A DNA stretch of 64,000 nt, taken from the NCBI GenBank assembly GCA_001897835.1, contig MKUN01000031.1, positions 1 through 64,000 on the forward strand, in the 5' to 3' direction. A program made the position numbers and the translations under genes. The stretch is from Bacteroidetes bacterium 46-16 (lineage in GTDB: Bacteria; Bacteroidota; Bacteroidia; Chitinophagales; Chitinophagaceae). Positions 1 through 64,000 of this stretch are shown here, piece by piece; position 1 is the first letter of the stretch, and each line of letters opens with the position of its first letter. The notes under the pieces are model-generated. The model made no database searches, had not been told where the DNA came from, and saw only the letters and a program-made list of their open reading frames with translations.

Positions 1-599
1 TCTTCCTGACCACCTCACACGATGGTACAGGAAGTATTACCGCAGCATTCACACCCATACGCATCGTATGTCAGAACACGCTGAACGCTGCACTCGGCAA
101 TATGTCCAACGTGATACGCATCCGTCATACATCGGGAGCAAAGCAGCGTTTGGAAGATGCCCACAGGGTCATGGGACTGGCAAACACATTAAGTGTACAA
201 CTGGAGGGCATATTCAACCAATGGACAAAGGTGCGTATTACGGATGCCGAAGTAAAGAAACTCATACAACTGGCATTATGCCCTAACAAGGAAACATTGG
301 ACGTACTCAAAAAAGGTGCAGAGAACGAACTGTCCACCGTATTTAAAAATACGGTAGAAGATGCCTTCGCCTATGCTATGATAGCAGATACGCAACAGAT
401 GGACACCACCAAAGGAACACTGTTCGGTGCATACAATGCGGTGACAGGTTACTATCAGAATGTACGCAGTTACAAGGATGATGAAACCAAACTGCAATCC
501 ATAGTCATGGGTGGCACGGCACAGAACAAGGCACGGAAAGCCTTTGAACTGTGTACCTCCTTTGCGCAGGATGGCAGCGATATGCTCCTGTTTAATTAA
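1..599 (+). CDS. DUF932 family protein, 5' end outside window
   Basis: The reading frame is open from base 3 and stops at 597-599; the ORF track lists only the part after an internal Met at 102. The visible N-terminal residues include 'FTPIRIVCQNTL', which matches the DUF932 pattern, a family of unknown function common on plasmids and integrative elements and often beside PRTRC genes. About 199 residues are visible. They are mostly helical and polar, with no signal peptide or membrane segment. A strong hairpin follows the stop, so the gene probably ends its transcription unit. The family assignment comes from this motif and from the PRTRC context. Confidence 0.75.
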   Translation, partial: FLTTSHDGTGSITAAFTPIRIVCQNTLNAALGNMSNVIRIRHTSGAKQRLEDAHRVMGLANTLSVQLEGIFNQWTKVRITDAEVKKLIQLALCPNKETLDVLKKGAENELSTVFKNTVEDAFAYAMIADTQQMDTTKGTLFGAYNAVTGYYQNVRSYKDDETKLQSIVMGGTAQNKARKAFELCTSFAQDGSDMLLFN

Positions 600-606
600 T
601 GAACCC

Positions 607-634
607 ATAGAAGCCGTCTGCGGACGGCTTCTAT
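607..634 (+). terminator. Hairpin after DUF932 gene
   Basis: A perfect 12-bp stem, ATAGAAGCCGTC / GACGGCTTCTAT, with a TGCG loop, starts 8 bases after the DUF932 stop. It is followed by an A-rich rather than T-rich tract, so it is a terminator-like hairpin rather than a textbook intrinsic terminator. Confidence 0.6.
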
Positions 635-649
635 ATAAAACCATCGGTC

Positions 650-922
650 ATGACGATTTGCTATAAATGGGACTTTACCGTGTTCATCATCCGCAAGAGC
701 GGGAGAAAGCATAAGACACACAGCATAGTCGCTTTGGGTTGTACTTATTCGATATCGCATTTTGACATGATGCTGACATTGAAGAAACGCAGGGCAACAT
801 TGGTATCGGTGGTAAAAGTGCGGGTGATGGAGGTAGCATTCGCACTGGACGACAATGCACAGTTTATCAGGCGCACACTGGCGGACGGTATGCCCGATAT
901 ACCTGAAAATCTAAATCTGTAA
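650..922 (+). CDS. Small hypothetical protein (PRTRC region)
   Basis: A 90-residue ORF with an ATG start lies between the hairpin and the next small gene, on the same strand as the PRTRC block. It is basic in its first half, with a 'RKSGRKHKTH' patch, and acidic at the end. No membrane segment, signal peptide or recognisable domain is visible. Spacing to the next gene is 18 bases, which fits a co-transcribed set of small accessory genes. I do not recognise the family, and it could be a chance ORF, although no competing frame is better. Confidence 0.45.
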   Translation: MTICYKWDFTVFIIRKSGRKHKTHSIVALGCTYSISHFDMMLTLKKRRATLVSVVKVRVMEVAFALDDNAQFIRRTLADGMPDIPENLNL

Positions 923-940
923 CAAGTAAAATAAAATACG

Positions 941-1318
941 ATGAAATCTTTAGAGCAATCAGTAAACGTAGAAAAAGCAAGGCTGCTGCATGAACTGTTC
1001 CCACAGGAAATACCTGCTTTACTGGCTTATGCTGACAAGCTGTGTATGACCATACAGGAAGAAGAACAGCTATTGCGGACTAAATGGGATAACGGGCTGT
1101 TCACGGTGGAAGCATGGCTGTCCTTTGTAAAAGAGATAGGCAATAAGATACATAGATACGGTGGGCGTTTATATACGCACAGCAGGCTATTTGCCGACCA
1201 GTTGTTTGACGGTTATCTCGCCCTGTATATGGTGCATTGCCTGACCCTGTACACAACGATAAGGCAGCACGATAACCACAAGTTCGTACAGGCCATTAAT
1301 TTATTGTTTCATCCTTAA
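941..1318 (+). CDS. Hypothetical protein of the PRTRC locus
   Basis: A 125-residue soluble, mainly helical protein starting 'MKSLEQSVNVEKARLL'. It lies in line with the downstream small genes, with a gap of only 11 bases to the next. There is no signal peptide or recognisable catalytic motif. The regular spacing and shared strand with the PRTRC genes suggest it belongs to the same mobile-element module. Function unknown. Confidence 0.6.
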   Translation: MKSLEQSVNVEKARLLHELFPQEIPALLAYADKLCMTIQEEEQLLRTKWDNGLFTVEAWLSFVKEIGNKIHRYGGRLYTHSRLFADQLFDGYLALYMVHCLTLYTTIRQHDNHKFVQAINLLFHP

Positions 1319-1329
1319 CCATAGCAATC

Positions 1330-1668
1330 ATGACACGTTCTAATCTTCATATCGAACTGAGCAACGGCACATCCCTGATATGTGTTGCCGATAGCAGCAG
1401 CGCACCCGAACAGGGATATATCGTGGAGTCGCTCATTCAGCCCTTGTTATCCCTGAATAACAGCGAACAGGAACTCCTGTTACTTCAGGAGCATTGTACA
1501 ATGAATGACAGGCGCACCAACGCCACCTACCGATACACGATAAACCTTATCACCAAAGAAGTGCGGTTTTTCGAGGAGCAGTACGACTATGGCAAAGACA
1601 GGTTCCGAAGAGGAAAGGATATAACACAACGCTACGAGGATTATATAAAGACGATTGATAACAACTAA
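1330..1668 (+). CDS. Hypothetical protein of the PRTRC locus
   Basis: A 112-residue soluble protein with no recognisable domain. The C-terminal third is rich in Tyr, Arg and Asp ('YDYGKDRFRRGKD'). It is separated by 11 bases from each neighbour, so it is most likely co-transcribed with the small genes either side. Function unknown. Confidence 0.6.
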   Translation: MTRSNLHIELSNGTSLICVADSSSAPEQGYIVESLIQPLLSLNNSEQELLLLQEHCTMNDRRTNATYRYTINLITKEVRFFEEQYDYGKDRFRRGKDITQRYEDYIKTIDNN

Positions 1669-1679
1669 AGCAGTACAAG

Positions 1680-1913
1680 ATGAAAACGCTCATAGAATTA
1701 TTGCATCACACGTCCTATCCAATACTATTCTTTATAGGCTTAGGTATCAGGCTAATCGTGGGTATGCGCCAGTTCAACCGCAGGGGCTTGGGTGGCTTGC
1801 AGCACTTCAGTAACTATTTCGTAGGGCTGATAACCCTGTCCGTTGAATGGGCGTTGAAGTGGATAGCCTTAATCCTTATGCTGTGGGGACTAATTGGATG
1901 GCTATTCAAATGA
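1680..1913 (+). CDS. Small two-helix membrane protein
   Basis: A 77-residue protein with a hydrophobic segment near residues 14-28 ('YPILFFIGLGIRLIVG') and another near residues 56-76, joined by a basic Gly-rich stretch. It is probably an inner-membrane protein with two spans. It precedes the PRTRC-E gene on the same strand. Function unknown; similar small membrane proteins occur on Bacteroidota mobile elements. Confidence 0.6.
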   Translation: MKTLIELLHHTSYPILFFIGLGIRLIVGMRQFNRRGLGGLQHFSNYFVGLITLSVEWALKWIALILMLWGLIGWLFK

Positions 1914-1974
1914 AATGGTACAGGATAAAACGATACAGGACAGCAAGAGAATTTTTAACGTAAAAACAAGAACA

Positions 1975-2640
1975 ATGGAAGCAACGAATTTTTTCAGCAG
2001 CGTAGCTGCAATGAACATAACAGGTGACCTGCACATCACCATACGTAAAGGCGCAGCTGCTAATTGGGTGGTATCGGTGATGCTCAACAACGAACAATGC
2101 GGGGACGATGCAAGAAAACTCATCCCCTCGCTGAACCTGAAAGGCACAGCCGAAGAACTGGACAACGGTTTTTTTGGGCAGATAACCACACCCATAGAAA
2201 CCGCATCGGGATTAATGGTCAATATGGAAGCCTATATGAAGCAGATGGAAGTAGCCAAAAAGCAATCGGCAATGGAAAAAGAGAAAGCCGATAAGGAGAA
2301 AAAGGAAAAAGAGGCAAAGGATAAGAAGTATAAAGAAGCCATGCAGAAAGTGGATGAACTGGAAAAGGAAGGCAAGTTCAGGGACGCATGGATGAAAGTA
2401 CCCGAACCTGCCGAATATCCTGAACAGGCAGAGGCATTACGTAAACGTAAATCAGCCCTTGCAGCCAAATTCGCACCCGACCTCTTTGGAGCGGAGACAA
2501 CACCTGTAGCGGTACAACCTCAGCAGGAGCAGGAGCAGCAGCAGCAGCCTGCAACACCTGACGAAGAAGTACCTGATGAAGAGGTAGAAGAAGAACAGGA
2601 AAAAGATTACGAAATGGAAGAAGATGATGATAACAAATAA
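1975..2640 (+). CDS. PRTRC system protein E
   Basis: The ORF track starts this frame at 1894, inside the upstream membrane gene; the Met at 1975 ('MEATNFFSSVAAMNI') gives a natural 221-residue protein. It has a compact N-terminal domain of about 85 residues ('GDLHITIRKGA'), then a Lys/Glu-rich coiled-coil-like stretch, then a very acidic Gln/Glu/Asp tail. This layout, directly before PRTRC-C, fits PRTRC protein E. PRTRC is a gene set on plasmids and integrative elements named for its ParB-related and ThiF-related members; its biochemical role is unknown. Confidence rests largely on gene order. Confidence 0.7.
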   Translation: MEATNFFSSVAAMNITGDLHITIRKGAAANWVVSVMLNNEQCGDDARKLIPSLNLKGTAEELDNGFFGQITTPIETASGLMVNMEAYMKQMEVAKKQSAMEKEKADKEKKEKEAKDKKYKEAMQKVDELEKEGKFRDAWMKVPEPAEYPEQAEALRKRKSALAAKFAPDLFGAETTPVAVQPQQEQEQQQQPATPDEEVPDEEVEEEQEKDYEMEEDDDNK

Positions 2641-2652
2641 AAATGATGAACC

Positions 2653-2871
2653 ATGTTAGTAGCAAAACAGTTAGACAGGATATTCCTGTTACAGGAGAAC
2701 GGAACAGACATCAGGCTCACAGACCCTGAACCTTTATGGAGCGTGGAGGCGGTGATGAATTTCTACGCCAATACTTACCCCATACTGGCTACTGCCAAAA
2801 TATCCGCACCACGCATCGAGGACGATGCCGTACAGTATCGCTTTGAAAGTGTCATAGGTACAAAGGGTTAA
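2653..2871 (+). CDS. PRTRC system protein C
   Basis: A 72-residue protein ('MLVAKQLDRIFLL...') matching the length and style of PRTRC protein C: a short beta-rich start, 'LTDPEP', and a 'YANTYPILATAKI' segment. It lies 12 bases after the E gene and 17 bases before the F gene, in the usual order. No catalytic motif is visible. Function unknown beyond membership in the system. Confidence 0.75.
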   Translation: MLVAKQLDRIFLLQENGTDIRLTDPEPLWSVEAVMNFYANTYPILATAKISAPRIEDDAVQYRFESVIGTKG

Positions 2872-2888
2872 TCTTAAACTTTTAAGCA

Positions 2889-4064
2889 ATGGAATATGCA
2901 ACAGCAACATATCATATCGGGTACAATCCAAAGATCCAAACAGCCAAGACAAAGAAAGCTGCACCAGCAGGTCAGCGCATTTACGGACTGGATGCAACGC
3001 ACAAGGGACGCAGCCGAAACAGCAGGCAACAAGCTGAAGTCCGTCCCGCAGCAGATGTTGCCAATGGTTTTCTAAAGACCATCTTTCTGCCCAAACTGGA
3101 AACAATGAAAACGGTGGCAGATGATACAGCCATACAAAAAACAGAGGACGATTTTTATCGTTCCCTGTGCAGGCTCTCCCAACATTATGAAGGGTTTGAA
3201 CCTACGGACACAAGGACTTTCGGCTATCCCTACAATATGGCTTTGTCTATTTGGGAAGCGGAGAACCACCTGAAACGAAAAGTGAAGGACTGGAGCAGCC
3301 TGCGTTTGGTACAGGATGATAAGGGTAAGACTTTCTTTATTACGGAACATCGTTACGACACAGGCACAAACCTGTATTACATACCTGTCATCCCGCTGTA
3401 CAGGATGCTCCGAAACAGGAAGACCCGAAAGACCGCCTGTTTATTGTTATCCGTATGCAGCTACCTGTACCATATTGCCGATATACCTTATTACCGACAG
3501 GAAGGGACACACCTGTATTGGGAATATGAAATGATAAAAGACTGGATAGAACAGGATGATGATAAGAGTGAAGAAGACTGCCGTATCGGGGAACTGGCGA
3601 TAGCAGAATGGGTAGGCGACTGCATGGAACGCAAGCTGTTCAACCGTAAGAACCTTGAGGTATTGGCGCAGCGTATCAGGGCATTCCAACCCGTAAATCA
3701 ATATGAACTGGAGTGTTTGCAGGTGGCACAGCAGGCACTCAGCCTGTACACTGACTATCCCGCCACCAATGTATTTGAACACGGCAGTTACGGACGTTAT
3801 GATGAAGAACAGGAGGATGAAGTGATACGGATGGACAAATACATATCCTTTGTAGCTACTACCAAAGGCTGGCTATACGAAACCCTTGCGGACTGTATCA
3901 ATAACGAGTTCAACGAATATGGGGAAATGGAAGAACCTGTGATAGAGCAACAGTTTGACGGTACAGCCCCGACAAGCGACAACCTTACATTCGAGCATAA
4001 ACTGTTTACGCTCATGGACGACCTCTGCTACCTTCTGAATAACAATTTAAATGAACAGCCATGA
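2889..4064 (+). CDS. PRTRC system protein F
   Basis: A 391-residue soluble protein with a basic, low-complexity N-terminus of about 60 residues, then a large folded region rich in aromatic residues. It has no membrane segments or recognisable catalytic motifs. Size and position between PRTRC-C and PRTRC-B support calling it PRTRC protein F. It ends in an ATGA overlap with the B gene, indicating translational coupling. The biochemical role is unknown. Confidence 0.7.
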   Translation: MEYATATYHIGYNPKIQTAKTKKAAPAGQRIYGLDATHKGRSRNSRQQAEVRPAADVANGFLKTIFLPKLETMKTVADDTAIQKTEDDFYRSLCRLSQHYEGFEPTDTRTFGYPYNMALSIWEAENHLKRKVKDWSSLRLVQDDKGKTFFITEHRYDTGTNLYYIPVIPLYRMLRNRKTRKTACLLLSVCSYLYHIADIPYYRQEGTHLYWEYEMIKDWIEQDDDKSEEDCRIGELAIAEWVGDCMERKLFNRKNLEVLAQRIRAFQPVNQYELECLQVAQQALSLYTDYPATNVFEHGSYGRYDEEQEDEVIRMDKYISFVATTKGWLYETLADCINNEFNEYGEMEEPVIEQQFDGTAPTSDNLTFEHKLFTLMDDLCYLLNNNLNEQP

Positions 4065-4777
4065 ACGATATAAGAGAGAACATCGGCACATTATACCATC
4101 CCAAAGCTGCACTGGTCATCTATGAAGCAGCAGGTAACAAAAGTGATTGTTATGTGGAATGTTTTGACATGGACAAACAGGGGCATCCTATCAATGCACA
4201 TCCTCTGAATATCAAGGAAGCGCAGCAACTGGCGAAAGCACTCAACACCGCAACCGAAGGGAATAAAGCTTTCCTGAAGCCTACAGGCATCATGGCAAAT
4301 AATGTCCTGTATATTGACCCTTCGCCCAACGGCTTTGTCATGTGGTACACGAAAGCAACAAGGAAACAACTGTTTTTCGTGGAAAACCTCGGCATACCCA
4401 ATGGCATGGCTGCCATACCCTCCCTGTTATGGGTAGCGGATAAACAGAAGCTGCATATCTACGCCCTGAAAACGGACAGGAAACCCACAGCAACTACAGC
4501 CCTGTATCATGCGCCTTTCTTCAATGTCTATGCGGAAGGTAATGTCTGCATGGGTACGGTGGATGTAAACATCCGCAATTCGGCATCACTGGAAGAATTT
4601 ACCACAGCATGGGAGCGCTATTTCTTTAACAGCTATTTCAGCCATCTGATGCAGCACCACAACCCCGTACAGGGTAACTGTGTCAGCCTGTGGAAAAAGC
4701 TGTCTGGGACAAACGAGGCATTCCCGAAAGAAGTATTAAGAAAAACGAACAGAACGGTTAAAAGCATTTTAAGATGA
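4061..4777 (+). CDS. PRTRC system protein B
   Basis: A 238-residue protein containing 'FVMWYTKATRKQLFF', a pattern I associate with PRTRC protein B, and 'SLLWVADKQKLHIYALKT'. It is coupled to both neighbours by 4-base ATGA overlaps, upstream with F and downstream with ThiF. No membrane spans or signal peptide. Its molecular activity is not established. Confidence 0.78.
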   Translation: MNDIRENIGTLYHPKAALVIYEAAGNKSDCYVECFDMDKQGHPINAHPLNIKEAQQLAKALNTATEGNKAFLKPTGIMANNVLYIDPSPNGFVMWYTKATRKQLFFVENLGIPNGMAAIPSLLWVADKQKLHIYALKTDRKPTATTALYHAPFFNVYAEGNVCMGTVDVNIRNSASLEEFTTAWERYFFNSYFSHLMQHHNPVQGNCVSLWKKLSGTNEAFPKEVLRKTNRTVKSILR

Positions 4778-5577
4778 ACACGAAACTAAAAGTACATTTT
4801 GTGGACAGGGCACTCATAGAGCCAACCAATCCCATAGAGGTGAACCTGATAGGCGCAGGCGGTACAGGCTCCAACGTACTCACAGGGCTGGTGAAAATTA
4901 ACCACGCGCTGACCACGCTCGGACATGCAGGATTGCAGGTGAACCTATGGGATGATGATGTGGTAACGGAAGCCAATTTAGGCAGGCAGTTATTCTTTGA
5001 ATCGGAAACGGGGCTATGTAAAAGTGTTGCCTTAATCAATCGGGTCAACAGGTGTTTCGGTATGAACTGGAAAGCGCAGGCAGAAAAGTTTCAACGCACG
5101 GAATTAGGCAGGCTGCCTGAACAGGCAATGGCGACGATCTATATCTCCTGTGTGGATAGCGTAGCGGCCCGTTTTGAGATAGCGAACATGCTGCGCAGCC
5201 TGTCAGGAGAAAGGTTGTACCGCAGCCAGCCTAAATACTGGATGGACTTCGGTAACAGCCAGTGTACAGGGCAAGTGCTGCTATCCACTATCGGGAAGAT
5301 ACATCAGCCTCATTCCGAGAAATTTGAGACCGTAGCCGAGCTGCCATTTGTTACGGATATGTATGGCGACCTGCTGAAACAATCCGAAGATAGCGACCCG
5401 ACACCAAGCTGCTCACTTGCTGAAGCACTGGAGAAACAAGACCTGTTTATCAATCCGTCACTGGCACAGATGGGATGTTCTCTGCTCTGGAACTTATTCC
5501 GCAATGCTGTGACAGAGAACAAGGGCTTTTTTCACAACTTGGAGACCTTCGTCACACAGCCTATAAAAGTAGGCTAA
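4774..5577 (+). CDS. PRTRC system ThiF-family (E1-like) protein
   Basis: A 267-residue E1/ThiF/MoeB-type protein. The Rossmann nucleotide-binding loop 'LIGAGGTGSNVLTGL' is near residues 25-39, followed by 'LWDDDVVTEANLGRQLFF', the Asp/Arg pattern of E1-like adenylating enzymes. These enzymes adenylate a partner C-terminus or activate a carboxylate; the PRTRC substrate is unknown. It is the last gene of the PRTRC block and overlaps B by ATGA. No complete pair of Zn-binding CxxC motifs is evident. The PRTRC-A, -D and ParB-like members are not in this window and may lie upstream. Confidence 0.9.
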   Translation: MNTKLKVHFVDRALIEPTNPIEVNLIGAGGTGSNVLTGLVKINHALTTLGHAGLQVNLWDDDVVTEANLGRQLFFESETGLCKSVALINRVNRCFGMNWKAQAEKFQRTELGRLPEQAMATIYISCVDSVAARFEIANMLRSLSGERLYRSQPKYWMDFGNSQCTGQVLLSTIGKIHQPHSEKFETVAELPFVTDMYGDLLKQSEDSDPTPSCSLAEALEKQDLFINPSLAQMGCSLLWNLFRNAVTENKGFFHNLETFVTQPIKVG

Positions 5578-5961
5578 GCCCTCCCAGGGCGGCGCATCGG
5601 CCATCCTTCCTACGGAGGAACGCCGCTGCGCGAGAAGCGGTGCAGCCCCTTGCCCGGAATCGGATCATTCACTATATATGCTCGGCCATCCGCTTCCAGG
5701 CAACAGGCTGCGGCATTATTAATTTTCCAGCGTTAGACTGCTTCAATGGCAATATTTTCTACTAGCTCAAACAGAATGCCGGATTAAAAAATCGTTGGCT
5801 TTTACATTATATTAATCTGTACCACTATATATAATGTTAAATATTTCAAACTGATTTTATTGTCAAGTTTATTTAAGTAACGTATTGAATTTTCTAGTAA
5901 GGTTATATCTGTCGTATATTCTCATTCGAGCAATTCTTAATTTCTTCCGAATTTTGGATGT
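5578..5961. other. Intergenic stretch between PRTRC block and cargo
   Basis: 384 bases without a convincing gene. The first 150 bases are GC-rich ('cctacggaggaacgccgctg'), then composition switches to AT-rich before the TonB receptor. The 96-residue ORF 5475-5765 starts inside the ThiF gene and has no family look, so I left it out. The abrupt composition change suggests a junction between the backbone and inserted cargo. No clear promoter was found. Confidence 0.4.
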
Positions 5962-8361
5962 ATGTATAAACTATCACTCACTTTATTCCTGCTTCCTGTC
6001 TTATGCAACGCCCAATACTATCAAACGCTGAGGGGCACAATTGTGGATAAGGACTCCAAAGCTGCACTGGTGGGTGTGAGCGTATGCATAACTGATGTCC
6101 ATCCATCCCTGAAGACAGTAACGGATAGCAACGGCAATTATGTTATTTACAAGCTTCCAACAGGAACACACACAATACTTATAAATCAACAGGGGTATCA
6201 ACAGTTGACGCTTGTCAATGTGCTGGTAACATCTGCAAAGGAAGTAATAGTACCCATCGAAATGGAAGGAAATGTGATAAAGTTGGACGAAATAACCATA
6301 GCATATAAACAGGAGCATGTCAATAATATGGCTATCGTAAGCAGCAGAACTTTTGATGTACAGGAAACGGAACGCTACGCGGGAAGCCGAGCAGACCCCG
6401 CACGCATGGCATCAAATTTTGCTGGGGTTCAAGGTGGTGACGACTCACGTAATGATCTTATAATCCGGGGGAATTCACCGCAGGGTGTTTTATGGCGTCT
6501 GGAAGGTGTCGATATACCTAATCCTAATCATTTTGCTATTGCAGGTACCTCGGGTGGACCTGTTAGCATGTTAAATAATAAAACGCTTGCCAATAGTGAT
6601 TTCTTCACGGGCGCATTCCCCTCCGAATATGGGAATGCCGTAGGTGGCGTATTTGATCTGCGGCTCCGCAATGGGAATAATGACCGCTATGAATTTACAG
6701 GTCAATTAGGCTTCCTGGGAACAGAAATCGTTGCTGAAGGACCTGTCTCAAAGAAAAAGGGCTCATCTTTTTTGCTTAGTTATCGATACTCCACTCTGAA
6801 AATATTCAGCGGACTAAATATTCCAATCGGGACTAGCTCAATACCAAATTATCAGGACGCTACCTTTAAGCTGAATTTTCCAATCGGAAAGAAATCAGAT
6901 ATAGCGGTCTTTGGTATAGGAGGATTAAGCAAAATTAACCTTATTGTAAGCACACTTACTGACCCTACACCGCAGTTATATGGACAGTCGGACAGAGATC
7001 AATATTTTTCATCAAACACCGGAATAATAGGAACTTCTTTCAGTCATGCTTTTAACAAGACTAGTTTCATGAAAATAGTTATCGCAGAAACCGGCAGCGA
7101 GATAACAGGTGTCAATGATAAGGTTTTTCGGGATGCAACATTTAAAGTAGACTCGTTAAAACGGATTTTAGGTTATGATTTTTCAGTTGCAGCTACTGTA
7201 ATGCACTGGCATCTAAGTAAAAAACTCTCACCACGTCATACTATTTCAGGCGGGATAATTAACAACTATTATCACTTGAGTCTTCAGGATAGCTCAAGAG
7301 AATACCCGACATCAAGGCAAGACTGGCAACTCAGGGAAAATTTTAAAGGAGGGACTAATCTTGCACAGGCCTATCTTCAGTATAAATTTAAACCGTCAGA
7401 AACACTTATCCTTACTGCGGGGATACATGGCCAATATCTGGCTTTGAACGGAGCAACATCCATGGAGCCTCGTGTGGCAGTCAGATGGGCTTTAAGCAGC
7501 AGCGCAATTTTAACTGCTGGATATGGATTACACAGCCAGATGTTGCCTATGTATCAATATTATGCCTACCAGCCTGGCACCAGGAATAGGACTAATGAAG
7601 ATATAAGCTTTATCCGCAGCCACCATTTTGTAATCGGATATTACCGATCTATAGCCCATGATTTACATTTGCATATAGAAACCTATTACCAGTACCTTTT
7701 CAACGTACCTATAGAAATCCGTACGGGGTCATCTTATTCCGCGCTGGATGAAGGAGCCACCTACTCCAGGTATTTTCCGGGTACTTTGGCCGATAGGGGA
7801 ACTGGATATAATTACGGCGCAGAACTGACGGCGGAGAAAAAGTTCAGTCGTGGATTTTATATATTGTTTACCGGCTCCCTATTTGATTCTAAAGCGAAAG
7901 GTAATGACGGCATATATCGCAATACAGACTTTAATAGCCATTATGCAACAAATCTCCTCGGAGGTTATGAAAGAAAATTGGGCAGGAAATGCACATTGAT
8001 AACTGGATTAAAATGTACCTACCTCGGACGGAAACACTATACACCTCCGGATGTTGCCGCTTCGAACGCGTACGGAGATATCGTAGTAATAGATAGCCTT
8101 CGTAATTCTCAACATTTTAAACCGTATTTCCGGTTAGACCTCAAGCTTGGGTTGCGTTTCAATGCTAAGAAATTGACACATGAACTCGGGCTGGATATCA
8201 TCAATCTGACAAATACCAGGAATGTGTTAACATTGACCTACAGCTCAGACCTGGCTGCAAAAGGATCCGCAGATCCTTTCTATTACCAATACCAATTAGG
8301 CCTTTTACCCATATTCTATTATCGTATTGATTTGGGTATCTCCCGACATAAAGAAATTTAA
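5962..8361 (+). CDS. TonB-dependent receptor with carboxypeptidase-regulatory-like domain
   Basis: A 799-residue outer-membrane protein. A signal peptide occupies about residues 1-17 ('LFLLPVLCNA'). A CarboxypepD_reg-like fold covers roughly 22-105 ('LRGTIVDKDSKAALVGVSV'), then the TonB plug ('DLIIRGNSPQGVLWRLEGV') and a long beta-barrel. It probably takes up or binds a substrate using proton-motive force through TonB. The metal-related neighbours suggest a metal or metallophore ligand, but that is inference. Homologues of this short type (about 800 residues) without a SusD partner are common in Bacteroidota, and no SusD gene is adjacent. Confidence 0.88.
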   Translation: MYKLSLTLFLLPVLCNAQYYQTLRGTIVDKDSKAALVGVSVCITDVHPSLKTVTDSNGNYVIYKLPTGTHTILINQQGYQQLTLVNVLVTSAKEVIVPIEMEGNVIKLDEITIAYKQEHVNNMAIVSSRTFDVQETERYAGSRADPARMASNFAGVQGGDDSRNDLIIRGNSPQGVLWRLEGVDIPNPNHFAIAGTSGGPVSMLNNKTLANSDFFTGAFPSEYGNAVGGVFDLRLRNGNNDRYEFTGQLGFLGTEIVAEGPVSKKKGSSFLLSYRYSTLKIFSGLNIPIGTSSIPNYQDATFKLNFPIGKKSDIAVFGIGGLSKINLIVSTLTDPTPQLYGQSDRDQYFSSNTGIIGTSFSHAFNKTSFMKIVIAETGSEITGVNDKVFRDATFKVDSLKRILGYDFSVAATVMHWHLSKKLSPRHTISGGIINNYYHLSLQDSSREYPTSRQDWQLRENFKGGTNLAQAYLQYKFKPSETLILTAGIHGQYLALNGATSMEPRVAVRWALSSSAILTAGYGLHSQMLPMYQYYAYQPGTRNRTNEDISFIRSHHFVIGYYRSIAHDLHLHIETYYQYLFNVPIEIRTGSSYSALDEGATYSRYFPGTLADRGTGYNYGAELTAEKKFSRGFYILFTGSLFDSKAKGNDGIYRNTDFNSHYATNLLGGYERKLGRKCTLITGLKCTYLGRKHYTPPDVAASNAYGDIVVIDSLRNSQHFKPYFRLDLKLGLRFNAKKLTHELGLDIINLTNTRNVLTLTYSSDLAAKGSADPFYYQYQLGLLPIFYYRIDLGISRHKEI

Positions 8362-8580
8362 TTGAAGTAATAAGTGTGGATAATTTTGCTAGGATAAGTT
8401 TTTGGGAGACGTATCCACTAACTAAAGAATGGGCTAAAACTGGAACAGTCTTAACCAGGCGCTGACTGTACAAAAGCCCCCAATTTATATTGTAGTAAAG
8501 CGCAATGTATTGAATGCTGATAAATTGTAGTAAATTTATAGGGGACATTCAAGTAAAAGAACAGGGAACAGCCGCTTTTT

Positions 8581-8610
8581 TTTGTTTTAAGAAGGAAAAC
8601 ATTAATTTTG
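8581..8610 (+). promoter_or_regulatory. Bacteroidota-type promoter for HYC_CC_PP gene
   Basis: TTTG at 8581-8584, an 18-base spacer and TAATTTTG at 8603-8610 match the Bacteroidota -33/-7 consensus (TTTG...TAnnTTTG). The promoter lies inside the ORF-track version of the downstream gene, which argues for a later start codon (TTG at 8625). Confidence 0.7.
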
Positions 8611-8624
8611 GTTATTGTATTTCG

Positions 8625-9020
8625 TTGAAGAAAATTGTTTCCATATTACTGATTACGCTGCTTGCCGCAAATATTAGCGGTACATGGATATCATATCACT
8701 ATTGCGGTAAAATTCTTCAATATTTTTCCTTCAACGGTCATAAGAAAAAAAGCAGTTGTTGCTGTGGGGGCACACAAAAAAAGAAGGGCTGTTGTAAAAC
8801 GCAGCATTGCAAAATAAAGATTGATGACAATCAATCCATGGCTAAGCAACTGCAGTTTGAAGAGCAGTTTTCTCTTGCTGCCCTCGTTGTGCCAAATATT
8901 CAAATCTTTCAAAATCAGGTGAGAGCCTTCGATGTCTCTTATATCGTCCCTCTTGCACATGCGCCTCCATTAATACAAACGGTACGGCTCCACGTATTAC
9001 ACCAGCAGTTTTTAATTTGA
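8625..9020 (+). CDS. HYC_CC_PP-type small exported protein
   Basis: The track starts at 8514, but the promoter at 8581-8610 and the signal peptide argue for TTG at 8625 ('LKKIVSILLITLLAANISG'), giving 131 residues. After the signal peptide come 'YHYCG', then Cys clusters 'SSCCCGG' and 'GCCKTQHC', and near the end 'APPLIQT'. This His-Tyr-Cys ... Cys-Cys ... Pro-Pro arrangement defines a small Bacteroidota family usually found with copper or metal genes. A periplasmic metal-binding or chaperone role is plausible but unproven. A similar protein is encoded at 36814. Confidence 0.7.
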   Translation: MKKIVSILLITLLAANISGTWISYHYCGKILQYFSFNGHKKKSSCCCGGTQKKKGCCKTQHCKIKIDDNQSMAKQLQFEEQFSLAALVVPNIQIFQNQVRAFDVSYIVPLAHAPPLIQTVRLHVLHQQFLI

Positions 9021-9032
9021 TTTTTTGCTTTC

Positions 9033-9055
9033 CCCGCAGATGTCCTCTTTGCGGG
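9033..9055 (+). terminator. Terminator-like hairpin after HYC_CC_PP gene
   Basis: CCCGCA at 9033-9038 pairs with TGCGGG at 9050-9055 around an 11-base loop, followed by ATTTGG. It lies 13 bases after the stop codon. Confidence 0.5.
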
Positions 9056-9068
9056 ATTTGGCGTGTTT

Positions 9069-9101
9069 ACAGGTGAGCTATTTAATAGCTTATTCACCTG
9101 T
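9069..9101. repeat. Inverted repeat, possible second terminator
   Basis: ACAGGTGA (9069-9076) pairs with TCACCTGT (9094-9101), with an inner pair GCTATT/AATAGC. It is not followed by a T tract. It may back up the hairpin at 9033 or be a protein-binding site. The rest of 9102-9285 is AT-rich and shows no gene. Confidence 0.45.
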
Positions 9102-9285
9102 AGCATTTAGAAATATCGCATTTATTTCTTGCCCGGCCCGCCAATTTCTGATACTAATTCAATGCTGATATCTGTTAAGCCTGACTAGGTTCTAAAAGAT
9201 ATACTATTGGAATCAGCTAGGATAGAATGAATACAGTAAATGATCTTAAAAACAATAATAACATTCAAAATAAAACTACAATAAA

Positions 9286-10179
9286 ATGAAGAAGATAATT
9301 CTACTTTCTGCTTTTGTCACTGTTGCATTAGGTGCATCAGCACAAATTCCTAATGCCAGCTTTGAAAGCTGGTCAACTGTCAGTGGCTACAGTGTTCCGG
9401 ATAATTGGGGAACGCTCAATCCAATGACCACAACTGCATCTGTATACACTGCCGAGAAAGGTACGCCAGGGGTTGCCGGGTCATCCTATCTGAAATTAAC
9501 CTCTAAAAACGTAACTGGAATGGGTGTAATGCCAGGAATTGCAGCCACAGGAACCATAAACATGACTACTATGAATGTTACTGGTGGGTTCCCGTACACT
9601 GTTCGGTCCTCAAACCTGACAGGCTCTTGGCAGTATATGGCAATGTCGGGCAGCGACCAGGGATTTATTGCTGTCTATCTGACTAAATGGGATATGGCGA
9701 TGATGATGCGTGACACAATTGCTAAAGCAGTGAAGCCGCTGGCTGGCATGGCAATGAGTTGGGCCCCATTTACTATTCCGCTGACTTATACAAGTGGTGA
9801 TACTCCCGACTCGGCATTGGTCATACTATCTTCCAGTGGCATGACCCCTGCTGATGGTAGCTATCTCTGGGTAGACAATCTGGCATTTTCAGGTACAACT
9901 ACCGGAATTTCAACAATTGAAGCTGCTTTAGAAAATCTTGCAGTATATCCTAATCCGGCAAAAGAAAAGGCAATACTTCATTTCAACGCCAAAGAAGCCG
10001 CTAACTATACCTTGCAAATTACCGATATGGCAAGCAGAATCATTCAAGTAAATACATTCAAGGCGATTTCAGGAAACAACGACATCGGCATCGATACGCA
10101 TACATTGCCACAAGGTACTTACCTGGTGAACATACAGGATGGTACCGGCGGAACTGCTTTAAAATTGGAGATTCAGTAA
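9286..10179 (+). CDS. T9SS-secreted protein, PCMD-like
   Basis: 297 residues: a signal peptide (residues 1-19, 'FVTVALGASA'), a beta-rich domain opening 'IPNASFESW', which resembles the PCMD domain of Bacteroidota surface proteins, and a type A T9SS sorting domain of about 80 residues beginning 'LAVYPNPAKEKAILHF'. It should be exported across the outer membrane and released or surface-anchored. The region around 'MDKWDMAMMMRD'-like Met-rich text (actual motif 'KWDMAMMMRD') is notable next to a copper oxidase gene. The function is not known. A terminator follows, so it can be its own transcript. Confidence 0.75.
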   Translation: MKKIILLSAFVTVALGASAQIPNASFESWSTVSGYSVPDNWGTLNPMTTTASVYTAEKGTPGVAGSSYLKLTSKNVTGMGVMPGIAATGTINMTTMNVTGGFPYTVRSSNLTGSWQYMAMSGSDQGFIAVYLTKWDMAMMMRDTIAKAVKPLAGMAMSWAPFTIPLTYTSGDTPDSALVILSSSGMTPADGSYLWVDNLAFSGTTTGISTIEAALENLAVYPNPAKEKAILHFNAKEAANYTLQITDMASRIIQVNTFKAISGNNDIGIDTHTLPQGTYLVNIQDGTGGTALKLEIQ

Positions 10180-10187
10180 TAATAATC

Positions 10188-10208
10188 AGGGGAGGCGTTA
10201 CCTCCCCT
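10188..10208 (+). terminator. Rho-independent terminator
   Basis: An 8-bp perfect stem, AGGGGAGG/CCTCCCCT, with loop CGTTA is followed by TT. It lies 9 bases after the stop of the T9SS protein gene. Confidence 0.75.
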
Positions 10209-10225
10209 TTGTAAATATTCAATTC

Positions 10226-11938
10226 ATGAGAAAGTTATTATTAATAGTCGCATTTGCTATCGCAAACTGCACCTCTTACGCGCAATTGCCCCTCGCGATT
10301 CCGGATACCTTGACCGGCACAACGATAAATTTAATAATGCATAAAGACAGTATATCAATACTGCCAGGAAAGAAAACCCAAACACTGGGTTATAATTCGT
10401 TTCATTACCTGGGACCAACGCTGATCTTGAACAGGAATACTGTCGTTAACATGAATGTCCAAAACAATATTGGTGATACTACTTCGGTTCATTGGCATGG
10501 CTTACATGTAGCCCCTACAAATGATGGGGGGCCTCATACGCCGATTTTGCCGTTAGCGACTTGGAGCCCTTCCTTCAAAGTAATGAATAATGCTGCGACC
10601 TACTGGTATCATCCGCACATACATATGAAGACAACAGAACAGGCAATGCTTGGAGCAGCAGGGCTAATCATTGTCCGCGATTCAACGGAGGCTTTATTGA
10701 ATCTGCCAAGAAGATACGGTGTGGATGATATACCGGTCATTGTACAATCCCAGCAACTAGATACGCTTAACCAGATTGACCCACGGGGAATGGTAGATAG
10801 TATTTTGTTGGTCAATGGCACGTTCAATCCCTATACGCCTCTACCGGCACAGGTGGTCCGTCTGCGTATATTAAATGCTGCAGGGGAACGTAATTTTAAT
10901 TTTGGGTTTACCGGTAATAAACCCTTTTATGTTATTGCTAATGACGATGGCCTTTTGTCAGCGCCTGTTTCTACCACACGAATTGTGCTGTCGCCTGGCG
11001 AACGTGCCGAAGTACTGCTTGATCTAACTGGCATGAACGGTCAGACGCTTTATTTGATGAGCTATGCCTCTGAATTCCCAATGGGCGTACAAGGCGGACC
11101 AACGATGCCTATGCCGCCCGGATTTCCTCCGATGAATAGCTCACTTAACGGAATTGACTTCAATATTTTGAAAATCAATGTAGGGCCACCAACAATCAGC
11201 CCGGTAACGACCATTCCTTCATCGTTGGTTACGGTAACACCTTATCCAGAGGGTACAGCAAGCACAACAAGGAATATTCATTTTACCGCAGATAGCTTTT
11301 TGGTAATGGATGGTCCCTTTTATTTTAATGACAGCTCCTTTGATATGATGCATGTGAATTATCACATACCATTAAACTCGACAGAAATATGGAGGTTTGT
11401 CAACGAAACAATGGTCGCCCATCCTTTTCATATTCATGATGTGCATTTTTTTATTCTGGACAGGAATGGCATACCTCCAGCTCCAAAGGAAAGTGGCGCC
11501 AAAGACGTTGTCCTTGTCGGTCCGGGAGATACAGTCAGGGTTATCATGAAATTTGAAGACTTCGCTGATACAACAACCCCTTATATGTATCACTGTCATA
11601 TATTAATGCACGAAGACGATGGCATGATGGGACAATTTGTAGTGACGCCCAATACCACCGGGATTAATAATGTAACAGGAGGAGAAGACCTATTAACCGT
11701 TTACCCTAATCCAGCTCTTGAAGCCTGGAATGTGCGATACCAATCAAAAGATGACGCCCTACTCGTTGAACTATATAACGTGACCGGGCAAAAAGTATTT
11801 TCTGAATACCGGATGCACATCCCGGGACAGTATGCCTTTCCGATAACTAATAAGTCATTGCCTGATGGCGTGTATATGCTCTTGTTACAGGATAAGAGCT
11901 CCCGACACTCAGTCCGGCTGATAAAGCAAGCTCATTAA
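10226..11938 (+). CDS. Multicopper oxidase with T9SS sorting domain
   Basis: 570 residues with a signal peptide (residues 1-19). Four multicopper oxidase copper-ligand motifs are visible: 'HWHGLHV', 'YWYHPHIH', 'HPFHIHDVHF' and 'YHCHILMHEDDGMMG', so the type 1 and trinuclear copper sites look complete. The last 85 residues form a type A sorting domain ('LLTVYPNPALEAWNV'), which should place the enzyme outside the cell or on its surface. Likely activity is oxidation of Cu(I) or other metals or organics with reduction of O2 to water. It sits in a run of three T9SS genes and near other copper genes, which favours a cuprous-oxidase role. Confidence 0.9.
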   Translation: MRKLLLIVAFAIANCTSYAQLPLAIPDTLTGTTINLIMHKDSISILPGKKTQTLGYNSFHYLGPTLILNRNTVVNMNVQNNIGDTTSVHWHGLHVAPTNDGGPHTPILPLATWSPSFKVMNNAATYWYHPHIHMKTTEQAMLGAAGLIIVRDSTEALLNLPRRYGVDDIPVIVQSQQLDTLNQIDPRGMVDSILLVNGTFNPYTPLPAQVVRLRILNAAGERNFNFGFTGNKPFYVIANDDGLLSAPVSTTRIVLSPGERAEVLLDLTGMNGQTLYLMSYASEFPMGVQGGPTMPMPPGFPPMNSSLNGIDFNILKINVGPPTISPVTTIPSSLVTVTPYPEGTASTTRNIHFTADSFLVMDGPFYFNDSSFDMMHVNYHIPLNSTEIWRFVNETMVAHPFHIHDVHFFILDRNGIPPAPKESGAKDVVLVGPGDTVRVIMKFEDFADTTTPYMYHCHILMHEDDGMMGQFVVTPNTTGINNVTGGEDLLTVYPNPALEAWNVRYQSKDDALLVELYNVTGQKVFSEYRMHIPGQYAFPITNKSLPDGVYMLLLQDKSSRHSVRLIKQAH

Positions 11939-11982
11939 GATGACATGATAACATATTATTCACTCAAACTAAATTTTCTTGT

Positions 11983-13338
11983 ATGAAGAGAGTAGTCTTT
12001 TTTATAATCATGCTAGCCTGTTGTGTATCTGCTGAGGCACAAAGCCAGTTAGATAACTATCTCACTGGCACTAATACATTTACCGTTATTGGTACAGCAT
12101 CAGATAATCTTACCTCTCCGCATGACCTGGACTTCGTACCCGGCAGGCCTGATGAATGGTGGGTTTTAAACAAGGAAGCTAATGGAGGGAGCATAGTTAT
12201 TTTTTTCGACGCCGGTAAAGTGACACAAAGCGTCCAGTTCAGAAGGGATTCTCATAATGAGCATTTTATGGCACGTTCGGTAGCCTTAGCAATGGGGGAT
12301 AATGGCACATTCTGTTCGGCCCAGGAAATCAAAAATACTGCTTCGGCTTCTTCTACTTTTATGGGACCAGCCTTATGGTCCAATGACACCTCTGTGTTTG
12401 CAAGAGTAAATCAAAACAATTGGGTGACCGGCCAGCCTTTAGGTAGCCACCTCGATATGTTACATCAAAGCCCGTTCGGCATGGGCGTTGCTCATGACAG
12501 TGCTAATGTATATTGGTATTTTGACGGGTACAACGGCAATATCTGCAGATATGATTTTGAAATGCCCCATGCATCCGGCGGCGACGATCACTCCGACGGC
12601 CGTATATATCGTTACACGGATGTTTCAGTAGTTAGGAAACCAAACATTCCCAGCCATCTGACTTTAGACAAACAAAATAGCTGGCTTTATATAGTGGATG
12701 GCGGCAATAACAAGATCCTTCGTTTAAAAACTACGAGCGGTATTATTGGTGGTAATCTGGCCGTCCCGTCTACTGCGAACGAACCTTTGGGTTCCTATAA
12801 ATCAGTTGTAAATACAACAACTGAGGTTGTAGCTTCCACAGGGCTGACATCACCATGCGGCATTGACTATCGTTCTGGTAGAATTATAGTAAGCGATAAT
12901 GCAGATGGTAAAATCTATATTTATGATGTGACCGCTATGCCAGCGGTACTGCTTGGAAGTATCAATACCGGAACTGCGGGGATCATGGGTGTCCGTATTG
13001 ACGACAACAACAAAATCTGGTTTGTCAATCAATCGACCAAGCAGCTGATCAGAATTGACAACCCCAATGTACTGGCAGTCCCAACTGTTGCATCGAAAAA
13101 ATTGGATGTCATTGCATACCCTAATCCTGCGCATGATATGATTACGGTTAAGGCCAACAATATTGGAGCTTCAACTATAACAGTTGCCATAACCGACATC
13201 GTCGGTAGACAGGTATATAAAACCACAACAAGGAATTCGACAGCTAATATCGACGTTTCAAATTGGATAAAAGGTATATATGCCTTGACAGTTTCAGCGC
13301 AGGGAGGAACTGTGACACAAAAAATAGCCGTTGAATAA
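11983..13338 (+). CDS. T9SS-secreted NHL/beta-propeller-like protein
   Basis: 451 residues: a signal peptide (1-19, 'MLACCVSAEAQ'), a beta-propeller-like body with repeated 'LYIVDGGNNKILRLKT' and 'IIVSDNADGKIYIYDV' elements typical of NHL/SMP-30-type repeats, and a C-terminal T9SS sorting domain starting near 'LDVIAYPNPAHDMITV'. Probably surface exposed. It follows the multicopper oxidase by 44 bases and may be co-transcribed. Ligand and activity are unknown; a metal or redox role is suggested only by context. Confidence 0.75.
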   Translation: MKRVVFFIIMLACCVSAEAQSQLDNYLTGTNTFTVIGTASDNLTSPHDLDFVPGRPDEWWVLNKEANGGSIVIFFDAGKVTQSVQFRRDSHNEHFMARSVALAMGDNGTFCSAQEIKNTASASSTFMGPALWSNDTSVFARVNQNNWVTGQPLGSHLDMLHQSPFGMGVAHDSANVYWYFDGYNGNICRYDFEMPHASGGDDHSDGRIYRYTDVSVVRKPNIPSHLTLDKQNSWLYIVDGGNNKILRLKTTSGIIGGNLAVPSTANEPLGSYKSVVNTTTEVVASTGLTSPCGIDYRSGRIIVSDNADGKIYIYDVTAMPAVLLGSINTGTAGIMGVRIDDNNKIWFVNQSTKQLIRIDNPNVLAVPTVASKKLDVIAYPNPAHDMITVKANNIGASTITVAITDIVGRQVYKTTTRNSTANIDVSNWIKGIYALTVSAQGGTVTQKIAVE

Positions 13339-13345
13339 TCCATAC

Positions 13346-13383
13346 TGAACTGCCGGCGTCAGGCTTCTGTCCTCGGCAGTTCA
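13346..13383 (+). terminator. Terminator-like long hairpin
   Basis: TGAACTGCCG (13346-13355) pairs perfectly with CGGCAGTTCA (13374-13383), with an 18-base loop. It lies just after the NHL-protein stop and separates it from the His-rich lipoprotein gene. Confidence 0.6.
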
Positions 13384-13454
13384 ATCATTAACTGAAACCC
13401 TGTACTGAACCTTGCCATCAGCAAGGATATTTGTTCAAACTTAAAAAAACAAGC

Positions 13455-13949
13455 ATGAAAACACGAATAACGATGCTGCTGCTAGTAATTACCGTATTTT
13501 CCTGTAAACAGGAAAAAGACAATGCAGTTCCCGTAGATGAAACAATCAGTACGACCGACCTTTCAGCAACAAACGCGATGCGTTCAGATCTTGGCAATAT
13601 GCAACAAACGCTGGACAGCCTTTTGGCTACACCTCACCATACACAGCAGCTGCATTGGGACAGTCTGTACCATTATCATGATAGCCTTTTTTGGCATCAT
13701 CATAATGATTTTCAGCATGATCATTACACGCATGATGACCATCACCATAGCTGGACAGACTATGATTCCCATATTGACCATGCGCATCATTTCCATCATG
13801 TCTATCCCGGTCATGAGCATGATTCGCTTGTAACCACCCATAATGCCCATACAGATGAAAACAGCGACCACCATTACGCCGGCCATGACTTTCATGATCA
13901 CCATATACTCGATAGTTTTCATGCTATTCATAATGCCCATCATCCCTAA
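13455..13949 (+). CDS. Histidine-rich lipoprotein, putative metal buffer
   Basis: The start is set at ATG 13455 ('MKTRITMLLLVITVFSC'), giving 164 residues; the track start at 13431 adds eight residues without support. The lipobox 'ITVFSC' predicts a lipoprotein. By my count about 34 residues are His, mostly in the last 100 positions, mixed with Asp ('HDHYTHDDHHHSWTDYDSH'). There is no folded domain. Such tails bind Cu, Zn or Ni, so a periplasmic metal sponge is likely. The gene has its own terminators on both sides. The His-rich codons create long shadow ORFs in other frames (13537, 13584). Confidence 0.75.
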   Translation: MKTRITMLLLVITVFSCKQEKDNAVPVDETISTTDLSATNAMRSDLGNMQQTLDSLLATPHHTQQLHWDSLYHYHDSLFWHHHNDFQHDHYTHDDHHHSWTDYDSHIDHAHHFHHVYPGHEHDSLVTTHNAHTDENSDHHYAGHDFHDHHILDSFHAIHNAHHP

Positions 13950-13959
13950 ATCGGTGCTG

Positions 13960-14000
13960 TCAGCCTGTGCAGTGTGTAGGCACGATACTGCACAGGCTGA
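13960..14000 (+). terminator. Strong terminator hairpin
   Basis: A perfect 14-bp stem, TCAGCCTGTGCAGT / ACTGCACAGGCTGA, with a 13-base loop is followed by TTCTT. It lies 10 bases after the His-rich lipoprotein stop. Confidence 0.75.
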
Positions 14001-14124
14001 TTCTTGGTTAGATGAGCCAAAAGCGCAACAACAGATACTTTGCAGGTCTAACTGCTATCCGATCGCTACAGAAAACGGAATGGGAATAGCGAGAATTTGA
14101 TAAACAAAATAGAACAGGTCTTTA

Positions 14125-14721
14125 ATGGAAAAGGTGCTATTCGTTAAAAATATGTGTTGCAACCGATGCATCGCAACAGTCAGAAGTATATTAATTGAAA
14201 TAGGACTTCAGTTTTTGGAAATCAAGATTGGGGAAATCCGCCTGGAAAATGAGATTCCGGAAGATAGGATTACGCGATTAAAAGCTTTATTGGCAGATCA
14301 GGGCTTTAGCCTGGTTGACAGACCTGCTGAAAAGATCGTTGTTCAAATTCAGGCACTATTATGTGATTATGTAAGGGCAATAATTGATAATCCTGGTAAA
14401 ATGTCAAAATTATCCACGTATATCGAAGGCAAATTACATCGTACCTATTACCACTTAAGTAAGACCTTTTCTACTGAGACCGGCATGACAATTGAAAAAT
14501 ATGTTCTTGCATTGAAAATGGAGAAAGCGAAGGAATTAATTTTAGAGGACACATTTTCGTTTTCATCCATTGGATGGCAATTAGGTTATACCAATTCACA
14601 GACCTTCAGTACACAATTTAAGAAGGTCACCGGATTTACACCCAGTGCATTTAAAGCCAATCCTAATCCGGTCAGAAAAGCATGGGATGCTCTTTCGCCA
14701 CAAGATTTCAAACAAAAATGA
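14125..14721 (+). CDS. AraC-family regulator with HMA-like Cys motif
   Basis: 198 residues in two parts. The first 70 residues resemble a heavy-metal-associated (HMA) fold: 'VLFVKNMCCNRCIATVRSIL' carries the MxCxxC-like motif as 'MCCNRC', then 'LKALLADQGFSLVD'. Residues about 100-190 form an AraC-type double helix-turn-helix ('MTIEKYVLALKMEKAKELIL', then 'IGWQLGYTNSQTFSTQFKKV'). It is probably a cytoplasmic transcription factor that senses copper or a related metal directly. It lies within the metal cluster, preceded by a strong terminator. Single-protein HMA/AraC fusions are known in Bacteroidota, but the ligand here is inferred. Confidence 0.8.
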   Translation: MEKVLFVKNMCCNRCIATVRSILIEIGLQFLEIKIGEIRLENEIPEDRITRLKALLADQGFSLVDRPAEKIVVQIQALLCDYVRAIIDNPGKMSKLSTYIEGKLHRTYYHLSKTFSTETGMTIEKYVLALKMEKAKELILEDTFSFSSIGWQLGYTNSQTFSTQFKKVTGFTPSAFKANPNPVRKAWDALSPQDFKQK

Positions 14722-14799
14722 TGTTATAACAAACAAGCTTCTTTTTGTTTACTGATATTTTTAGGGCAAAATAATATTTGCTTCAAGTGAGATAAGGTT

Positions 14800-14862
14800 A
14801 GCTGATGCTTACGTATCGTTCGCAGTGATAATATTAATTATTGGGAACGATACGTGTCAGCT
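14800..14862. repeat. Imperfect long inverted repeat
   Basis: AGCTGA plus ACGTATCGTTC on the left arm pairs with GAACGATACGT plus TCAGCT on the right, around a 23-base AT-rich loop; pairing extends weakly outward (GGTTA/TAACC). It lies between the AraC-type regulator and the DUF4136 gene. It could be a terminator, a regulator-binding site or a small mobile-repeat remnant. Confidence 0.5.
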
Positions 14863-14966
14863 TATAACCCCTAGTCCAGACTGACCGAAATCATAATGCC
14901 GGCTGACCTGGCTCATGTGCTTTCATTAAGCAGATTCTTTTCTTTACTAAAAATACTTTGAATAAA

Positions 14967-15599
14967 ATGAGGAGTGCCCTCTTGCTTATAACGCTGTTTT
15001 CATTGAGCTGTACCAATGTTTATAAAGTGACATCCGTAAGTAAAGACGAACAAATAAACTGGTCGAATTACAAAACTTTCGCGTGGTTACATGATGACAC
15101 AGATACTGCAAGCTCTCCTTACAACAATCAAATTATCCGCAATAATATCCGCAATTATTATGGATTATGCCTCTCGGACAGAGGTCTGAAATTTGACCCC
15201 GATAGCCCGGATATTTTATTACAGCTCGTTATTACAACTGCCAGGCAGAAAAAGGATTTCTACGAGTATGCTCCATCCACTTATTACCGTCCCTACTACT
15301 ACGGTAGCCATTATTACAATCCGTATCGTTTTAATTATTATTATTTAAACGGTGTCTATTACGATTTCTATTATGGCAGCGGGGATAGGCTTACAAAACA
15401 GACCATTGACTATGTAAAAGGCGCTATATCCTTAAATGTCGTTGACAGGGTTAATAAAAAGTTGATCTGGTCAGCAACAGCCGAAGGGGATATCTATGAT
15501 GCGTCAGTGATAAAGAAAAATTTACATCCCGCAGTTCATAGGATCATTAATGAATTGCCGTTAAAACCAATGGTTAAACGTAAGCACAATATCAAATAA
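14967..15599 (+). CDS. DUF4136 lipoprotein
   Basis: The start at ATG 14967 is preferred over the TTG in the track, giving 210 residues. The signal and lipobox are 'LLLITLFSLSC', predicting a lipoprotein. The body fits DUF4136: 'NWSNYKTFAWLHDD' near the start and 'GAISLNVVDRVNKKLIWSATA' near the end. The middle has a Tyr-rich stretch ('YRPYYYGSHYYNPYRF'). The role of the family is unknown; it sits in the periplasm or outer membrane. Confidence 0.78.
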   Translation: MRSALLLITLFSLSCTNVYKVTSVSKDEQINWSNYKTFAWLHDDTDTASSPYNNQIIRNNIRNYYGLCLSDRGLKFDPDSPDILLQLVITTARQKKDFYEYAPSTYYRPYYYGSHYYNPYRFNYYYLNGVYYDFYYGSGDRLTKQTIDYVKGAISLNVVDRVNKKLIWSATAEGDIYDASVIKKNLHPAVHRIINELPLKPMVKRKHNIK

Positions 15600-15669
15600 T
15601 GCAATGTTTTATTACAACTGGTTATTGTCTTTTATCTCTTAATTATTCACATAAAAACTGATAAAAATT

Positions 15670-15888
15670 ATGTTTTACGATGGATATCATTTCTGGGGAA
15701 TGCACCTGATATGGTGGTTTTTTTGGGTAGTGATGCTTAGTTCTCTTTTTGGATGGTTTGAGCCTGTTCCTAAAAAGAAAATCACTAGAGACACTCCGCT
15801 GGATATTTTGAAAAGGAGATTGGCCTCGGGAGAAATTTCTGCGGAAGAATATGGGGAGAAAAAAAGACTGTTGGAGCAAGAAAAATAA
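15670..15888 (+). CDS. Small SHOCT-domain membrane protein
   Basis: 72 residues. The N-terminus has one membrane span ('LIWWFFWVVMLSSLFGWF') and the C-terminus a SHOCT motif ('DTPLDILKRRLASGEISAEE'). SHOCT domains are short C-terminal oligomerisation-like segments of unclear function. It stands alone between DUF4136 and the RNase cluster. Family recognition is good, function unknown. Confidence 0.75.
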   Translation: MFYDGYHFWGMHLIWWFFWVVMLSSLFGWFEPVPKKKITRDTPLDILKRRLASGEISAEEYGEKKRLLEQEK

Positions 15889-16059
15889 TGGTTAGTGAAC
15901 CGGCGGTATTATGTCATCTGACCGCGAGATAGTCTAATGAAAGAAATACATACTGCTTCGGCTCAAAGTGCCTTTAATGTTTCATGATACAGAAAACGTC
16001 TAAAAGCAACATAAAATGATACCTCAATTGAAATTATAACAGGATAACAGCAGATACAA

Positions 16060-17457
16060 ATGAATAATCAAGTCACAATCAAATCTCTTGGAGCAGCAGA
16101 AACCGTTACCGGGTCTAAACATCTTTTGACAACACCGGAAATAACAATTCTTGTAGACTGCGGATTGTTCCAGGGATTAAAAACGCTAAGAAATAAGAAC
16201 TGGGAGATATTGCCTGTTGATGCAACCCAAATTGACGCTCTGCTGCTTACTCATGCGCACCTTGACCATTGCGGGTATATCCCCTTACTGGTGAAAAAGG
16301 GTTTTAAAGGCAAGATCTATATGACAGCGCCTACGAGGGACCTGACGGAAATAATATTAAGGGACAGTGCCAAAATTCAGGAGGAGGAAGCACAGTTTGC
16401 CAATGATCAGGGGTATTCAAAACATACGCCTGCACTTCCCCTATATACAACGGACGATGTCGAAAGAGCGCTGCCACTGTTCGTGGAAGTGGAACATAGC
16501 CAAGTAGTACAACTATCGGATAGCGTCAGCTTCCAGTTCAGGAAAAATGGCCATATTCTCGGTAGCTGTAGCATACAGATGAGCTGTTACGATAAGAAGA
16601 TAGTTTTTTCCGGAGACATCGGAAGGAATAATTCAAGATTCCTGCTACCACCGGCTGCCCTGGACGGCGCTGATTACGTAGTCATGGAATCTACTTATGG
16701 CGACAGGCTTCACCCGGACACAGACCCATTGGATCAGCTTGCCAAAGTTATTAATGACGCAACCGAAGATCACGGTGCAGTGATTATCCCAAGCTTTGCA
16801 GTAGGCAGGGCGCAGGAGATCATGCACTTGATCAACCTTTTGAAAAAAGAAGGGCGTATATCCACCTGGATACCTGTTTTCCTGGATAGCCCCATGGCTG
16901 CAAATGCCACCGACATTTTGTGCAAATACCCTAAATGGCACAAGCTGTCAAAAGAAGAATGTGACAGTGTTTGCCATGATGTGATCATCAACAGGGATTT
17001 TCACAACACAAGAAATATTATTGAAAAGAAGGGTGCCAAGATCATTATCTCAGCAAGCGGGATGCTTACCGGAGGCAGGATACTGGAATATATGAAGTCC
17101 CTCGCACCCGTTAAGAAAAATACGGTTTTGCTTATCGGCTATCAGGCTGAAGGTACACGTGGTAGGGCACTTCAAAACAACGCTCATGAACTAAAGATAC
17201 GAGGCACCTATGTGCCTGTACGTTGTAAAGTAGTCGAGATAACCGGTCTGTCCGGGCATGCTGATCAAAAGGAATTATTACTGTGGTTAAAGCAATTTGA
17301 AAAAAGACCTCCGCAGATTTTTCTCGTGCATGGAGAACCCTCTTCTCAACAGGCATTCAAACTAAAAATAGAGTATGAATTTAAATGGAAGGTGAAAATA
17401 CCGAAGGAAAACGAGGAGTCTGTACTTTTTGAAGTTAAAGCATCTGCCCATGCATAA
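16060..17457 (+). CDS. MBL-fold beta-CASP RNase-type protein
   Basis: 465 residues. The metallo-beta-lactamase Zn motif 'THAHLDHCG' is at about residues 64-72, followed by 'SGDIGR' and the beta-CASP/RNA-specificity part with 'SGMLTGGRILEYM' and 'GLSGHADQKELLLWL'. This matches the bacterial YSH1/CPSF-73-like RNase family (endo/exonuclease on RNA, two Zn ions, cytoplasmic). The gene overlaps the next by 8 bases, so it is translationally coupled to the nucleotide phosphorylase and PRPP synthetase. RNA turnover feeding nucleotide salvage is a reasonable reading of the operon. Confidence 0.88.
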   Translation: MNNQVTIKSLGAAETVTGSKHLLTTPEITILVDCGLFQGLKTLRNKNWEILPVDATQIDALLLTHAHLDHCGYIPLLVKKGFKGKIYMTAPTRDLTEIILRDSAKIQEEEAQFANDQGYSKHTPALPLYTTDDVERALPLFVEVEHSQVVQLSDSVSFQFRKNGHILGSCSIQMSCYDKKIVFSGDIGRNNSRFLLPPAALDGADYVVMESTYGDRLHPDTDPLDQLAKVINDATEDHGAVIIPSFAVGRAQEIMHLINLLKKEGRISTWIPVFLDSPMAANATDILCKYPKWHKLSKEECDSVCHDVIINRDFHNTRNIIEKKGAKIIISASGMLTGGRILEYMKSLAPVKKNTVLLIGYQAEGTRGRALQNNAHELKIRGTYVPVRCKVVEITGLSGHADQKELLLWLKQFEKRPPQIFLVHGEPSSQQAFKLKIEYEFKWKVKIPKENEESVLFEVKASAHA

Positions 17458-18958
17458 TCACAGCGACGATCTTTATTACAGGGATATATGGATAGACACC
17501 AATCAGGAGCTGGTCATCTACATGCCTGAAAGTTGTGATGTCTGTAAATCCGAGGGTTTCCAGGCATTGACAAGGGTGGAAGTATGGTTCGGAGCAAAGA
17601 GCATAATAGCTGCGCTGAATATTACGCAGGATGGATTATTGGGAAATGGTGAAGTAGCGCTTTCATTAAGTGCCAAGAAGAAACTGAACGTTAAAGATGG
17701 AGACCTGCTAAAAGTCAGGCACACCGATCCTTTAGTGTCTATCGGGTATATCAGGGCTAAATTGTACGGTAATGCCTTAGACCAGGCTGCCTATGATGCC
17801 ATCATTAGGGATATCGCAGACGAAAAATACTCAAATGTATTCATTACCGCTTTTGTATCGGCCTGCTCAGGCCGGAATATGAGTATAGAGGAGATATGCT
17901 ACCTAACGCAGGCCATGATCAATGTAGGTAATAGGATGAGCTGGGATAAGGAAGTTGTTGCAGATAAACATTGCATTGGCGGATTGCCGGGGAACAGGAC
18001 AACTATGATAGTTGTACCCATAATAGCCTCGTTAAATATTCCCATACCTAAAACTTCCTCTCGCGCCATTACCTCACCTGCTGGTACTGCCGATACGATG
18101 GAGGTACTGACCAATGTAACGCTGGATATGGCAGAATTACAGGCTATTGTTGCAAAGGAAAACGGCTGCATTGCCTGGGGTGGTGCTGTAAAGCTTAGTC
18201 CTGCAGACGATATAATAATAAGAATAGAGCGGGCACTCGATATCGACAGTGAAGCACAAATGATTGCATCCATCCTGTCTAAAAAAGTAGCGGCGGGATC
18301 AACCCATTGTGTTATTGATATTCCTATCGGAAGTACGGCGAAAGTCCGTGATATGGACAGCGCCAGGCAACTGGCAGTACAAATGGAAGCAGTTGCAAAA
18401 TATGTCGGGCTTAAAATTAAAATCCTTTTTTCTGATGGCAATCAACCTGTAGGGGAAGGCATAGGCCCAGCTCTGGAGGCAAGGGATGTCTTAAAGGTTT
18501 TACGCAATAACAGCGATGCTCCCGAGGATCTTAAAAAAAGAGCGCTGACCCTGGCAAGTGCTATTGTGCAGCTTACAATGGATAAATCGGCAGAGGAAGC
18601 AGACAGACTGGTCACTGAACAGCTAAATACCGGGGCGGCTTACAAAAAGTTAAAGGCGATTTGTATTGCCCAGGGCGGCTTTAAAGAGCCTGCCCAAGCC
18701 ATGTTTTCACAAAGTATCACTGCTGGATCGGATGGGACAGTAACAAAAATTGACAATAGAAAAGTAGCCAGGCTCGCCAAACTTGCCGGAGCGCCGGATA
18801 CACCCGAAGCCGGGCTGGATTTTAAAGTAAAACTGGGACAGGCTATCAGGGCGAATGATGAATTGTTTATCATTTATGCAGGATCAAAAGGAGAACTCAA
18901 TTATGCAATGGACTATTTTAAAAGCAATCAGGGACAGATAATCCAAATTGACTTATGA
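17450..18958 (+). CDS. Thymidine/AMP phosphorylase family protein
   Basis: The start at ATG 17450 is preferred over the TTG at 17429, giving 502 residues and an 8-base overlap with the RNase gene. The N-terminal 80-residue cap plus 'KHCIGGLPGNRTTMIVVPI' and 'SSRAITSPAGTADTMEVL' fit the long thymidine phosphorylase-like group that includes archaeal AMP phosphorylase (AMP plus phosphate gives adenine and ribose 1,5-bisphosphate). Ordinary thymidine phosphorylases are about 440 residues and lack the cap. It overlaps the PRPP synthetase gene by ATGA. The exact substrate cannot be settled from sequence; AMP or another NMP is favoured. Confidence 0.85.
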   Translation: MHNHSDDLYYRDIWIDTNQELVIYMPESCDVCKSEGFQALTRVEVWFGAKSIIAALNITQDGLLGNGEVALSLSAKKKLNVKDGDLLKVRHTDPLVSIGYIRAKLYGNALDQAAYDAIIRDIADEKYSNVFITAFVSACSGRNMSIEEICYLTQAMINVGNRMSWDKEVVADKHCIGGLPGNRTTMIVVPIIASLNIPIPKTSSRAITSPAGTADTMEVLTNVTLDMAELQAIVAKENGCIAWGGAVKLSPADDIIIRIERALDIDSEAQMIASILSKKVAAGSTHCVIDIPIGSTAKVRDMDSARQLAVQMEAVAKYVGLKIKILFSDGNQPVGEGIGPALEARDVLKVLRNNSDAPEDLKKRALTLASAIVQLTMDKSAEEADRLVTEQLNTGAAYKKLKAICIAQGGFKEPAQAMFSQSITAGSDGTVTKIDNRKVARLAKLAGAPDTPEAGLDFKVKLGQAIRANDELFIIYAGSKGELNYAMDYFKSNQGQIIQIDL

Positions 18959-19836
18959 ATCATAAAATTATTTTCTGTCTGCCGGGGAACGAGTTGTTAG
19001 CGCATAGGCTAAGCCAAAAGATGAATGTCGAACCTGGTAAATTGACCATGCGGAGGTTTCCGGATGGGGAGACTTATATAAAAATAGACAGCGAAGTGGC
19101 AGGCAAAGAAGTACTGCTTGTTTGCACCCTGCATTTGCCGGATGATAAATTGTTGCCCTTATATTTCCTTGCAAAAACACTAAAGGAATTCGGGGCTGCT
19201 AAAATTACACTGGTAGCGCCTTATCTGGCCTATATGCGCCAGGACAAAAGATTTCAGCAGGGAGAAAGTATCACTTCCGAATGGTTCGCTAAGCTCCTTT
19301 CTTCTTTCGTAGACGAATTGATAACTATAGATCCGCATTTACACAGGAGAAGCAATCTTGGGGAGATATATGCTATCCCCACCCAGGTTTTACATGCTGC
19401 ACCTTTAATCTCCTCCTGGATAAAAGCAAATATTCCGAATGCAGTATTGATCGGGCCGGATTCAGAAAGTGAGCAATGGGTATCGGAAGTAGCCGATGCT
19501 GCAGGCGTACCTTATGTGGTGTTGGAAAAAACGCGAAAGGGAGATAAAGATGTACAGGTTTCCGTTCCCCATCTGGCAGGGAAAACAGATAAGATACCTG
19601 TCCTGGTGGACGATATTATCAGTACGGCCAGAACTATGATAGAAACCATCCGCCATCTGAGAGATGCACACCTCAATGCGCCTGTATGTGTCGGCGTTCA
19701 CGGGATATTCGCGGAAGATGCCTACTTGCTGCTGAAGAGCAGTGGCGCTTCCCGGATCATAACGGTAAATACGATACCGCATGAAACGAATGGGATCTTT
19801 ATAGAGGAATTATTGTTGCCGGTTTTGCAGCAATAA
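18955..19836 (+). CDS. prs: Ribose-phosphate pyrophosphokinase family
   Basis: 293 residues, somewhat shorter than the usual 310-320. It has 'RRFPDGETYIKI' near the start, 'YLAYMRQDKRFQQGE' (catalytic flexible loop region), 'TIDPHLHRR' and the PRPP loop 'VLVDDIISTARTMIETI'. It makes PRPP from ribose 5-phosphate and ATP. It overlaps the phosphorylase gene and is the last of three coupled genes. Given the partner, it may connect ribose bisphosphate or ribose 5-phosphate to nucleotide salvage. It is probably a second, specialised copy rather than the housekeeping enzyme. Confidence 0.87.
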   Translation: MNHKIIFCLPGNELLAHRLSQKMNVEPGKLTMRRFPDGETYIKIDSEVAGKEVLLVCTLHLPDDKLLPLYFLAKTLKEFGAAKITLVAPYLAYMRQDKRFQQGESITSEWFAKLLSSFVDELITIDPHLHRRSNLGEIYAIPTQVLHAAPLISSWIKANIPNAVLIGPDSESEQWVSEVADAAGVPYVVLEKTRKGDKDVQVSVPHLAGKTDKIPVLVDDIISTARTMIETIRHLRDAHLNAPVCVGVHGIFAEDAYLLLKSSGASRIITVNTIPHETNGIFIEELLLPVLQQ

Positions 19837-19854
19837 TATGACGACGATCATATT
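19835..19854. promoter_or_regulatory. AT-rich palindrome before ArsR-like gene
   Basis: AATATGA and TCATATT form a perfect 7-bp inverted repeat around CGACGA, overlapping the end of the PRPP synthetase gene and lying about 60 bases before the ArsR-like start. It could be an operator for that regulator or a weak terminator. Confidence 0.35.
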
Positions 19855-19912
19855 CTGTAGGGAGTGCCATCAGTATATTTTATTTTGAAACTGTGGACTT
19901 TTGGCTGAGCTT

Positions 19913-20206
19913 ATGGAAAAACATGTTATAACAGATTTAAAGCATCTTACTGAAATAGCCGGGATTTTTAAAGCCATTGCTCATCCGGAACGCGTCGGTA
20001 TTATGCAGGTAATATATCGGGAGAAAAGGATAGCTGTAAAAGGAATTTATGAACGGTTGCGATTGCAGCAATCTGTGGTTTCCAGACATCTGGGCATACT
20101 CAGATCGGCAGGGGTAGTAAGGCGGGAGCAACAGGGACAAAAGATATATTACTGCCCCTGCTTTGATAACAAGACGTTACTGTGCTTGCCCAAATGCATT
20201 GTCTGA
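19913..20206 (+). CDS. ArsR-like winged-helix regulator, Cys-rich tail
   Basis: Start at ATG 19913, 97 residues. The fold is ArsR/SmtB-like: 'IFKAIAHPERVGIMQVI' then the recognition helix region 'QQSVVSRHLGILRSAGVV' and the beta wing 'RREQQGQKIYYCP'. The C-terminus carries four Cys ('CPCFDNKTLLCLPKC'), an unusual arrangement suggesting a metal-binding tail. It directly precedes the RND efflux operon, so it is probably its metal-responsive repressor. The DNA site and inducer are not determined; a palindrome at 19835-19854 is a candidate operator. Confidence 0.78.
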   Translation: MEKHVITDLKHLTEIAGIFKAIAHPERVGIMQVIYREKRIAVKGIYERLRLQQSVVSRHLGILRSAGVVRREQQGQKIYYCPCFDNKTLLCLPKCIV

Positions 20207-20262
20207 TTTTTTTTAATTAGGTATATGCAACTATATGAATAATTAAATGGTAAAAGATTACG

Positions 20263-21552
20263 ATGATTGAAAAAATAGTCTCCTGGTCAATTCATAACCG
20301 CTTTTTTGTCTGGATAGGTATCCTGCTGATCGCTGTCGGGGGATTCTATTCCATTAAAGAAACCCCGATAGATGCGCTGCCTGACCTGAGTGAGAACCAG
20401 GTTATCATTTTTACCGAATACATGGGCCGTAATCCCAAAATAATAGAAGACCAGATCACTTATCCCCTGGTTTCAAATCTTCAGGGAATTCCTAAAATTA
20501 AATCCATTAGGGCTGCTTCCATGTTCGGGATGAGCTTCATTTTTGTGGTTTTTCAGGATGATGTAGACGTTTACTGGGCACGGACAAGGGTCTTGGAAAG
20601 ACTTAACTATGCGCAGAAATTTTTACCCCAGGGGATCACACCGAGTTTAGGTCCTGATGGTACCGGTCTGGGTCATGTTTATTGGTACACCCTGCATGGC
20701 AATGGATATAATTTGGGCGAGCTGAGGGCATTACAAGATTGGTATGTAAAATTTGCCTTGCAGAACGTGGAAGGTGTGAGCGAAGTAGCCTCCTTTGGTG
20801 GCTTTCAAAAGCAATACCAGGTAACCATAGACCCGAACAAACTTGTCTATTTCGGCATCCCGCTGATGGACGTTACGCGTGCGGTAACAGCAAATAATAA
20901 GGATGTTGGAGGAAGCCTGTATGAAATGAATGCAACAGGTTATCTGATAAGAGGACTAGGATATATCACTAACCTGGAGGATATACGCGACATTCCAATC
21001 GGAACCTATAAGTCTATCCCTGTAACCGTCGGTGATATCGCACAAGTACAAATGAGCCCGGACATCAGGCTGGGCATTGTCGATGAAAATGGAGAAGGTG
21101 AAGTAGTGGGCGGCATTGTCGTGATGCGTTATGGTGAGAATGCCAAAGACGTTATAGAACGTGTTAAAACGAGGATAAAAGATATCGAGAAGGGATTGCC
21201 GCCGGGTGTGACATTTAAGGCTGCATATGACCGCAGCGATTTGATAGAAGCCGCTATCGCTACTTTAAAAGATGCGCTATGGCAGGAAATATTAATTGTC
21301 TGCATAGTAGTTGTCCTATTTCTATTCAGCGTACGAAGCGGTATGGTGGCAATTATGTCCATCCTTTTATCCGTTCTGATCGGGTTTATTCTCATGAAGC
21401 TTTTTGGCGTTACCTCCAATATCATGTCGCTGGGTGGTATTGCCTTAGCCATTGGTGATGTCGTAGATCCCGGCATCGTCATGGCCGAAAATGCTTACCG
21501 GGCATTAACCAACCGCGTGTTAGACAATAATAAAAGCAATTCAAATGAATAA
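20263..21552 (+). CDS. CusA/CzcA-type RND pump, N-terminal half
   Basis: 429 residues covering the first half of a heavy-metal RND permease: TM1 ('FFVWIGILLIAVGGFY'), the porter domain, and TM2-TM4 ending in 'GGIALAIGDVVDPGIVMAEN', where the Asp of TM4 used for proton relay is present. It stops soon after TM4. The next ORF overlaps by 8 bases in another frame and continues with TM5 onward. Together they give about 1,070 residues, the normal length for CusA. Either the pump is made as two coupled polypeptides or there is a frameshift. Exports Cu(I)/Ag or another metal across the envelope. Confidence 0.85.
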   Translation: MIEKIVSWSIHNRFFVWIGILLIAVGGFYSIKETPIDALPDLSENQVIIFTEYMGRNPKIIEDQITYPLVSNLQGIPKIKSIRAASMFGMSFIFVVFQDDVDVYWARTRVLERLNYAQKFLPQGITPSLGPDGTGLGHVYWYTLHGNGYNLGELRALQDWYVKFALQNVEGVSEVASFGGFQKQYQVTIDPNKLVYFGIPLMDVTRAVTANNKDVGGSLYEMNATGYLIRGLGYITNLEDIRDIPIGTYKSIPVTVGDIAQVQMSPDIRLGIVDENGEGEVVGGIVVMRYGENAKDVIERVKTRIKDIEKGLPPGVTFKAAYDRSDLIEAAIATLKDALWQEILIVCIVVVLFLFSVRSGMVAIMSILLSVLIGFILMKLFGVTSNIMSLGGIALAIGDVVDPGIVMAENAYRALTNRVLDNNKSNSNE

Positions 21553-23470
21553 AGAGAGGATTGGACATACTAAAGAAATATCCGAAGAGGAACGTGTGAA
21601 GATCATTGAAAACTCTTCCCGGACGCTGGCGAGGTCTGTTTTCTTTTCTGTGATCATTATGATTATTTCATTTGCTCCCGTATTATTTCTTACTGGTCAG
21701 GAAAGGAAATTATTTTCTCCGCTGGTGCTCACAAAGACCTTTTCCCTGATAGGTGCCGCCATACTTGCTATAACTGTATCTCCCATGCTTACCCGCTCAT
21801 TTATGAAGGGCAGGCTTATTCCTGAAAGCAGGAATCCGGTTTCCAATTTCTTCGTGATCATCTATCGTCCCGTTGCAAGATGGTGCCTGAAGTCCCGTAA
21901 AACGGTCTTACTCATCTGCCTGGCTATTATCATTGGTAGTATCCCGCTCGTTCTGAACCTGGGGACAGAGTTTATGCCTCCCCTCGATGAAGGCTCTTTG
22001 TTGCTGATGCCCGTGACGTTACCGGATGTATCCAATTCAGAAGCCAAACGTATTACCCAATTACAAGACAAAATCATCAAAGGGTTTCCGGAAGTGGAAA
22101 ATGTACTCGGTAAAGCCGGACGTGCCTACACTGCAACCGATAACGCCCCTATCAGCATGATCGAAACGATAATCGTTTTAAAGCCTAAAAGCCAGTGGCG
22201 CGCTGGGATGACCAAAGAGAAGCTGATTAAGGAGATGAATGAAAAAGTTCAGATCCCCGGCGTGGTCGTAGGCTGGACACAGCCGATCATTAACCGTATC
22301 AATATGCTTTCCACCGGTATCAGGACGGATGTAGGCGTAAAGATATATGGGAAGAACCTGGACAGCATTTACCAGATCTCCCGCAGAGTTGAGGCAAGCC
22401 TGAAAGGGATTAACGGACTTGAAGACCTTTACGTGGAACAACTGACCGGCGGCAAATACCTGGATATAAAAATCAGGAGAAAAGATGCCCAACGGTATGG
22501 ACTGAATATCGATGATATTAACATGGTGATCGAAAGTGCTTTGGGAGGGATGATCCTGTCCAATACTGTTGAAGGCAGGGAGCGTTTCAATATAAACCTG
22601 CGGCTTGCCCAGGAATATCGTAACGATCTCGATGAAATAAAAAGGATTCCCATACAGTCCATGAAGTACGGCGTATTGCCATTATCGGCAGTTGCCGATA
22701 TTAAGGTTACAGAAGGCCCGCCCATGATCAATTCTGAAAACGCGATGCTGCGGGGCACCGTTCTCTTTAATGTTCGTGGCAGGGATATGGGTAGTGTGGT
22801 GAATGAAGCCAAAGAAAAGATTGAAAAGGCATTCAAGCAGCTTCCGCAGGGATATTATATTAACTGGAGCGGCCAGTATGAAAACCAGGTACGGGCACAG
22901 CAACGGTTAAAGGTGATCATTCCTATTGTAATGCTGATCATTGCTTTTATCCTTTACATGACTTTTCATTCCTTTAAAGAAGTGCTGGTCGTTTTTGTGA
23001 GCATCCCCGTTGCATTGATGGGCGGTGTGTACTCCCTGTATTTTTACCATGTCAACTTTTCCGTAGCTGTCGCAGTGGGCTTCATTGCTCTGTTTGGTGT
23101 TGCCGTAGAGACCGGGGTATTAATGATTGCCTATATGAATGATACGATAGGGAAAATGGTGTTGGAAAAGGGTAATAACAGGGACGTAATTCACCTGGAT
23201 GATCTTAAAGAAACAATCCTGTTTGGCGCAACGCAGCGTGTACGTCCCTTACTGATGACCGTCCTGGCGAACATTATCGGCTTAATACCGGTGATGGCAT
23301 CAACGGGAACCGGCAGCGATGTGATGAAACCGATAGCTATACCTTTTGTCTTCGGATTAATCACCTCTACTCTGTTTGTGCTGGTAGTGCTACCTGTAGT
23401 GTTTAACCTGCTGAAAGAATGGGAACTGAGAAAATATGGTAAACTGACCGTTTTAGAAATTGATGAATAA
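21545..23470 (+). CDS. CusA/CzcA-type RND pump, C-terminal half
   Basis: 641 residues. It begins 'MNKERIGHTKEISEEERVKI', the linker after TM4, then TM5-TM6, the second porter lobe ('WTQPIINRINMLSTGIRTDVGVKIYGKN' region) and TM7-TM12 with 'FGVAVETGVLMIAYMNDTI'. All parts expected of the CusA second half are present, so the two-ORF pump could work if both are made. The ATG lies in the sequence ATGAATAA that also contains the stop of the first half. The downstream TolC gene starts with exactly the same 11 bases, ATGAATAAAGA, overlapping the stop of this ORF in the same way. Confidence 0.87.
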   Translation: MNKERIGHTKEISEEERVKIIENSSRTLARSVFFSVIIMIISFAPVLFLTGQERKLFSPLVLTKTFSLIGAAILAITVSPMLTRSFMKGRLIPESRNPVSNFFVIIYRPVARWCLKSRKTVLLICLAIIIGSIPLVLNLGTEFMPPLDEGSLLLMPVTLPDVSNSEAKRITQLQDKIIKGFPEVENVLGKAGRAYTATDNAPISMIETIIVLKPKSQWRAGMTKEKLIKEMNEKVQIPGVVVGWTQPIINRINMLSTGIRTDVGVKIYGKNLDSIYQISRRVEASLKGINGLEDLYVEQLTGGKYLDIKIRRKDAQRYGLNIDDINMVIESALGGMILSNTVEGRERFNINLRLAQEYRNDLDEIKRIPIQSMKYGVLPLSAVADIKVTEGPPMINSENAMLRGTVLFNVRGRDMGSVVNEAKEKIEKAFKQLPQGYYINWSGQYENQVRAQQRLKVIIPIVMLIIAFILYMTFHSFKEVLVVFVSIPVALMGGVYSLYFYHVNFSVAVAVGFIALFGVAVETGVLMIAYMNDTIGKMVLEKGNNRDVIHLDDLKETILFGATQRVRPLLMTVLANIIGLIPVMASTGTGSDVMKPIAIPFVFGLITSTLFVLVVLPVVFNLLKEWELRKYGKLTVLEIDE

Positions 23471-24752
23471 AGAAATGAGCAAGACCTTAATTCTTATAAC
23501 ACTGATATTGACGACGACAATGCAATCGCTAGTCGCGCAGGATACTACCCATTTAAACCTGAACGAGATATATGTATTGATCGATAAGGATTATCCCCAG
23601 ATAAAATATTATGAAGCCAAGATACAATCGCTTCAGGCTATGGTTACAGGGGCTAAAGCATGGATGCCGCCTACTGTAGGCGCTGCATTCGACCAGTTTC
23701 CGTACAGGGTCTCCATGATTAAAGATCAGACTGTTGAAAATCAGGCAGGTCTTATGTTTTCGGTGAAACAAATGATACCTAATCCTGCCAGGCTTAATGC
23801 ACGGAAAGATTATCTTTCTTCGTTAAGTACTGTTCAAAAAAACGACCTGAACTGGCAAAAGAATCTGCTCTATTATACTGCCCGGGTATATTATTACCGG
23901 CGGTATGTTGGAGAGACCAAGCTGAGACTGCTCAAAGAATATAAAGAGCTGCTCAGCCTGCTGATTAAAAATGCTAAAGAGAAATATGCCTACAACCAGG
24001 CTGAGCTGGGGACTATTTTTAAAGCAGAAGCATCGCTGAGTGAGCTAAACAATATGGAATACATGTTGCTTTCACAAATAGCCGAGGGCAGCATTGGCAT
24101 CAATACTTTGCTTAACAGGGAGGTGAATACTCCTTTTTCAATTGACACATTCCTTGTAGTCGGGAATTATGATGCAGATTATGAGGTCTTCGCAGATACG
24201 ACCTTAAAAACAGACAGTTCCATTTTTCAACGCAGTGATATCCTGTCCGTTCAAAACCAGATACGCTCTATGGAACTGAACAGGAAATATGCGGCAACGG
24301 CAGCCAAGCCCGAATTTGGCATTCAGTACAACCATGGGCAAATGTTCGCTATGCCCAGCCGTTTTTCCCTGATGGGTATGGTCACCATACCCATAGCCCC
24401 TTGGTCGTCAAAAATGTATAAATCGGAAGTGCGTTCTATGGGTTTTGAGATTGAGGCCATGCAAAGGGAAAAGGAGACCATGCAGCTGATGGCTGGCCAG
24501 ATGCTTCGAGAAAAGATAACGATGCTGCATTATGAAAAAAAGCAGTTGGATAACTATGATAAAGAGGTGCTGCCATCCTATAAAAGGAATCTGGAAACGA
24601 ACCTGCTTGCCTACCGGCAGAATACCGGGAACTTCTTTGTGTTACTGGATGCGTGGAACATGTTACTTATGAAAGAGCTGGAACGGATAGATAAACTGGG
24701 ACAGGTATTTTTGATACAATCCGACTATGAATATCAAAGGGAGTTAAAATGA
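23463..24752 (+). CDS. TolC-family outer-membrane efflux protein
   Basis: Start at ATG 23463, 429 residues, overlapping the pump stop by 8 bases. It has a signal peptide ('LILITLILTTTMQSLVAQ') and the long helical hairpins of TolC/CusC-type channels ('YYTARVYYYRRYVGETKLRL', 'LLYYTARV'). No lipobox Cys is seen, unlike many CusC proteins. It forms the outer-membrane exit of the tripartite RND metal efflux system encoded here. Confidence 0.85.
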   Translation: MNKEMSKTLILITLILTTTMQSLVAQDTTHLNLNEIYVLIDKDYPQIKYYEAKIQSLQAMVTGAKAWMPPTVGAAFDQFPYRVSMIKDQTVENQAGLMFSVKQMIPNPARLNARKDYLSSLSTVQKNDLNWQKNLLYYTARVYYYRRYVGETKLRLLKEYKELLSLLIKNAKEKYAYNQAELGTIFKAEASLSELNNMEYMLLSQIAEGSIGINTLLNREVNTPFSIDTFLVVGNYDADYEVFADTTLKTDSSIFQRSDILSVQNQIRSMELNRKYAATAAKPEFGIQYNHGQMFAMPSRFSLMGMVTIPIAPWSSKMYKSEVRSMGFEIEAMQREKETMQLMAGQMLREKITMLHYEKKQLDNYDKEVLPSYKRNLETNLLAYRQNTGNFFVLLDAWNMLLMKELERIDKLGQVFLIQSDYEYQRELK

Positions 24753-25954
24753 TGAAACGAAATCAATATAACGGCAGTAGGAACGGTATCAAATGTATGG
24801 TACTGTTCCTGTCCTTGTCTATAATAAGCTGTTCATCCAGGCAACGGGAGCAAGCCGCTGTAAGCAACAAAAGATTTGATACAGAAGTAAAATGGAATGC
24901 CTTACCTACTAACCAAACCGTAATTGCGAAACAAAAAGTGGTGAGCCCAACCTTATCCCCGATCCGTCTGCCTATTTCAGGAAGCGGTTATATCAGCTTT
25001 GATGCCCGGAGAAATAAAAAGCTTGCAGTAAGAGTTGGAGGACGTATAGAGCGACTCTATGTTAAATACAATTTTCAATATATAAAGAAGGGCGAGAAGA
25101 TCATGGATATTTATAGTCCTGAACTCAATACTTACCTGGAAGAATATAACTACCTCAACAGAACCGGAGCGGATGCTGAACTGAAAGCAAAAGCACATGA
25201 AAAATTAACGCTTCTGGGCTTAAGCGACTTCCAGATCAGCCAGGTAGCCAGCTCTGGCACAGTTGGACTGACAATCCCAATATATAGTCCGTATGAAGGC
25301 TACATCTTATTTAATCCCTCTGAAACTGCCGGTAGTATGGGCCAAGCCGCTTCTTTGGCTATGGGACAGGGAATGGGAGGAAACGAACGGACTGTACCTG
25401 CACTATCAGGTAGCTCTTTAGCTGATAACAGTATCCGGGAAGGTATGTATGTTTCCAGGGACCAGACATTGTTCTGGATCAACGATTTTCGGCAAGTCTG
25501 GGGATTGGTCGCCTTCAGTAAGGAAAATGAAAAATACCTGCATAAAGGGATGCCTGTGAAAATACAAAGTGAATTACAGGCGGATACCATTGCAACATCG
25601 GTGCAGTTAATTGAACAGGTGTATGCACAAAGCCAAAAATTTACGCAAGCCCGCGTTTATCTGGACAATGATGGGCAATTAAAGCAAAATTCTTTAATAA
25701 CTGCTATCGGCTATGTGCAATCTGATGCCCTACTCGTCCCCTCAAGCAGTGTATACTATGTCGGAAGAAACGCTATTGTTTGGGTTAAGAAAGGAACCAC
25801 TACGGATGGTAGCGGCATTTTTGAGGCCAGGGCTGTGAAAACCGGTTACAGGGATGAACATTCTGTGGCGATACTGGAGGGACTGTCTGTGCAGGATAGC
25901 GTTGCAAATGATGGCGGATACATGGCAGATAGTGAAACAATTATTAAATATTAA
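24749..25954 (+). CDS. RND periplasmic adaptor, CusB-like lipoprotein 1
   Basis: 401 residues, overlapping the TolC gene by ATGA. The N-terminus ends in a lipobox ('LSLSIISC'), predicting an inner-membrane-anchored lipoprotein. It has barrel-sandwich (biotinyl-lipoyl-like) halves ('RVGGRIERLYVKYNFQYIKKG' and 'IPIYSPYEGYILF') around a helical hairpin, and a membrane-proximal domain. A Met/Gly-rich insert ('SMGQAASLAMGQGMGG') may bind copper. It links the RND pump to the outer-membrane channel. A second adaptor gene follows. Confidence 0.85.
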   Translation: MMKRNQYNGSRNGIKCMVLFLSLSIISCSSRQREQAAVSNKRFDTEVKWNALPTNQTVIAKQKVVSPTLSPIRLPISGSGYISFDARRNKKLAVRVGGRIERLYVKYNFQYIKKGEKIMDIYSPELNTYLEEYNYLNRTGADAELKAKAHEKLTLLGLSDFQISQVASSGTVGLTIPIYSPYEGYILFNPSETAGSMGQAASLAMGQGMGGNERTVPALSGSSLADNSIREGMYVSRDQTLFWINDFRQVWGLVAFSKENEKYLHKGMPVKIQSELQADTIATSVQLIEQVYAQSQKFTQARVYLDNDGQLKQNSLITAIGYVQSDALLVPSSSVYYVGRNAIVWVKKGTTTDGSGIFEARAVKTGYRDEHSVAILEGLSVQDSVANDGGYMADSETIIKY

Positions 25955-25963
25955 GTGTACAAA

Positions 25964-27076
25964 ATGAAGAAAGGGCTCTATTTTTCTTGGTTCGTTCTGT
26001 CATCATTCATTACGGTCTCCTGCAATGAAAACAAAGACGAAGACATGCACCTGGCACATCGCAAACAGGGCTCCATGGATATGATTACGCTTTCCGGTTG
26101 GGATGAATTATATGCCGGCATTAAAACGGACACTGTGAGAAAAAAGGAAATTTCCGAATCGTCATCGATTGTCGGAACAGCAGCTTTTGACGAACAAAAA
26201 ATAACTGTAGTAACGGCAAGGTTCAGGGGAAGGCTTGATAAAGTTTATGTCAAAAACCCTCAACAATATATTGGCAAAGGACAACCTCTTTATGCTATCT
26301 ATAGCGAAGAGCTGTTGTCCGATGAAAAGGAGCTGATTGATGCTTTGGAACAGCAGGGGAAATTTAATACCATAAAACAAGTAATTGATGAGTTGATCAA
26401 CGGTGCCAGGAAAAAGCTATTGTTATGGGGACTGACACCTGATCAGATTACTGCACTTGAAAAGACAAAGAAAACCAGTCCGCTGGTGGATTTCTATAGT
26501 CCTGTATCAGGTACGGTCGTTGAGTTGTCCGTAAGCGAAGGACAATACGTGGATGCAGGCACTTTGCTGTACCGGATTGCCGATCTGTCCGGACTCTGGG
26601 TAGAGACACAGGTATACGCTGATGAATTAAAATGGCTGAAGCAGAAACCACAGGTGCAAATTGAGTTTGACGCCTATCCGGGTGAACTGTTCAATGCCCA
26701 ACCAGTATTTGAGAACCCAGCGCTGGAAACAGATCAGAAAATAAGCCTGATAAGGTTTCTCATCGATAACCGGGAAAACCGGATCAAACCGGGGATGATG
26801 GGCTACGTTCATGTTAACAGGAACGAACGCGAGACAATTGTGATCCCGAAATCTTCTATTCTGGTAGGCGACATGGTGACCGTGTGGGTCAAAACGATGG
26901 ACAATATGTATGAGCCAAGGAACATAATGATAGGCATTCAAAACAAGAAAGAAGTAGAGGTGCTCAGTGGTTTACAGGAAGGTGAAATAGTGGTAACAAA
27001 TGGGGCTTACCTGCTGAACAGTGCGCTGATCCTCAAGAAAGGCGCAGGCGGTGATATGGGCGGAATGAAAATGTAA
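25964..27076 (+). CDS. RND periplasmic adaptor, CusB-like lipoprotein 2
   Basis: Start at ATG 25964 rather than GTG 25955, 370 residues. Lipobox 'SSFITVSC', then His/Met-containing 'EDMHLAHRKQGSMDM', lipoyl-like halves ('RFRGRLDKVYVKNPQQYIGKG', 'DFYSPVSGTVVEL') and beta-barrel/membrane-proximal parts; the C-terminus is Gly/Met-rich ('GAGGDMGGMKM'). It is homologous in layout to the preceding adaptor but clearly divergent. Two adaptors in one operon suggest a heteromeric adaptor ring or two metal specificities. Confidence 0.85.
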   Translation: MKKGLYFSWFVLSSFITVSCNENKDEDMHLAHRKQGSMDMITLSGWDELYAGIKTDTVRKKEISESSSIVGTAAFDEQKITVVTARFRGRLDKVYVKNPQQYIGKGQPLYAIYSEELLSDEKELIDALEQQGKFNTIKQVIDELINGARKKLLLWGLTPDQITALEKTKKTSPLVDFYSPVSGTVVELSVSEGQYVDAGTLLYRIADLSGLWVETQVYADELKWLKQKPQVQIEFDAYPGELFNAQPVFENPALETDQKISLIRFLIDNRENRIKPGMMGYVHVNRNERETIVIPKSSILVGDMVTVWVKTMDNMYEPRNIMIGIQNKKEVEVLSGLQEGEIVVTNGAYLLNSALILKKGAGGDMGGMKM

Positions 27077-27139
27077 ATATTGACGACAGCAATTGGTATA
27101 TTCTAAACGAAATCAGTTAATCAATAAATAAAGATCTAT

Positions 27140-27343
27140 ATGCACAGTCGCAAACATATTCTTATGATGATGGCAGGTTGCCTGCTGCCATTGATCCTGA
27201 TCATCATTGCTCCTTTACTGGGCATCAGGGGGCAGTGGACAACAGCAATATTTTTCATTTCGATGTTTGTCTGTCATTTGCTTATGCCAATGCATCATCA
27301 CAACCATCCTAAAAAAGATAACAATGAATCGCATTCACATTAA
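27140..27343 (+). CDS. Small membrane protein, DUF2933-like
   Basis: 67 residues: two membrane spans (about 8-28 and 33-50) and a short His-rich end ('MPMHHHNHPKK', 'SHSH'). This resembles DUF2933-type small proteins found in metal-resistance loci. The His tail may bind copper or silver. It overlaps the next gene by 20 bases in another frame. The family call is tentative. Confidence 0.6.
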   Translation: MHSRKHILMMMAGCLLPLILIIIAPLLGIRGQWTTAIFFISMFVCHLLMPMHHHNHPKKDNNESHSH

Positions 27344-27602
27344 ATCCCTGGGATTTGCCTTCGGCTTGACCGCATGGCTGATATACAGCACCTGTATCAT
27401 CGTCATGCAAATGGCCAGTGCTGAACTGGCATTTGATTTCTTCAATCATTTTTTTCATGGTTTTCAGGCAGGCAGCCTGATACATAGCCATTTATCTGCC
27501 GGTGAAATAGTTTGCGGCATGGTACAAACCTTTATTTTTTTCTGGCTTGTGGGAGCCAGTATTGCAGCAATATACAATACAGTAACAAGAACAAAGCAAT
27601 AA
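27324..27602 (+). CDS. DUF5676 family membrane protein
   Basis: The track starts this frame at 27207, but the natural start is ATG 27324 ('MNRIHIKSLGFAFGLTAWLI'), giving 92 residues and a 20-base overlap with the preceding gene. It has two or three membrane spans and 'FFNHFFHGFQ' between them. This fits DUF5676, a small membrane family that often accompanies metal P-type ATPases and RND pumps. Function unknown. Confidence 0.72.
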   Translation: MNRIHIKSLGFAFGLTAWLIYSTCIIVMQMASAELAFDFFNHFFHGFQAGSLIHSHLSAGEIVCGMVQTFIFFWLVGASIAAIYNTVTRTKQ

Positions 27603-27619
27603 GTCTGTTGGCATGATAA

Positions 27620-30322
27620 ATGCGCTATATGGAATCTAATAATTTAAAAGCCGCCTGGTCTGTTTCTAAAGAGGCCATTATACAATACTTCCAGACCGAT
27701 CCTGAAATTGGGCTCGACGCTGCGGAAGTAATAAAAAGACAACAACAATACGGACTCAATAAAATTGAGTCAAAAAAGAAAACAAGCCTTTTCAGTATTC
27801 TCTTATCACAGTTTATAAGCCCGTTCGTGCTTTTACTGGCTATCGCTGCGGGTATGTCTTTTTTCTTTGATGAATGGCTGGATGGTATTGCGATCATAGC
27901 CGTCATTGTCATCAACGCCATTATCGGGTTTTTCATGGAATTTCAGGCAGAGCGTTCCATGGAGGCATTAAAGAAGCTGACATCTGTTCCTGCTAAAGTG
28001 ATCAGAGAAGGTGTGATGGCGGAGATCCCGTCAGAAGCGTTAGTGCCTGGCGATATCATGTTTGTAGAAGGGGGAGATATGGTTACTGCCGATGCCAGGA
28101 TTATTCAGGCATCGCAATTACAAACTGATGAATCAGCACTCACCGGAGAATCATTACCGGTTGAAAAAAGGCCGGAACCAGTTGCCGATAATACGCTGCT
28201 GGCCGAGCGGCACAACATGGTTTTTAAAGGTACTTTTGTTGCAAAAGGTAACTGTCGTTCTGTTGTAGTGCATACAGGGATGAATACAGAACTTGGTTCG
28301 GTTGCCCGCCTGGTACAGGGTGCTAATCAGGCCGCCACCCCTTTAGAGAAGAAAATCCAGGTTTTCAGCAAGAAGCTGATCTGGATAACGGTCGCTTTAA
28401 TTATCATCATTTTCGTAGCCGGACTGCTAAACGGGCAAAAATTTGTTGTCATGCTGGAAACATCTATTGCACTAGCCGTTGCCGCGATACCGGAAGGGCT
28501 GCCTATCGTCTCTACATTGGCGCTGGCTTTTGGTATGCTCAGGATGGCCAGGTATAATGTAATCGTTAAAAAGCTCTCGTCCGTTGAAACGCTGGGGGGA
28601 ACAAATGTTATTTGCACAGACAAGACAGGAACACTTACTGTGAACAAAATTGAAGCAAGCTATATTCAGCTTTCAGACAAGGCTTCCCGCATTGCCATAG
28701 ACATTGCGGCAGGGACGACCAAATGGATAGACGATGCGCAGGTTCCAACGGATGCAGCGTACGAACACTTATGCCGTATATCAGCTTTATGTAACACAGC
28801 ATCCTATCTGAATGAGAACGGAATAGAAAAGGAAACCGGCGATCCGCTGGAAATCGGGTTATTAAAAATGATCTTTGCCTCCCCCAAACGAAAAGAAAAT
28901 TATGTACAACAACACCTTAAAATAGATGAGATCCCCTTTTCTTCCGATACCAAGGTAATGGCTACGCTTCATGCGCAGGCTGATGGGCGCTATTATATTG
29001 CAGCAAAAGGGGCTGCCGAAGAATTATTTGCTCATTGCACCAGGGTTTTAGAAGATGGGCAGGAACTACCGTTTACAGAGGACAAACAGCAACATTGGGT
29101 TAACCTGGCAGAGATACATGCGCAATCGGGATTAAGGATGCTGGCATTTGCATACAGGAACGCAGATGTTAAAGAAAGCGGCTTTTTAAATGATCTTACA
29201 TTGGCCGGACTTATTGGCTTCATCGATCCTCCCAGGCAGGAAGTACCTGCAGCCATTGCGGAATGTAAATCTGCGGGAATAAAAGTGGTCATGATTACAG
29301 GCGACCATCCAGCCACAGCCCAAAATATCGCTTTACAGTTAGGGTTGGCAGAACCGGGAGACAAAGTAATGCATGGTAAAGACATGAAGCCATATAAAGA
29401 GCTTTCAGAAAGTGACAAAGAACAATGGCTCCATTCCGCTGTATTTGCCCGGGTATCTCCCGAACAAAAACTTGATCTTATAACGCTATTCCAGGAAAAG
29501 CAAATGGTAGTAGGCATGACCGGAGATGGTGTTAATGATGCCCCTGCACTAAAAAAAGCAGATATAGGAATTGCAATGGGGCAAAGGGGTACGCAAGTGG
29601 CGCAGGAAGTAGCGGACATGGTTTTGAAAGACGATGCATTTTCATCCATTGTACTGGCTGTTAAACAAGGTCGCGTGATCTTTGACAATATCCGGAAATT
29701 TGTGATCTTTTTGCTGTCATGTAACTTAAGTGAGCTATTGATCATCGCCACAGCTTCCGTACTGAACTTACATTTTCAGCTATTTCCACTACAGATACTA
29801 TTCATCAATCTCATCACCGATGTTTTACCGGCATTGGCATTGGGTGTAACGGAACCAGCTCCGCACATCATGCAACGGCAACCCTACAGCTCAGATACCC
29901 CGGTCATTGACAGAAAAAGATGGTATGCGATATTTGCCTATTCTACCATCATAGCCATTATAACGATAGGGGCTGTGTTCGCCAGTCATGAGCTATTGCA
30001 TAAAGATGAAAAATGGAATGCGGAACTCTGCAATAATATCCTCTTTTACTCTTTGATCTTTACACAGATATTCCATGTGTTTAATATGTCGTTTGAAAAA
30101 GGTGTCAGGTTTTATAAGACAGAAGTTTTCAGAAGCAAATATGTCTGGTATGCCGTTGTAAGTTGCATTGTCCTCACACTGCTTTCTTATTGGATACTGC
30201 CGTTGAGAAAAGTCCTTGAAGTCTCTATTTACGGCTGGAGGGACTGGAGTATTGTCCTGATTGCATCGCTGAGTTCTTTATTATTGATTCAAATCTTCAA
30301 GAAACTTAAGTTGACCATTTAG
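27620..30322 (+). CDS. Cation-translocating P2-type ATPase
   Basis: 900 residues, with cation_ATPase_N at the start, the actuator motif 'LTGESLPVEK', the M4 motif 'VAAIPEGLPIVSTLALAFG', the phosphorylation site 'DKTGTLTVN' (Asp near 334), and the hinge 'MTGDGVNDAPALKKADIGIAMG'. The PEGLP signature and lack of a CPC/CPH motif place it in the P2 group (Ca, Mn, Na/K-like), not the P1B heavy-metal group. It sits 17 bases after the DUF5676 gene, so it may be part of the efflux operon. Substrate cannot be fixed from sequence. Confidence 0.88.
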   Translation: MRYMESNNLKAAWSVSKEAIIQYFQTDPEIGLDAAEVIKRQQQYGLNKIESKKKTSLFSILLSQFISPFVLLLAIAAGMSFFFDEWLDGIAIIAVIVINAIIGFFMEFQAERSMEALKKLTSVPAKVIREGVMAEIPSEALVPGDIMFVEGGDMVTADARIIQASQLQTDESALTGESLPVEKRPEPVADNTLLAERHNMVFKGTFVAKGNCRSVVVHTGMNTELGSVARLVQGANQAATPLEKKIQVFSKKLIWITVALIIIIFVAGLLNGQKFVVMLETSIALAVAAIPEGLPIVSTLALAFGMLRMARYNVIVKKLSSVETLGGTNVICTDKTGTLTVNKIEASYIQLSDKASRIAIDIAAGTTKWIDDAQVPTDAAYEHLCRISALCNTASYLNENGIEKETGDPLEIGLLKMIFASPKRKENYVQQHLKIDEIPFSSDTKVMATLHAQADGRYYIAAKGAAEELFAHCTRVLEDGQELPFTEDKQQHWVNLAEIHAQSGLRMLAFAYRNADVKESGFLNDLTLAGLIGFIDPPRQEVPAAIAECKSAGIKVVMITGDHPATAQNIALQLGLAEPGDKVMHGKDMKPYKELSESDKEQWLHSAVFARVSPEQKLDLITLFQEKQMVVGMTGDGVNDAPALKKADIGIAMGQRGTQVAQEVADMVLKDDAFSSIVLAVKQGRVIFDNIRKFVIFLLSCNLSELLIIATASVLNLHFQLFPLQILFINLITDVLPALALGVTEPAPHIMQRQPYSSDTPVIDRKRWYAIFAYSTIIAIITIGAVFASHELLHKDEKWNAELCNNILFYSLIFTQIFHVFNMSFEKGVRFYKTEVFRSKYVWYAVVSCIVLTLLSYWILPLRKVLEVSIYGWRDWSIVLIASLSSLLLIQIFKKLKLTI

Positions 30323-30392
30323 AAGGAAATTCGTGTAAGTAACATACAATGCCATATCAGCGATCATATTGTGGGGCTGGTTCAGTGTAGAT

Positions 30393-30427
30393 GGGCTGCT
30401 TTATTTTTAAGGCAGCCCTTTGCTTTT
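30393..30427. terminator. Shared terminator between convergent genes
   Basis: GGGCTGC (30393-30399) pairs with GCAGCCC (30412-30418), with a 12-base loop, followed by TTTGCTTTT. It lies between the convergent ATPase and ATP-cone genes and can serve the plus strand. The T-rich loop and A-rich upstream side allow some use on the minus strand. Confidence 0.7.
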
Positions 30428-30433
30428 GTACCA

Positions 30434-31291
30434 CTATACTGCCGTTGATATTTCATTACACAGATGATGGCATTCGGTTGCTATCCTCTTTATTCTTTCT
30501 TCAGAAGAAATGATCTTAGAAAGCAGCCCCATACCATTTTTCAATTCAGAGCATAAAACTATATCCTGATCCAGCAGGGTCTGTTTCTCGAATTTGGTAA
30601 GTGTAGTCAGGCTCGTGATAGGATGTAAACCATATTTGTCAATGAGTTCCTTTAAACTGCTCCCTTTAGGGTAGTCCCATCCTATAAGCCTTAATCCAGA
30701 GCATAGGCCGTAGCTTATGGCATCATCAGAAAAACGGGTGTTTGTAGCAACCCATGCCTGGTGTATTTTGTGCTCGTGGCCTTCCATATTTTTCCAGCTC
30801 TTTTCGATGTCCCAGAACCGCGCACTGATATATAGAGGGATTTTTACGTCGCAATTAAACCCTTTTTGATTATGAAATTTACATTCGACCATAAAATGTT
30901 CCTGGTCCTTTTGAGCCACTACGTCCACTTCATGTATTACACATTGCCCTTTCACCATTTGGTCAACCTTTGTTTCATACCCCATGTGCTTAAGCAGCCT
31001 GCCAATAAATTGTTCGAAAGGGAACCCGGTTGGGCCTAGCTCAAGGATGGCATTCTTTAATTTATACCTGGAAGCCTCCGCATGAGGTAATCCCTTTAGC
31101 AAAGAATACGCCTTCCGGTAAATCAGCTTTGTGGGTATTCCTTCGTAAGAATCTTTGATAACTTTTTCTATAATAGATGCTACTTGCTTATGATCGGCAC
31201 CGGACTTTAGTAATGAATGCCGTAGCTGATCTACTGAAAACGCCGCCTTATTTCCTGATGCTTTTGTTACATGAAAATGCTTGTGTTTCAT
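30434..31291 (-). CDS. ATP-cone plus restriction-endonuclease-like protein
   Basis: 285 residues. The first 90 resemble an ATP-cone domain ('VTKASGNKAAFSVDQLRHSL', 'AYSLLKGLPHAEASRYKLK'), a nucleotide-binding module known from ribonucleotide reductases. Residues about 105-190 have a PD-(D/E)xK pattern: 'FIGRLLKHMGYETKV', 'HEVDVVAQKDQEHFMVECKF' (Asp, then Glu-x-Lys). Such ATP-cone/Mrr-like fusions recur in Bacteroidota and are thought to be nucleotide-regulated nucleases. It is alone on the minus strand, bounded by a bidirectional terminator. Confidence 0.75.
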   Translation of the reverse strand: MKHKHFHVTKASGNKAAFSVDQLRHSLLKSGADHKQVASIIEKVIKDSYEGIPTKLIYRKAYSLLKGLPHAEASRYKLKNAILELGPTGFPFEQFIGRLLKHMGYETKVDQMVKGQCVIHEVDVVAQKDQEHFMVECKFHNQKGFNCDVKIPLYISARFWDIEKSWKNMEGHEHKIHQAWVATNTRFSDDAISYGLCSGLRLIGWDYPKGSSLKELIDKYGLHPITSLTTLTKFEKQTLLDQDIVLCSELKNGMGLLSKIISSEERIKRIATECHHLCNEISTAV

Positions 31292-31863
31292 AAATAGTAA
31301 TTAAATGTGTTGATGCCCCGATTGTATAGGCGTTACCGAAGGAGGGTTAAAATTATTTTTTTCTTTTACTGGGTTAGTCCCTTACTACATGCTCAAGCCC
31401 CCATAAATAAGGCATTGCTAAGAAGTCTTGCAAGAATATAATCTTACAACAATACTACCTGTTTGTAAAATTCAAAACATTGACCATTATCACAATTACA
31501 CATGCTGACCGTCATTGATAAATAAAGCTTGAGAAGATAATTTACACAACAGCAAGTTAATGACTATGTATGAATATACGGAAATCAATGTAAAAATGTA
31601 GATAATAAAGATGGGTAAAAATAATGTTATCACTGTCTAATATATCGTTGAGTAAGCGCCGAGCGCATCGCAAAATTTCAAACAAGAAATGCAATAAAGC
31701 TAACAATCTATGCTGCGCAAATAAATACATTGTGATACGCCTGCATCACTCAATAACCTAAACTAATCGAACGTCAGTACTGACAGATGTTCGTTCACCT
31801 AAGAAGGTCAAATAGAGTAATGAATTTGCGTGAAAACATGAATATCTGATATTATTATAAAAC
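31292..31863. other. Long intergenic region before PPK2
   Basis: 572 bases between divergent genes (ATP-cone nuclease and PPK2). It is AT-rich with no ORF over about 15 codons that looks real and no clear tRNA or CRISPR repeat. It should hold promoters for both genes, but I could not identify a good TTTG/TAnnTTTG pair. Confidence 0.4.
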
Positions 31864-32604
31864 ATGAAGGAGATAAAACTCGTTAAGGTAAGTTCGGCAC
31901 CTCAGCATAAGATGGGTAAACAAGCTTTGAATGAAAAGCTTTCATCGCTCAGGGAAAGAATGTTCGCACTACAGCACCTGTTTTACGCGAATGCGGATAA
32001 AAGCATGCTAATAATTTTTCAGGGGATGGATACCTCCGGGAAAGACAGTACGATACGCCATGTATTCTCCTGTATTAATCCCCTTGGCGTTCATGCATAT
32101 TCATTCACAGAGCCATGCGATAGAGAGCAGAAACATGATTTCTTATGGCGTATCTATCAACAACTGCCAGAGAAAGGACGCATCCAGATATTTAACCGGT
32201 CTCATTATGAGGATATTTTAGTCCCTTCTATCCACCAGTTATTGGATAAAAGCCTCATTGAAAGACGATATGACGCTATTAATTCTTTTGAACAGGAATT
32301 AATCGATAATGGGACTATTATCCTGAAATTTTATTTGCATCTAAGTAAAAAAGAACAACATAAAAGACTGGAGAAGCGCAAAAGCGATCCCCTGAAAAAA
32401 TGGAAATATAAGAAATCTGATAAGACGGAAGCCAAAAAATGGCAGGGCTATATGAAGGTTTATGAACGTATCCTGAATGATTGCAGTTCCCAGGTACCTT
32501 GGCAAATTGTTCCTGCCGATGATAAGCAGTACCGCAATTATCTGGTAGCTAAAGCTATTGTGGATACACTGGAAGGTTTAAAATTGAAATACCCGGGCCA
32601 ATAG
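31864..32604 (+). CDS. PPK2-family polyphosphate kinase
   Basis: 246 residues. The Walker A-like motif 'IIFQGMDTSGKDSTIRHV' and the following 'IFNRSHYEDIL' and 'KRLEKRKSDPLKKWK' are characteristic of PPK2 polyphosphate:nucleotide phosphotransferases. The enzyme transfers phosphate from polyphosphate to AMP, ADP or GDP, allowing ATP regeneration when respiration fails. It is followed closely by a DUF1622 gene and then PEP synthase, forming an energy-conservation group. PPK2 class cannot be read reliably from sequence alone. Confidence 0.88.
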   Translation: MKEIKLVKVSSAPQHKMGKQALNEKLSSLRERMFALQHLFYANADKSMLIIFQGMDTSGKDSTIRHVFSCINPLGVHAYSFTEPCDREQKHDFLWRIYQQLPEKGRIQIFNRSHYEDILVPSIHQLLDKSLIERRYDAINSFEQELIDNGTIILKFYLHLSKKEQHKRLEKRKSDPLKKWKYKKSDKTEAKKWQGYMKVYERILNDCSSQVPWQIVPADDKQYRNYLVAKAIVDTLEGLKLKYPGQ

Positions 32605-32609
32605 TGTCG

Positions 32610-32927
32610 ATGCAAGTATTCAACTACATAGCTACTGGTATCGGTATTGCAGGAAGCTGTATTATTATTTGGGGTGTTCTTTTGACTGTATTCAATTTTT
32701 TTAAGATAGAGTCAAACAGATTTATCAAAAAAATCGATAGCAAGGACGATGGAGAAATCCGGTATTCTTTTAGCTCCTATATGCTTTTAGGATTGGACTT
32801 TATGCTGGCAGCAGATATCATTCATACAATTCATAATCCTGTACTTAATGAGCTCTATATACTTGCAATAATAGTGGCTATCCGCTCGGTAATAAGTTTC
32901 TTCATGCACAAAGAGATGAAAAATTAG
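32610..32927 (+). CDS. DUF1622 membrane protein
   Basis: 105 residues from ATG 32610 (the GTG at 32604 is also possible). It has three membrane segments. The 'MLLGLDFMLAADIIHTIHNP' and 'LAIIVAIRSVISFFM' elements match DUF1622. Function unknown. It follows PPK2 by a few bases and is probably co-transcribed. Confidence 0.75.
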   Translation: MQVFNYIATGIGIAGSCIIIWGVLLTVFNFFKIESNRFIKKIDSKDDGEIRYSFSSYMLLGLDFMLAADIIHTIHNPVLNELYILAIIVAIRSVISFFMHKEMKN

Positions 32928-33061
32928 AAAGGAATTATGAAAACAAGATGCCTGCAATCTGATAAAACCAATGCTGAAATATAGAGTACGCTAAGAAACA
33001 CCGCCTATATCATTAGAAATTTACCAGAAAGATTAATTAACTATTCAATACAACGGCCTAT

Positions 33062-35470
33062 ATGAAATTAATAAAGAACTTTTCTGAACTCAGAATAGAA
33101 GATATCCCGATGGTAGGCGGTAAGAATGCTTCTCTCGGTGAAATGTTTAGCATGCTTACTCAAAAAGGCATTAATATACCGGACGGCTTTGCAGTAACAT
33201 CTGATGGATACTGGAATTTCCTGAATAGTAATAATATCAGACCAAAGCTAAGTAACCTGCTTGCACGACTTGATACCAAAGCCTTTGAAAATTTGCGTGA
33301 AATTGGCTTAAACGCAAGAAAACTTTTGCTCGAAGCCACAATTCCTGATGAATTAAGAGACGAGATTATAGCTGCTTACAAACAATTACAAGAAAGAACG
33401 GACAGTACAGTATCACTTGCGGTTCGAAGTAGTGCAACAGCAGAAGATTTACCCAATGCCAGTTTCGCTGGGCAACAGGAAACATTTTTGAATGTGCGAG
33501 GTGAGGAAAATTTAATTAAAGCATGCCAGCGCTGTTACGCTTCGCTTTTCACAGACAGAGCAATAAAATACAGGGTTGATAATCATTTTGATCATAACCA
33601 GGTTGCTTTGTCAATTGGAGTGCAAGTAATGGTTCGTTCTGATTTAGCTAGTTCGGGCGTAATGTTTACAATGGATCCTGATACCGGATTTAGGAATGTG
33701 GTTTTAATTTCAGGTGCATGGGGGTTAGGTGAAAATGTGGTGCAGGGAAACGTAAATACCGATGAATTTCTTGTTTTTAAGCCTTTATTGGGGAAAGTTA
33801 CCCAACCAATTATTTCTCATAAGTTAGGCAGTAAGCTTAAAACAATGGTTTACTCGACCAAACATACAGATGAGATTTTACGACCTGAAGATGCGGTCAT
33901 TAATTTAGACACTTCAGTAGATAAACAAAGGAATTTAGTTTTAAACGATAACGAGATTATCCAATTAGCAGAATGGGCTGGTAAAATACAGGAACATTAC
34001 AGTCAACACATGGATATTGAATGGGCGAAAGACGGCATAAATGGTAATTTATATATTGTACAAGCCAGACCGGAAACAGTCCACAGTAATAGAAGTGAAA
34101 ACTTATTCAGGCAGTATACTTTACTGGAAAAGAGCGAAGTCCTTTGTGTTGGCGCTGGTCTTGGAAACCGCATTGCGTCCGGCAAAGCGAGGATACTTCA
34201 TTCGCCTTCAGAAATTTCGAAATTAAAGGAGGGAGAAATATTGGTAACTGAGCGCACTGACCCTGATTGGGATCCTGTTTTAAAAAAAGCGACAGCTATA
34301 ATAACAGATCAGGGTGGGAGAACTTCTCATGCCGCTATCGTTGCGCGGGAGCTCGGTGCAATAGCAATCGTTGGGACCGGCAACGGAACACAAAAAATAG
34401 AAGATGGAGATGTAATTACCGTCTCAGTCGCAGGAGATGGTATGGGCACAGTTTATAAAGGCATATTGAAATGGTCTGAAAATGAAATTGATATTTCCAC
34501 GATTCCTAAACCAGATACGAAGGCTATGCTCATCCTTGCCCATCCGGATGAGGCGTTTCGTTACTCTTCTTTACCCAACGATGGGGTTGGCTTAATGCGA
34601 ATGGAATTTATTATAAGCAGTGTCATCGGTATTCACCCGATGGCCCTTCGTCATTTTGCGGAACTAAAAGATGAATCAATGAAGGGTAAAATTGAAAAAC
34701 TCACCCTACAGTACCCGGACAAACAGCAATACTTCATAAAAAAGCTGGCAGAAGCAACAGCTAAGATTGCTGCGGCTTTTTATCCGAAGGATGTAATTGT
34801 TCGTATGAGCGATTTTAAATCAAACGAATATGCTAATCTTCTTGGTGGAAAATTGTTTGAGCCCAATGAAGAAAATCCGATGATTGGCTTTAGAGGAGCT
34901 TCGCGATACTATCATCCCTTGTATAAGGAAGGTTTCGAAATGGAATGTAAAGCGATGAAACTAGTACATGAAGAAATGGGATTTACTAATATAAAACTGA
35001 TGATCCCTTTCTGCCGTACTGTGACTGAAGCACAAAAGGTAATTGAAGTGATGAACGAATTTGGTTTAAAGAAGGGTAAAAATGGACTAGAGTTATACTG
35101 TATGATTGAAATACCAAGCAACGCGTTATTAGCCGAGGAATTCGCAAAATATTTCGATGGGTTTTCCATTGGCTCTAATGACCTTACTCAACTAACATTA
35201 GGTGCTGACAGGGATTCTGAATTATTAAGCGAAACATTCGATCCTTTTAATCCAGCGGTAATGCAGCTAATTGCAATGACTTTGGAGAAGGCAAAGAAAA
35301 CAGGAACACACACAGGTTTATGTGGCCAGGCTCCAAGTGACTTTCCTGAATATGCCCAATTTCTTGTTGAAAATGGGATCGATAGTATTGCATTTAATCC
35401 AGATGCTCTGATAGCCGGAATTAGAAATATAAATGCGGCTGAAGCTGTGCTTCTGCAAACAAGGAGGTAG
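33062..35470 (+). CDS. ppsA: Phosphoenolpyruvate synthase
   Basis: 802 residues with the full domain set: an N-terminal ATP-grasp part ('VGGKNASLGEMF', 'AVRSSATAEDLPNASFAGQQ'), the swivelling phosphohistidine domain with the active His ('DQGGRTSHAAIVARELGA'), and the C-terminal PEP-binding barrel ('FSIGSNDLTQLTLGADRDS', 'GLCGQAPSD'). It converts pyruvate plus ATP and water to PEP, AMP and phosphate. AMP from this reaction is a substrate for the PPK2 and phosphorylase encoded nearby. It is close to the D-LDH-like gene downstream. Confidence 0.93.
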   Translation: MKLIKNFSELRIEDIPMVGGKNASLGEMFSMLTQKGINIPDGFAVTSDGYWNFLNSNNIRPKLSNLLARLDTKAFENLREIGLNARKLLLEATIPDELRDEIIAAYKQLQERTDSTVSLAVRSSATAEDLPNASFAGQQETFLNVRGEENLIKACQRCYASLFTDRAIKYRVDNHFDHNQVALSIGVQVMVRSDLASSGVMFTMDPDTGFRNVVLISGAWGLGENVVQGNVNTDEFLVFKPLLGKVTQPIISHKLGSKLKTMVYSTKHTDEILRPEDAVINLDTSVDKQRNLVLNDNEIIQLAEWAGKIQEHYSQHMDIEWAKDGINGNLYIVQARPETVHSNRSENLFRQYTLLEKSEVLCVGAGLGNRIASGKARILHSPSEISKLKEGEILVTERTDPDWDPVLKKATAIITDQGGRTSHAAIVARELGAIAIVGTGNGTQKIEDGDVITVSVAGDGMGTVYKGILKWSENEIDISTIPKPDTKAMLILAHPDEAFRYSSLPNDGVGLMRMEFIISSVIGIHPMALRHFAELKDESMKGKIEKLTLQYPDKQQYFIKKLAEATAKIAAAFYPKDVIVRMSDFKSNEYANLLGGKLFEPNEENPMIGFRGASRYYHPLYKEGFEMECKAMKLVHEEMGFTNIKLMIPFCRTVTEAQKVIEVMNEFGLKKGKNGLELYCMIEIPSNALLAEEFAKYFDGFSIGSNDLTQLTLGADRDSELLSETFDPFNPAVMQLIAMTLEKAKKTGTHTGLCGQAPSDFPEYAQFLVENGIDSIAFNPDALIAGIRNINAAEAVLLQTRR

Positions 35471-35530
35471 GAAATGCCAGCAGTTGGCAGACCCTGGATT
35501 GCACATGATAAAAGACTAAAATCATCATTG

Positions 35531-36517
35531 ATGAAAATAGCTGTGTTTAGTACCCACAAATTTGAAAAGAAATATCTTGAACATGTATTCAATGGGAAAT
35601 ATGATGTAAAATATATCAGTACAACCCTTTCTTTCGAAACAGCTTCCTTAGCTCAGGGCTATGATGCTGTTTCTATTTTTGTGACCGATACTGCATGCGC
35701 TCTGACACTCCAAATACTGGCTAAATCAGGTGTTAAATTTCTTGCACTACGTTCGGCAGGCTATAATCATGTCGATCTTGCAGCAGCCAAAAGGCTTAAG
35801 ATTAAAATAGCTCGTGTACCCGAATATTCTCCTCATGCCGTAGCAGAACATACAGTCGCTCTGATGCTCGCGTTAAACCGTAAATTGATACGTGCCCATA
35901 ATAGGGTAATGGATCAAAATTTTTCATTGGATGGATTAGTGGGATTCGACATGTATATGAAAACAGTAGGTATTATCGGTACAGGAAAAATAGGAAGCGT
36001 TGTAGCTAAAATAATAAATGGCCTTGGATGCAGGATTCTTCTTCATGATAAGTCTGAAAACGTTGAACTGCACGATAAATATGGTGCTATCTATACGGAT
36101 TGTGACACATTATGTAAAGAATCCGATATTATCTCCCTTCACGTTCCCCTGATGCCTGAAACATTACATTTGATCAATAAAGACTGTATCAGGAAAATGA
36201 AAAGAGGGGTCATGCTGATAAACACCAGTAGAGGTGCCTTGGTTAGCACGACCGATGTGTTAGAGGCTCTTAAAACCGGGCAAATTGGCTATTTGGGACT
36301 AGATGTTTATGAAGAAGAAAAAGGTCTTTTTTTTGAAGATCATTCTGAAGATATTTTGCAGGATGATATTATTGCAAGACTTATGACATTCAATAACGTT
36401 ATAATTACAAGTCACCAGGCTTTTTTGACAGATACAGCATTGTCAAATATTGCGAAGGTTACATTTGATAATCTTGAATGTTATGAAAATGACACTAAAT
36501 GTGATAATGAATTGTAG
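35531..36517 (+). CDS. D-lactate dehydrogenase-like 2-hydroxyacid dehydrogenase
   Basis: The start at ATG 35531 ('MKIAVFSTHKFEKKYL') is preferred over the track start, giving 328 residues. It shows the NAD-binding Rossmann motif 'VGIIGTGKIGSVVAKI', the substrate Arg in 'INTSRGALVSTTDVLEAL', and the catalytic His in 'IITSHQAFLT'. This is the fermentative D-lactate dehydrogenase type (pyruvate to D-lactate with NADH). Its position after PEP synthase suggests a pyruvate-handling, low-oxygen module. Confidence 0.9.
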   Translation: MKIAVFSTHKFEKKYLEHVFNGKYDVKYISTTLSFETASLAQGYDAVSIFVTDTACALTLQILAKSGVKFLALRSAGYNHVDLAAAKRLKIKIARVPEYSPHAVAEHTVALMLALNRKLIRAHNRVMDQNFSLDGLVGFDMYMKTVGIIGTGKIGSVVAKIINGLGCRILLHDKSENVELHDKYGAIYTDCDTLCKESDIISLHVPLMPETLHLINKDCIRKMKRGVMLINTSRGALVSTTDVLEALKTGQIGYLGLDVYEEEKGLFFEDHSEDILQDDIIARLMTFNNVIITSHQAFLTDTALSNIAKVTFDNLECYENDTKCDNEL

Positions 36518-36799
36518 ATGAATTGCTTGCCAGCAAGTTTTGTCTTCAAAAAGCGTTAGCGACATTCCTGATAAAGTGTCGAGATGCAAGTCAAAGATTA
36601 TAAGCTGAGTAGGTTATAAGAGTTAGAATAGACAAGCTATAAGATTAGTGGATTGGATAAGGAGCTTAGCCTCATAGGACACAATCATCCTATAAATTAA
36701 ATACAATTACATGTGTGTGCGATCTGTTAATTCGCTAAAATATATAGCAGCTTTAAAATCAAATTTTCTCGTTTTTATACTGTGGTTTAGATAATCTTT

Positions 36800-36807
36800 T
36801 AATTTTG
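36800..36807 (+). promoter_or_regulatory. -7 promoter element before second HYC_CC_PP gene
   Basis: TAATTTTG matches the Bacteroidota -7 element and ends six bases before the ATG at 36814, predicting a very short or absent 5' leader. No convincing -33 TTTG was found at the right spacing. The 296 bases from 36518 hold no gene; they contain loosely repeated TATAAG words. Confidence 0.45.
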
Positions 36808-36813
36808 CAATAC

Positions 36814-37218
36814 ATGAAGCGCCTCTTAACGATAATGATAGCCGTCTCTTACCTGTGCCTTAGCATAGGTATTACCATGCATATTCATTATTGTATGGGC
36901 AGAATAGTTAGTGCGAGCTTTATTGAGCCGGATGACCAACATCATTGTTCTCATTGCGGGATGAAGAAGACCTCTTCAAAAAATGGATGTTGCAAAGATG
37001 AGCACAAGCTGTTTAAAAGTGCCAATGACCAGCATTTGGCAAAACTGCTTATCTTAAAGGCCGGCTTTAGTGAATTTGTAATCATCCCACTGACTAGTTT
37101 CCCGCAAGAGGTATATCTTGCTACAGCCTATAAAAATCCTGCTGCAAAGGCAAATGCTCCACCCCGGCGGGTGCCGCATTGTCCCCTCTACATAAGCTTA
37201 CGGAATTTCCGTGTCTGA
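36814..37218 (+). CDS. HYC_CC_PP-type small exported protein (second copy)
   Basis: ATG 36814 is chosen because the track start (TTG 36805) lies in the promoter element; this gives 134 residues. It has a signal peptide ('MKRLLTIMIAVSYLCLSIG'), 'HIHYCMG', then Cys clusters 'HCSHCGMKK' and 'NGCCKDEHK', and 'NAPPRRV' near the end. The HYC...CC...PP order matches the protein at 8625. Its neighbours encode copper-handling proteins, so it probably acts in the periplasm on copper or another soft metal. Confidence 0.72.
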   Translation: MKRLLTIMIAVSYLCLSIGITMHIHYCMGRIVSASFIEPDDQHHCSHCGMKKTSSKNGCCKDEHKLFKSANDQHLAKLLILKAGFSEFVIIPLTSFPQEVYLATAYKNPAAKANAPPRRVPHCPLYISLRNFRV

Positions 37219-37302
37219 TACCATTTTATTGTTGCTGCAACGATAGGAATATTTCTATGGCATACGCTGCCTGAAATATTACTCACGTTGCTTTTTTCTT
37301 TT

Positions 37303-37331
37303 CCGGTAATTCCACAGGAAGGAATTACCGG
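37303..37331. terminator. Perfect 11-bp hairpin
   Basis: CCGGTAATTCC pairs with GGAATTACCGG around the loop ACAGGAA. It lies between the HYC_CC_PP gene and the first DUF3347 gene. There is no T tract immediately after it, so it may be a terminator for the first or an operator for the second. Confidence 0.5.
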
Positions 37332-37366
37332 TGCATGGATTACCTAACAATAAAATTATTTTCTTA

Positions 37367-37972
37367 ATGAACTTCTCAATCAAAGCCGCACTATCAGCAA
37401 CGATAATACTGATTAGTGCTTCCTGTGGGAACGGGAATAATAAAAATAACGAGACAGCTCAGGATGCAACTTCGGCTATTAATATGGACGATGTTGCCAT
37501 CATAAAACCGTCTATCACTAATGCCGATCAGTTACTCACAAAACAAATTGACGGTATTTACAATAGTTACCTGCAGGTGCAATCCGCGCTTGCCGCAGAT
37601 CAGTTCTCAAAAGCATCTGTTGCCGCCAATGAGCTGAATACAGTGCTGAGCGATTTTAAAGACAGTACAATGCCGGAAAACCAAAAGCAGGCGTACGAAA
37701 CGCATATATCTGCGATCAGGGAAAGTGCGAACAAGATTGTTAACAGCAAAAATATTGAACAGCAACGGATATCGTTTGAACCCTTGTCCACGCATGTATT
37801 CGACCTTTTAAAATCGTTCGGAAGTAATAAGCCGGTATATGAAACCCATTGCTCTATGGCATTTGACAATAAAGGGGCAAGCTGGCTTAGTGACCAACCT
37901 GTAATACGAAATCCATATTACGGCAATAAAATGCTGGAATGTGGTGAAGTGATGTCCGTTATTAAAAAGTAA
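37367..37972 (+). CDS. DUF3347 lipoprotein, copy 1
   Basis: Start at ATG 37367, 201 residues, lipobox 'ILISASC'. A helical DUF3347 domain of about 150 residues follows ('LLTKQIDGIYNSYLQVQSAL'). It ends with a conserved Cys/Met segment: 'YETHCSMAFDNKGASWLS' and 'NPYYGNKMLECGEV'. DUF3347 occurs alone and at the end of CusB-type adaptors in Bacteroidota; the C...M...C residues suggest copper binding. It begins a run with an HMA protein and two more DUF3347 copies. Confidence 0.82.
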   Translation: MNFSIKAALSATIILISASCGNGNNKNNETAQDATSAINMDDVAIIKPSITNADQLLTKQIDGIYNSYLQVQSALAADQFSKASVAANELNTVLSDFKDSTMPENQKQAYETHISAIRESANKIVNSKNIEQQRISFEPLSTHVFDLLKSFGSNKPVYETHCSMAFDNKGASWLSDQPVIRNPYYGNKMLECGEVMSVIKK

Positions 37973-38005
37973 AAAAGCATTATCAAACGATAAAAATTCT
38001 TAAAA

Positions 38006-38500
38006 ATGAAAAAACTCCTTTTTGTAATTGCCATGATCATTTCGGTGTCTTCTTTTGCACAAATTAAATCCGTAAGCCTTACGGCCAGCGGTTTGACATG
38101 TAGTATGTGCAGCAAGGCCATTTATAAATCACTTACAAAAATCCCTGATATCCAGGACATAGATGTTGATATCAAAAACTCAAGCTATCGCATCACATTT
38201 AGAGAGGGCAAAAATGTATCATTAGATGCCATAAGAAAAGCCGTGGAAAATGCAGGCTTCTCTGTAGCATCACTGAAAGTAACAGCGAACTTCACCAAAA
38301 CAGCGGTCGGACCTGACTCCCCCATATCACTGCAAGGCGGTACTTACCTTTTCGTCAGGACACCGAGGCAAACTATCGAGGGTACACAGACTTTTACAGT
38401 GGTAGATAAAAATTACCTGCCTGCAAATGAGCATAAGAAATATGCTAAAGAAATTGCCATGCAAACGTCTAAAGAGAATGTGTACCACGTGATTTTATAA
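38006..38500 (+). CDS. Exported HMA-domain (copper chaperone-like) protein
   Basis: 164 residues. Signal peptide (residues 1-19, 'MIISVSSFAQ'), then an HMA fold with the metal-binding motif 'SGLTCSMCSKAIYKSL' (Cys 32 and 35) and the end of the fold 'AIRKAVENAGFSVASL'. About 70 further residues follow, of unknown fold. Because it is exported, it would act as a periplasmic metal carrier rather than as a cytoplasmic CopZ. It lies between DUF3347 copy 1 and an outer-membrane-like protein, all closely spaced. Confidence 0.82.
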   Translation: MKKLLFVIAMIISVSSFAQIKSVSLTASGLTCSMCSKAIYKSLTKIPDIQDIDVDIKNSSYRITFREGKNVSLDAIRKAVENAGFSVASLKVTANFTKTAVGPDSPISLQGGTYLFVRTPRQTIEGTQTFTVVDKNYLPANEHKKYAKEIAMQTSKENVYHVIL

Positions 38501-38512
38501 TAACCGCTGAAT

Positions 38513-39337
38513 ATGGAATTTTTCTTTAGAAAGTTATTTCTGGTAGGTGCTATAGCAATAAGTACGAACCATGCCAATGGACAGGAGCTATTTGTCTTTA
38601 CCGAACCGGCCAGCAATATGCCCGCTAAATCTATAGGCATCAGAATTGGCAACTGGATTATGGAGGATCAGCGGAACAGTTCAATTAACTATCACCTTAT
38701 CCCCGAGTTGATGTGGGGGGTGAACAGAAGGCTTATGATACACGTAGAAGGTTTTGCGAGTAACCGTAACAAAAGTTTTTCGGCTGAAGGAGGCGCGTTG
38801 TATGTTAAATACCGATTCTTTAGTAAAGACCGTGTATATCGCCATTTCAGGATGGCCGCATTGGGTAGAATTGCAGTTAACAATAGCGACATCCACCAGG
38901 ACGAGATAGAAACCAATGGGCATAATTCGGGTTTTGAAGGCGGCATTATCGCAACGCAACTGCTGCACAAACAAGCGATCTCTGCGACGATCAGTTACGA
39001 ACAGGCTACTAACAATGCCGGTGGCAACGAATTCCCTCAATTGCAGGCAAACAAAGCAATCAATTATGCCTTGTCAACAGGAAGGCTGGTGTTGCCCAAA
39101 GACTACACGGATTACGGACAAATGAACCTCAATGTCATGGTAGAGTTACTGGGGCAGTACCTTCCCGAGAACAGGAAAACATATCTGGATGCGACGGTTT
39201 CCATGCAATTTATATTTAACAGCCAATTCAGGGTGGATGTAGGGTATAAAAGGGAATTATACAACAACATGCTACGCACGGCGCCAAACGGCTTCCTGAT
39301 AAGGATTGAACATCTGTTATTCAACACTTTCAAATAA
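38513..39337 (+). CDS. Outer-membrane beta-barrel-like protein
   Basis: 274 residues, with a signal peptide ('FLVGAIAISTNHANG') and alternating beta strands ('GALYVKYRFFSKDRVYRHFRM', 'QFRVDVGYKRELY'), ending in an aromatic residue pattern ('RIEHLLFNTFK'). This suggests a small outer-membrane beta-barrel. 12 bases separate it from the HMA gene. The family is unknown to me. In this operon it may be a passive metal exit or a docking protein, which is inference. Confidence 0.65.
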   Translation: MEFFFRKLFLVGAIAISTNHANGQELFVFTEPASNMPAKSIGIRIGNWIMEDQRNSSINYHLIPELMWGVNRRLMIHVEGFASNRNKSFSAEGGALYVKYRFFSKDRVYRHFRMAALGRIAVNNSDIHQDEIETNGHNSGFEGGIIATQLLHKQAISATISYEQATNNAGGNEFPQLQANKAINYALSTGRLVLPKDYTDYGQMNLNVMVELLGQYLPENRKTYLDATVSMQFIFNSQFRVDVGYKRELYNNMLRTAPNGFLIRIEHLLFNTFK

Positions 39338-39370
39338 GTCAATCTCATTTAAAACGCAAAAAACAGAATA

Positions 39371-39895
39371 ATGAAAAAAAATATCATCGTAGTACTTCTT
39401 TGCATTTTTGCCGTTATTGCATCGGCACAAACGAAAAATGCGGACGTTCCCCAACAACAGGAACAATCCGTTAAAATATCAGCAGACCAACTGTTGGGTG
39501 CCTATTATGGCATTAAGGATGCCCTTGTTAACGGCTCCGGCATTCAGGCATCCGCAAAGGCTACCTCTTTTCATGAAGCCTTAAAGACAGTAGACCAAAG
39601 CGCGTTTAATGAAAAGGAACGCGCAGCTTTTATGGCTTTAAAACCAAAGCTGGCTGATGAAGCCCAAAAGATAGCCGTGTCAAAGGCGGTTGAAGAACAA
39701 AGATCCGTATTCGCCTCCCTCTCAGGCAATATGTGGGAACTTCTGAAATCGTTCGGCCATTTCGATCAACCGGTTTATAAACAATATTGCCCTATGAAGA
39801 AGGTCTATTGGGTCAGCGGGGAGACAAACATTAAAAACCCTTACTATGGAAAACAAATGCTGACCTGTGGTAAAACAACAGAAACAATCCAATAA
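39371..39895 (+). CDS. DUF3347 exported protein, copy 2
   Basis: 174 residues with a cleavable signal peptide ('LLCIFAVIASAQ') and no lipobox Cys. The DUF3347 helical domain ends with 'YKQYCPMKKVYWVS' and 'NPYYGKQMLTCGKT', the same Cys/Met elements as copies 1 and 3. It is probably periplasmic and soluble, whereas the other two copies are lipoproteins. Confidence 0.82.
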   Translation: MKKNIIVVLLCIFAVIASAQTKNADVPQQQEQSVKISADQLLGAYYGIKDALVNGSGIQASAKATSFHEALKTVDQSAFNEKERAAFMALKPKLADEAQKIAVSKAVEEQRSVFASLSGNMWELLKSFGHFDQPVYKQYCPMKKVYWVSGETNIKNPYYGKQMLTCGKTTETIQ

Positions 39896-39921
39896 TTTAA
39901 TAACGCACAAACTTCAAAAAA

Positions 39922-40500
39922 ATGAAAAGAATCCTTTTAAGTGCAACGTCAGTGCTGGCGCTATTTACGGCCTGCAATAATAACAGTTCGGAAAAGACCG
40001 CTGAATCCACTACCGTTAAGGACAGCAGTGTCACCAGTTCATCTGCCGCTACTGTTCCGGTAGCAGCATCCTCTATTAAAGGAATTATAGATGGCTACCT
40101 GCATTTGAAAAATGCACTGGCTACTGATGATGGAAATGCAGCGGCAACGGCAGGAAGTGATATTTTGACTGCCATGCAGTCGGTCGATATGAACCAAATG
40201 GATGAAGCTAAACACAAAGCGTATATGTCAGTTGCCGACGATATTAAAGAGAATGCAGAACACATCAACGCAAACGCAGGTAAAATTGCTCACCAGAGAG
40301 AACATTTTGAAATGTTGAGCAAGGACATATATGATTTGGTCAAAGCTTTTGGCGCAGGCACCACCCTCTACAAGGATTTCTGCCCCATGGCTTTTGATCA
40401 GAAAGGTGCTTTTTGGCTGAGTGAAACCAAAGACATAAAAAACCCCTATTTCGGAAAGGAAATGCCGGAATGCGGAGAGGTAAAAGAAGAGCTTAAATGA
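39922..40500 (+). CDS. DUF3347 lipoprotein, copy 3
   Basis: 192 residues, lipobox 'VLALFTAC', a Ser/Thr-rich linker, then a DUF3347 domain ending 'YKDFCPMAFDQKGAFWLS' and 'NPYFGKEMPECGEV'. It is close to copy 1 in its end motif, pointing to local duplication. It overlaps the heme protein gene by ATGA, so translation is coupled. Confidence 0.82.
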   Translation: MKRILLSATSVLALFTACNNNSSEKTAESTTVKDSSVTSSSAATVPVAASSIKGIIDGYLHLKNALATDDGNAAATAGSDILTAMQSVDMNQMDEAKHKAYMSVADDIKENAEHINANAGKIAHQREHFEMLSKDIYDLVKAFGAGTTLYKDFCPMAFDQKGAFWLSETKDIKNPYFGKEMPECGEVKEELK

Positions 40501-40961
40501 GTAGTACAAGAAAGATAGTATCGCTATTGCTTGTTGTATTGATAATCTTGCAACTGATTCAACCTGCCCGTAACGAAAGCGGGCAGGTTGAATCTAAAGA
40601 ATTTGCAAGCATTTACGAGGTGCCGGGCAATATCGAAATTATTTTAAAAAATGCCTGTTACGATTGCCATAGCAATAATACAGACTACCCTTGGTATGCA
40701 AATATTCAACCCACAGGCTGGATAATGGCCAATCATATTAGTAAGGGGAAAGAACAACTGAATTTCAGCGTGTTCGGATCATATAGTAAAAGAAGGCAGA
40801 TCAATAAATTCAAAGGAATTGCCAACCAGGTTAAAGAGGGTGCTATGCCGGTAGCTTCTTACAAACTAATGCATCAAAAGGCCCGGTTAAGTAAGGAAGA
40901 AAAATTGTTGATAGAAAATTGGATGAACAAAATGGCAGACAGCTTTACCGCTATCAACTAA
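40497..40961 (+). CDS. Membrane-anchored heme-binding (CxxCH) protein
   Basis: 154 residues. One N-terminal membrane anchor ('IVSLLLVVLIILQLIQ'), then a c-type heme motif 'NACYDCHSNNTDYPWYANI' (Cys 54, 57 and His 58), with the surrounding text of the haem-binding domain found across Bacteroidota. Likely a periplasmic electron carrier. It is coupled to DUF3347 copy 3, which suggests redox control of copper in this module. Confidence 0.82.
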   Translation: MSSTRKIVSLLLVVLIILQLIQPARNESGQVESKEFASIYEVPGNIEIILKNACYDCHSNNTDYPWYANIQPTGWIMANHISKGKEQLNFSVFGSYSKRRQINKFKGIANQVKEGAMPVASYKLMHQKARLSKEEKLLIENWMNKMADSFTAIN

Positions 40962-40966
40962 GACAC

Positions 40967-41041
40967 ATGCACAGATTCAAACAAATACTAATCAGAATAT
41001 TTAAGGCAATTTTCATTCGGAAAAAGGATTGCTGTAAATAA
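40967..41041 (+). CDS. Possible 24-residue basic Cys-Cys peptide
   Basis: An unlisted small ORF, ATG to TAA, encodes a 24-residue peptide with alternating Ile/Phe/Leu and Lys/Arg that ends in 'KKDCCK'. It starts 5 bases after the heme-protein stop and ends 12 bases before the CopB-type ATPase start. Spacing and the terminal Cys pair fit a small metal-binding or membrane-associated peptide, but an ORF this short can occur by chance. Confidence 0.35.
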   Translation: MHRFKQILIRIFKAIFIRKKDCCK

Positions 41042-41053
41042 AAAAATCTCGTT

Positions 41054-43096
41054 ATGGAAGATCAACACAAAGGAAACAACAGCCATGCAGGTCACGATAT
41101 GGGGCACATGCATCATAGTGTTAACCCCAGGATGGGCATGGCTGGCCATGACCACCATGCGATGATGATCGCTGATTTCAGAAAAAGGTTTTATGTGGTA
41201 TTGGTGCTAACAGTCCCCATAATGCTCCTGTCCACTATGATACAGCACTTCATGGGCGTACAATGGCAATTCCCTGGTGCACAGTACATCCTGTTCGCCC
41301 TATCGAGTATTGTCTTTTTTTATGGCGGCTGGCCATTCCTTAAAGGCCTGGCAGACGAAGTGAAATCAAAGAATCCAGGTATGATGTTCCTGATTGGATT
41401 TGCCATAACTGTAGCTTACGCATATAGTGTGGCAATAGTGTTTGGGTTGGAAGGAATGGACTTTTTTTGGGAGCTGGCCACCCTGATCCTTATTATGCTT
41501 TTGGGGCATTGGATAGAAATGAAATCTGTCGCAGGCGCATCGAAAGAATTGGAATTGTTAGTGCAATTAATGCCTGCCGAGGCACATATGGTTATGCCAG
41601 GCATGGTACACGATGTAAAAACAGATACGCTGAAAGAAAATGATATTATCCTCGTAAAGCCTGGCGAAAAGGTGGCTGCAGACGGTATAATACTGGAAGG
41701 AGACAGTTATCTCAATGAAAGTATGCTTACTGGTGAATCAAAACCGGTACAAAAAATAAAGGGTGACAAGGTCATTGCTGGATCAATAAATGGGAATGGC
41801 TCGATAAAGGTCACGGTATCCCATACCGCGAAAGATTCTTATCTGTCTCAGGTCGTTAAGCTGGTAGATGATGCGCAAAAATCAAAATCAAAAACGCAGT
41901 TGCTGGCCGATACTGCCGCAAGATGGCTGACGGTCATTGCGCTGGTCACCGGGGTCGGTACATTTTTATATTGGTATTTTACCGGCCAGTCCCTGGCTTT
42001 CGCTATGGAGCGAATGGTAACGGTCATTGTTATCTGTTGTCCGCATGCGCTTGGTCTGGCAGTTCCACTGGTGGTTGCAAAATCAACGGCCTTATCCGCC
42101 AAGAATGGATTACTGATCAAGAACAGGACAGCCTTTGAAAATGCACGTAAGATAAGCACCATTGTATTTGATAAAACCGGCACATTGACGGTAGGTAAAT
42201 TTGAGGTGTCAAAAATTGTAGCATTACAGCAAGGTATTACTGAAAAAGAGGTTGTTCGACTGGCATCAGCGCTGGAACAGCAATCAGAACACCCTATTGC
42301 AACAGGCATCCTTCAAAAAGCTAAGGATCTGTCTGTCACCATTCCGGCAGCGGAGAACTTCCAGGCAATCACCGGTAAAGGTGTGGAAGCTACTGTAGAA
42401 GGTAAAATGGTACGTGTTGTCAGTCCAGGATATTTAAAGGTCAGCAGTTTGTCCATTCCTGCGGGCTTCACTGCCAATGATACTGAAACCGTTGTGTTTA
42501 TAATCGTTGATGACCACCTTGCAGGCTACATTGCTTTGTCGGATGAAATCAGAACGGAATCATTCAGTGCAATCAAGACCCTGAAAGAAAATCATATCAA
42601 ATCCATTTTACTTACAGGCGATAACGCAAAAGTAGCAAAGAGCGTCAGTGCAACATTGGGAATGGACAGCTTCATCGCCGAAGTATTGCCACATCAGAAA
42701 CTGGAAAAAATAAAAGAGCTGCAAAGTAAAGGCGAGTTTGTAGCCATGACTGGTGATGGTGTGAATGATGCGCCGGCATTGGCAGTTGCCGATATTGGTA
42801 TTGCGGTAGGCAGCGGTAGCGATATTGCTGCTGAAACTGCGGGGATCGTTTTAGTAAACAGCAACCCTAAAGATGTAGTCAGCTTAATATTGTTTGGCAA
42901 AGCTACCTATCGCAAAATGATACAGAATTTGATCTGGGCAACTGGCTACAACGTAATTGCGCTTCCACTGGCTGCGGGTATATTGTATAAACAAGGCATT
43001 TTATTAAGCCCCGCTGCCGGTGCCGTTTTAATGACCGTAAGTACAGTGGTGGTTGCCATCAATGCCAGTATGCTCAAAGTAAAAAAGTCAACCTGA
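41054..43096 (+). CDS. copB: Copper-translocating P1B-type ATPase (CopB-like)
   Basis: 680 residues. A His/Met-rich N-terminus ('HAGHDMGHMHHSVNPRMGM') replaces the usual HMA domains. Six to eight membrane spans follow, with the transport motif 'VICCPHALGLAVPLVV' (CPH type), the phosphorylation site 'DKTGTLTVG' (Asp near 373), 'SEHPIATGILQKA' and 'GDGVNDAPALAVADIGIAVG'. CPH plus a His-rich start indicates the P1B-3/CopB group, exporting copper or silver from the cytoplasm. Confidence 0.92.
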   Translation: MEDQHKGNNSHAGHDMGHMHHSVNPRMGMAGHDHHAMMIADFRKRFYVVLVLTVPIMLLSTMIQHFMGVQWQFPGAQYILFALSSIVFFYGGWPFLKGLADEVKSKNPGMMFLIGFAITVAYAYSVAIVFGLEGMDFFWELATLILIMLLGHWIEMKSVAGASKELELLVQLMPAEAHMVMPGMVHDVKTDTLKENDIILVKPGEKVAADGIILEGDSYLNESMLTGESKPVQKIKGDKVIAGSINGNGSIKVTVSHTAKDSYLSQVVKLVDDAQKSKSKTQLLADTAARWLTVIALVTGVGTFLYWYFTGQSLAFAMERMVTVIVICCPHALGLAVPLVVAKSTALSAKNGLLIKNRTAFENARKISTIVFDKTGTLTVGKFEVSKIVALQQGITEKEVVRLASALEQQSEHPIATGILQKAKDLSVTIPAAENFQAITGKGVEATVEGKMVRVVSPGYLKVSSLSIPAGFTANDTETVVFIIVDDHLAGYIALSDEIRTESFSAIKTLKENHIKSILLTGDNAKVAKSVSATLGMDSFIAEVLPHQKLEKIKELQSKGEFVAMTGDGVNDAPALAVADIGIAVGSGSDIAAETAGIVLVNSNPKDVVSLILFGKATYRKMIQNLIWATGYNVIALPLAAGILYKQGILLSPAAGAVLMTVSTVVVAINASMLKVKKST

Positions 43097-43103
43097 AGTA
43101 ACC

Positions 43104-44348
43104 ATGCAGCATCTCTCCCAGATAATAGCGCAATATAAAACAGACACGGAAAGCGTGTATAATACCTGGTTTATTGCCAATGATGAACGATTGAAAGCCT
43201 TTCGTACCATCAGGCGTGGCGTATTACAGGTAATTGAGGATATTAAAAACAGGACGTTCCCTAATGATTTCAAGGGCAGCAGCCTGGAGTTTGTTTTGAA
43301 TTGCATTGCAGAACAAAAACAGGTCTTTGTAGGGGTTGCTCATCCATTTTACTGGAAGCCCAAATTACGCATCCCGGATATTTACGAAAACCAGGCTAAT
43401 AAAATCGCTTTCGGACAATTCCTCGAAACCTGCATCAATGCTAAAACAGAAGAGCAGGTCCTAAAGGAAGTTGTCAAATTGGATGAGTTGAAAATAAAAG
43501 GCCTGGGCCCCGCTGTGGCAAGTATCCTGTATTTCCTGCATCCCACCTTTTTCCCACCGTTCAATACCGCTATTCTCAATGGCTTTAATTTCCTATTCAG
43601 AGACAAAAAGAAGCTAGGCAGTTGGAGCGAATACCTTAAAATAAGGGAGGTATTGATCGAAACAAATACAAAGCATAAGGCAGAACTATCCAATGATCTG
43701 GGCGCAATTGCAGGTTTATGTTTTGAAATTGGCACACAAAAAATGTTGATTGGCAATGATGAGTACCTGAGTGAATCCGAGCGTAAGAATTTTGAAAAGA
43801 ATATTGAGAAGCGACAGAAAGAGATTGTTGGTGAAAAACTGGAAGAGAACCTGCACACAGAAATGCAGTACCACCTGCTAAAAATTGGTGCATCACTAGG
43901 TTACGATGTGACGCCCGCAAGTAATGATAAAAGCAAGGCATTTAATGGCCAGCTTTTCTCTTTTATGTCTCTAAACGGCTTCCCTGAATTACCCACCGAT
44001 AAAGACACGCAAAATACCATCCGTTTAATCGATGTGCTGTGGTTCGCAAAAGGAACGAATAATATCATTGGCGCTTTCGAGGTGGAAAAAAGCACCAGTA
44101 TTTATTCCGGGATTCTAAGATTGTCAGACCTGCATTTTAGTCTTGGTGATGGTGATAAGGTATTCTACATCATTATACCGGACAGCAGGGAAAAAGACGT
44201 GGTGCTGCAACTGAACAGACCCGTGATCAGGCGTTCAAAAATAAATATCAGGTACATTCTGTTTTCGGATTTGCGTTCACATTGTGATGCCATCTGCAAA
44301 TTCGGGTCGGATCATTCAGTTATGGAAAAAATAGCTAAAACGGTTTAA
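43104..44348 (+). CDS. HhH and PD-(D/E)xK-like nuclease-like protein
   Basis: 414 residues, no signal peptide. A helix-hairpin-helix-like segment is near residues 130-160 ('LDELKIKGLGPAVASILYFL'). A second half has a nuclease-like pattern, 'IDVLWFAKGTNNIIGAFEVE' (Asp, then Glu-x-Glu in place of Glu-x-Lys). It starts 7 bases after the CopB stop, in the middle of a metal operon, which is odd. It may be an uncharacterised restriction or repair nuclease; the family is not known to me. Confidence 0.5.
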   Translation: MQHLSQIIAQYKTDTESVYNTWFIANDERLKAFRTIRRGVLQVIEDIKNRTFPNDFKGSSLEFVLNCIAEQKQVFVGVAHPFYWKPKLRIPDIYENQANKIAFGQFLETCINAKTEEQVLKEVVKLDELKIKGLGPAVASILYFLHPTFFPPFNTAILNGFNFLFRDKKKLGSWSEYLKIREVLIETNTKHKAELSNDLGAIAGLCFEIGTQKMLIGNDEYLSESERKNFEKNIEKRQKEIVGEKLEENLHTEMQYHLLKIGASLGYDVTPASNDKSKAFNGQLFSFMSLNGFPELPTDKDTQNTIRLIDVLWFAKGTNNIIGAFEVEKSTSIYSGILRLSDLHFSLGDGDKVFYIIIPDSREKDVVLQLNRPVIRRSKINIRYILFSDLRSHCDAICKFGSDHSVMEKIAKTV

Positions 44349-44358
44349 AACTAATTCA

Positions 44359-47097
44359 ATGAAAAAGCTAACGGTATCAGGTTTATTGCTCCTCCTTTGC
44401 TTATACACACAGGCACAGGACATGAAAGGGATGGATATGAGTAAAGACAAGGGCAATAAAAATACACAAAGCGTCAGCTACACTTGTCCCATGCACCCTG
44501 AAATCCACGCTGCGAAACCGGGAAATTGTCCCAAATGTGGCATGAAACTGGTTAAAGAAAAGACTAAAGACGCTGCTGCCCCAAAGCCTAAAGTCAGAGA
44601 TTACAATCAGAATGCGGCGCAAAACAAAAGCACCACGGAACATACACCTTCCGCCGATGATCAGGCCGTAACCTATACCTGCCCCACGCACCCAGAGATA
44701 CATGCTGCAAAGCCAGGTAATTGTCCGAAATGTGGCATGAGACTGGTGACAGAAAAGCCCAAATTGACTTCCGGCGATCAGGGTGGTGCTAAGCAGATGG
44801 ACGACAGTTCAAAAGTAATGGGCAATATGTCCGGAATGGAGCTGCCGAAGGCAAATCTTGGACACATCAATACAATTACCAATAATACACCTCCCCATAC
44901 CGTTCGTTATGATCTGTATGTTACCGACACGACAGTAATATTTGGTAAGAAACGTAAGCGGGCTATAGCTGTAAATGGGCAAATCCCTATGCCTACACTT
45001 ACTTTCACAGAAGGTGACACCGCAGAGATCTACGTACATAATGGCCTCGATGAAGAAACATCATTACATTGGCATGGACTGTTTTTACCAAATCAGTACG
45101 ATGGCGTGCCCAATCTTACCCAGATGCCGATTAAGCCGCATTCTACACATTTATACAGGTTCCCCATCAGGCAGCATGGAACGCATTGGTACCATAGTCA
45201 TACCAAATTACAGGAACAAATCGGCATGTATGGTGCATTTATAATCAATAAAAGAAAGGAATGGGATATGCCGACGATCCCGCTTGTTATAAGTGAATGG
45301 GCGGATATGAATCCCAAAGAAATAGACCGTAGCCTGCATAATGCTACGGATTGGTTTGCAATAAAAAAGGGCTCAACGCAAAGCTACTCGGAAGCAATTG
45401 TAAGCGGACATTTTAAAACGAAAGTAACCAATGAGTGGAAGCGAATGACTGCCATGGACGTTAGTGATGTTTACTATGATAAATTCCTGTTGAACGGTAT
45501 GAATCCGTATGAACAACCTCAATTTAAAGCAGGAGATAAGGTTAGGTTACGCATAATGAACAGCGGCGCATCAGATTATTTCTGGTTGAGCTATTCAGGT
45601 GGTAAGATCACTGTTGTTGCAACAGACGGCAATGATGTTGTACCGGTTGAAGTTGACCGTTTGATAATAGCCGTTTCTGAAACGTATGATGTCATCGTAA
45701 CTGTACCCGAAAATAAAAGCTATGAATTTCTGGTGACACCTGAAGATCGTACCAAGTCCACTTCACTTTGGTTGGGCGATGGTGAAAAAGTACCAGCGGC
45801 CAGGATGCCTCGACTTAAGTATTTCGCAGGGATGAAAATGATGAATGACATGATGGATATGAAAGGTAACCTGGTGAAAATGGAGGGCATGGAAATGCAC
45901 AATCAGATCATGGATATGAACACTGTCATGTACCCGGAAATTACCGGCCCCGAAAAGCCTGTAGATAATGATACAATAGGTACCACAATGAAGAGCGAAG
46001 GTGAGAGGCAGGCGGCGGACAATCAAGGCATGGCAGGGATGGATATGAGTGGCGAAACTCGGGACATCGTGACCCTTAATTATACGATGTTGCGGTCACC
46101 GGAAAAAACCACGTTGCCGAAGGGGCCTTTAAAAGAATTAAAATTCAATTTAACAGGTAACATGAACCGCTATGTATGGACGCTGGATAATCAAACGGTG
46201 TCGGAAAGCGATAAAATATTAATCAAAAAAGGAGAGAACTTAAGAATCATTCTTTATAATAATTCCATGATGCGGCACCCGATGCACTTGCATGGACATG
46301 ATTTCAGGGTATTGAACGGGCAAGGCGAGTATGCGCCAATGAAAAACGTGTTGGATATGATGCCGATGGAAACCGATACAATAGAATTTGCAGCATCCGA
46401 AAACGGGGGTGACTGGTTTTTCCATTGTCATATTCTGTATCATATGATGAGCGGTATGGGAAGGGTGTTCAGTTATGAAAATTCGCCACCCAATCCCGAA
46501 ATACCTGATCCAAAGCTTGCACAACGCAGATTGTTTGCTGATGACAGGATGGCGCGTTTGATGGCAACGGTTGGTATAGAAAGTAATGGTAGTGACGGAG
46601 AGGTTGTACTTGCTCAGACCCGATGGAAAGCAAATACACTTTGGCATTTAGGCTATAATGATGAGAAGGGCTATGAAAGTGAAACTATGGTTGGGCGTTA
46701 TCTCGGACGTATGCAATGGTGGTATCCGTATATAGGATTTGACTATCACTATAAAAGACCCAACCCAAATGAGAAGAACCTTTTCGGTAGTGACAAGAAG
46801 AACATGTTCGGTCAGATAAGTAATAAAGAAAACCGCAAAACGGTCGTAGCCGGCGTGGCCTATACTTTGCCCATGTTATTTATTGCCGATGCCAGGATCG
46901 ATGGTGACGGCAAGTTTCGGTTCCAGTTAAGCAGGGAAGATATTCCGGTTACCAAACGGCTGCGCTTCAGCATCATGATAAATACGGACAAAGAATACAT
47001 GGCAGGATTTAGATACATTTTGAACAAATATCTATCAGCATCTACGCACTTTGACAGTGACATGGGATTAGGTGCCGGGATAACAATCACTTACTAG
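44359..47097 (+). CDS. Multicopper oxidase with two heavy-metal-binding repeats and barrel-like end
   Basis: 912 residues. Signal peptide (1-20). Two YHS-like heavy-metal-binding repeats, at about 41-65 and 106-130, share 'HPEIHAAKPGNCPKCGM'. A CopA-type multicopper oxidase follows with 'LHWHGLFLP', 'HWYHSHTKLQ', 'HPMHLHGHDF' and 'FFHCHILYHMMSGMG', plus a Met-rich insert ('MDMKGNLVKMEGMEMHNQIM'). The last 200 residues ('YPYIGFDYHY', 'TVVAGVAYTLPMLFI') look like a CopB-type outer-membrane barrel. Probably oxidises Cu(I) in the periplasm while the barrel anchors it in the outer membrane. Confidence 0.85.
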   Translation: MKKLTVSGLLLLLCLYTQAQDMKGMDMSKDKGNKNTQSVSYTCPMHPEIHAAKPGNCPKCGMKLVKEKTKDAAAPKPKVRDYNQNAAQNKSTTEHTPSADDQAVTYTCPTHPEIHAAKPGNCPKCGMRLVTEKPKLTSGDQGGAKQMDDSSKVMGNMSGMELPKANLGHINTITNNTPPHTVRYDLYVTDTTVIFGKKRKRAIAVNGQIPMPTLTFTEGDTAEIYVHNGLDEETSLHWHGLFLPNQYDGVPNLTQMPIKPHSTHLYRFPIRQHGTHWYHSHTKLQEQIGMYGAFIINKRKEWDMPTIPLVISEWADMNPKEIDRSLHNATDWFAIKKGSTQSYSEAIVSGHFKTKVTNEWKRMTAMDVSDVYYDKFLLNGMNPYEQPQFKAGDKVRLRIMNSGASDYFWLSYSGGKITVVATDGNDVVPVEVDRLIIAVSETYDVIVTVPENKSYEFLVTPEDRTKSTSLWLGDGEKVPAARMPRLKYFAGMKMMNDMMDMKGNLVKMEGMEMHNQIMDMNTVMYPEITGPEKPVDNDTIGTTMKSEGERQAADNQGMAGMDMSGETRDIVTLNYTMLRSPEKTTLPKGPLKELKFNLTGNMNRYVWTLDNQTVSESDKILIKKGENLRIILYNNSMMRHPMHLHGHDFRVLNGQGEYAPMKNVLDMMPMETDTIEFAASENGGDWFFHCHILYHMMSGMGRVFSYENSPPNPEIPDPKLAQRRLFADDRMARLMATVGIESNGSDGEVVLAQTRWKANTLWHLGYNDEKGYESETMVGRYLGRMQWWYPYIGFDYHYKRPNPNEKNLFGSDKKNMFGQISNKENRKTVVAGVAYTLPMLFIADARIDGDGKFRFQLSREDIPVTKRLRFSIMINTDKEYMAGFRYILNKYLSASTHFDSDMGLGAGITITY

Positions 47098-47133
47098 TGG
47101 TTTATATAAATCTGTAATTCCAATAGTTCCGTT

Positions 47134-47298
47134 TCATTGCGCCGTTTTTGGTTTTCCTCTCGTTGGGATGACAGTAGACAAATAAAACAAGACCACGAAG
47201 GGTGCTATAATGTTCACAGGCTTTAAGAACATCAGAATGTGGTGAAGCACGAGCTGGGAGTAAGCATTAAACACAATGCAGATAAACAGCATAGCCAT
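47134..47298 (-). CDS. Possible 54-residue membrane protein after mgtA
   Basis: An unlisted minus-strand ORF with ATG at 47298 encodes 54 residues with two hydrophobic stretches ('MAMLFICIVFNAYSQLVL' and 'IIAPFVVLFYLSTVI') and a polar basic end. It lies 63 bases downstream of the MgtA-type ATPase gene in the same direction. It may be a small regulatory membrane protein or the remnant of a longer gene. Support is composition only. Confidence 0.35.
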   Translation of the reverse strand: MAMLFICIVFNAYSQLVLHHILMFLKPVNIIAPFVVLFYLSTVIPTRGKPKTAQ

Positions 47299-47361
47299 TG
47301 TAGAATAATAAACCGCTTTTACTATAATTTATGAATCCCAGAACCTGATATAAAACTACAA

Positions 47362-49890
47362 TTATTTTAATGAGGTGCTACCATACCATCTGAAAAATAT
47401 ACGTTTCAACAAGTCTGCAGTGATAATATAACACAAAATAATAACGGCAATAACGCATACTTGTATCAGATCAAGGGTTACTAGTCCTAAACCTGATGCA
47501 AACGGCGATACAGGCAGCCATACAGTACCCAGTAAACATATACTGCCCAATATCAACAACCACTTACCAGGCACACTTTTAAGAAATGATTTACGCGTAC
47601 GCATAATGAAGAGTATAAATAATTCCGTCATTACCGATTCTACAAACCAGCCGGTTTGAAAAGAACTGTTTTGCAGATGATAGTAATAATAGAGCACATA
47701 GAAAGTCAGAAAATCAAAAAAGGAACTATGCAATCCAAATGCCACCATAAAACTCCTGATCATCTTCATGTCCCATTTACCAGGTCGCTTAACCTGATCT
47801 GTATCTACATTGTCCGAAGAGACTGCAAGAAAAGGGAGGTCTGTTAGGAAATTGGTAAGCAATATCTGTTTGGGTAGCATAGGTAGGAACGGCAGCAACC
47901 GGGATGCGCCCGCGACACTAAGCATATTCCCAAATGTTGCACCTGTTGTGATGAAAATATACTTTAAGGAGTTGGCAAATGTTTTACGTCCTTCTATAAC
48001 CCCATCTGCAAGCACCGATAGATCCTTTTCCAGCAATACGAAATCAGCCGCTTCACGGGCCACATCTACGGCATTGTTGGTGGAGATGCCTGTATCTGCG
48101 GTGTGTATGGCTGCAACATCATTAATACCATCACCTATATAAGCTACCGTGTGATGAGACTTCTGTAATGACTTTATAATACGTTCTTTCTGGTATGGTT
48201 CGACCTCGGCAAAAATATCAGTATAGGCCGCCTGCACGACCAACGCTTCCGGTGACATGTTGTTGAGGTCTTTTCCTGTAATAATCCTAGATGTTTCTAT
48301 ACCCAGCTCCCTGGCGACATATCCCGCAACAAATTGGTTATCGCCTGTAATAATTTTCACACCGATAGTCAGTTCGCGCAAACGTGCTAGGGATTCTTTA
48401 ATATTTTCTTTCAGCGGATCTTCTAAGACAACAAAACCTAAAAATATCATTTCCGATTCATCTTCCTTCGATGTTTGGGCATTGTTGATCTCTTTATAAG
48501 CCAAACCTATCAACCGAAAACCGCTGCTGCAGTAATTAGCGTAAAATGCTTGAATACGGTTACGGTCAATGGGAATGACTGTTCCGCTTTCTTCTTTTTG
48601 GTATATGCATAACGAGAGTATATTGTCAACGGCGCCTTTTGTGATCAGCAGGTTTTTGCCCTTGTATCTGACAGCTATACTCAAACGTTTTCTGATAAAA
48701 TCATAAGGCACCTCATCCGTTTTTTCAAATCCGGAGATATCCTGTTGTACCTGTTGAATAGCTGCATCTATAGGGTTCAGAAAGCCATTTTGCAAGTTTG
48801 CATTCAGGCAGGCATATAGCTGTACCTCCGCATTGGGTTTGCCTGTAGAATCGACGATCTCTTTTACTTTAATAGCACCTTCAGTAATTGTTCCCGTTTT
48901 ATCAGTACAAAGTATATCTACCTCTCCAAAATTGAAAATGGAAGAAAGCTTCTTTACAATCACCTTTTTTGCAAGCATTCTTTTAGCCCCCGCTGACATC
49001 GCAAAGGTCATGATAGCAGGGAGTAACTCCGGAGCCATACCCACAGCAATAGCCAAAGCAAACAGAATGGAATCAAATAATGGGTTATGAAAGTAAAGGT
49101 TTACCGCAAGAATGGCTATAGATAGGACAATTGTAATCTGCATCAGAAAATAGCCAAACTTTTTGATGCCAGTTTCAAAAGCTGTTTCGGCTGTCTTTGT
49201 GAGGCTATGCGCCATTTGCCCGAATACCGTATTACTTCCCGTATTGACGGCTATTGCTTTACCCGTACCACTTACTACGCTCGTGCCTTGCCAAAGACAA
49301 TTTGTTTTTTCGGCTATAGGTGCATCTCCAGCAACCTGTCCAGGAACTTTTTCTACCGGGTAGGATTCACCAGTAATACTACTTTCGTTTACATGCAGCT
49401 CATTGTTATCTATCAGTCTGCAATCGGCTGGTATAATGTCTCCTGCTTTAAATAAAAGCACATCACCTGGCACTACATCGTTAGTATCGATTTCCTGTTG
49501 TTGTCCGCCACGTACAATGGTACATTGCAGGCGTATCATCTTTTGTAGTTGCTCAACTGCACGTCCTGCATTTAACTCCTGCCAGAAGCCTAATAAGCCG
49601 GTGACTAATAAAATACCGAGTATGATAAGCGTATCAGTCGTTTCTCCTAAAATGGCTGAAAGAATAACTGCTATAACTAACAATAGCACAAGTGGACTGG
49701 TAAACTGATGTATAAACAATTTCATTTCACGCCGGAAGCGCGAAGTGGGAGTGGAGGTCCCTTTTTGTTCAGAAAGGCGCTCTTTCGCCGTATCGACATT
49801 CAGTCCTGTATCTAATGAAGACTTAAGCTGTGAGGCAAGGTCATTTAAAGGCTGGTCTGAAAAATGATCTGTTGGCATAATTCCTGGCAC
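47362..49890 (-). CDS. mgtA: Mg2+-type P3B ATPase
   Basis: 842 residues. It has cation_ATPase_N, 'TGESYPVEKVPGQ', the M4 signature 'VGMAPELLPAIMTFAMSAGA', the phosphorylation site 'CTDKTGTITEG' (Asp near 330), and 'AYIGDGINDVAAIHTADTGI'. The Met-x-Pro-Glu-x-Leu-Pro motif with Asn-Phe-Gly before the Asp site ('IFNFGEVDILCTDKTG') is typical of MgtA/MgtB importers. It is 18 bases from the SDR gene on the same strand and may be co-transcribed with it. Confidence 0.87.
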   Translation of the reverse strand: MPGIMPTDHFSDQPLNDLASQLKSSLDTGLNVDTAKERLSEQKGTSTPTSRFRREMKLFIHQFTSPLVLLLVIAVILSAILGETTDTLIILGILLVTGLLGFWQELNAGRAVEQLQKMIRLQCTIVRGGQQQEIDTNDVVPGDVLLFKAGDIIPADCRLIDNNELHVNESSITGESYPVEKVPGQVAGDAPIAEKTNCLWQGTSVVSGTGKAIAVNTGSNTVFGQMAHSLTKTAETAFETGIKKFGYFLMQITIVLSIAILAVNLYFHNPLFDSILFALAIAVGMAPELLPAIMTFAMSAGAKRMLAKKVIVKKLSSIFNFGEVDILCTDKTGTITEGAIKVKEIVDSTGKPNAEVQLYACLNANLQNGFLNPIDAAIQQVQQDISGFEKTDEVPYDFIRKRLSIAVRYKGKNLLITKGAVDNILSLCIYQKEESGTVIPIDRNRIQAFYANYCSSGFRLIGLAYKEINNAQTSKEDESEMIFLGFVVLEDPLKENIKESLARLRELTIGVKIITGDNQFVAGYVARELGIETSRIITGKDLNNMSPEALVVQAAYTDIFAEVEPYQKERIIKSLQKSHHTVAYIGDGINDVAAIHTADTGISTNNAVDVAREAADFVLLEKDLSVLADGVIEGRKTFANSLKYIFITTGATFGNMLSVAGASRLLPFLPMLPKQILLTNFLTDLPFLAVSSDNVDTDQVKRPGKWDMKMIRSFMVAFGLHSSFFDFLTFYVLYYYYHLQNSSFQTGWFVESVMTELFILFIMRTRKSFLKSVPGKWLLILGSICLLGTVWLPVSPFASGLGLVTLDLIQVCVIAVIILCYIITADLLKRIFFRWYGSTSLK

Positions 49891-49908
49891 TGTTTAAATT
49901 GGGTTCGC

Positions 49909-50661
49909 TTATCGTGCGGTAAGTCCACCATCGATCACCAGCTCTGCTCCAGTTGTATAAGATGATTCATCAGAGGCCAGATAGAGTGCAGCATATGCAA
50001 TCTCCATTACATCTCCTATCCTGCCCATAGGACACATGTTCTTTATTATTTCCTTTGAGTCTTCAGAAGATGCCAGAAACTCCGTCATAGGCGTTAATAC
50101 ACCACCGGGATGAATACTGTTAACACGAATATTGTCTTTTGCAAATTCGACAGCCTGATCTTTAGTAAGCAATCGTAATGCACCTTTTGAAGCGGTATAT
50201 GCCGGGCCATTACCGCCAACTAATCCTGCTATGGACGAAATGTTCACAATGGCCCCGGAACCTGCACGTCTCATGTGCGGGATACATAATTTGGAACCGA
50301 GGAATGGCCCGGTAAGGTTAATATCAATAATCTTCTGCCAATCCGCACCGGAGGTAGATTCCGTTGTAGCGCCTGGAGGATAAACTCCTGCATTATTAAT
50401 AAGAATATGCAGACCACCATATAATGATATTGTCTTGTCAATGACGCAATTCCAATTGCTTTCTGAAATAACATTATGAATAACGTAGTCAATCATGAGT
50501 CCTTCACTGTGAGCCTGGATTACCCATGACTTCAATTTTTCTTCCTGAACGTCAGTTGCTATTACTTTGGCGCCTTCAGTTGCAAATAATAGTGCTATTG
50601 CTTTACCCATACCACCGGCAGCTCCGGTTACAATAGCTATTTTATTTTCAAGTCTGCCCAT
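49909..50661 (-). CDS. SDR-family oxidoreductase
   Basis: The start at 50661 ('MGRLENKIAIVTGAAGGMG') is preferred, giving 250 residues. It has the NAD(P) motif 'TGAAGGMGKAIA', 'NNAGVYPPG', the catalytic Ser in 'IVNISSIAGL', and the Tyr-x-x-x-Lys pair in 'YTASKGAL'. A classical short-chain dehydrogenase/reductase. Substrate unknown. It is upstream of mgtA, with a large divergent promoter region to the universal stress protein gene. Confidence 0.88.
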   Translation of the reverse strand: MGRLENKIAIVTGAAGGMGKAIALLFATEGAKVIATDVQEEKLKSWVIQAHSEGLMIDYVIHNVISESNWNCVIDKTISLYGGLHILINNAGVYPPGATTESTSGADWQKIIDINLTGPFLGSKLCIPHMRRAGSGAIVNISSIAGLVGGNGPAYTASKGALRLLTKDQAVEFAKDNIRVNSIHPGGVLTPMTEFLASSEDSKEIIKNMCPMGRIGDVMEIAYAALYLASDESSYTTGAELVIDGGLTAR

Positions 50662-51055
50662 AGGTTTAATAATTAAGAGTGTAGCTAACATGAAAGTACA
50701 AAAAACTGCTTGGAACAGGTAACAAATCCCGAAGCAACTTAATAAGCTTCATATGGGAAATTTGAATATTGCTCGTTGGACGAGCAACTTAACGTGAACT
50801 CATACCTGATTGGTTAAAATGTTCATTAGAAATATCAACAAGTATTTTATCATTACTTTTAATGCCTAAGGGTACCTATGTAGTCAGGTTAATATTAATG
50901 ATTCCATACTTGCTAAATGTCGTCAAGTATTATCTTAACTGTAAATTGTTACTTATTGCAGCGAAAAAGAGATAGATATCATTGTTTCAGTTGATGAAAA
51001 TCAGAAATTAAGATGAGTAATTCTAATAATTTTACGTTCAGAATACAATTAGAAT
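50662..51055. promoter_or_regulatory. Divergent intergenic region with hairpins
   Basis: 394 bases between the SDR (minus) and universal stress protein (plus) starts. It holds a perfect 7-bp palindrome TTGCTCG/CGAGCAA (50769-50787, loop TTGGA) and a nearby GAAGC/GCTTC pair (50731-50750). A -7-like TAATTTTA lies about 15-25 bases before the USP start. No gene seen. The palindrome may bind a regulator shared by the two stress genes. Confidence 0.4.
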
Positions 51056-51880
51056 ATGAATACCATAATTGTTCCAACTGATTTTTCAGAGGCCTCTATG
51101 AATGCCGCCTATTACGCAGTCGCAATGGCTCGGCATATTCAGGCAAATGTTATGCTGTTACATGTGCTTCCTTTACCGCTAACGATTTCTGAAGTGCCCA
51201 TTCCTGTTGATAGTTACGATATCGCTTTAGATGAAGCCAATTCATCCCTGAAGAATTTAAAGGCAAAACTGGAACAATATACTGCGGGCAGCCTGTCCAT
51301 ATCTACCAAGTGTTCTACAAGCAGTTTTTTAGATGAGATTGCAAATATCAATATGCAAAATGATGTATTTGCTATGATCATGGGTACCAGTGGCGCCGGT
51401 GCTACCCAGGCATTCTTTCTTGGCAGCTTCAGCATTTCTGCTGCAAAACACCTTCATCATCCTGTAATTGTAGTTCCACCTGATTACAAGTATCAAGCTA
51501 TTGAAAAAATAGGTCTTGCCTGTGATATGAAAGAAGTATCAGAATCCCTTCCTAAGAATAGTATCCACGCACTATTAAATGAATATAAAGCATCTCTTGA
51601 AGTGCTATATGTGAGTTCGCATAAGGGAAAACACTACCCAGAAGTATTAGCCGAGAGCAAATTCCTGCAAATATGGCTACAACAGTACCATCCAAATATT
51701 TCGATCACAACGAATGATGATATAAAGCAAGGATTAGAAGAATTTGTTCAAATAAATAATATAGATCTTTTATTACTGTTGCCAAAAGAAAGAAATTTCT
51801 TAGAGAACATATTTCATAAAAGCCTTACCAAGAAAATGGTACTTCATCCCCCCATCCCTATTATGATCGTACATAGTTAG
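51056..51880 (+). CDS. Universal stress protein, two Usp domains
   Basis: 274 residues, two UspA-like folds. Domain one begins 'MNTIIVPTDFSEASMNAAYYA' and has the nucleotide-binding Gly motif 'MGTSGAGATQAFFLGSFS'. Domain two is diverged. Cytoplasmic. Usp proteins of this type accompany stationary-phase and low-oxygen survival genes, which fits the nearby CoA-transferase and other energy-stress genes. Confidence 0.88.
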   Translation: MNTIIVPTDFSEASMNAAYYAVAMARHIQANVMLLHVLPLPLTISEVPIPVDSYDIALDEANSSLKNLKAKLEQYTAGSLSISTKCSTSSFLDEIANINMQNDVFAMIMGTSGAGATQAFFLGSFSISAAKHLHHPVIVVPPDYKYQAIEKIGLACDMKEVSESLPKNSIHALLNEYKASLEVLYVSSHKGKHYPEVLAESKFLQIWLQQYHPNISITTNDDIKQGLEEFVQINNIDLLLLLPKERNFLENIFHKSLTKKMVLHPPIPIMIVHS

Positions 51881-51916
51881 CAACATATTAATTTTTTAAT
51901 TCACCAACATCAATTA

Positions 51917-53218
51917 ATGCTGGACATACAATATCAAAAGGCGGAAGATGCAGTAAAGCTCGTAAAGAGCGGTGACAGAGTATTTGTTCATGGCAGTGCT
52001 GCTACACCAGTACTATTGCTGAGCAGATTACTGGATAGGGCAGGCGAAATTAATAATATTGAGCTGACTTCCATTAGTACCTATGGTAATATAGAATGGA
52101 ACCGAGCGGAAGTTTTGAACAGTTTTTATCTTAACTCCCTATTTGTTTCTGCCAATGTACGCGAATGGGTAAACGGTAGTCATGGAAGTTATATACCCGT
52201 ATTTCTTAGCGAAATACCAGGTTTATTTACAAGCGGCTTTTTGCCGCTGGATGTAGCTATTGTGCAGGTGTCCCCGCCTGATCAACATGGGTATTGTACC
52301 TTAGGGACATCGGTAGATGCAGCATTGAGCGCAGTGAAAAATGCTCCGCTTGTAATTGCACAGGTTAATCCTCAAATGCCCAGGGTTATGGGAGACGGTA
52401 TTATTCATTCTTCCAAATTTGCTGCTATAGTATGGGCAGATAGTCCACTACCAGAAGTTGATTATGGTGCTGAAACGGATACGATTGCGGGGCAGATAGC
52501 CAGACATGTAGCAGAATTAATAGAAGACGGCTCAACGTTACAAATGGGTATAGGTAATATCCCTGATGCAGTGCTTAAACAACTCACCGGGCATAAAGGT
52601 TTAGGTGTGCATACCGAAATGTTTTCGGATGGCCTGATACCGTTGGTTCAAAAAGGGATAGTTACTAACGAATATAAAAAGGTTCATCCGGGGAAAATAG
52701 TGAGCAGCTTCATATTAGGCACCAGGAAAGTGTATGACTTTGCAGATAATAATCCATATATACACTGTATGGATGTAGCATTTGTCAATGATAGCGATGT
52801 AATTCGCAGAAACCCTAAAGTGGTGGCTATCAATAGTGCCATCGAGATAGATCTGACAGGCCAGGTCTGTGCTGATTCTCTTGGGTCCTATCAATATTCC
52901 GGCATCGGCGGGCAAATGGACTTTATGCGCGGTGCCTCATTGTCGCAAGGAGGTAAGCCTATCATAGCCATGCCGTCTGTAACTAAGCATGGAGTATCAC
53001 GCATCGTACCTTTCTTAAAGCAGGGGGCTGGCGTAGTAACCACTAGAGGGCATGTTCACTATGTAGCAACGGAATATGGTGTTGTGAACCTATATGGCCG
53101 TAATATGGAACAACGTGCCTGCCTGCTTATTAGCATTGCACATCCTAATCACAGGGAAGCGCTGGAACAATCATATTACGAACGTTTCGGCAAAATATAT
53201 AAAACTGTAACGTGCTAA
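51917..53218 (+). CDS. Acetyl-CoA hydrolase/transferase family protein
   Basis: 433 residues. The N-terminal CoA-transferase domain has 'RVFVHGSAATPVLL', and the C-terminal domain has 'LGVHTEMFSDGLIPL' with the catalytic Glu, and 'YQYSGIGGQMDFMRGASLSQ', the Gly-rich CoA loop. This is the acetyl-CoA hydrolase/4-hydroxybutyrate or succinyl-CoA:acetate transferase family. It may make acetate from acetyl-CoA during overflow or low oxygen. It is 36 bases after the USP gene. Confidence 0.88.
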   Translation: MLDIQYQKAEDAVKLVKSGDRVFVHGSAATPVLLLSRLLDRAGEINNIELTSISTYGNIEWNRAEVLNSFYLNSLFVSANVREWVNGSHGSYIPVFLSEIPGLFTSGFLPLDVAIVQVSPPDQHGYCTLGTSVDAALSAVKNAPLVIAQVNPQMPRVMGDGIIHSSKFAAIVWADSPLPEVDYGAETDTIAGQIARHVAELIEDGSTLQMGIGNIPDAVLKQLTGHKGLGVHTEMFSDGLIPLVQKGIVTNEYKKVHPGKIVSSFILGTRKVYDFADNNPYIHCMDVAFVNDSDVIRRNPKVVAINSAIEIDLTGQVCADSLGSYQYSGIGGQMDFMRGASLSQGGKPIIAMPSVTKHGVSRIVPFLKQGAGVVTTRGHVHYVATEYGVVNLYGRNMEQRACLLISIAHPNHREALEQSYYERFGKIYKTVTC

Positions 53219-53287
53219 TAGGCTATATGAGATAGGAATTGAACAGCAAGGTTGAATTTAATACTTTTATAGATAAACTACAAAATC

Positions 53288-53674
53288 ATGGCTAACACTA
53301 AACAAAATAAAACCGCTGTAGCTGCCTTTTTAGGGGAGCTGATTTCCTTTCGGAGTTCTTTAAAATTAATTCATTGGTCTATAACAGGTAAGGGTAGCTA
53401 TGAAGCACATATCTCATTGGATCAGGCAATTGGTTCACTCGTTGATATTACAGACCGATTGGTAGAAACTACTTTCGCTCTGGATGGTACTTTAGATATA
53501 GTCATACCTGAAACGATAAAGCCTAAAAATTACATAAAGCACATAGAAGTTTTTTATAAAAACGTAGAAGATAAGAGAAAGGATTTATTCTCTGAATCAT
53601 TTTCGCAGTCTATTATCGATGAAGCGCAGGAAACCATTCAGCAACTTTTATTCAGACTGAAGAGATTGGAATAG
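53288..53674 (+). CDS. DUF5856 ferritin-like protein
   Basis: 128 residues, all-helical, with 'SFRSSLKLIHWSITGKGSYEAH' resembling the Dps/ferritin-like helix start. The family DUF5856 is annotated as Dps-like in Bacteroidota. The di-iron ligands are not complete by eye, so iron storage is uncertain. It closes the stress-gene run before the integrase region. Confidence 0.7.
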   Translation: MANTKQNKTAVAAFLGELISFRSSLKLIHWSITGKGSYEAHISLDQAIGSLVDITDRLVETTFALDGTLDIVIPETIKPKNYIKHIEVFYKNVEDKRKDLFSESFSQSIIDEAQETIQQLLFRLKRLE

Positions 53675-53789
53675 AATTTCAAACGGTAAAAATGAGGAAA
53701 TAGGTATGAATAGATCTACTATACATTCTTTCTTTATGTCACAAATAGGTATCGGGGAAAGATAATAATTAAACGTCACAGCCTAGATT

Positions 53790-53819
53790 TTTGTGTGTCA
53801 AAGTTATCCCTTATCTTTG
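53790..53819 (+). promoter_or_regulatory. Strong Bacteroidota promoter without a following ORF
   Basis: TTTG at 53790-53793, an 18-base spacer and TATCTTTG at 53812-53819 match the consensus exactly. No start codon with a meaningful ORF follows before the terminator at 53985. Confidence 0.72.
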
Positions 53820-53860
53820 CAGGTATAACGTAATAAGTTCTTTAATCGACTCAAATCTTG

Positions 53861-53898
53861 TCAAAATAACTGGTGCCCAAAGTGGTGCCCTGTTTTGA
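53861..53898. repeat. Direct GGTGCCC repeats within TCAAAA/TTTTGA
   Basis: GGTGCCC occurs at 53872-53878 and, after two more bases than a turn would give, again at 53884-53890 (12-base period), flanked by TCAAAA at 53861-53866 and TTTTGA at 53893-53898. Such short repeats beside a tyrosine integrase are typical of arm-type or attachment-site DNA. Confidence 0.45.
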
Positions 53899-53984
53899 TG
53901 AAGAGTGCCTAAATAGCTGATTTTTAGCGCCCTCTAAAATAAAAAATGACCCCCCCCCCCAACGGGATCACGGAAATTGAATAT

Positions 53985-54021
53985 AACGCTTTGCAAGTGA
54001 ATAACTTGCAAAGCGTTTTTG
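53985..54021 (+). terminator. Rho-independent terminator
   Basis: AACGCTTTGCAAG (53985-53997) and CTTGCAAAGCGTT (54005-54017) form a perfect 13-bp stem with loop TGAATAA, followed by TTTGCTTT. It could end the candidate RNA on the plus strand; on the minus strand it sits about 40 bases past the integrase stop. Confidence 0.8.
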
Positions 54022-54060
54022 CTTTAAGGTACAACATAGGTAAAACATCAACTATTCGGC

Positions 54061-55290
54061 CTAATTAAAAATTTCCATTGCTTTATCCAGTTCACTATCT
54101 AAGATCTGAGCATACACTTCAGTGTGCTTGACTGATGCGTGCCCCATGAGTTTGGAAACATACTCAATCCGCATACCTTTTTGCAAAGCCCGTACGGCCC
54201 AGCTGTGCCGGGCTGAATGAAAAGAAATATGTTTAGACAAGCCTGCAAGAATTCTCAGCTTTTTCAAATCCTTATTGGTATAAGACGTCGCTGAAGATAT
54301 AGCATTATGGATTGTATGTCTGTCCGTTTCACAGGGGTCCAGATGGACTAGAGGGAAAATGAATGAATCCGGACATATTTGTATTCCACCACTTTTGTTC
54401 TGTGCCATATTCCTGTAATGGTTTAGAATTTCGCAAGCTTTAGGTGGTAACTTTATTCCCAGCGTTTCTTTATTCTTACGGATTTGAAAACATAGCCTAT
54501 CTCCGGAAACATTCCTCCAGCGCATCATCAGCAGGTCTGCAATACGAATGCCGCATGCATATGCACTGAAAAGATAGAGATTTCTATGGTGATTAAGTTG
54601 CGAGTCGACCGGTAGGGTGAGCTGTTCTATTTTTAATAATTCGTCATCTAGTAAAAATGTTCTTTGAGTTGGTTGCCCTTTTAATTTGATCTTATTGAAT
54701 GGATTTTTCTCGAAAGGCAATAGCCCCTCTGCAACAGCATCAACCAATAGTTTTCGTATGGCTTTCAGATTAGCATTGGCTGTATTCACATGGTTTTTAC
54801 AGTCTGTTAGAAGATATTGCTGAAAGTCTCTGATCAGCGTCACGTTGATGTCATCGAAATAAAGAGTGTCTCTTTTGTAGAATGAACGTAATTTGTTTAC
54901 CACGCATTTATATCTCCTGAGGGTTCCTATGGTGTATTCCTGGTCCATCATATCTTTCCTGTTTTTTACATACTCAAAAAAATCAGCAGGAGCCCGGCCT
55001 AATATTTTGTGCTTTATGTCATAAGAGGTGACAGAAATAGACTTAGTTTCTAATTCAAGTGCTATTCTTTCGGCCTCTGCTACCTTTGAAGAAATGTAGG
55101 CGTTGATTTGGGAAGCATTATGTGCTGTGGATTTCACTTTCCCGATTGTCTTATTCCAGTCCTCGGAGAGGACAGAAACGTCTAACGCTATGTATTTTGA
55201 TTTCCTATTTTTTGTAACGCGAAGGTAAACCGGTGTCTTACCTTCCAGGTTTGTTTTGTTAAAACGAGGAAAAGCTTTTACGGATGCCAT
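54061..55290 (-). CDS. Tyrosine site-specific integrase
   Basis: 409 residues. An N-terminal arm and SAM-like domain ('MASVKAFPRFNKTNLEGKTP', typical of Bacteroidota integrases), then the catalytic domain with 'SAYACGIRIADLLMMRW' (first Arg), 'ISFHSARHSWAVRAL' (His-x-x-Arg) and 'LMGHASVKHTEVYAQI' (nucleophilic Tyr). All catalytic residues look present. It should integrate or excise a genomic element; attachment sites are likely at 53.8-54.0 kb or just upstream of its start. The 280 bases upstream (55291-55570) hold no gene I can support. Confidence 0.92.
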   Translation of the reverse strand: MASVKAFPRFNKTNLEGKTPVYLRVTKNRKSKYIALDVSVLSEDWNKTIGKVKSTAHNASQINAYISSKVAEAERIALELETKSISVTSYDIKHKILGRAPADFFEYVKNRKDMMDQEYTIGTLRRYKCVVNKLRSFYKRDTLYFDDINVTLIRDFQQYLLTDCKNHVNTANANLKAIRKLLVDAVAEGLLPFEKNPFNKIKLKGQPTQRTFLLDDELLKIEQLTLPVDSQLNHHRNLYLFSAYACGIRIADLLMMRWRNVSGDRLCFQIRKNKETLGIKLPPKACEILNHYRNMAQNKSGGIQICPDSFIFPLVHLDPCETDRHTIHNAISSATSYTNKDLKKLRILAGLSKHISFHSARHSWAVRALQKGMRIEYVSKLMGHASVKHTEVYAQILDSELDKAMEIFN

Positions 55291-55570
55291 ATGTATTTTT
55301 TAAAGTAAAATACAATATTCAACTCCCAAGAGTATAGCCCTAAAATGTCCAGTTCATTTTTGCCTATGCACGATGCCAGCCGCTTTTTTATGGTAGTTAC
55401 CAAGAGACCATTTGTAAAAGCGGCACAGCTCTTTATCCATAAATACCCTCCCTATTGCTAATTTATGGGCTCATTTTCAGATAAACATGCTGCAGTTTCT
55501 TGAGTACATGGTTAGTCCCTGGATAAGAGTGTGGAAAATTCACGCAGACAGGTGTAGAGATTAGTACTTT

Positions 55571-55891
55571 TCAACTCTTACTTTGCTTAGAGAAAAATAG
55601 AGTGTCTGATTTTCTGAAATACGGTAAATGGATATGATTTCTATAAGCGGTATCTAAGTGTTTTTGTACATCCGCATTTCTGCATTTTAGCTTCATATCA
55701 ATTGAGTAATAGTCGCCACCCAAATCCTCCAACAGATGCTTAACGGTAATTGTTACTTTAGGGAAAGCCGAATTAATTCTCATTAATTGGTTCCATAATT
55801 CCCTGTTCATTTCCCTGCTTTTGTTGATATGCTCTTTAGGAATAAGCAATTCATTGAAATGGGTAATTTGCTTAAAAGGTTTTGGTATCAT
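55571..55891 (-). CDS. Hypothetical protein ending the CBASS-like operon
   Basis: 106 residues, starting 2 bases after the stop of the membrane nucleotidyltransferase gene, so it is part of the same operon. The sequence is mixed alpha/beta ('FPKVTITVKHLLEDLGGDYY', 'NHIHLPYFRKSD'), with no signal peptide or membrane span. I do not recognise a family. A partner or inhibitor of the upstream nucleotidyltransferase is possible from position only. Confidence 0.6.
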   Translation of the reverse strand: MIPKPFKQITHFNELLIPKEHINKSREMNRELWNQLMRINSAFPKVTITVKHLLEDLGGDYYSIDMKLKCRNADVQKHLDTAYRNHIHLPYFRKSDTLFFSKQSKS

Positions 55892-55893
55892 GT

Positions 55894-56949
55894 TTACCGA
55901 ATAATTTGAAGTATTGAATTAGGTTGATATTCGAAATCATCAATAACGTTGCCGCAGGCTAACACAATATCTTCTTTTTTACTCAAGGGGATATCGGTAA
56001 GTACATTGTTGGTGTTTTCGACGCCATGCAGTCTGATTGAGACGAGATTTTCTTCAATAAAGCACATTGTCATAATAATCTTCTCGGCAAACCCTGAAGG
56101 TATATGACCTTCATTTTCCTTATAAGCTTCTAAAATCAGATACTGTAACAAGTGCGAACTAATAGGTATATATGCCTTCTGTTTCCAATCTTTCAAAATG
56201 ACCAGTATTTTTTTCTGTGTTTCACTAAGCCTTATATTGCTCAGAAGTTGTACATCTGTTTTTGCTCTCGAAGGCGCCTCAAACATTCCCTTGTTTACAC
56301 ACATGTATCCCGAGTGATCATTTTTATACTCTTTTGAACATTGATAAGGCAAAATGTCAATCTTCATTTCTTCACCGTTTACATGGAATAATAGCCCGAC
56401 TGATTTTTTCTGCTTTCTAATATGTCTAATCCCGTTAATGCCATTAAATGTTTTTAAAAAAGTAAAAACTTCGTCCATCATTGCTGTAATCGACGTAAAT
56501 GTCTTTGGCTTAAAAGATAAACAGATGTCTATATCAAAAGTCTCTTTCAACGCTGTACCTTGTTCAGTTGAGCCAAAGCGATACGGAGTCAGTTTTAAAT
56601 CATCCTTAAATTCGTTCCTTAGGACTTCAATTAACCAATCACTTTTCTTTCGAAGAGCGTTGTATTGGTGGTCTTTTTTATCAAGCCGAATACTATTAAG
56701 ATGAGCATGTAACAAATATTCCAGATCAAGAGGCTCTTCTAATGAATTAACATGATCTGTAATGGCTCCTGTAGCTAAACCTATTCCACCTCCGATAGTT
56801 ACGCCTCCAATTAGCCACAGAAAAAACTCTTTCCAATCAAAGGGTTTATCCTTCTTACTGCCTGAATTTTGATCAATTACATTGATTATTGCGGCTAATA
56901 TGCCACCACCTATTGCACCGTTAATTGCGTATTTTTTTGCTTTAGTCAT
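55894..56949 (-). CDS. Membrane-anchored nucleotidyltransferase (second NTase)
   Basis: 351 residues. Two Gly-rich membrane segments at about 8-26 ('AINGAIGGGILAAIINVI') and 42-63 ('FFLWLIGGVTIGGGIG'), then a polymerase-beta/CD-NTase-like catalytic core: 'YRFGSTEQGTALKETFDIDI' with Gly-Ser near 126-127 and Asp 139 and 141, and a third Asp near 198 in 'EEMKIDILPYQ'. Then an all-helical region. The active site looks complete. It lies 2 bases after the DUF6602 gene. It could be a second signal synthase, an RNA or nucleotide-modifying effector, or a membrane effector, and it differs clearly from the first NTase in this operon. Confidence 0.75.
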   Translation of the reverse strand: MTKAKKYAINGAIGGGILAAIINVIDQNSGSKKDKPFDWKEFFLWLIGGVTIGGGIGLATGAITDHVNSLEEPLDLEYLLHAHLNSIRLDKKDHQYNALRKKSDWLIEVLRNEFKDDLKLTPYRFGSTEQGTALKETFDIDICLSFKPKTFTSITAMMDEVFTFLKTFNGINGIRHIRKQKKSVGLLFHVNGEEMKIDILPYQCSKEYKNDHSGYMCVNKGMFEAPSRAKTDVQLLSNIRLSETQKKILVILKDWKQKAYIPISSHLLQYLILEAYKENEGHIPSGFAEKIIMTMCFIEENLVSIRLHGVENTNNVLTDIPLSKKEDIVLACGNVIDDFEYQPNSILQIIR

Positions 56950-56951
56950 AG

Positions 56952-57782
56952 CTATATTTTTTCGTCAATTGTAAAACCTACTGCTTTAGAGTATGCATTT
57001 AAGTCAATAGCTGCAACTGTTCCTATTGATTGTTGTAAATAACGTGTCAATTGCAGAAAGAAGGTCACTAATGAATTTTCCTTTTTACTAAAGATTACAC
57101 TATCAAATTGTCGTTGAGTATAGTAGTCAAGAATTCTTTTGTCGAAATCTTTATTGGTAGTATCTTCTTCACCCTTAAAGTTTACATAGAAGCTGCCGTA
57201 GTCAACAGCGCATCCCATCTCTATTGATTGTAGTCCTTGTAACTTCTTTAGATGTCCTTCTATGGTATTATTACTGGAATGCGAGTATGTGTTTGTGCTT
57301 GCCAGAAATCCACCAACAATCTTTGTCAACGCACGAGCCGGTTGAGAGACGCCAGCATTGATAATTCCAACAGAAGTACGCTTCAATTTTCTGACACTCT
57401 CTATTTTTTTTCCAGCGTATTGAAAGAAGTTATCTTCATCAACTTTACCTTTAAAGTCAGGCTTTACTTCAAAAATGGCATATACACCTTCTGCCGGTAT
57501 ATAGAATATGCCATTTTGCTTAAATACGAAAGGCGTGTATTGTTGGTCATAAATAACCAAATCAATCTGGTGGCTTAGATCGCCATTGCTATCAATAACA
57601 ATGGCTTTATCCACGCAATATCTATTCGGCAGATATGATCTTAACCACTCTATCCAAACATTTTCCAACGAATCGCCTTTCGATCCTGAATGAAGAATAA
57701 ATTCTCTATTGGTGTTCAATTGCGCCACCATTTGATTTTGGAGACTCCCAAAAAGTTCACCAATATTAATCTTGTTGCTCAT
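56952..57782 (-). CDS. DUF6602 protein, nuclease-fold candidate
   Basis: The start at 57782 ('MSNKINIGELFGSLQNQMVA') is preferred over 57818, giving 276 residues and a 17-base overlap with the JAB gene. The pattern 'GDSLENVWIEWLRSYLPNRY', 'DLSHQIDLVIYDQQYTPFVF' and 'GVYAIFEVKPDFKGKVDEDN' fits DUF6602: Asp 74 and Glu 105-x-Lys 107 look like a PD-(D/E)xK nuclease core. DUF6602 has no established function that I know. In a CBASS-like operon it is a good candidate effector. Confidence 0.7.
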   Translation of the reverse strand: MSNKINIGELFGSLQNQMVAQLNTNREFILHSGSKGDSLENVWIEWLRSYLPNRYCVDKAIVIDSNGDLSHQIDLVIYDQQYTPFVFKQNGIFYIPAEGVYAIFEVKPDFKGKVDEDNFFQYAGKKIESVRKLKRTSVGIINAGVSQPARALTKIVGGFLASTNTYSHSSNNTIEGHLKKLQGLQSIEMGCAVDYGSFYVNFKGEEDTTNKDFDKRILDYYTQRQFDSVIFSKKENSLVTFFLQLTRYLQQSIGTVAAIDLNAYSKAVGFTIDEKI

Positions 57783-58239
57783 ATCGTATAAGTTGGTTTT
57801 GAAATTGTAAGTAAGCACCTAAAGTATAGGATGTACTATTAAGTCCTAAAATCAGTAACACAGGTGAAGCAATTGTGACGCCATTATCATTGGCAATTTG
57901 CAACATTGCTTGTTTATCTGTTGCGCTTGGAAAAGGAGCGCTATCGGGATGAGTATGCCATTCTCCTATATAAATCAGTCGAGGAGTTTGTTCATACAAT
58001 TCAGACAGCTTTTGGGCCAACCCTTCCTTACCTCGTTCGAATGCGTATCGTGATGATTTATGATTTTGAGGTAAAATAGTGTCTTCTACAATGCAAGCCT
58101 TCGAATCATCAGAATATCTGCCAACAAGTATCCCACCATATTCTTTTGGATAATGCTTCCTCCCCTCCAGAATAAGCTTTGAGACAACAGTCTCACTAAT
58201 CGATAGCGTAAGTCCTATTGTAGCACAGAAGAATTTCAA
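57766..58239 (-). CDS. cap3: JAB/MPN deconjugating peptidase (Cap3-like)
   Basis: 157 residues. JAMM/MPN+ motif: Glu 33 in 'KEYGGILVG' and 'YIGEWHTHPDSAPFPSATDK' with His 95, His 97 and Asp 108. In type II CBASS, Cap3 removes the Cap2-made conjugate from target proteins. It overlaps the E2-E1 gene by ATGA and the DUF6602 gene by 17 bases, so all three are translationally linked. Confidence 0.85.
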   Translation of the reverse strand: MKFFCATIGLTLSISETVVSKLILEGRKHYPKEYGGILVGRYSDDSKACIVEDTILPQNHKSSRYAFERGKEGLAQKLSELYEQTPRLIYIGEWHTHPDSAPFPSATDKQAMLQIANDNGVTIASPVLLILGLNSTSYTLGAYLQFQNQLIRYEQQD

Positions 58240-59879
58240 TACTGGTCCAATTTGATCGTGAAACCACCGGTATAGTCAGTGGACAAATGAAAGCTCCTCA
58301 ATGATTTCTCTAAAGTGACTGTATGGTTGATATGCTTTATAGCGTATTGCACAAGCGTATTAATATCGTTGTAAGATGCTCTGAATGTGGGATGCCAGCA
58401 TCCTATCGGATGGTATAAATGGTCATTCTCCTCTCTTAATTTCTCAAACGTTTGTTGTGTCCAGTTATATAGATCAGGATTTGCTGCACATACCAAGTCC
58501 TTGGCATGATTGGTTATTGAAAAGCTTAATACCTGGGGTGCCAGCTGTAAACTATCAAGGATGTATATCACATCGCTGTCTGCACTGCAATCAAGGATAA
58601 AATCGTACTCTTCCAGTGCCAATTTTATTTGCTCAGGCATATGGCCAATGAATGCTTTAACAGCATCCATAAATTCCGGCATAATAGATACCTTTACAAA
58701 TGGTGATATTTCAATGAGCTTCTTCTTAAGATCACTAACCTTGCTATTTAGGCCCGATATGAACTGATACTGCGATCGACAGACATTTTCCGGCTCTTTG
58801 ATATCATAGTCAATCAGGGAGATATCTTTACAGCCTCCACGGACGAATGTTTCGGATATTATACTACCTATTGCGCCAATTCCGATAATCAATATCTTCT
58901 TTTCAGTTATATCTGGATGTAATGCGCCTCGTCCGAAGAAATGATGATACGAACAGTTTTTTGTTTGTACCCATGAAACAGGCTTATCACATAACCTTCC
59001 GATAAAAGATCCGTTTTCCCCTTTTTCAGCATAGTTAGGAAAATTATTTACTTCGACGACAGCACATTGCCAGTGAACTTCACCTGAAGGAATATTATAG
59101 CCGACAAAAAACGGTACGGAAGTAATGCCCTTTTTCTTGTAGGAATTATTCTTCTTAATGCTATCTAGGAATTTCAGAAAATCCTGTGTTACGCTCCTTT
59201 CTAAATCAATCCAATTCTCAACAATAAATCTTCGATGGTGTACTGGAGCTTCTCCTACAAAAATGTAAACCCCTTCCTGATAAGGCAATTGTTGATATGG
59301 AGTACTCCACTTACAGTTCGCAAAATGTTTGTTTTGTATTTTGAACTGTTGAATAATGTAAGTATCAATAACCATTTTATTGTGCACTCCTTCTGCCATC
59401 AGTGCATACCTGGCCAAACCAAAGTCACCCTTTTTAAAAGCATAGTCTGTATCTGTAAAAAGATAGCATTGCTTCCGTTTGTTTACTGTGCTTTCCGAAA
59501 TCAGAATATGCTCGTAATGGTTGTCAATTTCCTTGCTAACATAATACTTAAGCATCCACTGCTTTAATGAAGAAACATCATAAAATATCTTGCTTCTTAA
59601 ATCTGCATTATGGGGAGTATGCACACATATGGACCCATCCCGATTTACATGGGGATAATCCAAAAGTTCCGGGTTCATGAAACGAATAGTTTCCATCTCG
59701 TGAAACTGAAATGGATAATGAGGCAATATTGTTACTCCGAAACTAAGGATCTTCGACTCAAGCGAAATAGAAATCGTGCCTTGGATCAGCCCATCTAGTA
59801 CTGCAAACGGTTCGATAATAGCAACACCCTCAAGTGCCTCAATACCTTCTGAAATGATAGCTATTTTGTCGCTGTTCAT
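58236..59879 (-). CDS. cap2: E2-E1 fusion conjugating enzyme (Cap2-like)
   Basis: Start at 59879 ('MNSDKIAIISEGIEALEG'), 547 residues, one base after the CD-NTase stop. The N-terminal E2-like domain carries 'PHVNRDGSICVHTPH' with the probable catalytic Cys near residue 85. The C-terminal E1/ThiF domain has 'KILIIGIGAIGSIISETF' near 331-348, 'LIDYDIKEPENVCRSQY', and 'HPIGCWHPTF' with the probable E1 Cys near 494. Cap2 enzymes attach the C-terminus of the CD-NTase to target proteins and prime the synthase. All functional parts appear present. Confidence 0.88.
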   Translation of the reverse strand: MNSDKIAIISEGIEALEGVAIIEPFAVLDGLIQGTISISLESKILSFGVTILPHYPFQFHEMETIRFMNPELLDYPHVNRDGSICVHTPHNADLRSKIFYDVSSLKQWMLKYYVSKEIDNHYEHILISESTVNKRKQCYLFTDTDYAFKKGDFGLARYALMAEGVHNKMVIDTYIIQQFKIQNKHFANCKWSTPYQQLPYQEGVYIFVGEAPVHHRRFIVENWIDLERSVTQDFLKFLDSIKKNNSYKKKGITSVPFFVGYNIPSGEVHWQCAVVEVNNFPNYAEKGENGSFIGRLCDKPVSWVQTKNCSYHHFFGRGALHPDITEKKILIIGIGAIGSIISETFVRGGCKDISLIDYDIKEPENVCRSQYQFISGLNSKVSDLKKKLIEISPFVKVSIMPEFMDAVKAFIGHMPEQIKLALEEYDFILDCSADSDVIYILDSLQLAPQVLSFSITNHAKDLVCAANPDLYNWTQQTFEKLREENDHLYHPIGCWHPTFRASYNDINTLVQYAIKHINHTVTLEKSLRSFHLSTDYTGGFTIKLDQY

Positions 59880-59880
59880 A

Positions 59881-60840
59881 CTATCCAAATCTGGTAGCAG
59901 GAGGCGCAGATACACCTTCTCTTTTTACATTGTATTTATTTTCTTCCATTTTATCTTCACATGGATGATCCGGGTTGACTTTAAAGTACAACTTGATGTT
60001 ATCGCTATTTTCTTCAATTCTTTCCAGCATGTATTTCATATCGTCGCTTAAGTCCGATTTTTCCACATCAGTAAGTGTATCGGCAACGTCATTGTTAGAG
60101 TTTCCCGGATCTGGGAGCGATATTGTTTTGACTTCATCACGGATAAATTCGAGAACAGCCTTGAGCTTGTCCCACAAGTCACCTGTAATGTCTTTCTTAT
60201 CAAATGCCTTGATAGTAATAAGTTCCAGAAAAAAGGACTTAGGTTTTTTACCATTTTGCACTTTCCATATCTTCAGCAGCTTTATATCATGCCTGACAGA
60301 TTCTTTTTCTGCATGATCTTTGACATTCGAAATCTGTGCTTTGGGATTTGTCTTTAATCGTTCACTACCCTCAGGTATTGTTCCCAACTGAGAATGAACA
60401 TATAAGTTGATGTTATTGTCATCCTTATATTGATCCTGATTCAACTCCCTTCCAGGTACCACATCTACTTTTACAACATGACCATCCTCATCTGCAAAAA
60501 ATTCTAATCCTATTGAAACTTTTTGCTTCTTTACAGTTGCCTCATCACTATATTTTTTGTGTAAAAAATCATGCACTGCATTATACATTTCCTTCAAAGT
60601 ATCAAATGCATCACGCTTATATGGAGCTACAAGATCAAAATCGAACTTTGTATTAATTGCTGTATGTTTTGCATAGGAGCCGGAATTGAATGGTTCATAC
60701 ATTTTGCTACCATATTCCTCCTTTAGAGCTGCCTTGATTTCATCCTTTTTAGTAATGTGCTTGTCAAGTAAAGCTTGCTCTTTTTGTATCTTGTGTGAAT
60801 CTAAAACACACTTCAGATGCTTAGTTTTATCAGTTGCCAT
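59881..60840 (-). CDS. CD-NTase (cGAS/DncV-like nucleotidyltransferase)
   Basis: 319 residues. The active site is 'PFNSGSYAKHTAINTKFDFD', with Gly-Ser 54-55 and Asp 67/69, and a third Asp at 126 in 'VVKVDVVPGRE'. This is the CD-NTase core that makes cyclic di- or trinucleotides in CBASS. The protein ends '...SAPPATRFG', a flexible tail with a C-terminal Gly, as expected for a Cap2 conjugation substrate. Product and clade cannot be set by eye. It precedes Cap2 by one base. Confidence 0.88.
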   Translation of the reverse strand: MATDKTKHLKCVLDSHKIQKEQALLDKHITKKDEIKAALKEEYGSKMYEPFNSGSYAKHTAINTKFDFDLVAPYKRDAFDTLKEMYNAVHDFLHKKYSDEATVKKQKVSIGLEFFADEDGHVVKVDVVPGRELNQDQYKDDNNINLYVHSQLGTIPEGSERLKTNPKAQISNVKDHAEKESVRHDIKLLKIWKVQNGKKPKSFFLELITIKAFDKKDITGDLWDKLKAVLEFIRDEVKTISLPDPGNSNNDVADTLTDVEKSDLSDDMKYMLERIEENSDNIKLYFKVNPDHPCEDKMEENKYNVKREGVSAPPATRFG

Positions 60841-60860
60841 TTTCTATAGTTTAAGAGTAA

Positions 60861-61094
60861 TTAATGTTTTTTGTCTTTTGGGGGCACAGGATCATTCCCA
60901 TATGAATCTTTATCGCGTATTTGCCCATTGGGACGATGAATGACAACTTCGCTTTTTTGATTCTGGGCAATCTGCCGGGCTATTTCAATTGCTTGCTGTT
61001 GATTATTTGTTACAACTGTAGCTTTCTGATTGCCTGCACCCTTTACTTGCCATCCATCCTGGTGTGGCGTAACATGCTGATTTTTCTTAGACAT
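60861..61094 (-). CDS. DUF2188 protein, first gene of the CBASS-like operon
   Basis: 77 residues. 'MSKKNQHVTPHQDGWQVKG', 'ATVVTNNQQQAIEIARQIAQ' and 'VVIHRPNGQIRDKDSYGNDP' match DUF2188, a small beta/alpha family of unknown function. It lies 20 bases before the CD-NTase on the same strand. It may be a regulator or a sensor; nothing in the sequence decides this. The 271 bases upstream to the next gene hold no clear promoter, though the operon start must lie there. Confidence 0.72.
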   Translation of the reverse strand: MSKKNQHVTPHQDGWQVKGAGNQKATVVTNNQQQAIEIARQIAQNQKSEVVIHRPNGQIRDKDSYGNDPVPPKDKKH

Positions 61095-61365
61095 AGTCTT
61101 TGTTTTTCTGTATGATTAAAATTTTCTTTGTCGTATTGGCCAATTGAGCGTAATAACCCTGATTTGTTGTGGCGGCTACCGAAATAGCAGACAAAACAAT
61201 TCACTAACGACCAATTGTCATTGTAATACCTCCAATAAATTTTGAGACTATTCTTGAGGACTTTTGCGCAGGAAAGGCTACTTTTGTTGTGCGAAAACAA
61301 TTAAAGTCTTGATAGAATTTTCTAAAATTCTTGAAAGCATGAATAGCTGGATATTCTGGCTATTT

Positions 61366-61809
61366 TTATTTTATGACTGACTCCCTTTTTAGTTCCATAA
61401 TAAATTCAATGTATTTTTCATCGTTAATTGTGCTTCTATAAAAATCCAAAAGTGTACAAATAGGTACAGAAAATAGGCTTGCAAACTGAGCGACAATTAC
61501 ATCTTCCGTATCCACTACTAACGTATAATTTCCACTCTTACAGAAATGCAGAAGTGCCAATAATGATCTTCCCGATGCGGGATATTTTTCATTATTGCTT
61601 TCTACGAAATCGTAAACACTATCATCCTGCTCTCTAATTTCCACAAGACCTTTTTGAGCAATACCTTCGATTTGTCTGTTGATGTGTGTGGAATAATCAC
61701 TTAATACTAATTGCGATATTGAAATGATAAAGCTTTTCTCAGCAATTAGTTTCAACAACTGCAATTTTTCCAGTAAAATGAAGTCCTGTAAATGGTAAAA
61801 TACAAACAT
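61366..61809 (-). CDS. PIN-like protein paired with Xre-ImmA
   Basis: 147 residues, in the same operon as the Xre-ImmA gene and 7 bases after its stop. The end, 'ASGRSLLALLHFCKSGNYTL' then 'VVDTEDVIVAQFASLF', has the Asp arrangement of a PIN-like RNase domain. Xre/ImmA-type (COG2856) genes are known to pair with PIN-like toxins. The Asp residues are partly conserved by eye, so toxin activity is a prediction. Confidence 0.65.
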   Translation of the reverse strand: MFVFYHLQDFILLEKLQLLKLIAEKSFIISISQLVLSDYSTHINRQIEGIAQKGLVEIREQDDSVYDFVESNNEKYPASGRSLLALLHFCKSGNYTLVVDTEDVIVAQFASLFSVPICTLLDFYRSTINDEKYIEFIMELKRESVIK

Positions 61810-61816
61810 GGCAGCA

Positions 61817-62899
61817 TCAGTTTAAGTTGAAGGATTTGTTTATAAACTGCCTTTCGACTTCATCAATCTTCATATTGAGTAGTTCTGCTGCCTTCTCCCT
61901 GGAAATCTTTTTTTCTACCAAGGCTTTAGCCAATAGCCTTTTAAAACGGCTTGGCATTTCGTCACTTTTAAGATAGCTGCCAAAATTCTCGTCACTTGTT
62001 CTCCAGACTTCGTATTGATTAAGCCATTTTTCACATTGCTCCCAACTAATTAATCCTATATTATGAGTACGATAGATAATTCCCTGTATTGATATGCCAT
62101 ACACGTGCTTAATTGTCTTAAGTTCCTCTAATGAAATAGTTGTACGGTCTTTACCGATATACTCTTTCAATGCACCGTCTGGAAGCAAAAGAGCAGAGGC
62201 AAATCTGTTGCATAACTTTTCTTCCATTTGCTTATCAACATGAGTTCCCCAGATTAAAAGCAAATGTGCTAGCTCATGTAGTATGGTAAAACGCTTGCGG
62301 GTAATTTCTCTTGTATGCTCTTGATTTATGTTGATGATGATTACAGGAATTAACAGATCACCATCTTTTATTCTCCCACAAAGTCCAGGTGATTGCGTTG
62401 GTCTGTCAACAGTAATAATTTTAAAGCCCTTGTTTTCAAGAAAGCCGGTAACATCATCAATGGGGTTATCATTAAGTTTCCATTTTTTTCTCAGTTTGAC
62501 AACCGCCTTTTCAATGTCATCATAAGTATTAATAATCAAATCTGATATTGGATTATCAAAAATGATTTGTTCATTTAGGATAGCTTCCAATTCAATATAA
62601 CTTTGGCTATTTGTGACGATATCCTTATGGATTGTCTTTTTTTCTTCTTCAGCATCTATGAGCGTATCCCCTAAACGGAAATCTGCTAACTCAAGCTTGC
62701 TTTTTTTGTTCGAAAAGAAACTCCACACACCAACGCCTAAGACACTTGCAATAGCTTGTAATGCTTTATTGCTTGGATTGATTGTATTATCCTCATATTG
62801 TTGTATAGCTGGTTTTGAAAGTCCTGCAAGGTCTGCCAGTTGCTGGAGTGAGTAGGACTTTTCTTGTCGTAATTGCTTTATTTTTTCACCTATATTCAT
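61817..62899 (-). CDS. Xre HTH plus ImmA/IrrE metallopeptidase
   Basis: Start at 62899 ('MNIGEKIKQLRQEKSYSLQQ'), 360 residues; the track version adds 29 residues that overlap the operator. An Xre-type HTH covers residues 1-60. The middle has the Zn-protease motif 'FTILHELAHLLLI' (HExxH) with 'LCNRFASALLLPD'. A C-terminal extension follows. Such proteins regulate and cleave partner proteins, and act as antitoxins for linked PIN-like toxins. A palindrome overlapping its own promoter suggests autorepression. Confidence 0.87.
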   Translation of the reverse strand: MNIGEKIKQLRQEKSYSLQQLADLAGLSKPAIQQYEDNTINPSNKALQAIASVLGVGVWSFFSNKKSKLELADFRLGDTLIDAEEEKKTIHKDIVTNSQSYIELEAILNEQIIFDNPISDLIINTYDDIEKAVVKLRKKWKLNDNPIDDVTGFLENKGFKIITVDRPTQSPGLCGRIKDGDLLIPVIIININQEHTREITRKRFTILHELAHLLLIWGTHVDKQMEEKLCNRFASALLLPDGALKEYIGKDRTTISLEELKTIKHVYGISIQGIIYRTHNIGLISWEQCEKWLNQYEVWRTSDENFGSYLKSDEMPSRFKRLLAKALVEKKISREKAAELLNMKIDEVERQFINKSFNLN

Positions 62900-62910
62900 A
62901 TATACATATC

Positions 62911-62946
62911 GTATAGTCAAAATTAAAAAATTAAGTTTGACTATAC
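62911..62946. promoter_or_regulatory. Palindromic operator overlapping the Xre-ImmA promoter
   Basis: GTATAGTCAAA (62911-62921) and TTTGACTATAC (62936-62946) are a perfect 11-bp inverted repeat with a 14-base spacer. It begins 11 bases upstream of the Xre-ImmA start, so it is a likely binding site for the HTH protein. Confidence 0.75.
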
Positions 62947-62949
62947 AAA
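62918..62949 (-). promoter_or_regulatory. Promoter of the Xre-ImmA/PIN operon
   Basis: On the minus strand, TTTG (62949-62946), a 20-base spacer and TAATTTTG (62925-62918) match the Bacteroidota consensus. Both elements touch the operator arms, so repressor binding would block RNA polymerase. Confidence 0.72.
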
Positions 62950-62998
62950 ATATTTTTTTAAACATTAGTGAGAGAAGCATTACCATTGTCCACTCCCC

Positions 62999-63073
62999 GT
63001 GAACAAGCTATTTTTGTGAACTTTTTTGGCTTGAATTGAAATGTTCAATATATTTGTATGTTCACGTAACGTG
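62999..63073. promoter_or_regulatory. GTGAAC/GTTCAC half-sites before AbiEi-like gene
   Basis: GTGAAC occurs at 62999-63004 and 63016-63021, GTTCAA at 63043-63048 and GTTCAC at 63060-63065, surrounding the promoter. CACGT-A-ACGTG (63063-63073) forms a further palindrome. AbiEi-type proteins are known autorepressors that bind inverted repeats, so these may be its sites. Confidence 0.5.
63025..63056 (+). promoter_or_regulatory. Promoter of the AbiEi-like gene
   Basis: TTTG (63025-63028), a 20-base spacer and TATATTTG (63049-63056) fit the Bacteroidota consensus and lie 32 bases before the ATG at 63088. Confidence 0.72.
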
Positions 63074-63087
63074 TACAATGAAGAATT

Positions 63088-64000
63088 ATGAGACGAGAAG
63101 AGCAAATAATGGAAGAAGCATTTGCACAATTAGAGCTTCACACGGGTATTCATGCAGAGTGGAAATACCAACCGGCAGAAATAGATGGGGAAGCTGACCT
63201 TTTTATAGAAGGCGGTCAGTTTCATGTTTACATAGAAGTAAAACGTGAAGTGAGGCAATATCAGCTTGAACAGCTACTGGATCAAGCCCGGCAATATCGG
63301 CCCTTTATGATTATCGCTGAACATATATTCCCAACTATAAAAGAGCGCCTGCGGGCCGAAAAAATCGCATATCTCGACACCGCTGGTAACATCTTCGTTA
63401 ATGCAGATGGTACTTATGTATGGATTGATGGGCGTAAGACGCCCAAAAAGGCCAAGATGATAACTAACCGGGCATTCACTAAAGCAGGCCTTAAGACCGT
63501 TTTCTGCCTGCTAGCAAACCCTAATGCTATTAACATGCCCTACCGTCAACTCGCACAAAATGCAAACGTCGCACTGGGAAATATTCAGAATGTTCTGGAC
63601 GGGTTAAAAGATAGTGGCTTTATTCTGCAAAAGAACAAACAAGAGAAGTTGCTTCGGAACAAGAAGCAGTTGCTAAGAAGGTGGATAGACGGCTACAGGG
63701 AAACTCTAAAACCCGCGCTTCATATCGGTAATTATAAATTCTGGGATAAAGACAAAATCAATAAATGGCGGCAGTTACCATTCCCCGAACATGCAAATGC
63801 GGTATGGGGCGGCGAAGGCGCAGCCGAAGAAATGACTGGTTATCTGAACCCGGCAGAGCTGACATTATATACTGAGAATAAAAGCGCACTGGTAAGCGCA
63901 TGGACACTCATTCCGGACATAAACGGTACTGTGCGTATTTATGAAAAATTCTGGCAGGATAACGGTCAAAGCGGAGAAAGGTTGGCACCGCCGGTATTGG
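63088..64000 (+). CDS. AbiEi-family antitoxin-like protein, 3' end outside window
   Basis: Not in the ORF track because it runs off the window; 304 codons are visible from ATG 63088. The N-terminal 60 residues have a nuclease-like pattern 'GEADLFIEGGQFHVYIEVKR' (Asp, then Glu-x-Lys). A winged-helix region follows ('MPYRQLAQNANVALGNIQNV'), then 'FWDKDKINKWRQLPF', as in the type IV AbiEi/COG4861 antitoxin family. The partner toxin of the AbiEii type would be expected just downstream, outside the window. The nuclease-like part may be inactive. Confidence 0.72.
   Translation, partial: MRREEQIMEEAFAQLELHTGIHAEWKYQPAEIDGEADLFIEGGQFHVYIEVKREVRQYQLEQLLDQARQYRPFMIIAEHIFPTIKERLRAEKIAYLDTAGNIFVNADGTYVWIDGRKTPKKAKMITNRAFTKAGLKTVFCLLANPNAINMPYRQLAQNANVALGNIQNVLDGLKDSGFILQKNKQEKLLRNKKQLLRRWIDGYRETLKPALHIGNYKFWDKDKINKWRQLPFPEHANAVWGGEGAAEEMTGYLNPAELTLYTENKSALVSAWTLIPDINGTVRIYEKFWQDNGQSGERLAPPVL

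Follow-up and report, generated by a model that had tools for sequence, protein, structure and literature searches.

RND pumps of the CusA and AcrB type are regarded as trimers of three identical copies of a single long chain. The best solved relative of the pump described here is the HME-RND permease CusA of the Escherichia coli CusCBA system, whose methionine triad (M573, M623, and M672) is its known Cu(I)/Ag(I) site; Met clusters of CusA have been noted (PMC8277102). Our pump resembles CusA over the whole length of the sequence, in the Met triad, R669, D405, and E939, and in an operon with a TolC-like channel and a CusB-like adaptor. CusA is one chain of 1047 amino acids with one adaptor and CusRS, whereas the pump here is divided after TM4 into two chains and has a second adaptor, an ArsR-type regulator, and a replacement at K984. 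Like SecD/SecF, also of the RND superfamily, it is an RND-type transporter of two polypeptides, although SecDF divides six plus six transmembrane (TM) helices at the repeat boundary (PMC8277102) and the split here is four plus eight, inside the first repeat. MdtBC, like the split pump, is an RND trimer that requires two different gene products (PMC8277102), but both MdtB and MdtC are permeases of full length, whereas each product of the split pump is only part of one protomer. TriABC shares with the split-pump operon the two adaptor genes per RND pump (PMC8277102); TriC, however, is a single-chain drug pump, unlike the two-chain metal pump here. NolGHI of Rhizobium meliloti is an RND permease that carries a several-gene name and is described as a single gene (PMC8277102), and is thus not a natural split. 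A literature search limited to open-licence papers found no description of an RND permease that is split in nature in this way, which leaves novelty unproven.

The window (the whole 64,000-nucleotide stretch of contig MKUN01000031.1 from Bacteroidetes bacterium 46-16 that was analysed) encodes the permease as ORF1 (429 amino acids) and ORF2 (641 amino acids) in different frames. A TolC family gene and two CusB-like adaptor genes lie beside it, as in a tripartite metal efflux operon. The features are as follows.

19901..20206, + strand: ArsR/SmtB-type metalloregulator, upstream of the pump (NF033788, above the curated cut-off)
20263..21552, + strand: ORF1, the N-half, with TM1, the first periplasmic domain, TM2-TM4, and the equivalents of CusA D405, M391, and M410 (profile match and CusA alignment)
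21545..21552, + strand: N-half/C-half start/stop overlap ATGAATAA
21545..23470, + strand: ORF2, the C-half, with TM5-TM12, the second periplasmic domain, and the equivalents of CusA M573, M623, M672, and E939 (profile match and CusA alignment)
23463..23470, + strand: start/stop overlap ATGAATAA of the C-half and TolC genes
23463..24752, + strand: TolC/CusC-type outer-membrane factor (PF02321)
24749..25954, + strand: periplasmic adaptor 1 (CusB-like, MFP1; PF16576)
25955..27076, + strand: periplasmic adaptor 2 (CusB-like, MFP2; TIGR01730 above the cut-off, PF16576)

The family profile TIGR00914 is covered completely by consecutive parts, positions 1-424 by ORF1 and 428-1036 by ORF2. The two ORFs also match consecutive parts of PF00873 and of E. 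coli CusA, confirming the original prediction that two ORFs in different frames cover a full CusA. Each alone scores below the curated cut-off of 701.45 (465.5 for ORF1, 624.7 for ORF2), and in place of the single chain of about 1050 residues and 12 TM helices expected of TIGR00914, we find 429 and 641 residues with four and eight helices. In the alignment to E. coli CusA, the break falls after about residue 426, in the loop between TM4 and TM5, with TM1-4 in ORF1 and TM5-12 in ORF2; a hydropathy scan backs the eight segments of ORF2. The TM4-TM5 loop of RND pumps is cytoplasmic, and therefore both new ends, the C-terminus of the N-half and the N-terminus of the C-half, should face the cytoplasm. 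The cut is inside the first six-helix repeat and not at the pseudo-symmetry boundary between TM6 and TM7, where a SecD/SecF-type division would lie. AlphaFold models of each half alone were of low confidence (pLDDT 61 and 64) and were given no evidential use.

It had been noticed before that the overlap at the split is identical to that between the pump and the TolC gene and that AGA follows both. This is correct, as ATGAATAA occupies 21545-21552 and 23463-23470 with AGA directly 3' of each. Within the window, the 11-mer ATGAATAAAGA occurs at these two sites only, whereas ATGAATAA occurs seven times. The weight placed earlier on this identity did not hold. Both overlaps are present in the closest relative (L014, 95% amino acid identity), the only one to share ATGAATAAAGA, whereas relatives at 82-88% identity have other junctions, with the ATG at +1, +6, +11, +12, or +14 from the ORF1 stop. 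The ATGAATAAAGA repeat was dropped as a functional signal; it is incidental, and what is kept among relatives is the split and the tight spacing. Termination-reinitiation at the ORF1/ORF2 junction is plausible, but it is not essential to the system because other members have separate, distant, or reordered genes.

Homologues of ORF1 number 131 in 299 genomes of the same family. Counting as split any homologue with an open frame of at most 500 amino acids, 128 of the 131 are split at the same cytoplasmic loop, and the other three have about 1060 amino acids. The C-half lies on the same contig and strand in 117 of the 128, with a median of 68 nt between match ends. A phylum-wide search found that several families within the same class have the split, as do two families farther away (G483 and G499). 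The other, more distant relatives found, at about 48-58% identity, each have one chain of about 1030-1220 amino acids, except for a few that are ended by contig ends or read into neighbours. The same two genes are present on closed plasmids of Pontibacter actiniarum, Runella slithyformis, Adhaeribacter swui, Mucilaginibacter robiniae, and Haliscomenobacter hydrossis, where both are annotated as 'efflux RND transporter permease subunits'; Pelobacter carries a single long gene. Several genomes carry two or three split pumps. The original prediction had proposed looking for the same split in related genomes and would have been abandoned had all close homologues been single ORFs; the outcome is the opposite, and the split is found in more than 100 related Bacteroidota genomes. 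In loci L015-L019 (Flavihumibacter, Terrimonas, and other Chitinophagaceae), the split-pump junction is identical in DNA and the protein nearly identical to that of the window, a likeness that suggests recent horizontal spread.

Trees were calculated for the two halves joined and for each half by itself; CusA served as root, and the outgroup L033 was left out. All split copies form one clade (support 99-100, branch 0.18-0.27, four state changes), best read as a single fission at its base. The single clade and the few state changes rule out that the splits are independent accidents. Three intact copies (L089, L091, and L092) are nested at separate places within the split clade. Forcing them outside it costs 855 units of lnL (p-AU 3e-62), which rules them out as retained ancestors. 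They are best read as re-fusions, in frame and with the same order of halves, and at the junction of L092 the end of a split-type N-half and the beginning of a split-type C-half are both still present. Two operons, L131 (2504-9595) and L132 (4231-11020), have the order C-half, TolC, adaptor 1, adaptor 2, N-half; as they sit inside the split clade, they were rearranged after the fission. Two adaptors are present in all split-clade operons that could be seen far enough, re-fused copies included, whereas intact Bacteroidota outgroups with an adaptor detected near the pump have one adaptor type only (the adaptor beside the second pump in L138 was left out of this count). Adaptor duplication seems to go with the fission (24749-27076 in the window; L131, L132) and to persist in the re-fused copies (L134-L136).

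The residues that define the CusA metal site and proton relay are spread over both chains. In CusA numbering, the equivalents of M573, M623, R669, and M672 in the C-half and of D405 and M410 in the N-half are present in 48 of 48 split rows, that of E939 in 46, and that of K984 in 37. The Met triad is kept in the window and in all intact rows too, and so does not discriminate split from intact pumps. Its retention makes export of copper or silver the likely role, judged from sequence. The proton-relay equivalents of D405, E939, and K984 in the window are D, E, and L; leucine replaces K984 in 10 of the 48 split rows, and the proton relay may therefore differ. Three further genes of the window, assigned by motif only, are relevant.

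10226-11938: multicopper oxidase-like ORF
27620-30322: P-type ATPase, after the pump operon
41054-43096: His-rich CopB-like P-type ATPase

These neighbours agree with a copper/silver role, and in other genomes the split-pump operon lies next to a gene for a copper P-type ATPase or a multicopper oxidase. Near the copper ATPase, the window also encodes three similar small secreted proteins (37331-40500) with the pattern 'SFG/AFG...Y..yCPM...G..WlS....i.NPYYG..M..CG', which perhaps bind copper.

The two chains might act separately, as different transporters or half-transporters that never form a joint protomer, and the operons in which the halves are not adjacent would allow this. We consider it very improbable. 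With the proton-relay aspartate (D405) on one chain, E939 and the Met triad on the other, and the cut within the first repeat, transport by either half by itself is not expected. The halves are nearly always together in one operon, and three lineages have rejoined them in frame and in the same order. The mirror-tree correlation of the halves (r = 0.89) is expected for linked genes and is weak evidence of contact.

Since the ORFs are adjacent and often overlap in one operon, a full-length pump could in principle be made from both by programmed frameshift or stop read-through. Across 56 tabulated split junctions, however, the frame of the C-half with respect to the N-half is 0 in 17, +1 in 20, and +2 in 19, so that the conserved frame that marks a programmed frameshift is not seen. 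The nearest ATG of the C-half is mostly at -14 to +36 nt from the stop of the N-half, with one gap of 620 nt; some of the 56 junctions come from near-identical loci, so that gaps and frames are not counted from wholly independent cases. The C-half also has its own variable N-terminus, ranging from MNKERIGH to cationic leaders such as MKRIKKIFKKP and MKKLFNKLRGKK, and the leader is net positive in 34 of the 44 cases that could be delimited. In L133 (1550-7516, minus strand), a P-type ATPase gene (920 amino acids, 2.8 kb) lies between the N-half and the C-half with short overlaps at both ends. Where the halves are parted in this way, or reordered as in L131 and L132, one translation product is impossible. 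We therefore give a frameshift or read-through product very little credence. The N-half and C-half are two separately coded polypeptides, inherited as such.

A sequencing or assembly error, in which a frame change is introduced artificially into an ordinary one-ORF pump, usually looks just like two ORFs in different frames over a complete family profile. The split, however, recurs in more than 100 independently sequenced genomes and on closed type-strain plasmids, the frame relation takes all three values, and some gene orders are rearranged, all of which makes an error scarcely credible. Equally remote is a decaying pseudogene inactivated by the break, as purifying selection is strong on both halves and similar between them (dN/dS 0.013-0.063 wherever computable and not saturated, over high synonymous divergence) with no sign of relaxation, functional residues are invariant, and the split is kept across orders. 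Individual copies can decay; in Hymenobacter sp. HDW8 (L013:3001-5023), the C-half is in further pieces and the copy is probably decayed.

We conclude that the locus very probably encodes an obligate two-subunit HME-RND (CusA-type) efflux permease of the Cu(I)/Ag(I) type. The original prediction of a real two-polypeptide RND pump with a break between TM4 and TM5 is borne out by the conservation across the family, the three frames, the separated halves, the single clade with re-fusions, and the purifying selection. An ancestral one-chain pump would have undergone one cut, in the cytoplasmic loop between TM4 and TM5, at an early stage of a Bacteroidota lineage. The N-half (four TM helices and the first periplasmic domain) and the C-half (eight TM helices and the second) would since have been made separately, usually from closely spaced or overlapping cistrons, and translational coupling would give similar amounts of both chains. 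The two chains would then join in the inner membrane as one RND protomer, and the trimer would presumably be built from three pairs of N-half and C-half. This trimer is predicted to dock with TolC and with both CusB-like adaptors, and the proton gradient would drive its export of Cu(I)/Ag(I).

More speculatively, the split may be functional rather than a neutral relic. Each free half could be controlled or swapped on its own, for instance by mixing among co-resident split pumps; the cationic and often amphipathic leader of the C-half could be a membrane anchor that orients TM5 and guides assembly; and the fission could have coincided with the adaptor duplication. We think this reading rather unlikely; if true, the system would be a five-gene, doubly heteromeric pump.

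For annotation, split RND permeases in Bacteroidota are not to be taken as errors or pseudogenes. The split pump offers a ready system in which folding, insertion, and subunit assembly of RND pumps can be tested, and natural controls for the effect of the split exist in the three copies that were re-fused and the two operons with changed gene order. An old and widely inherited two-chain RND pump, cut inside a six-helix repeat, would mean that an RND protomer can form from parts in nature.
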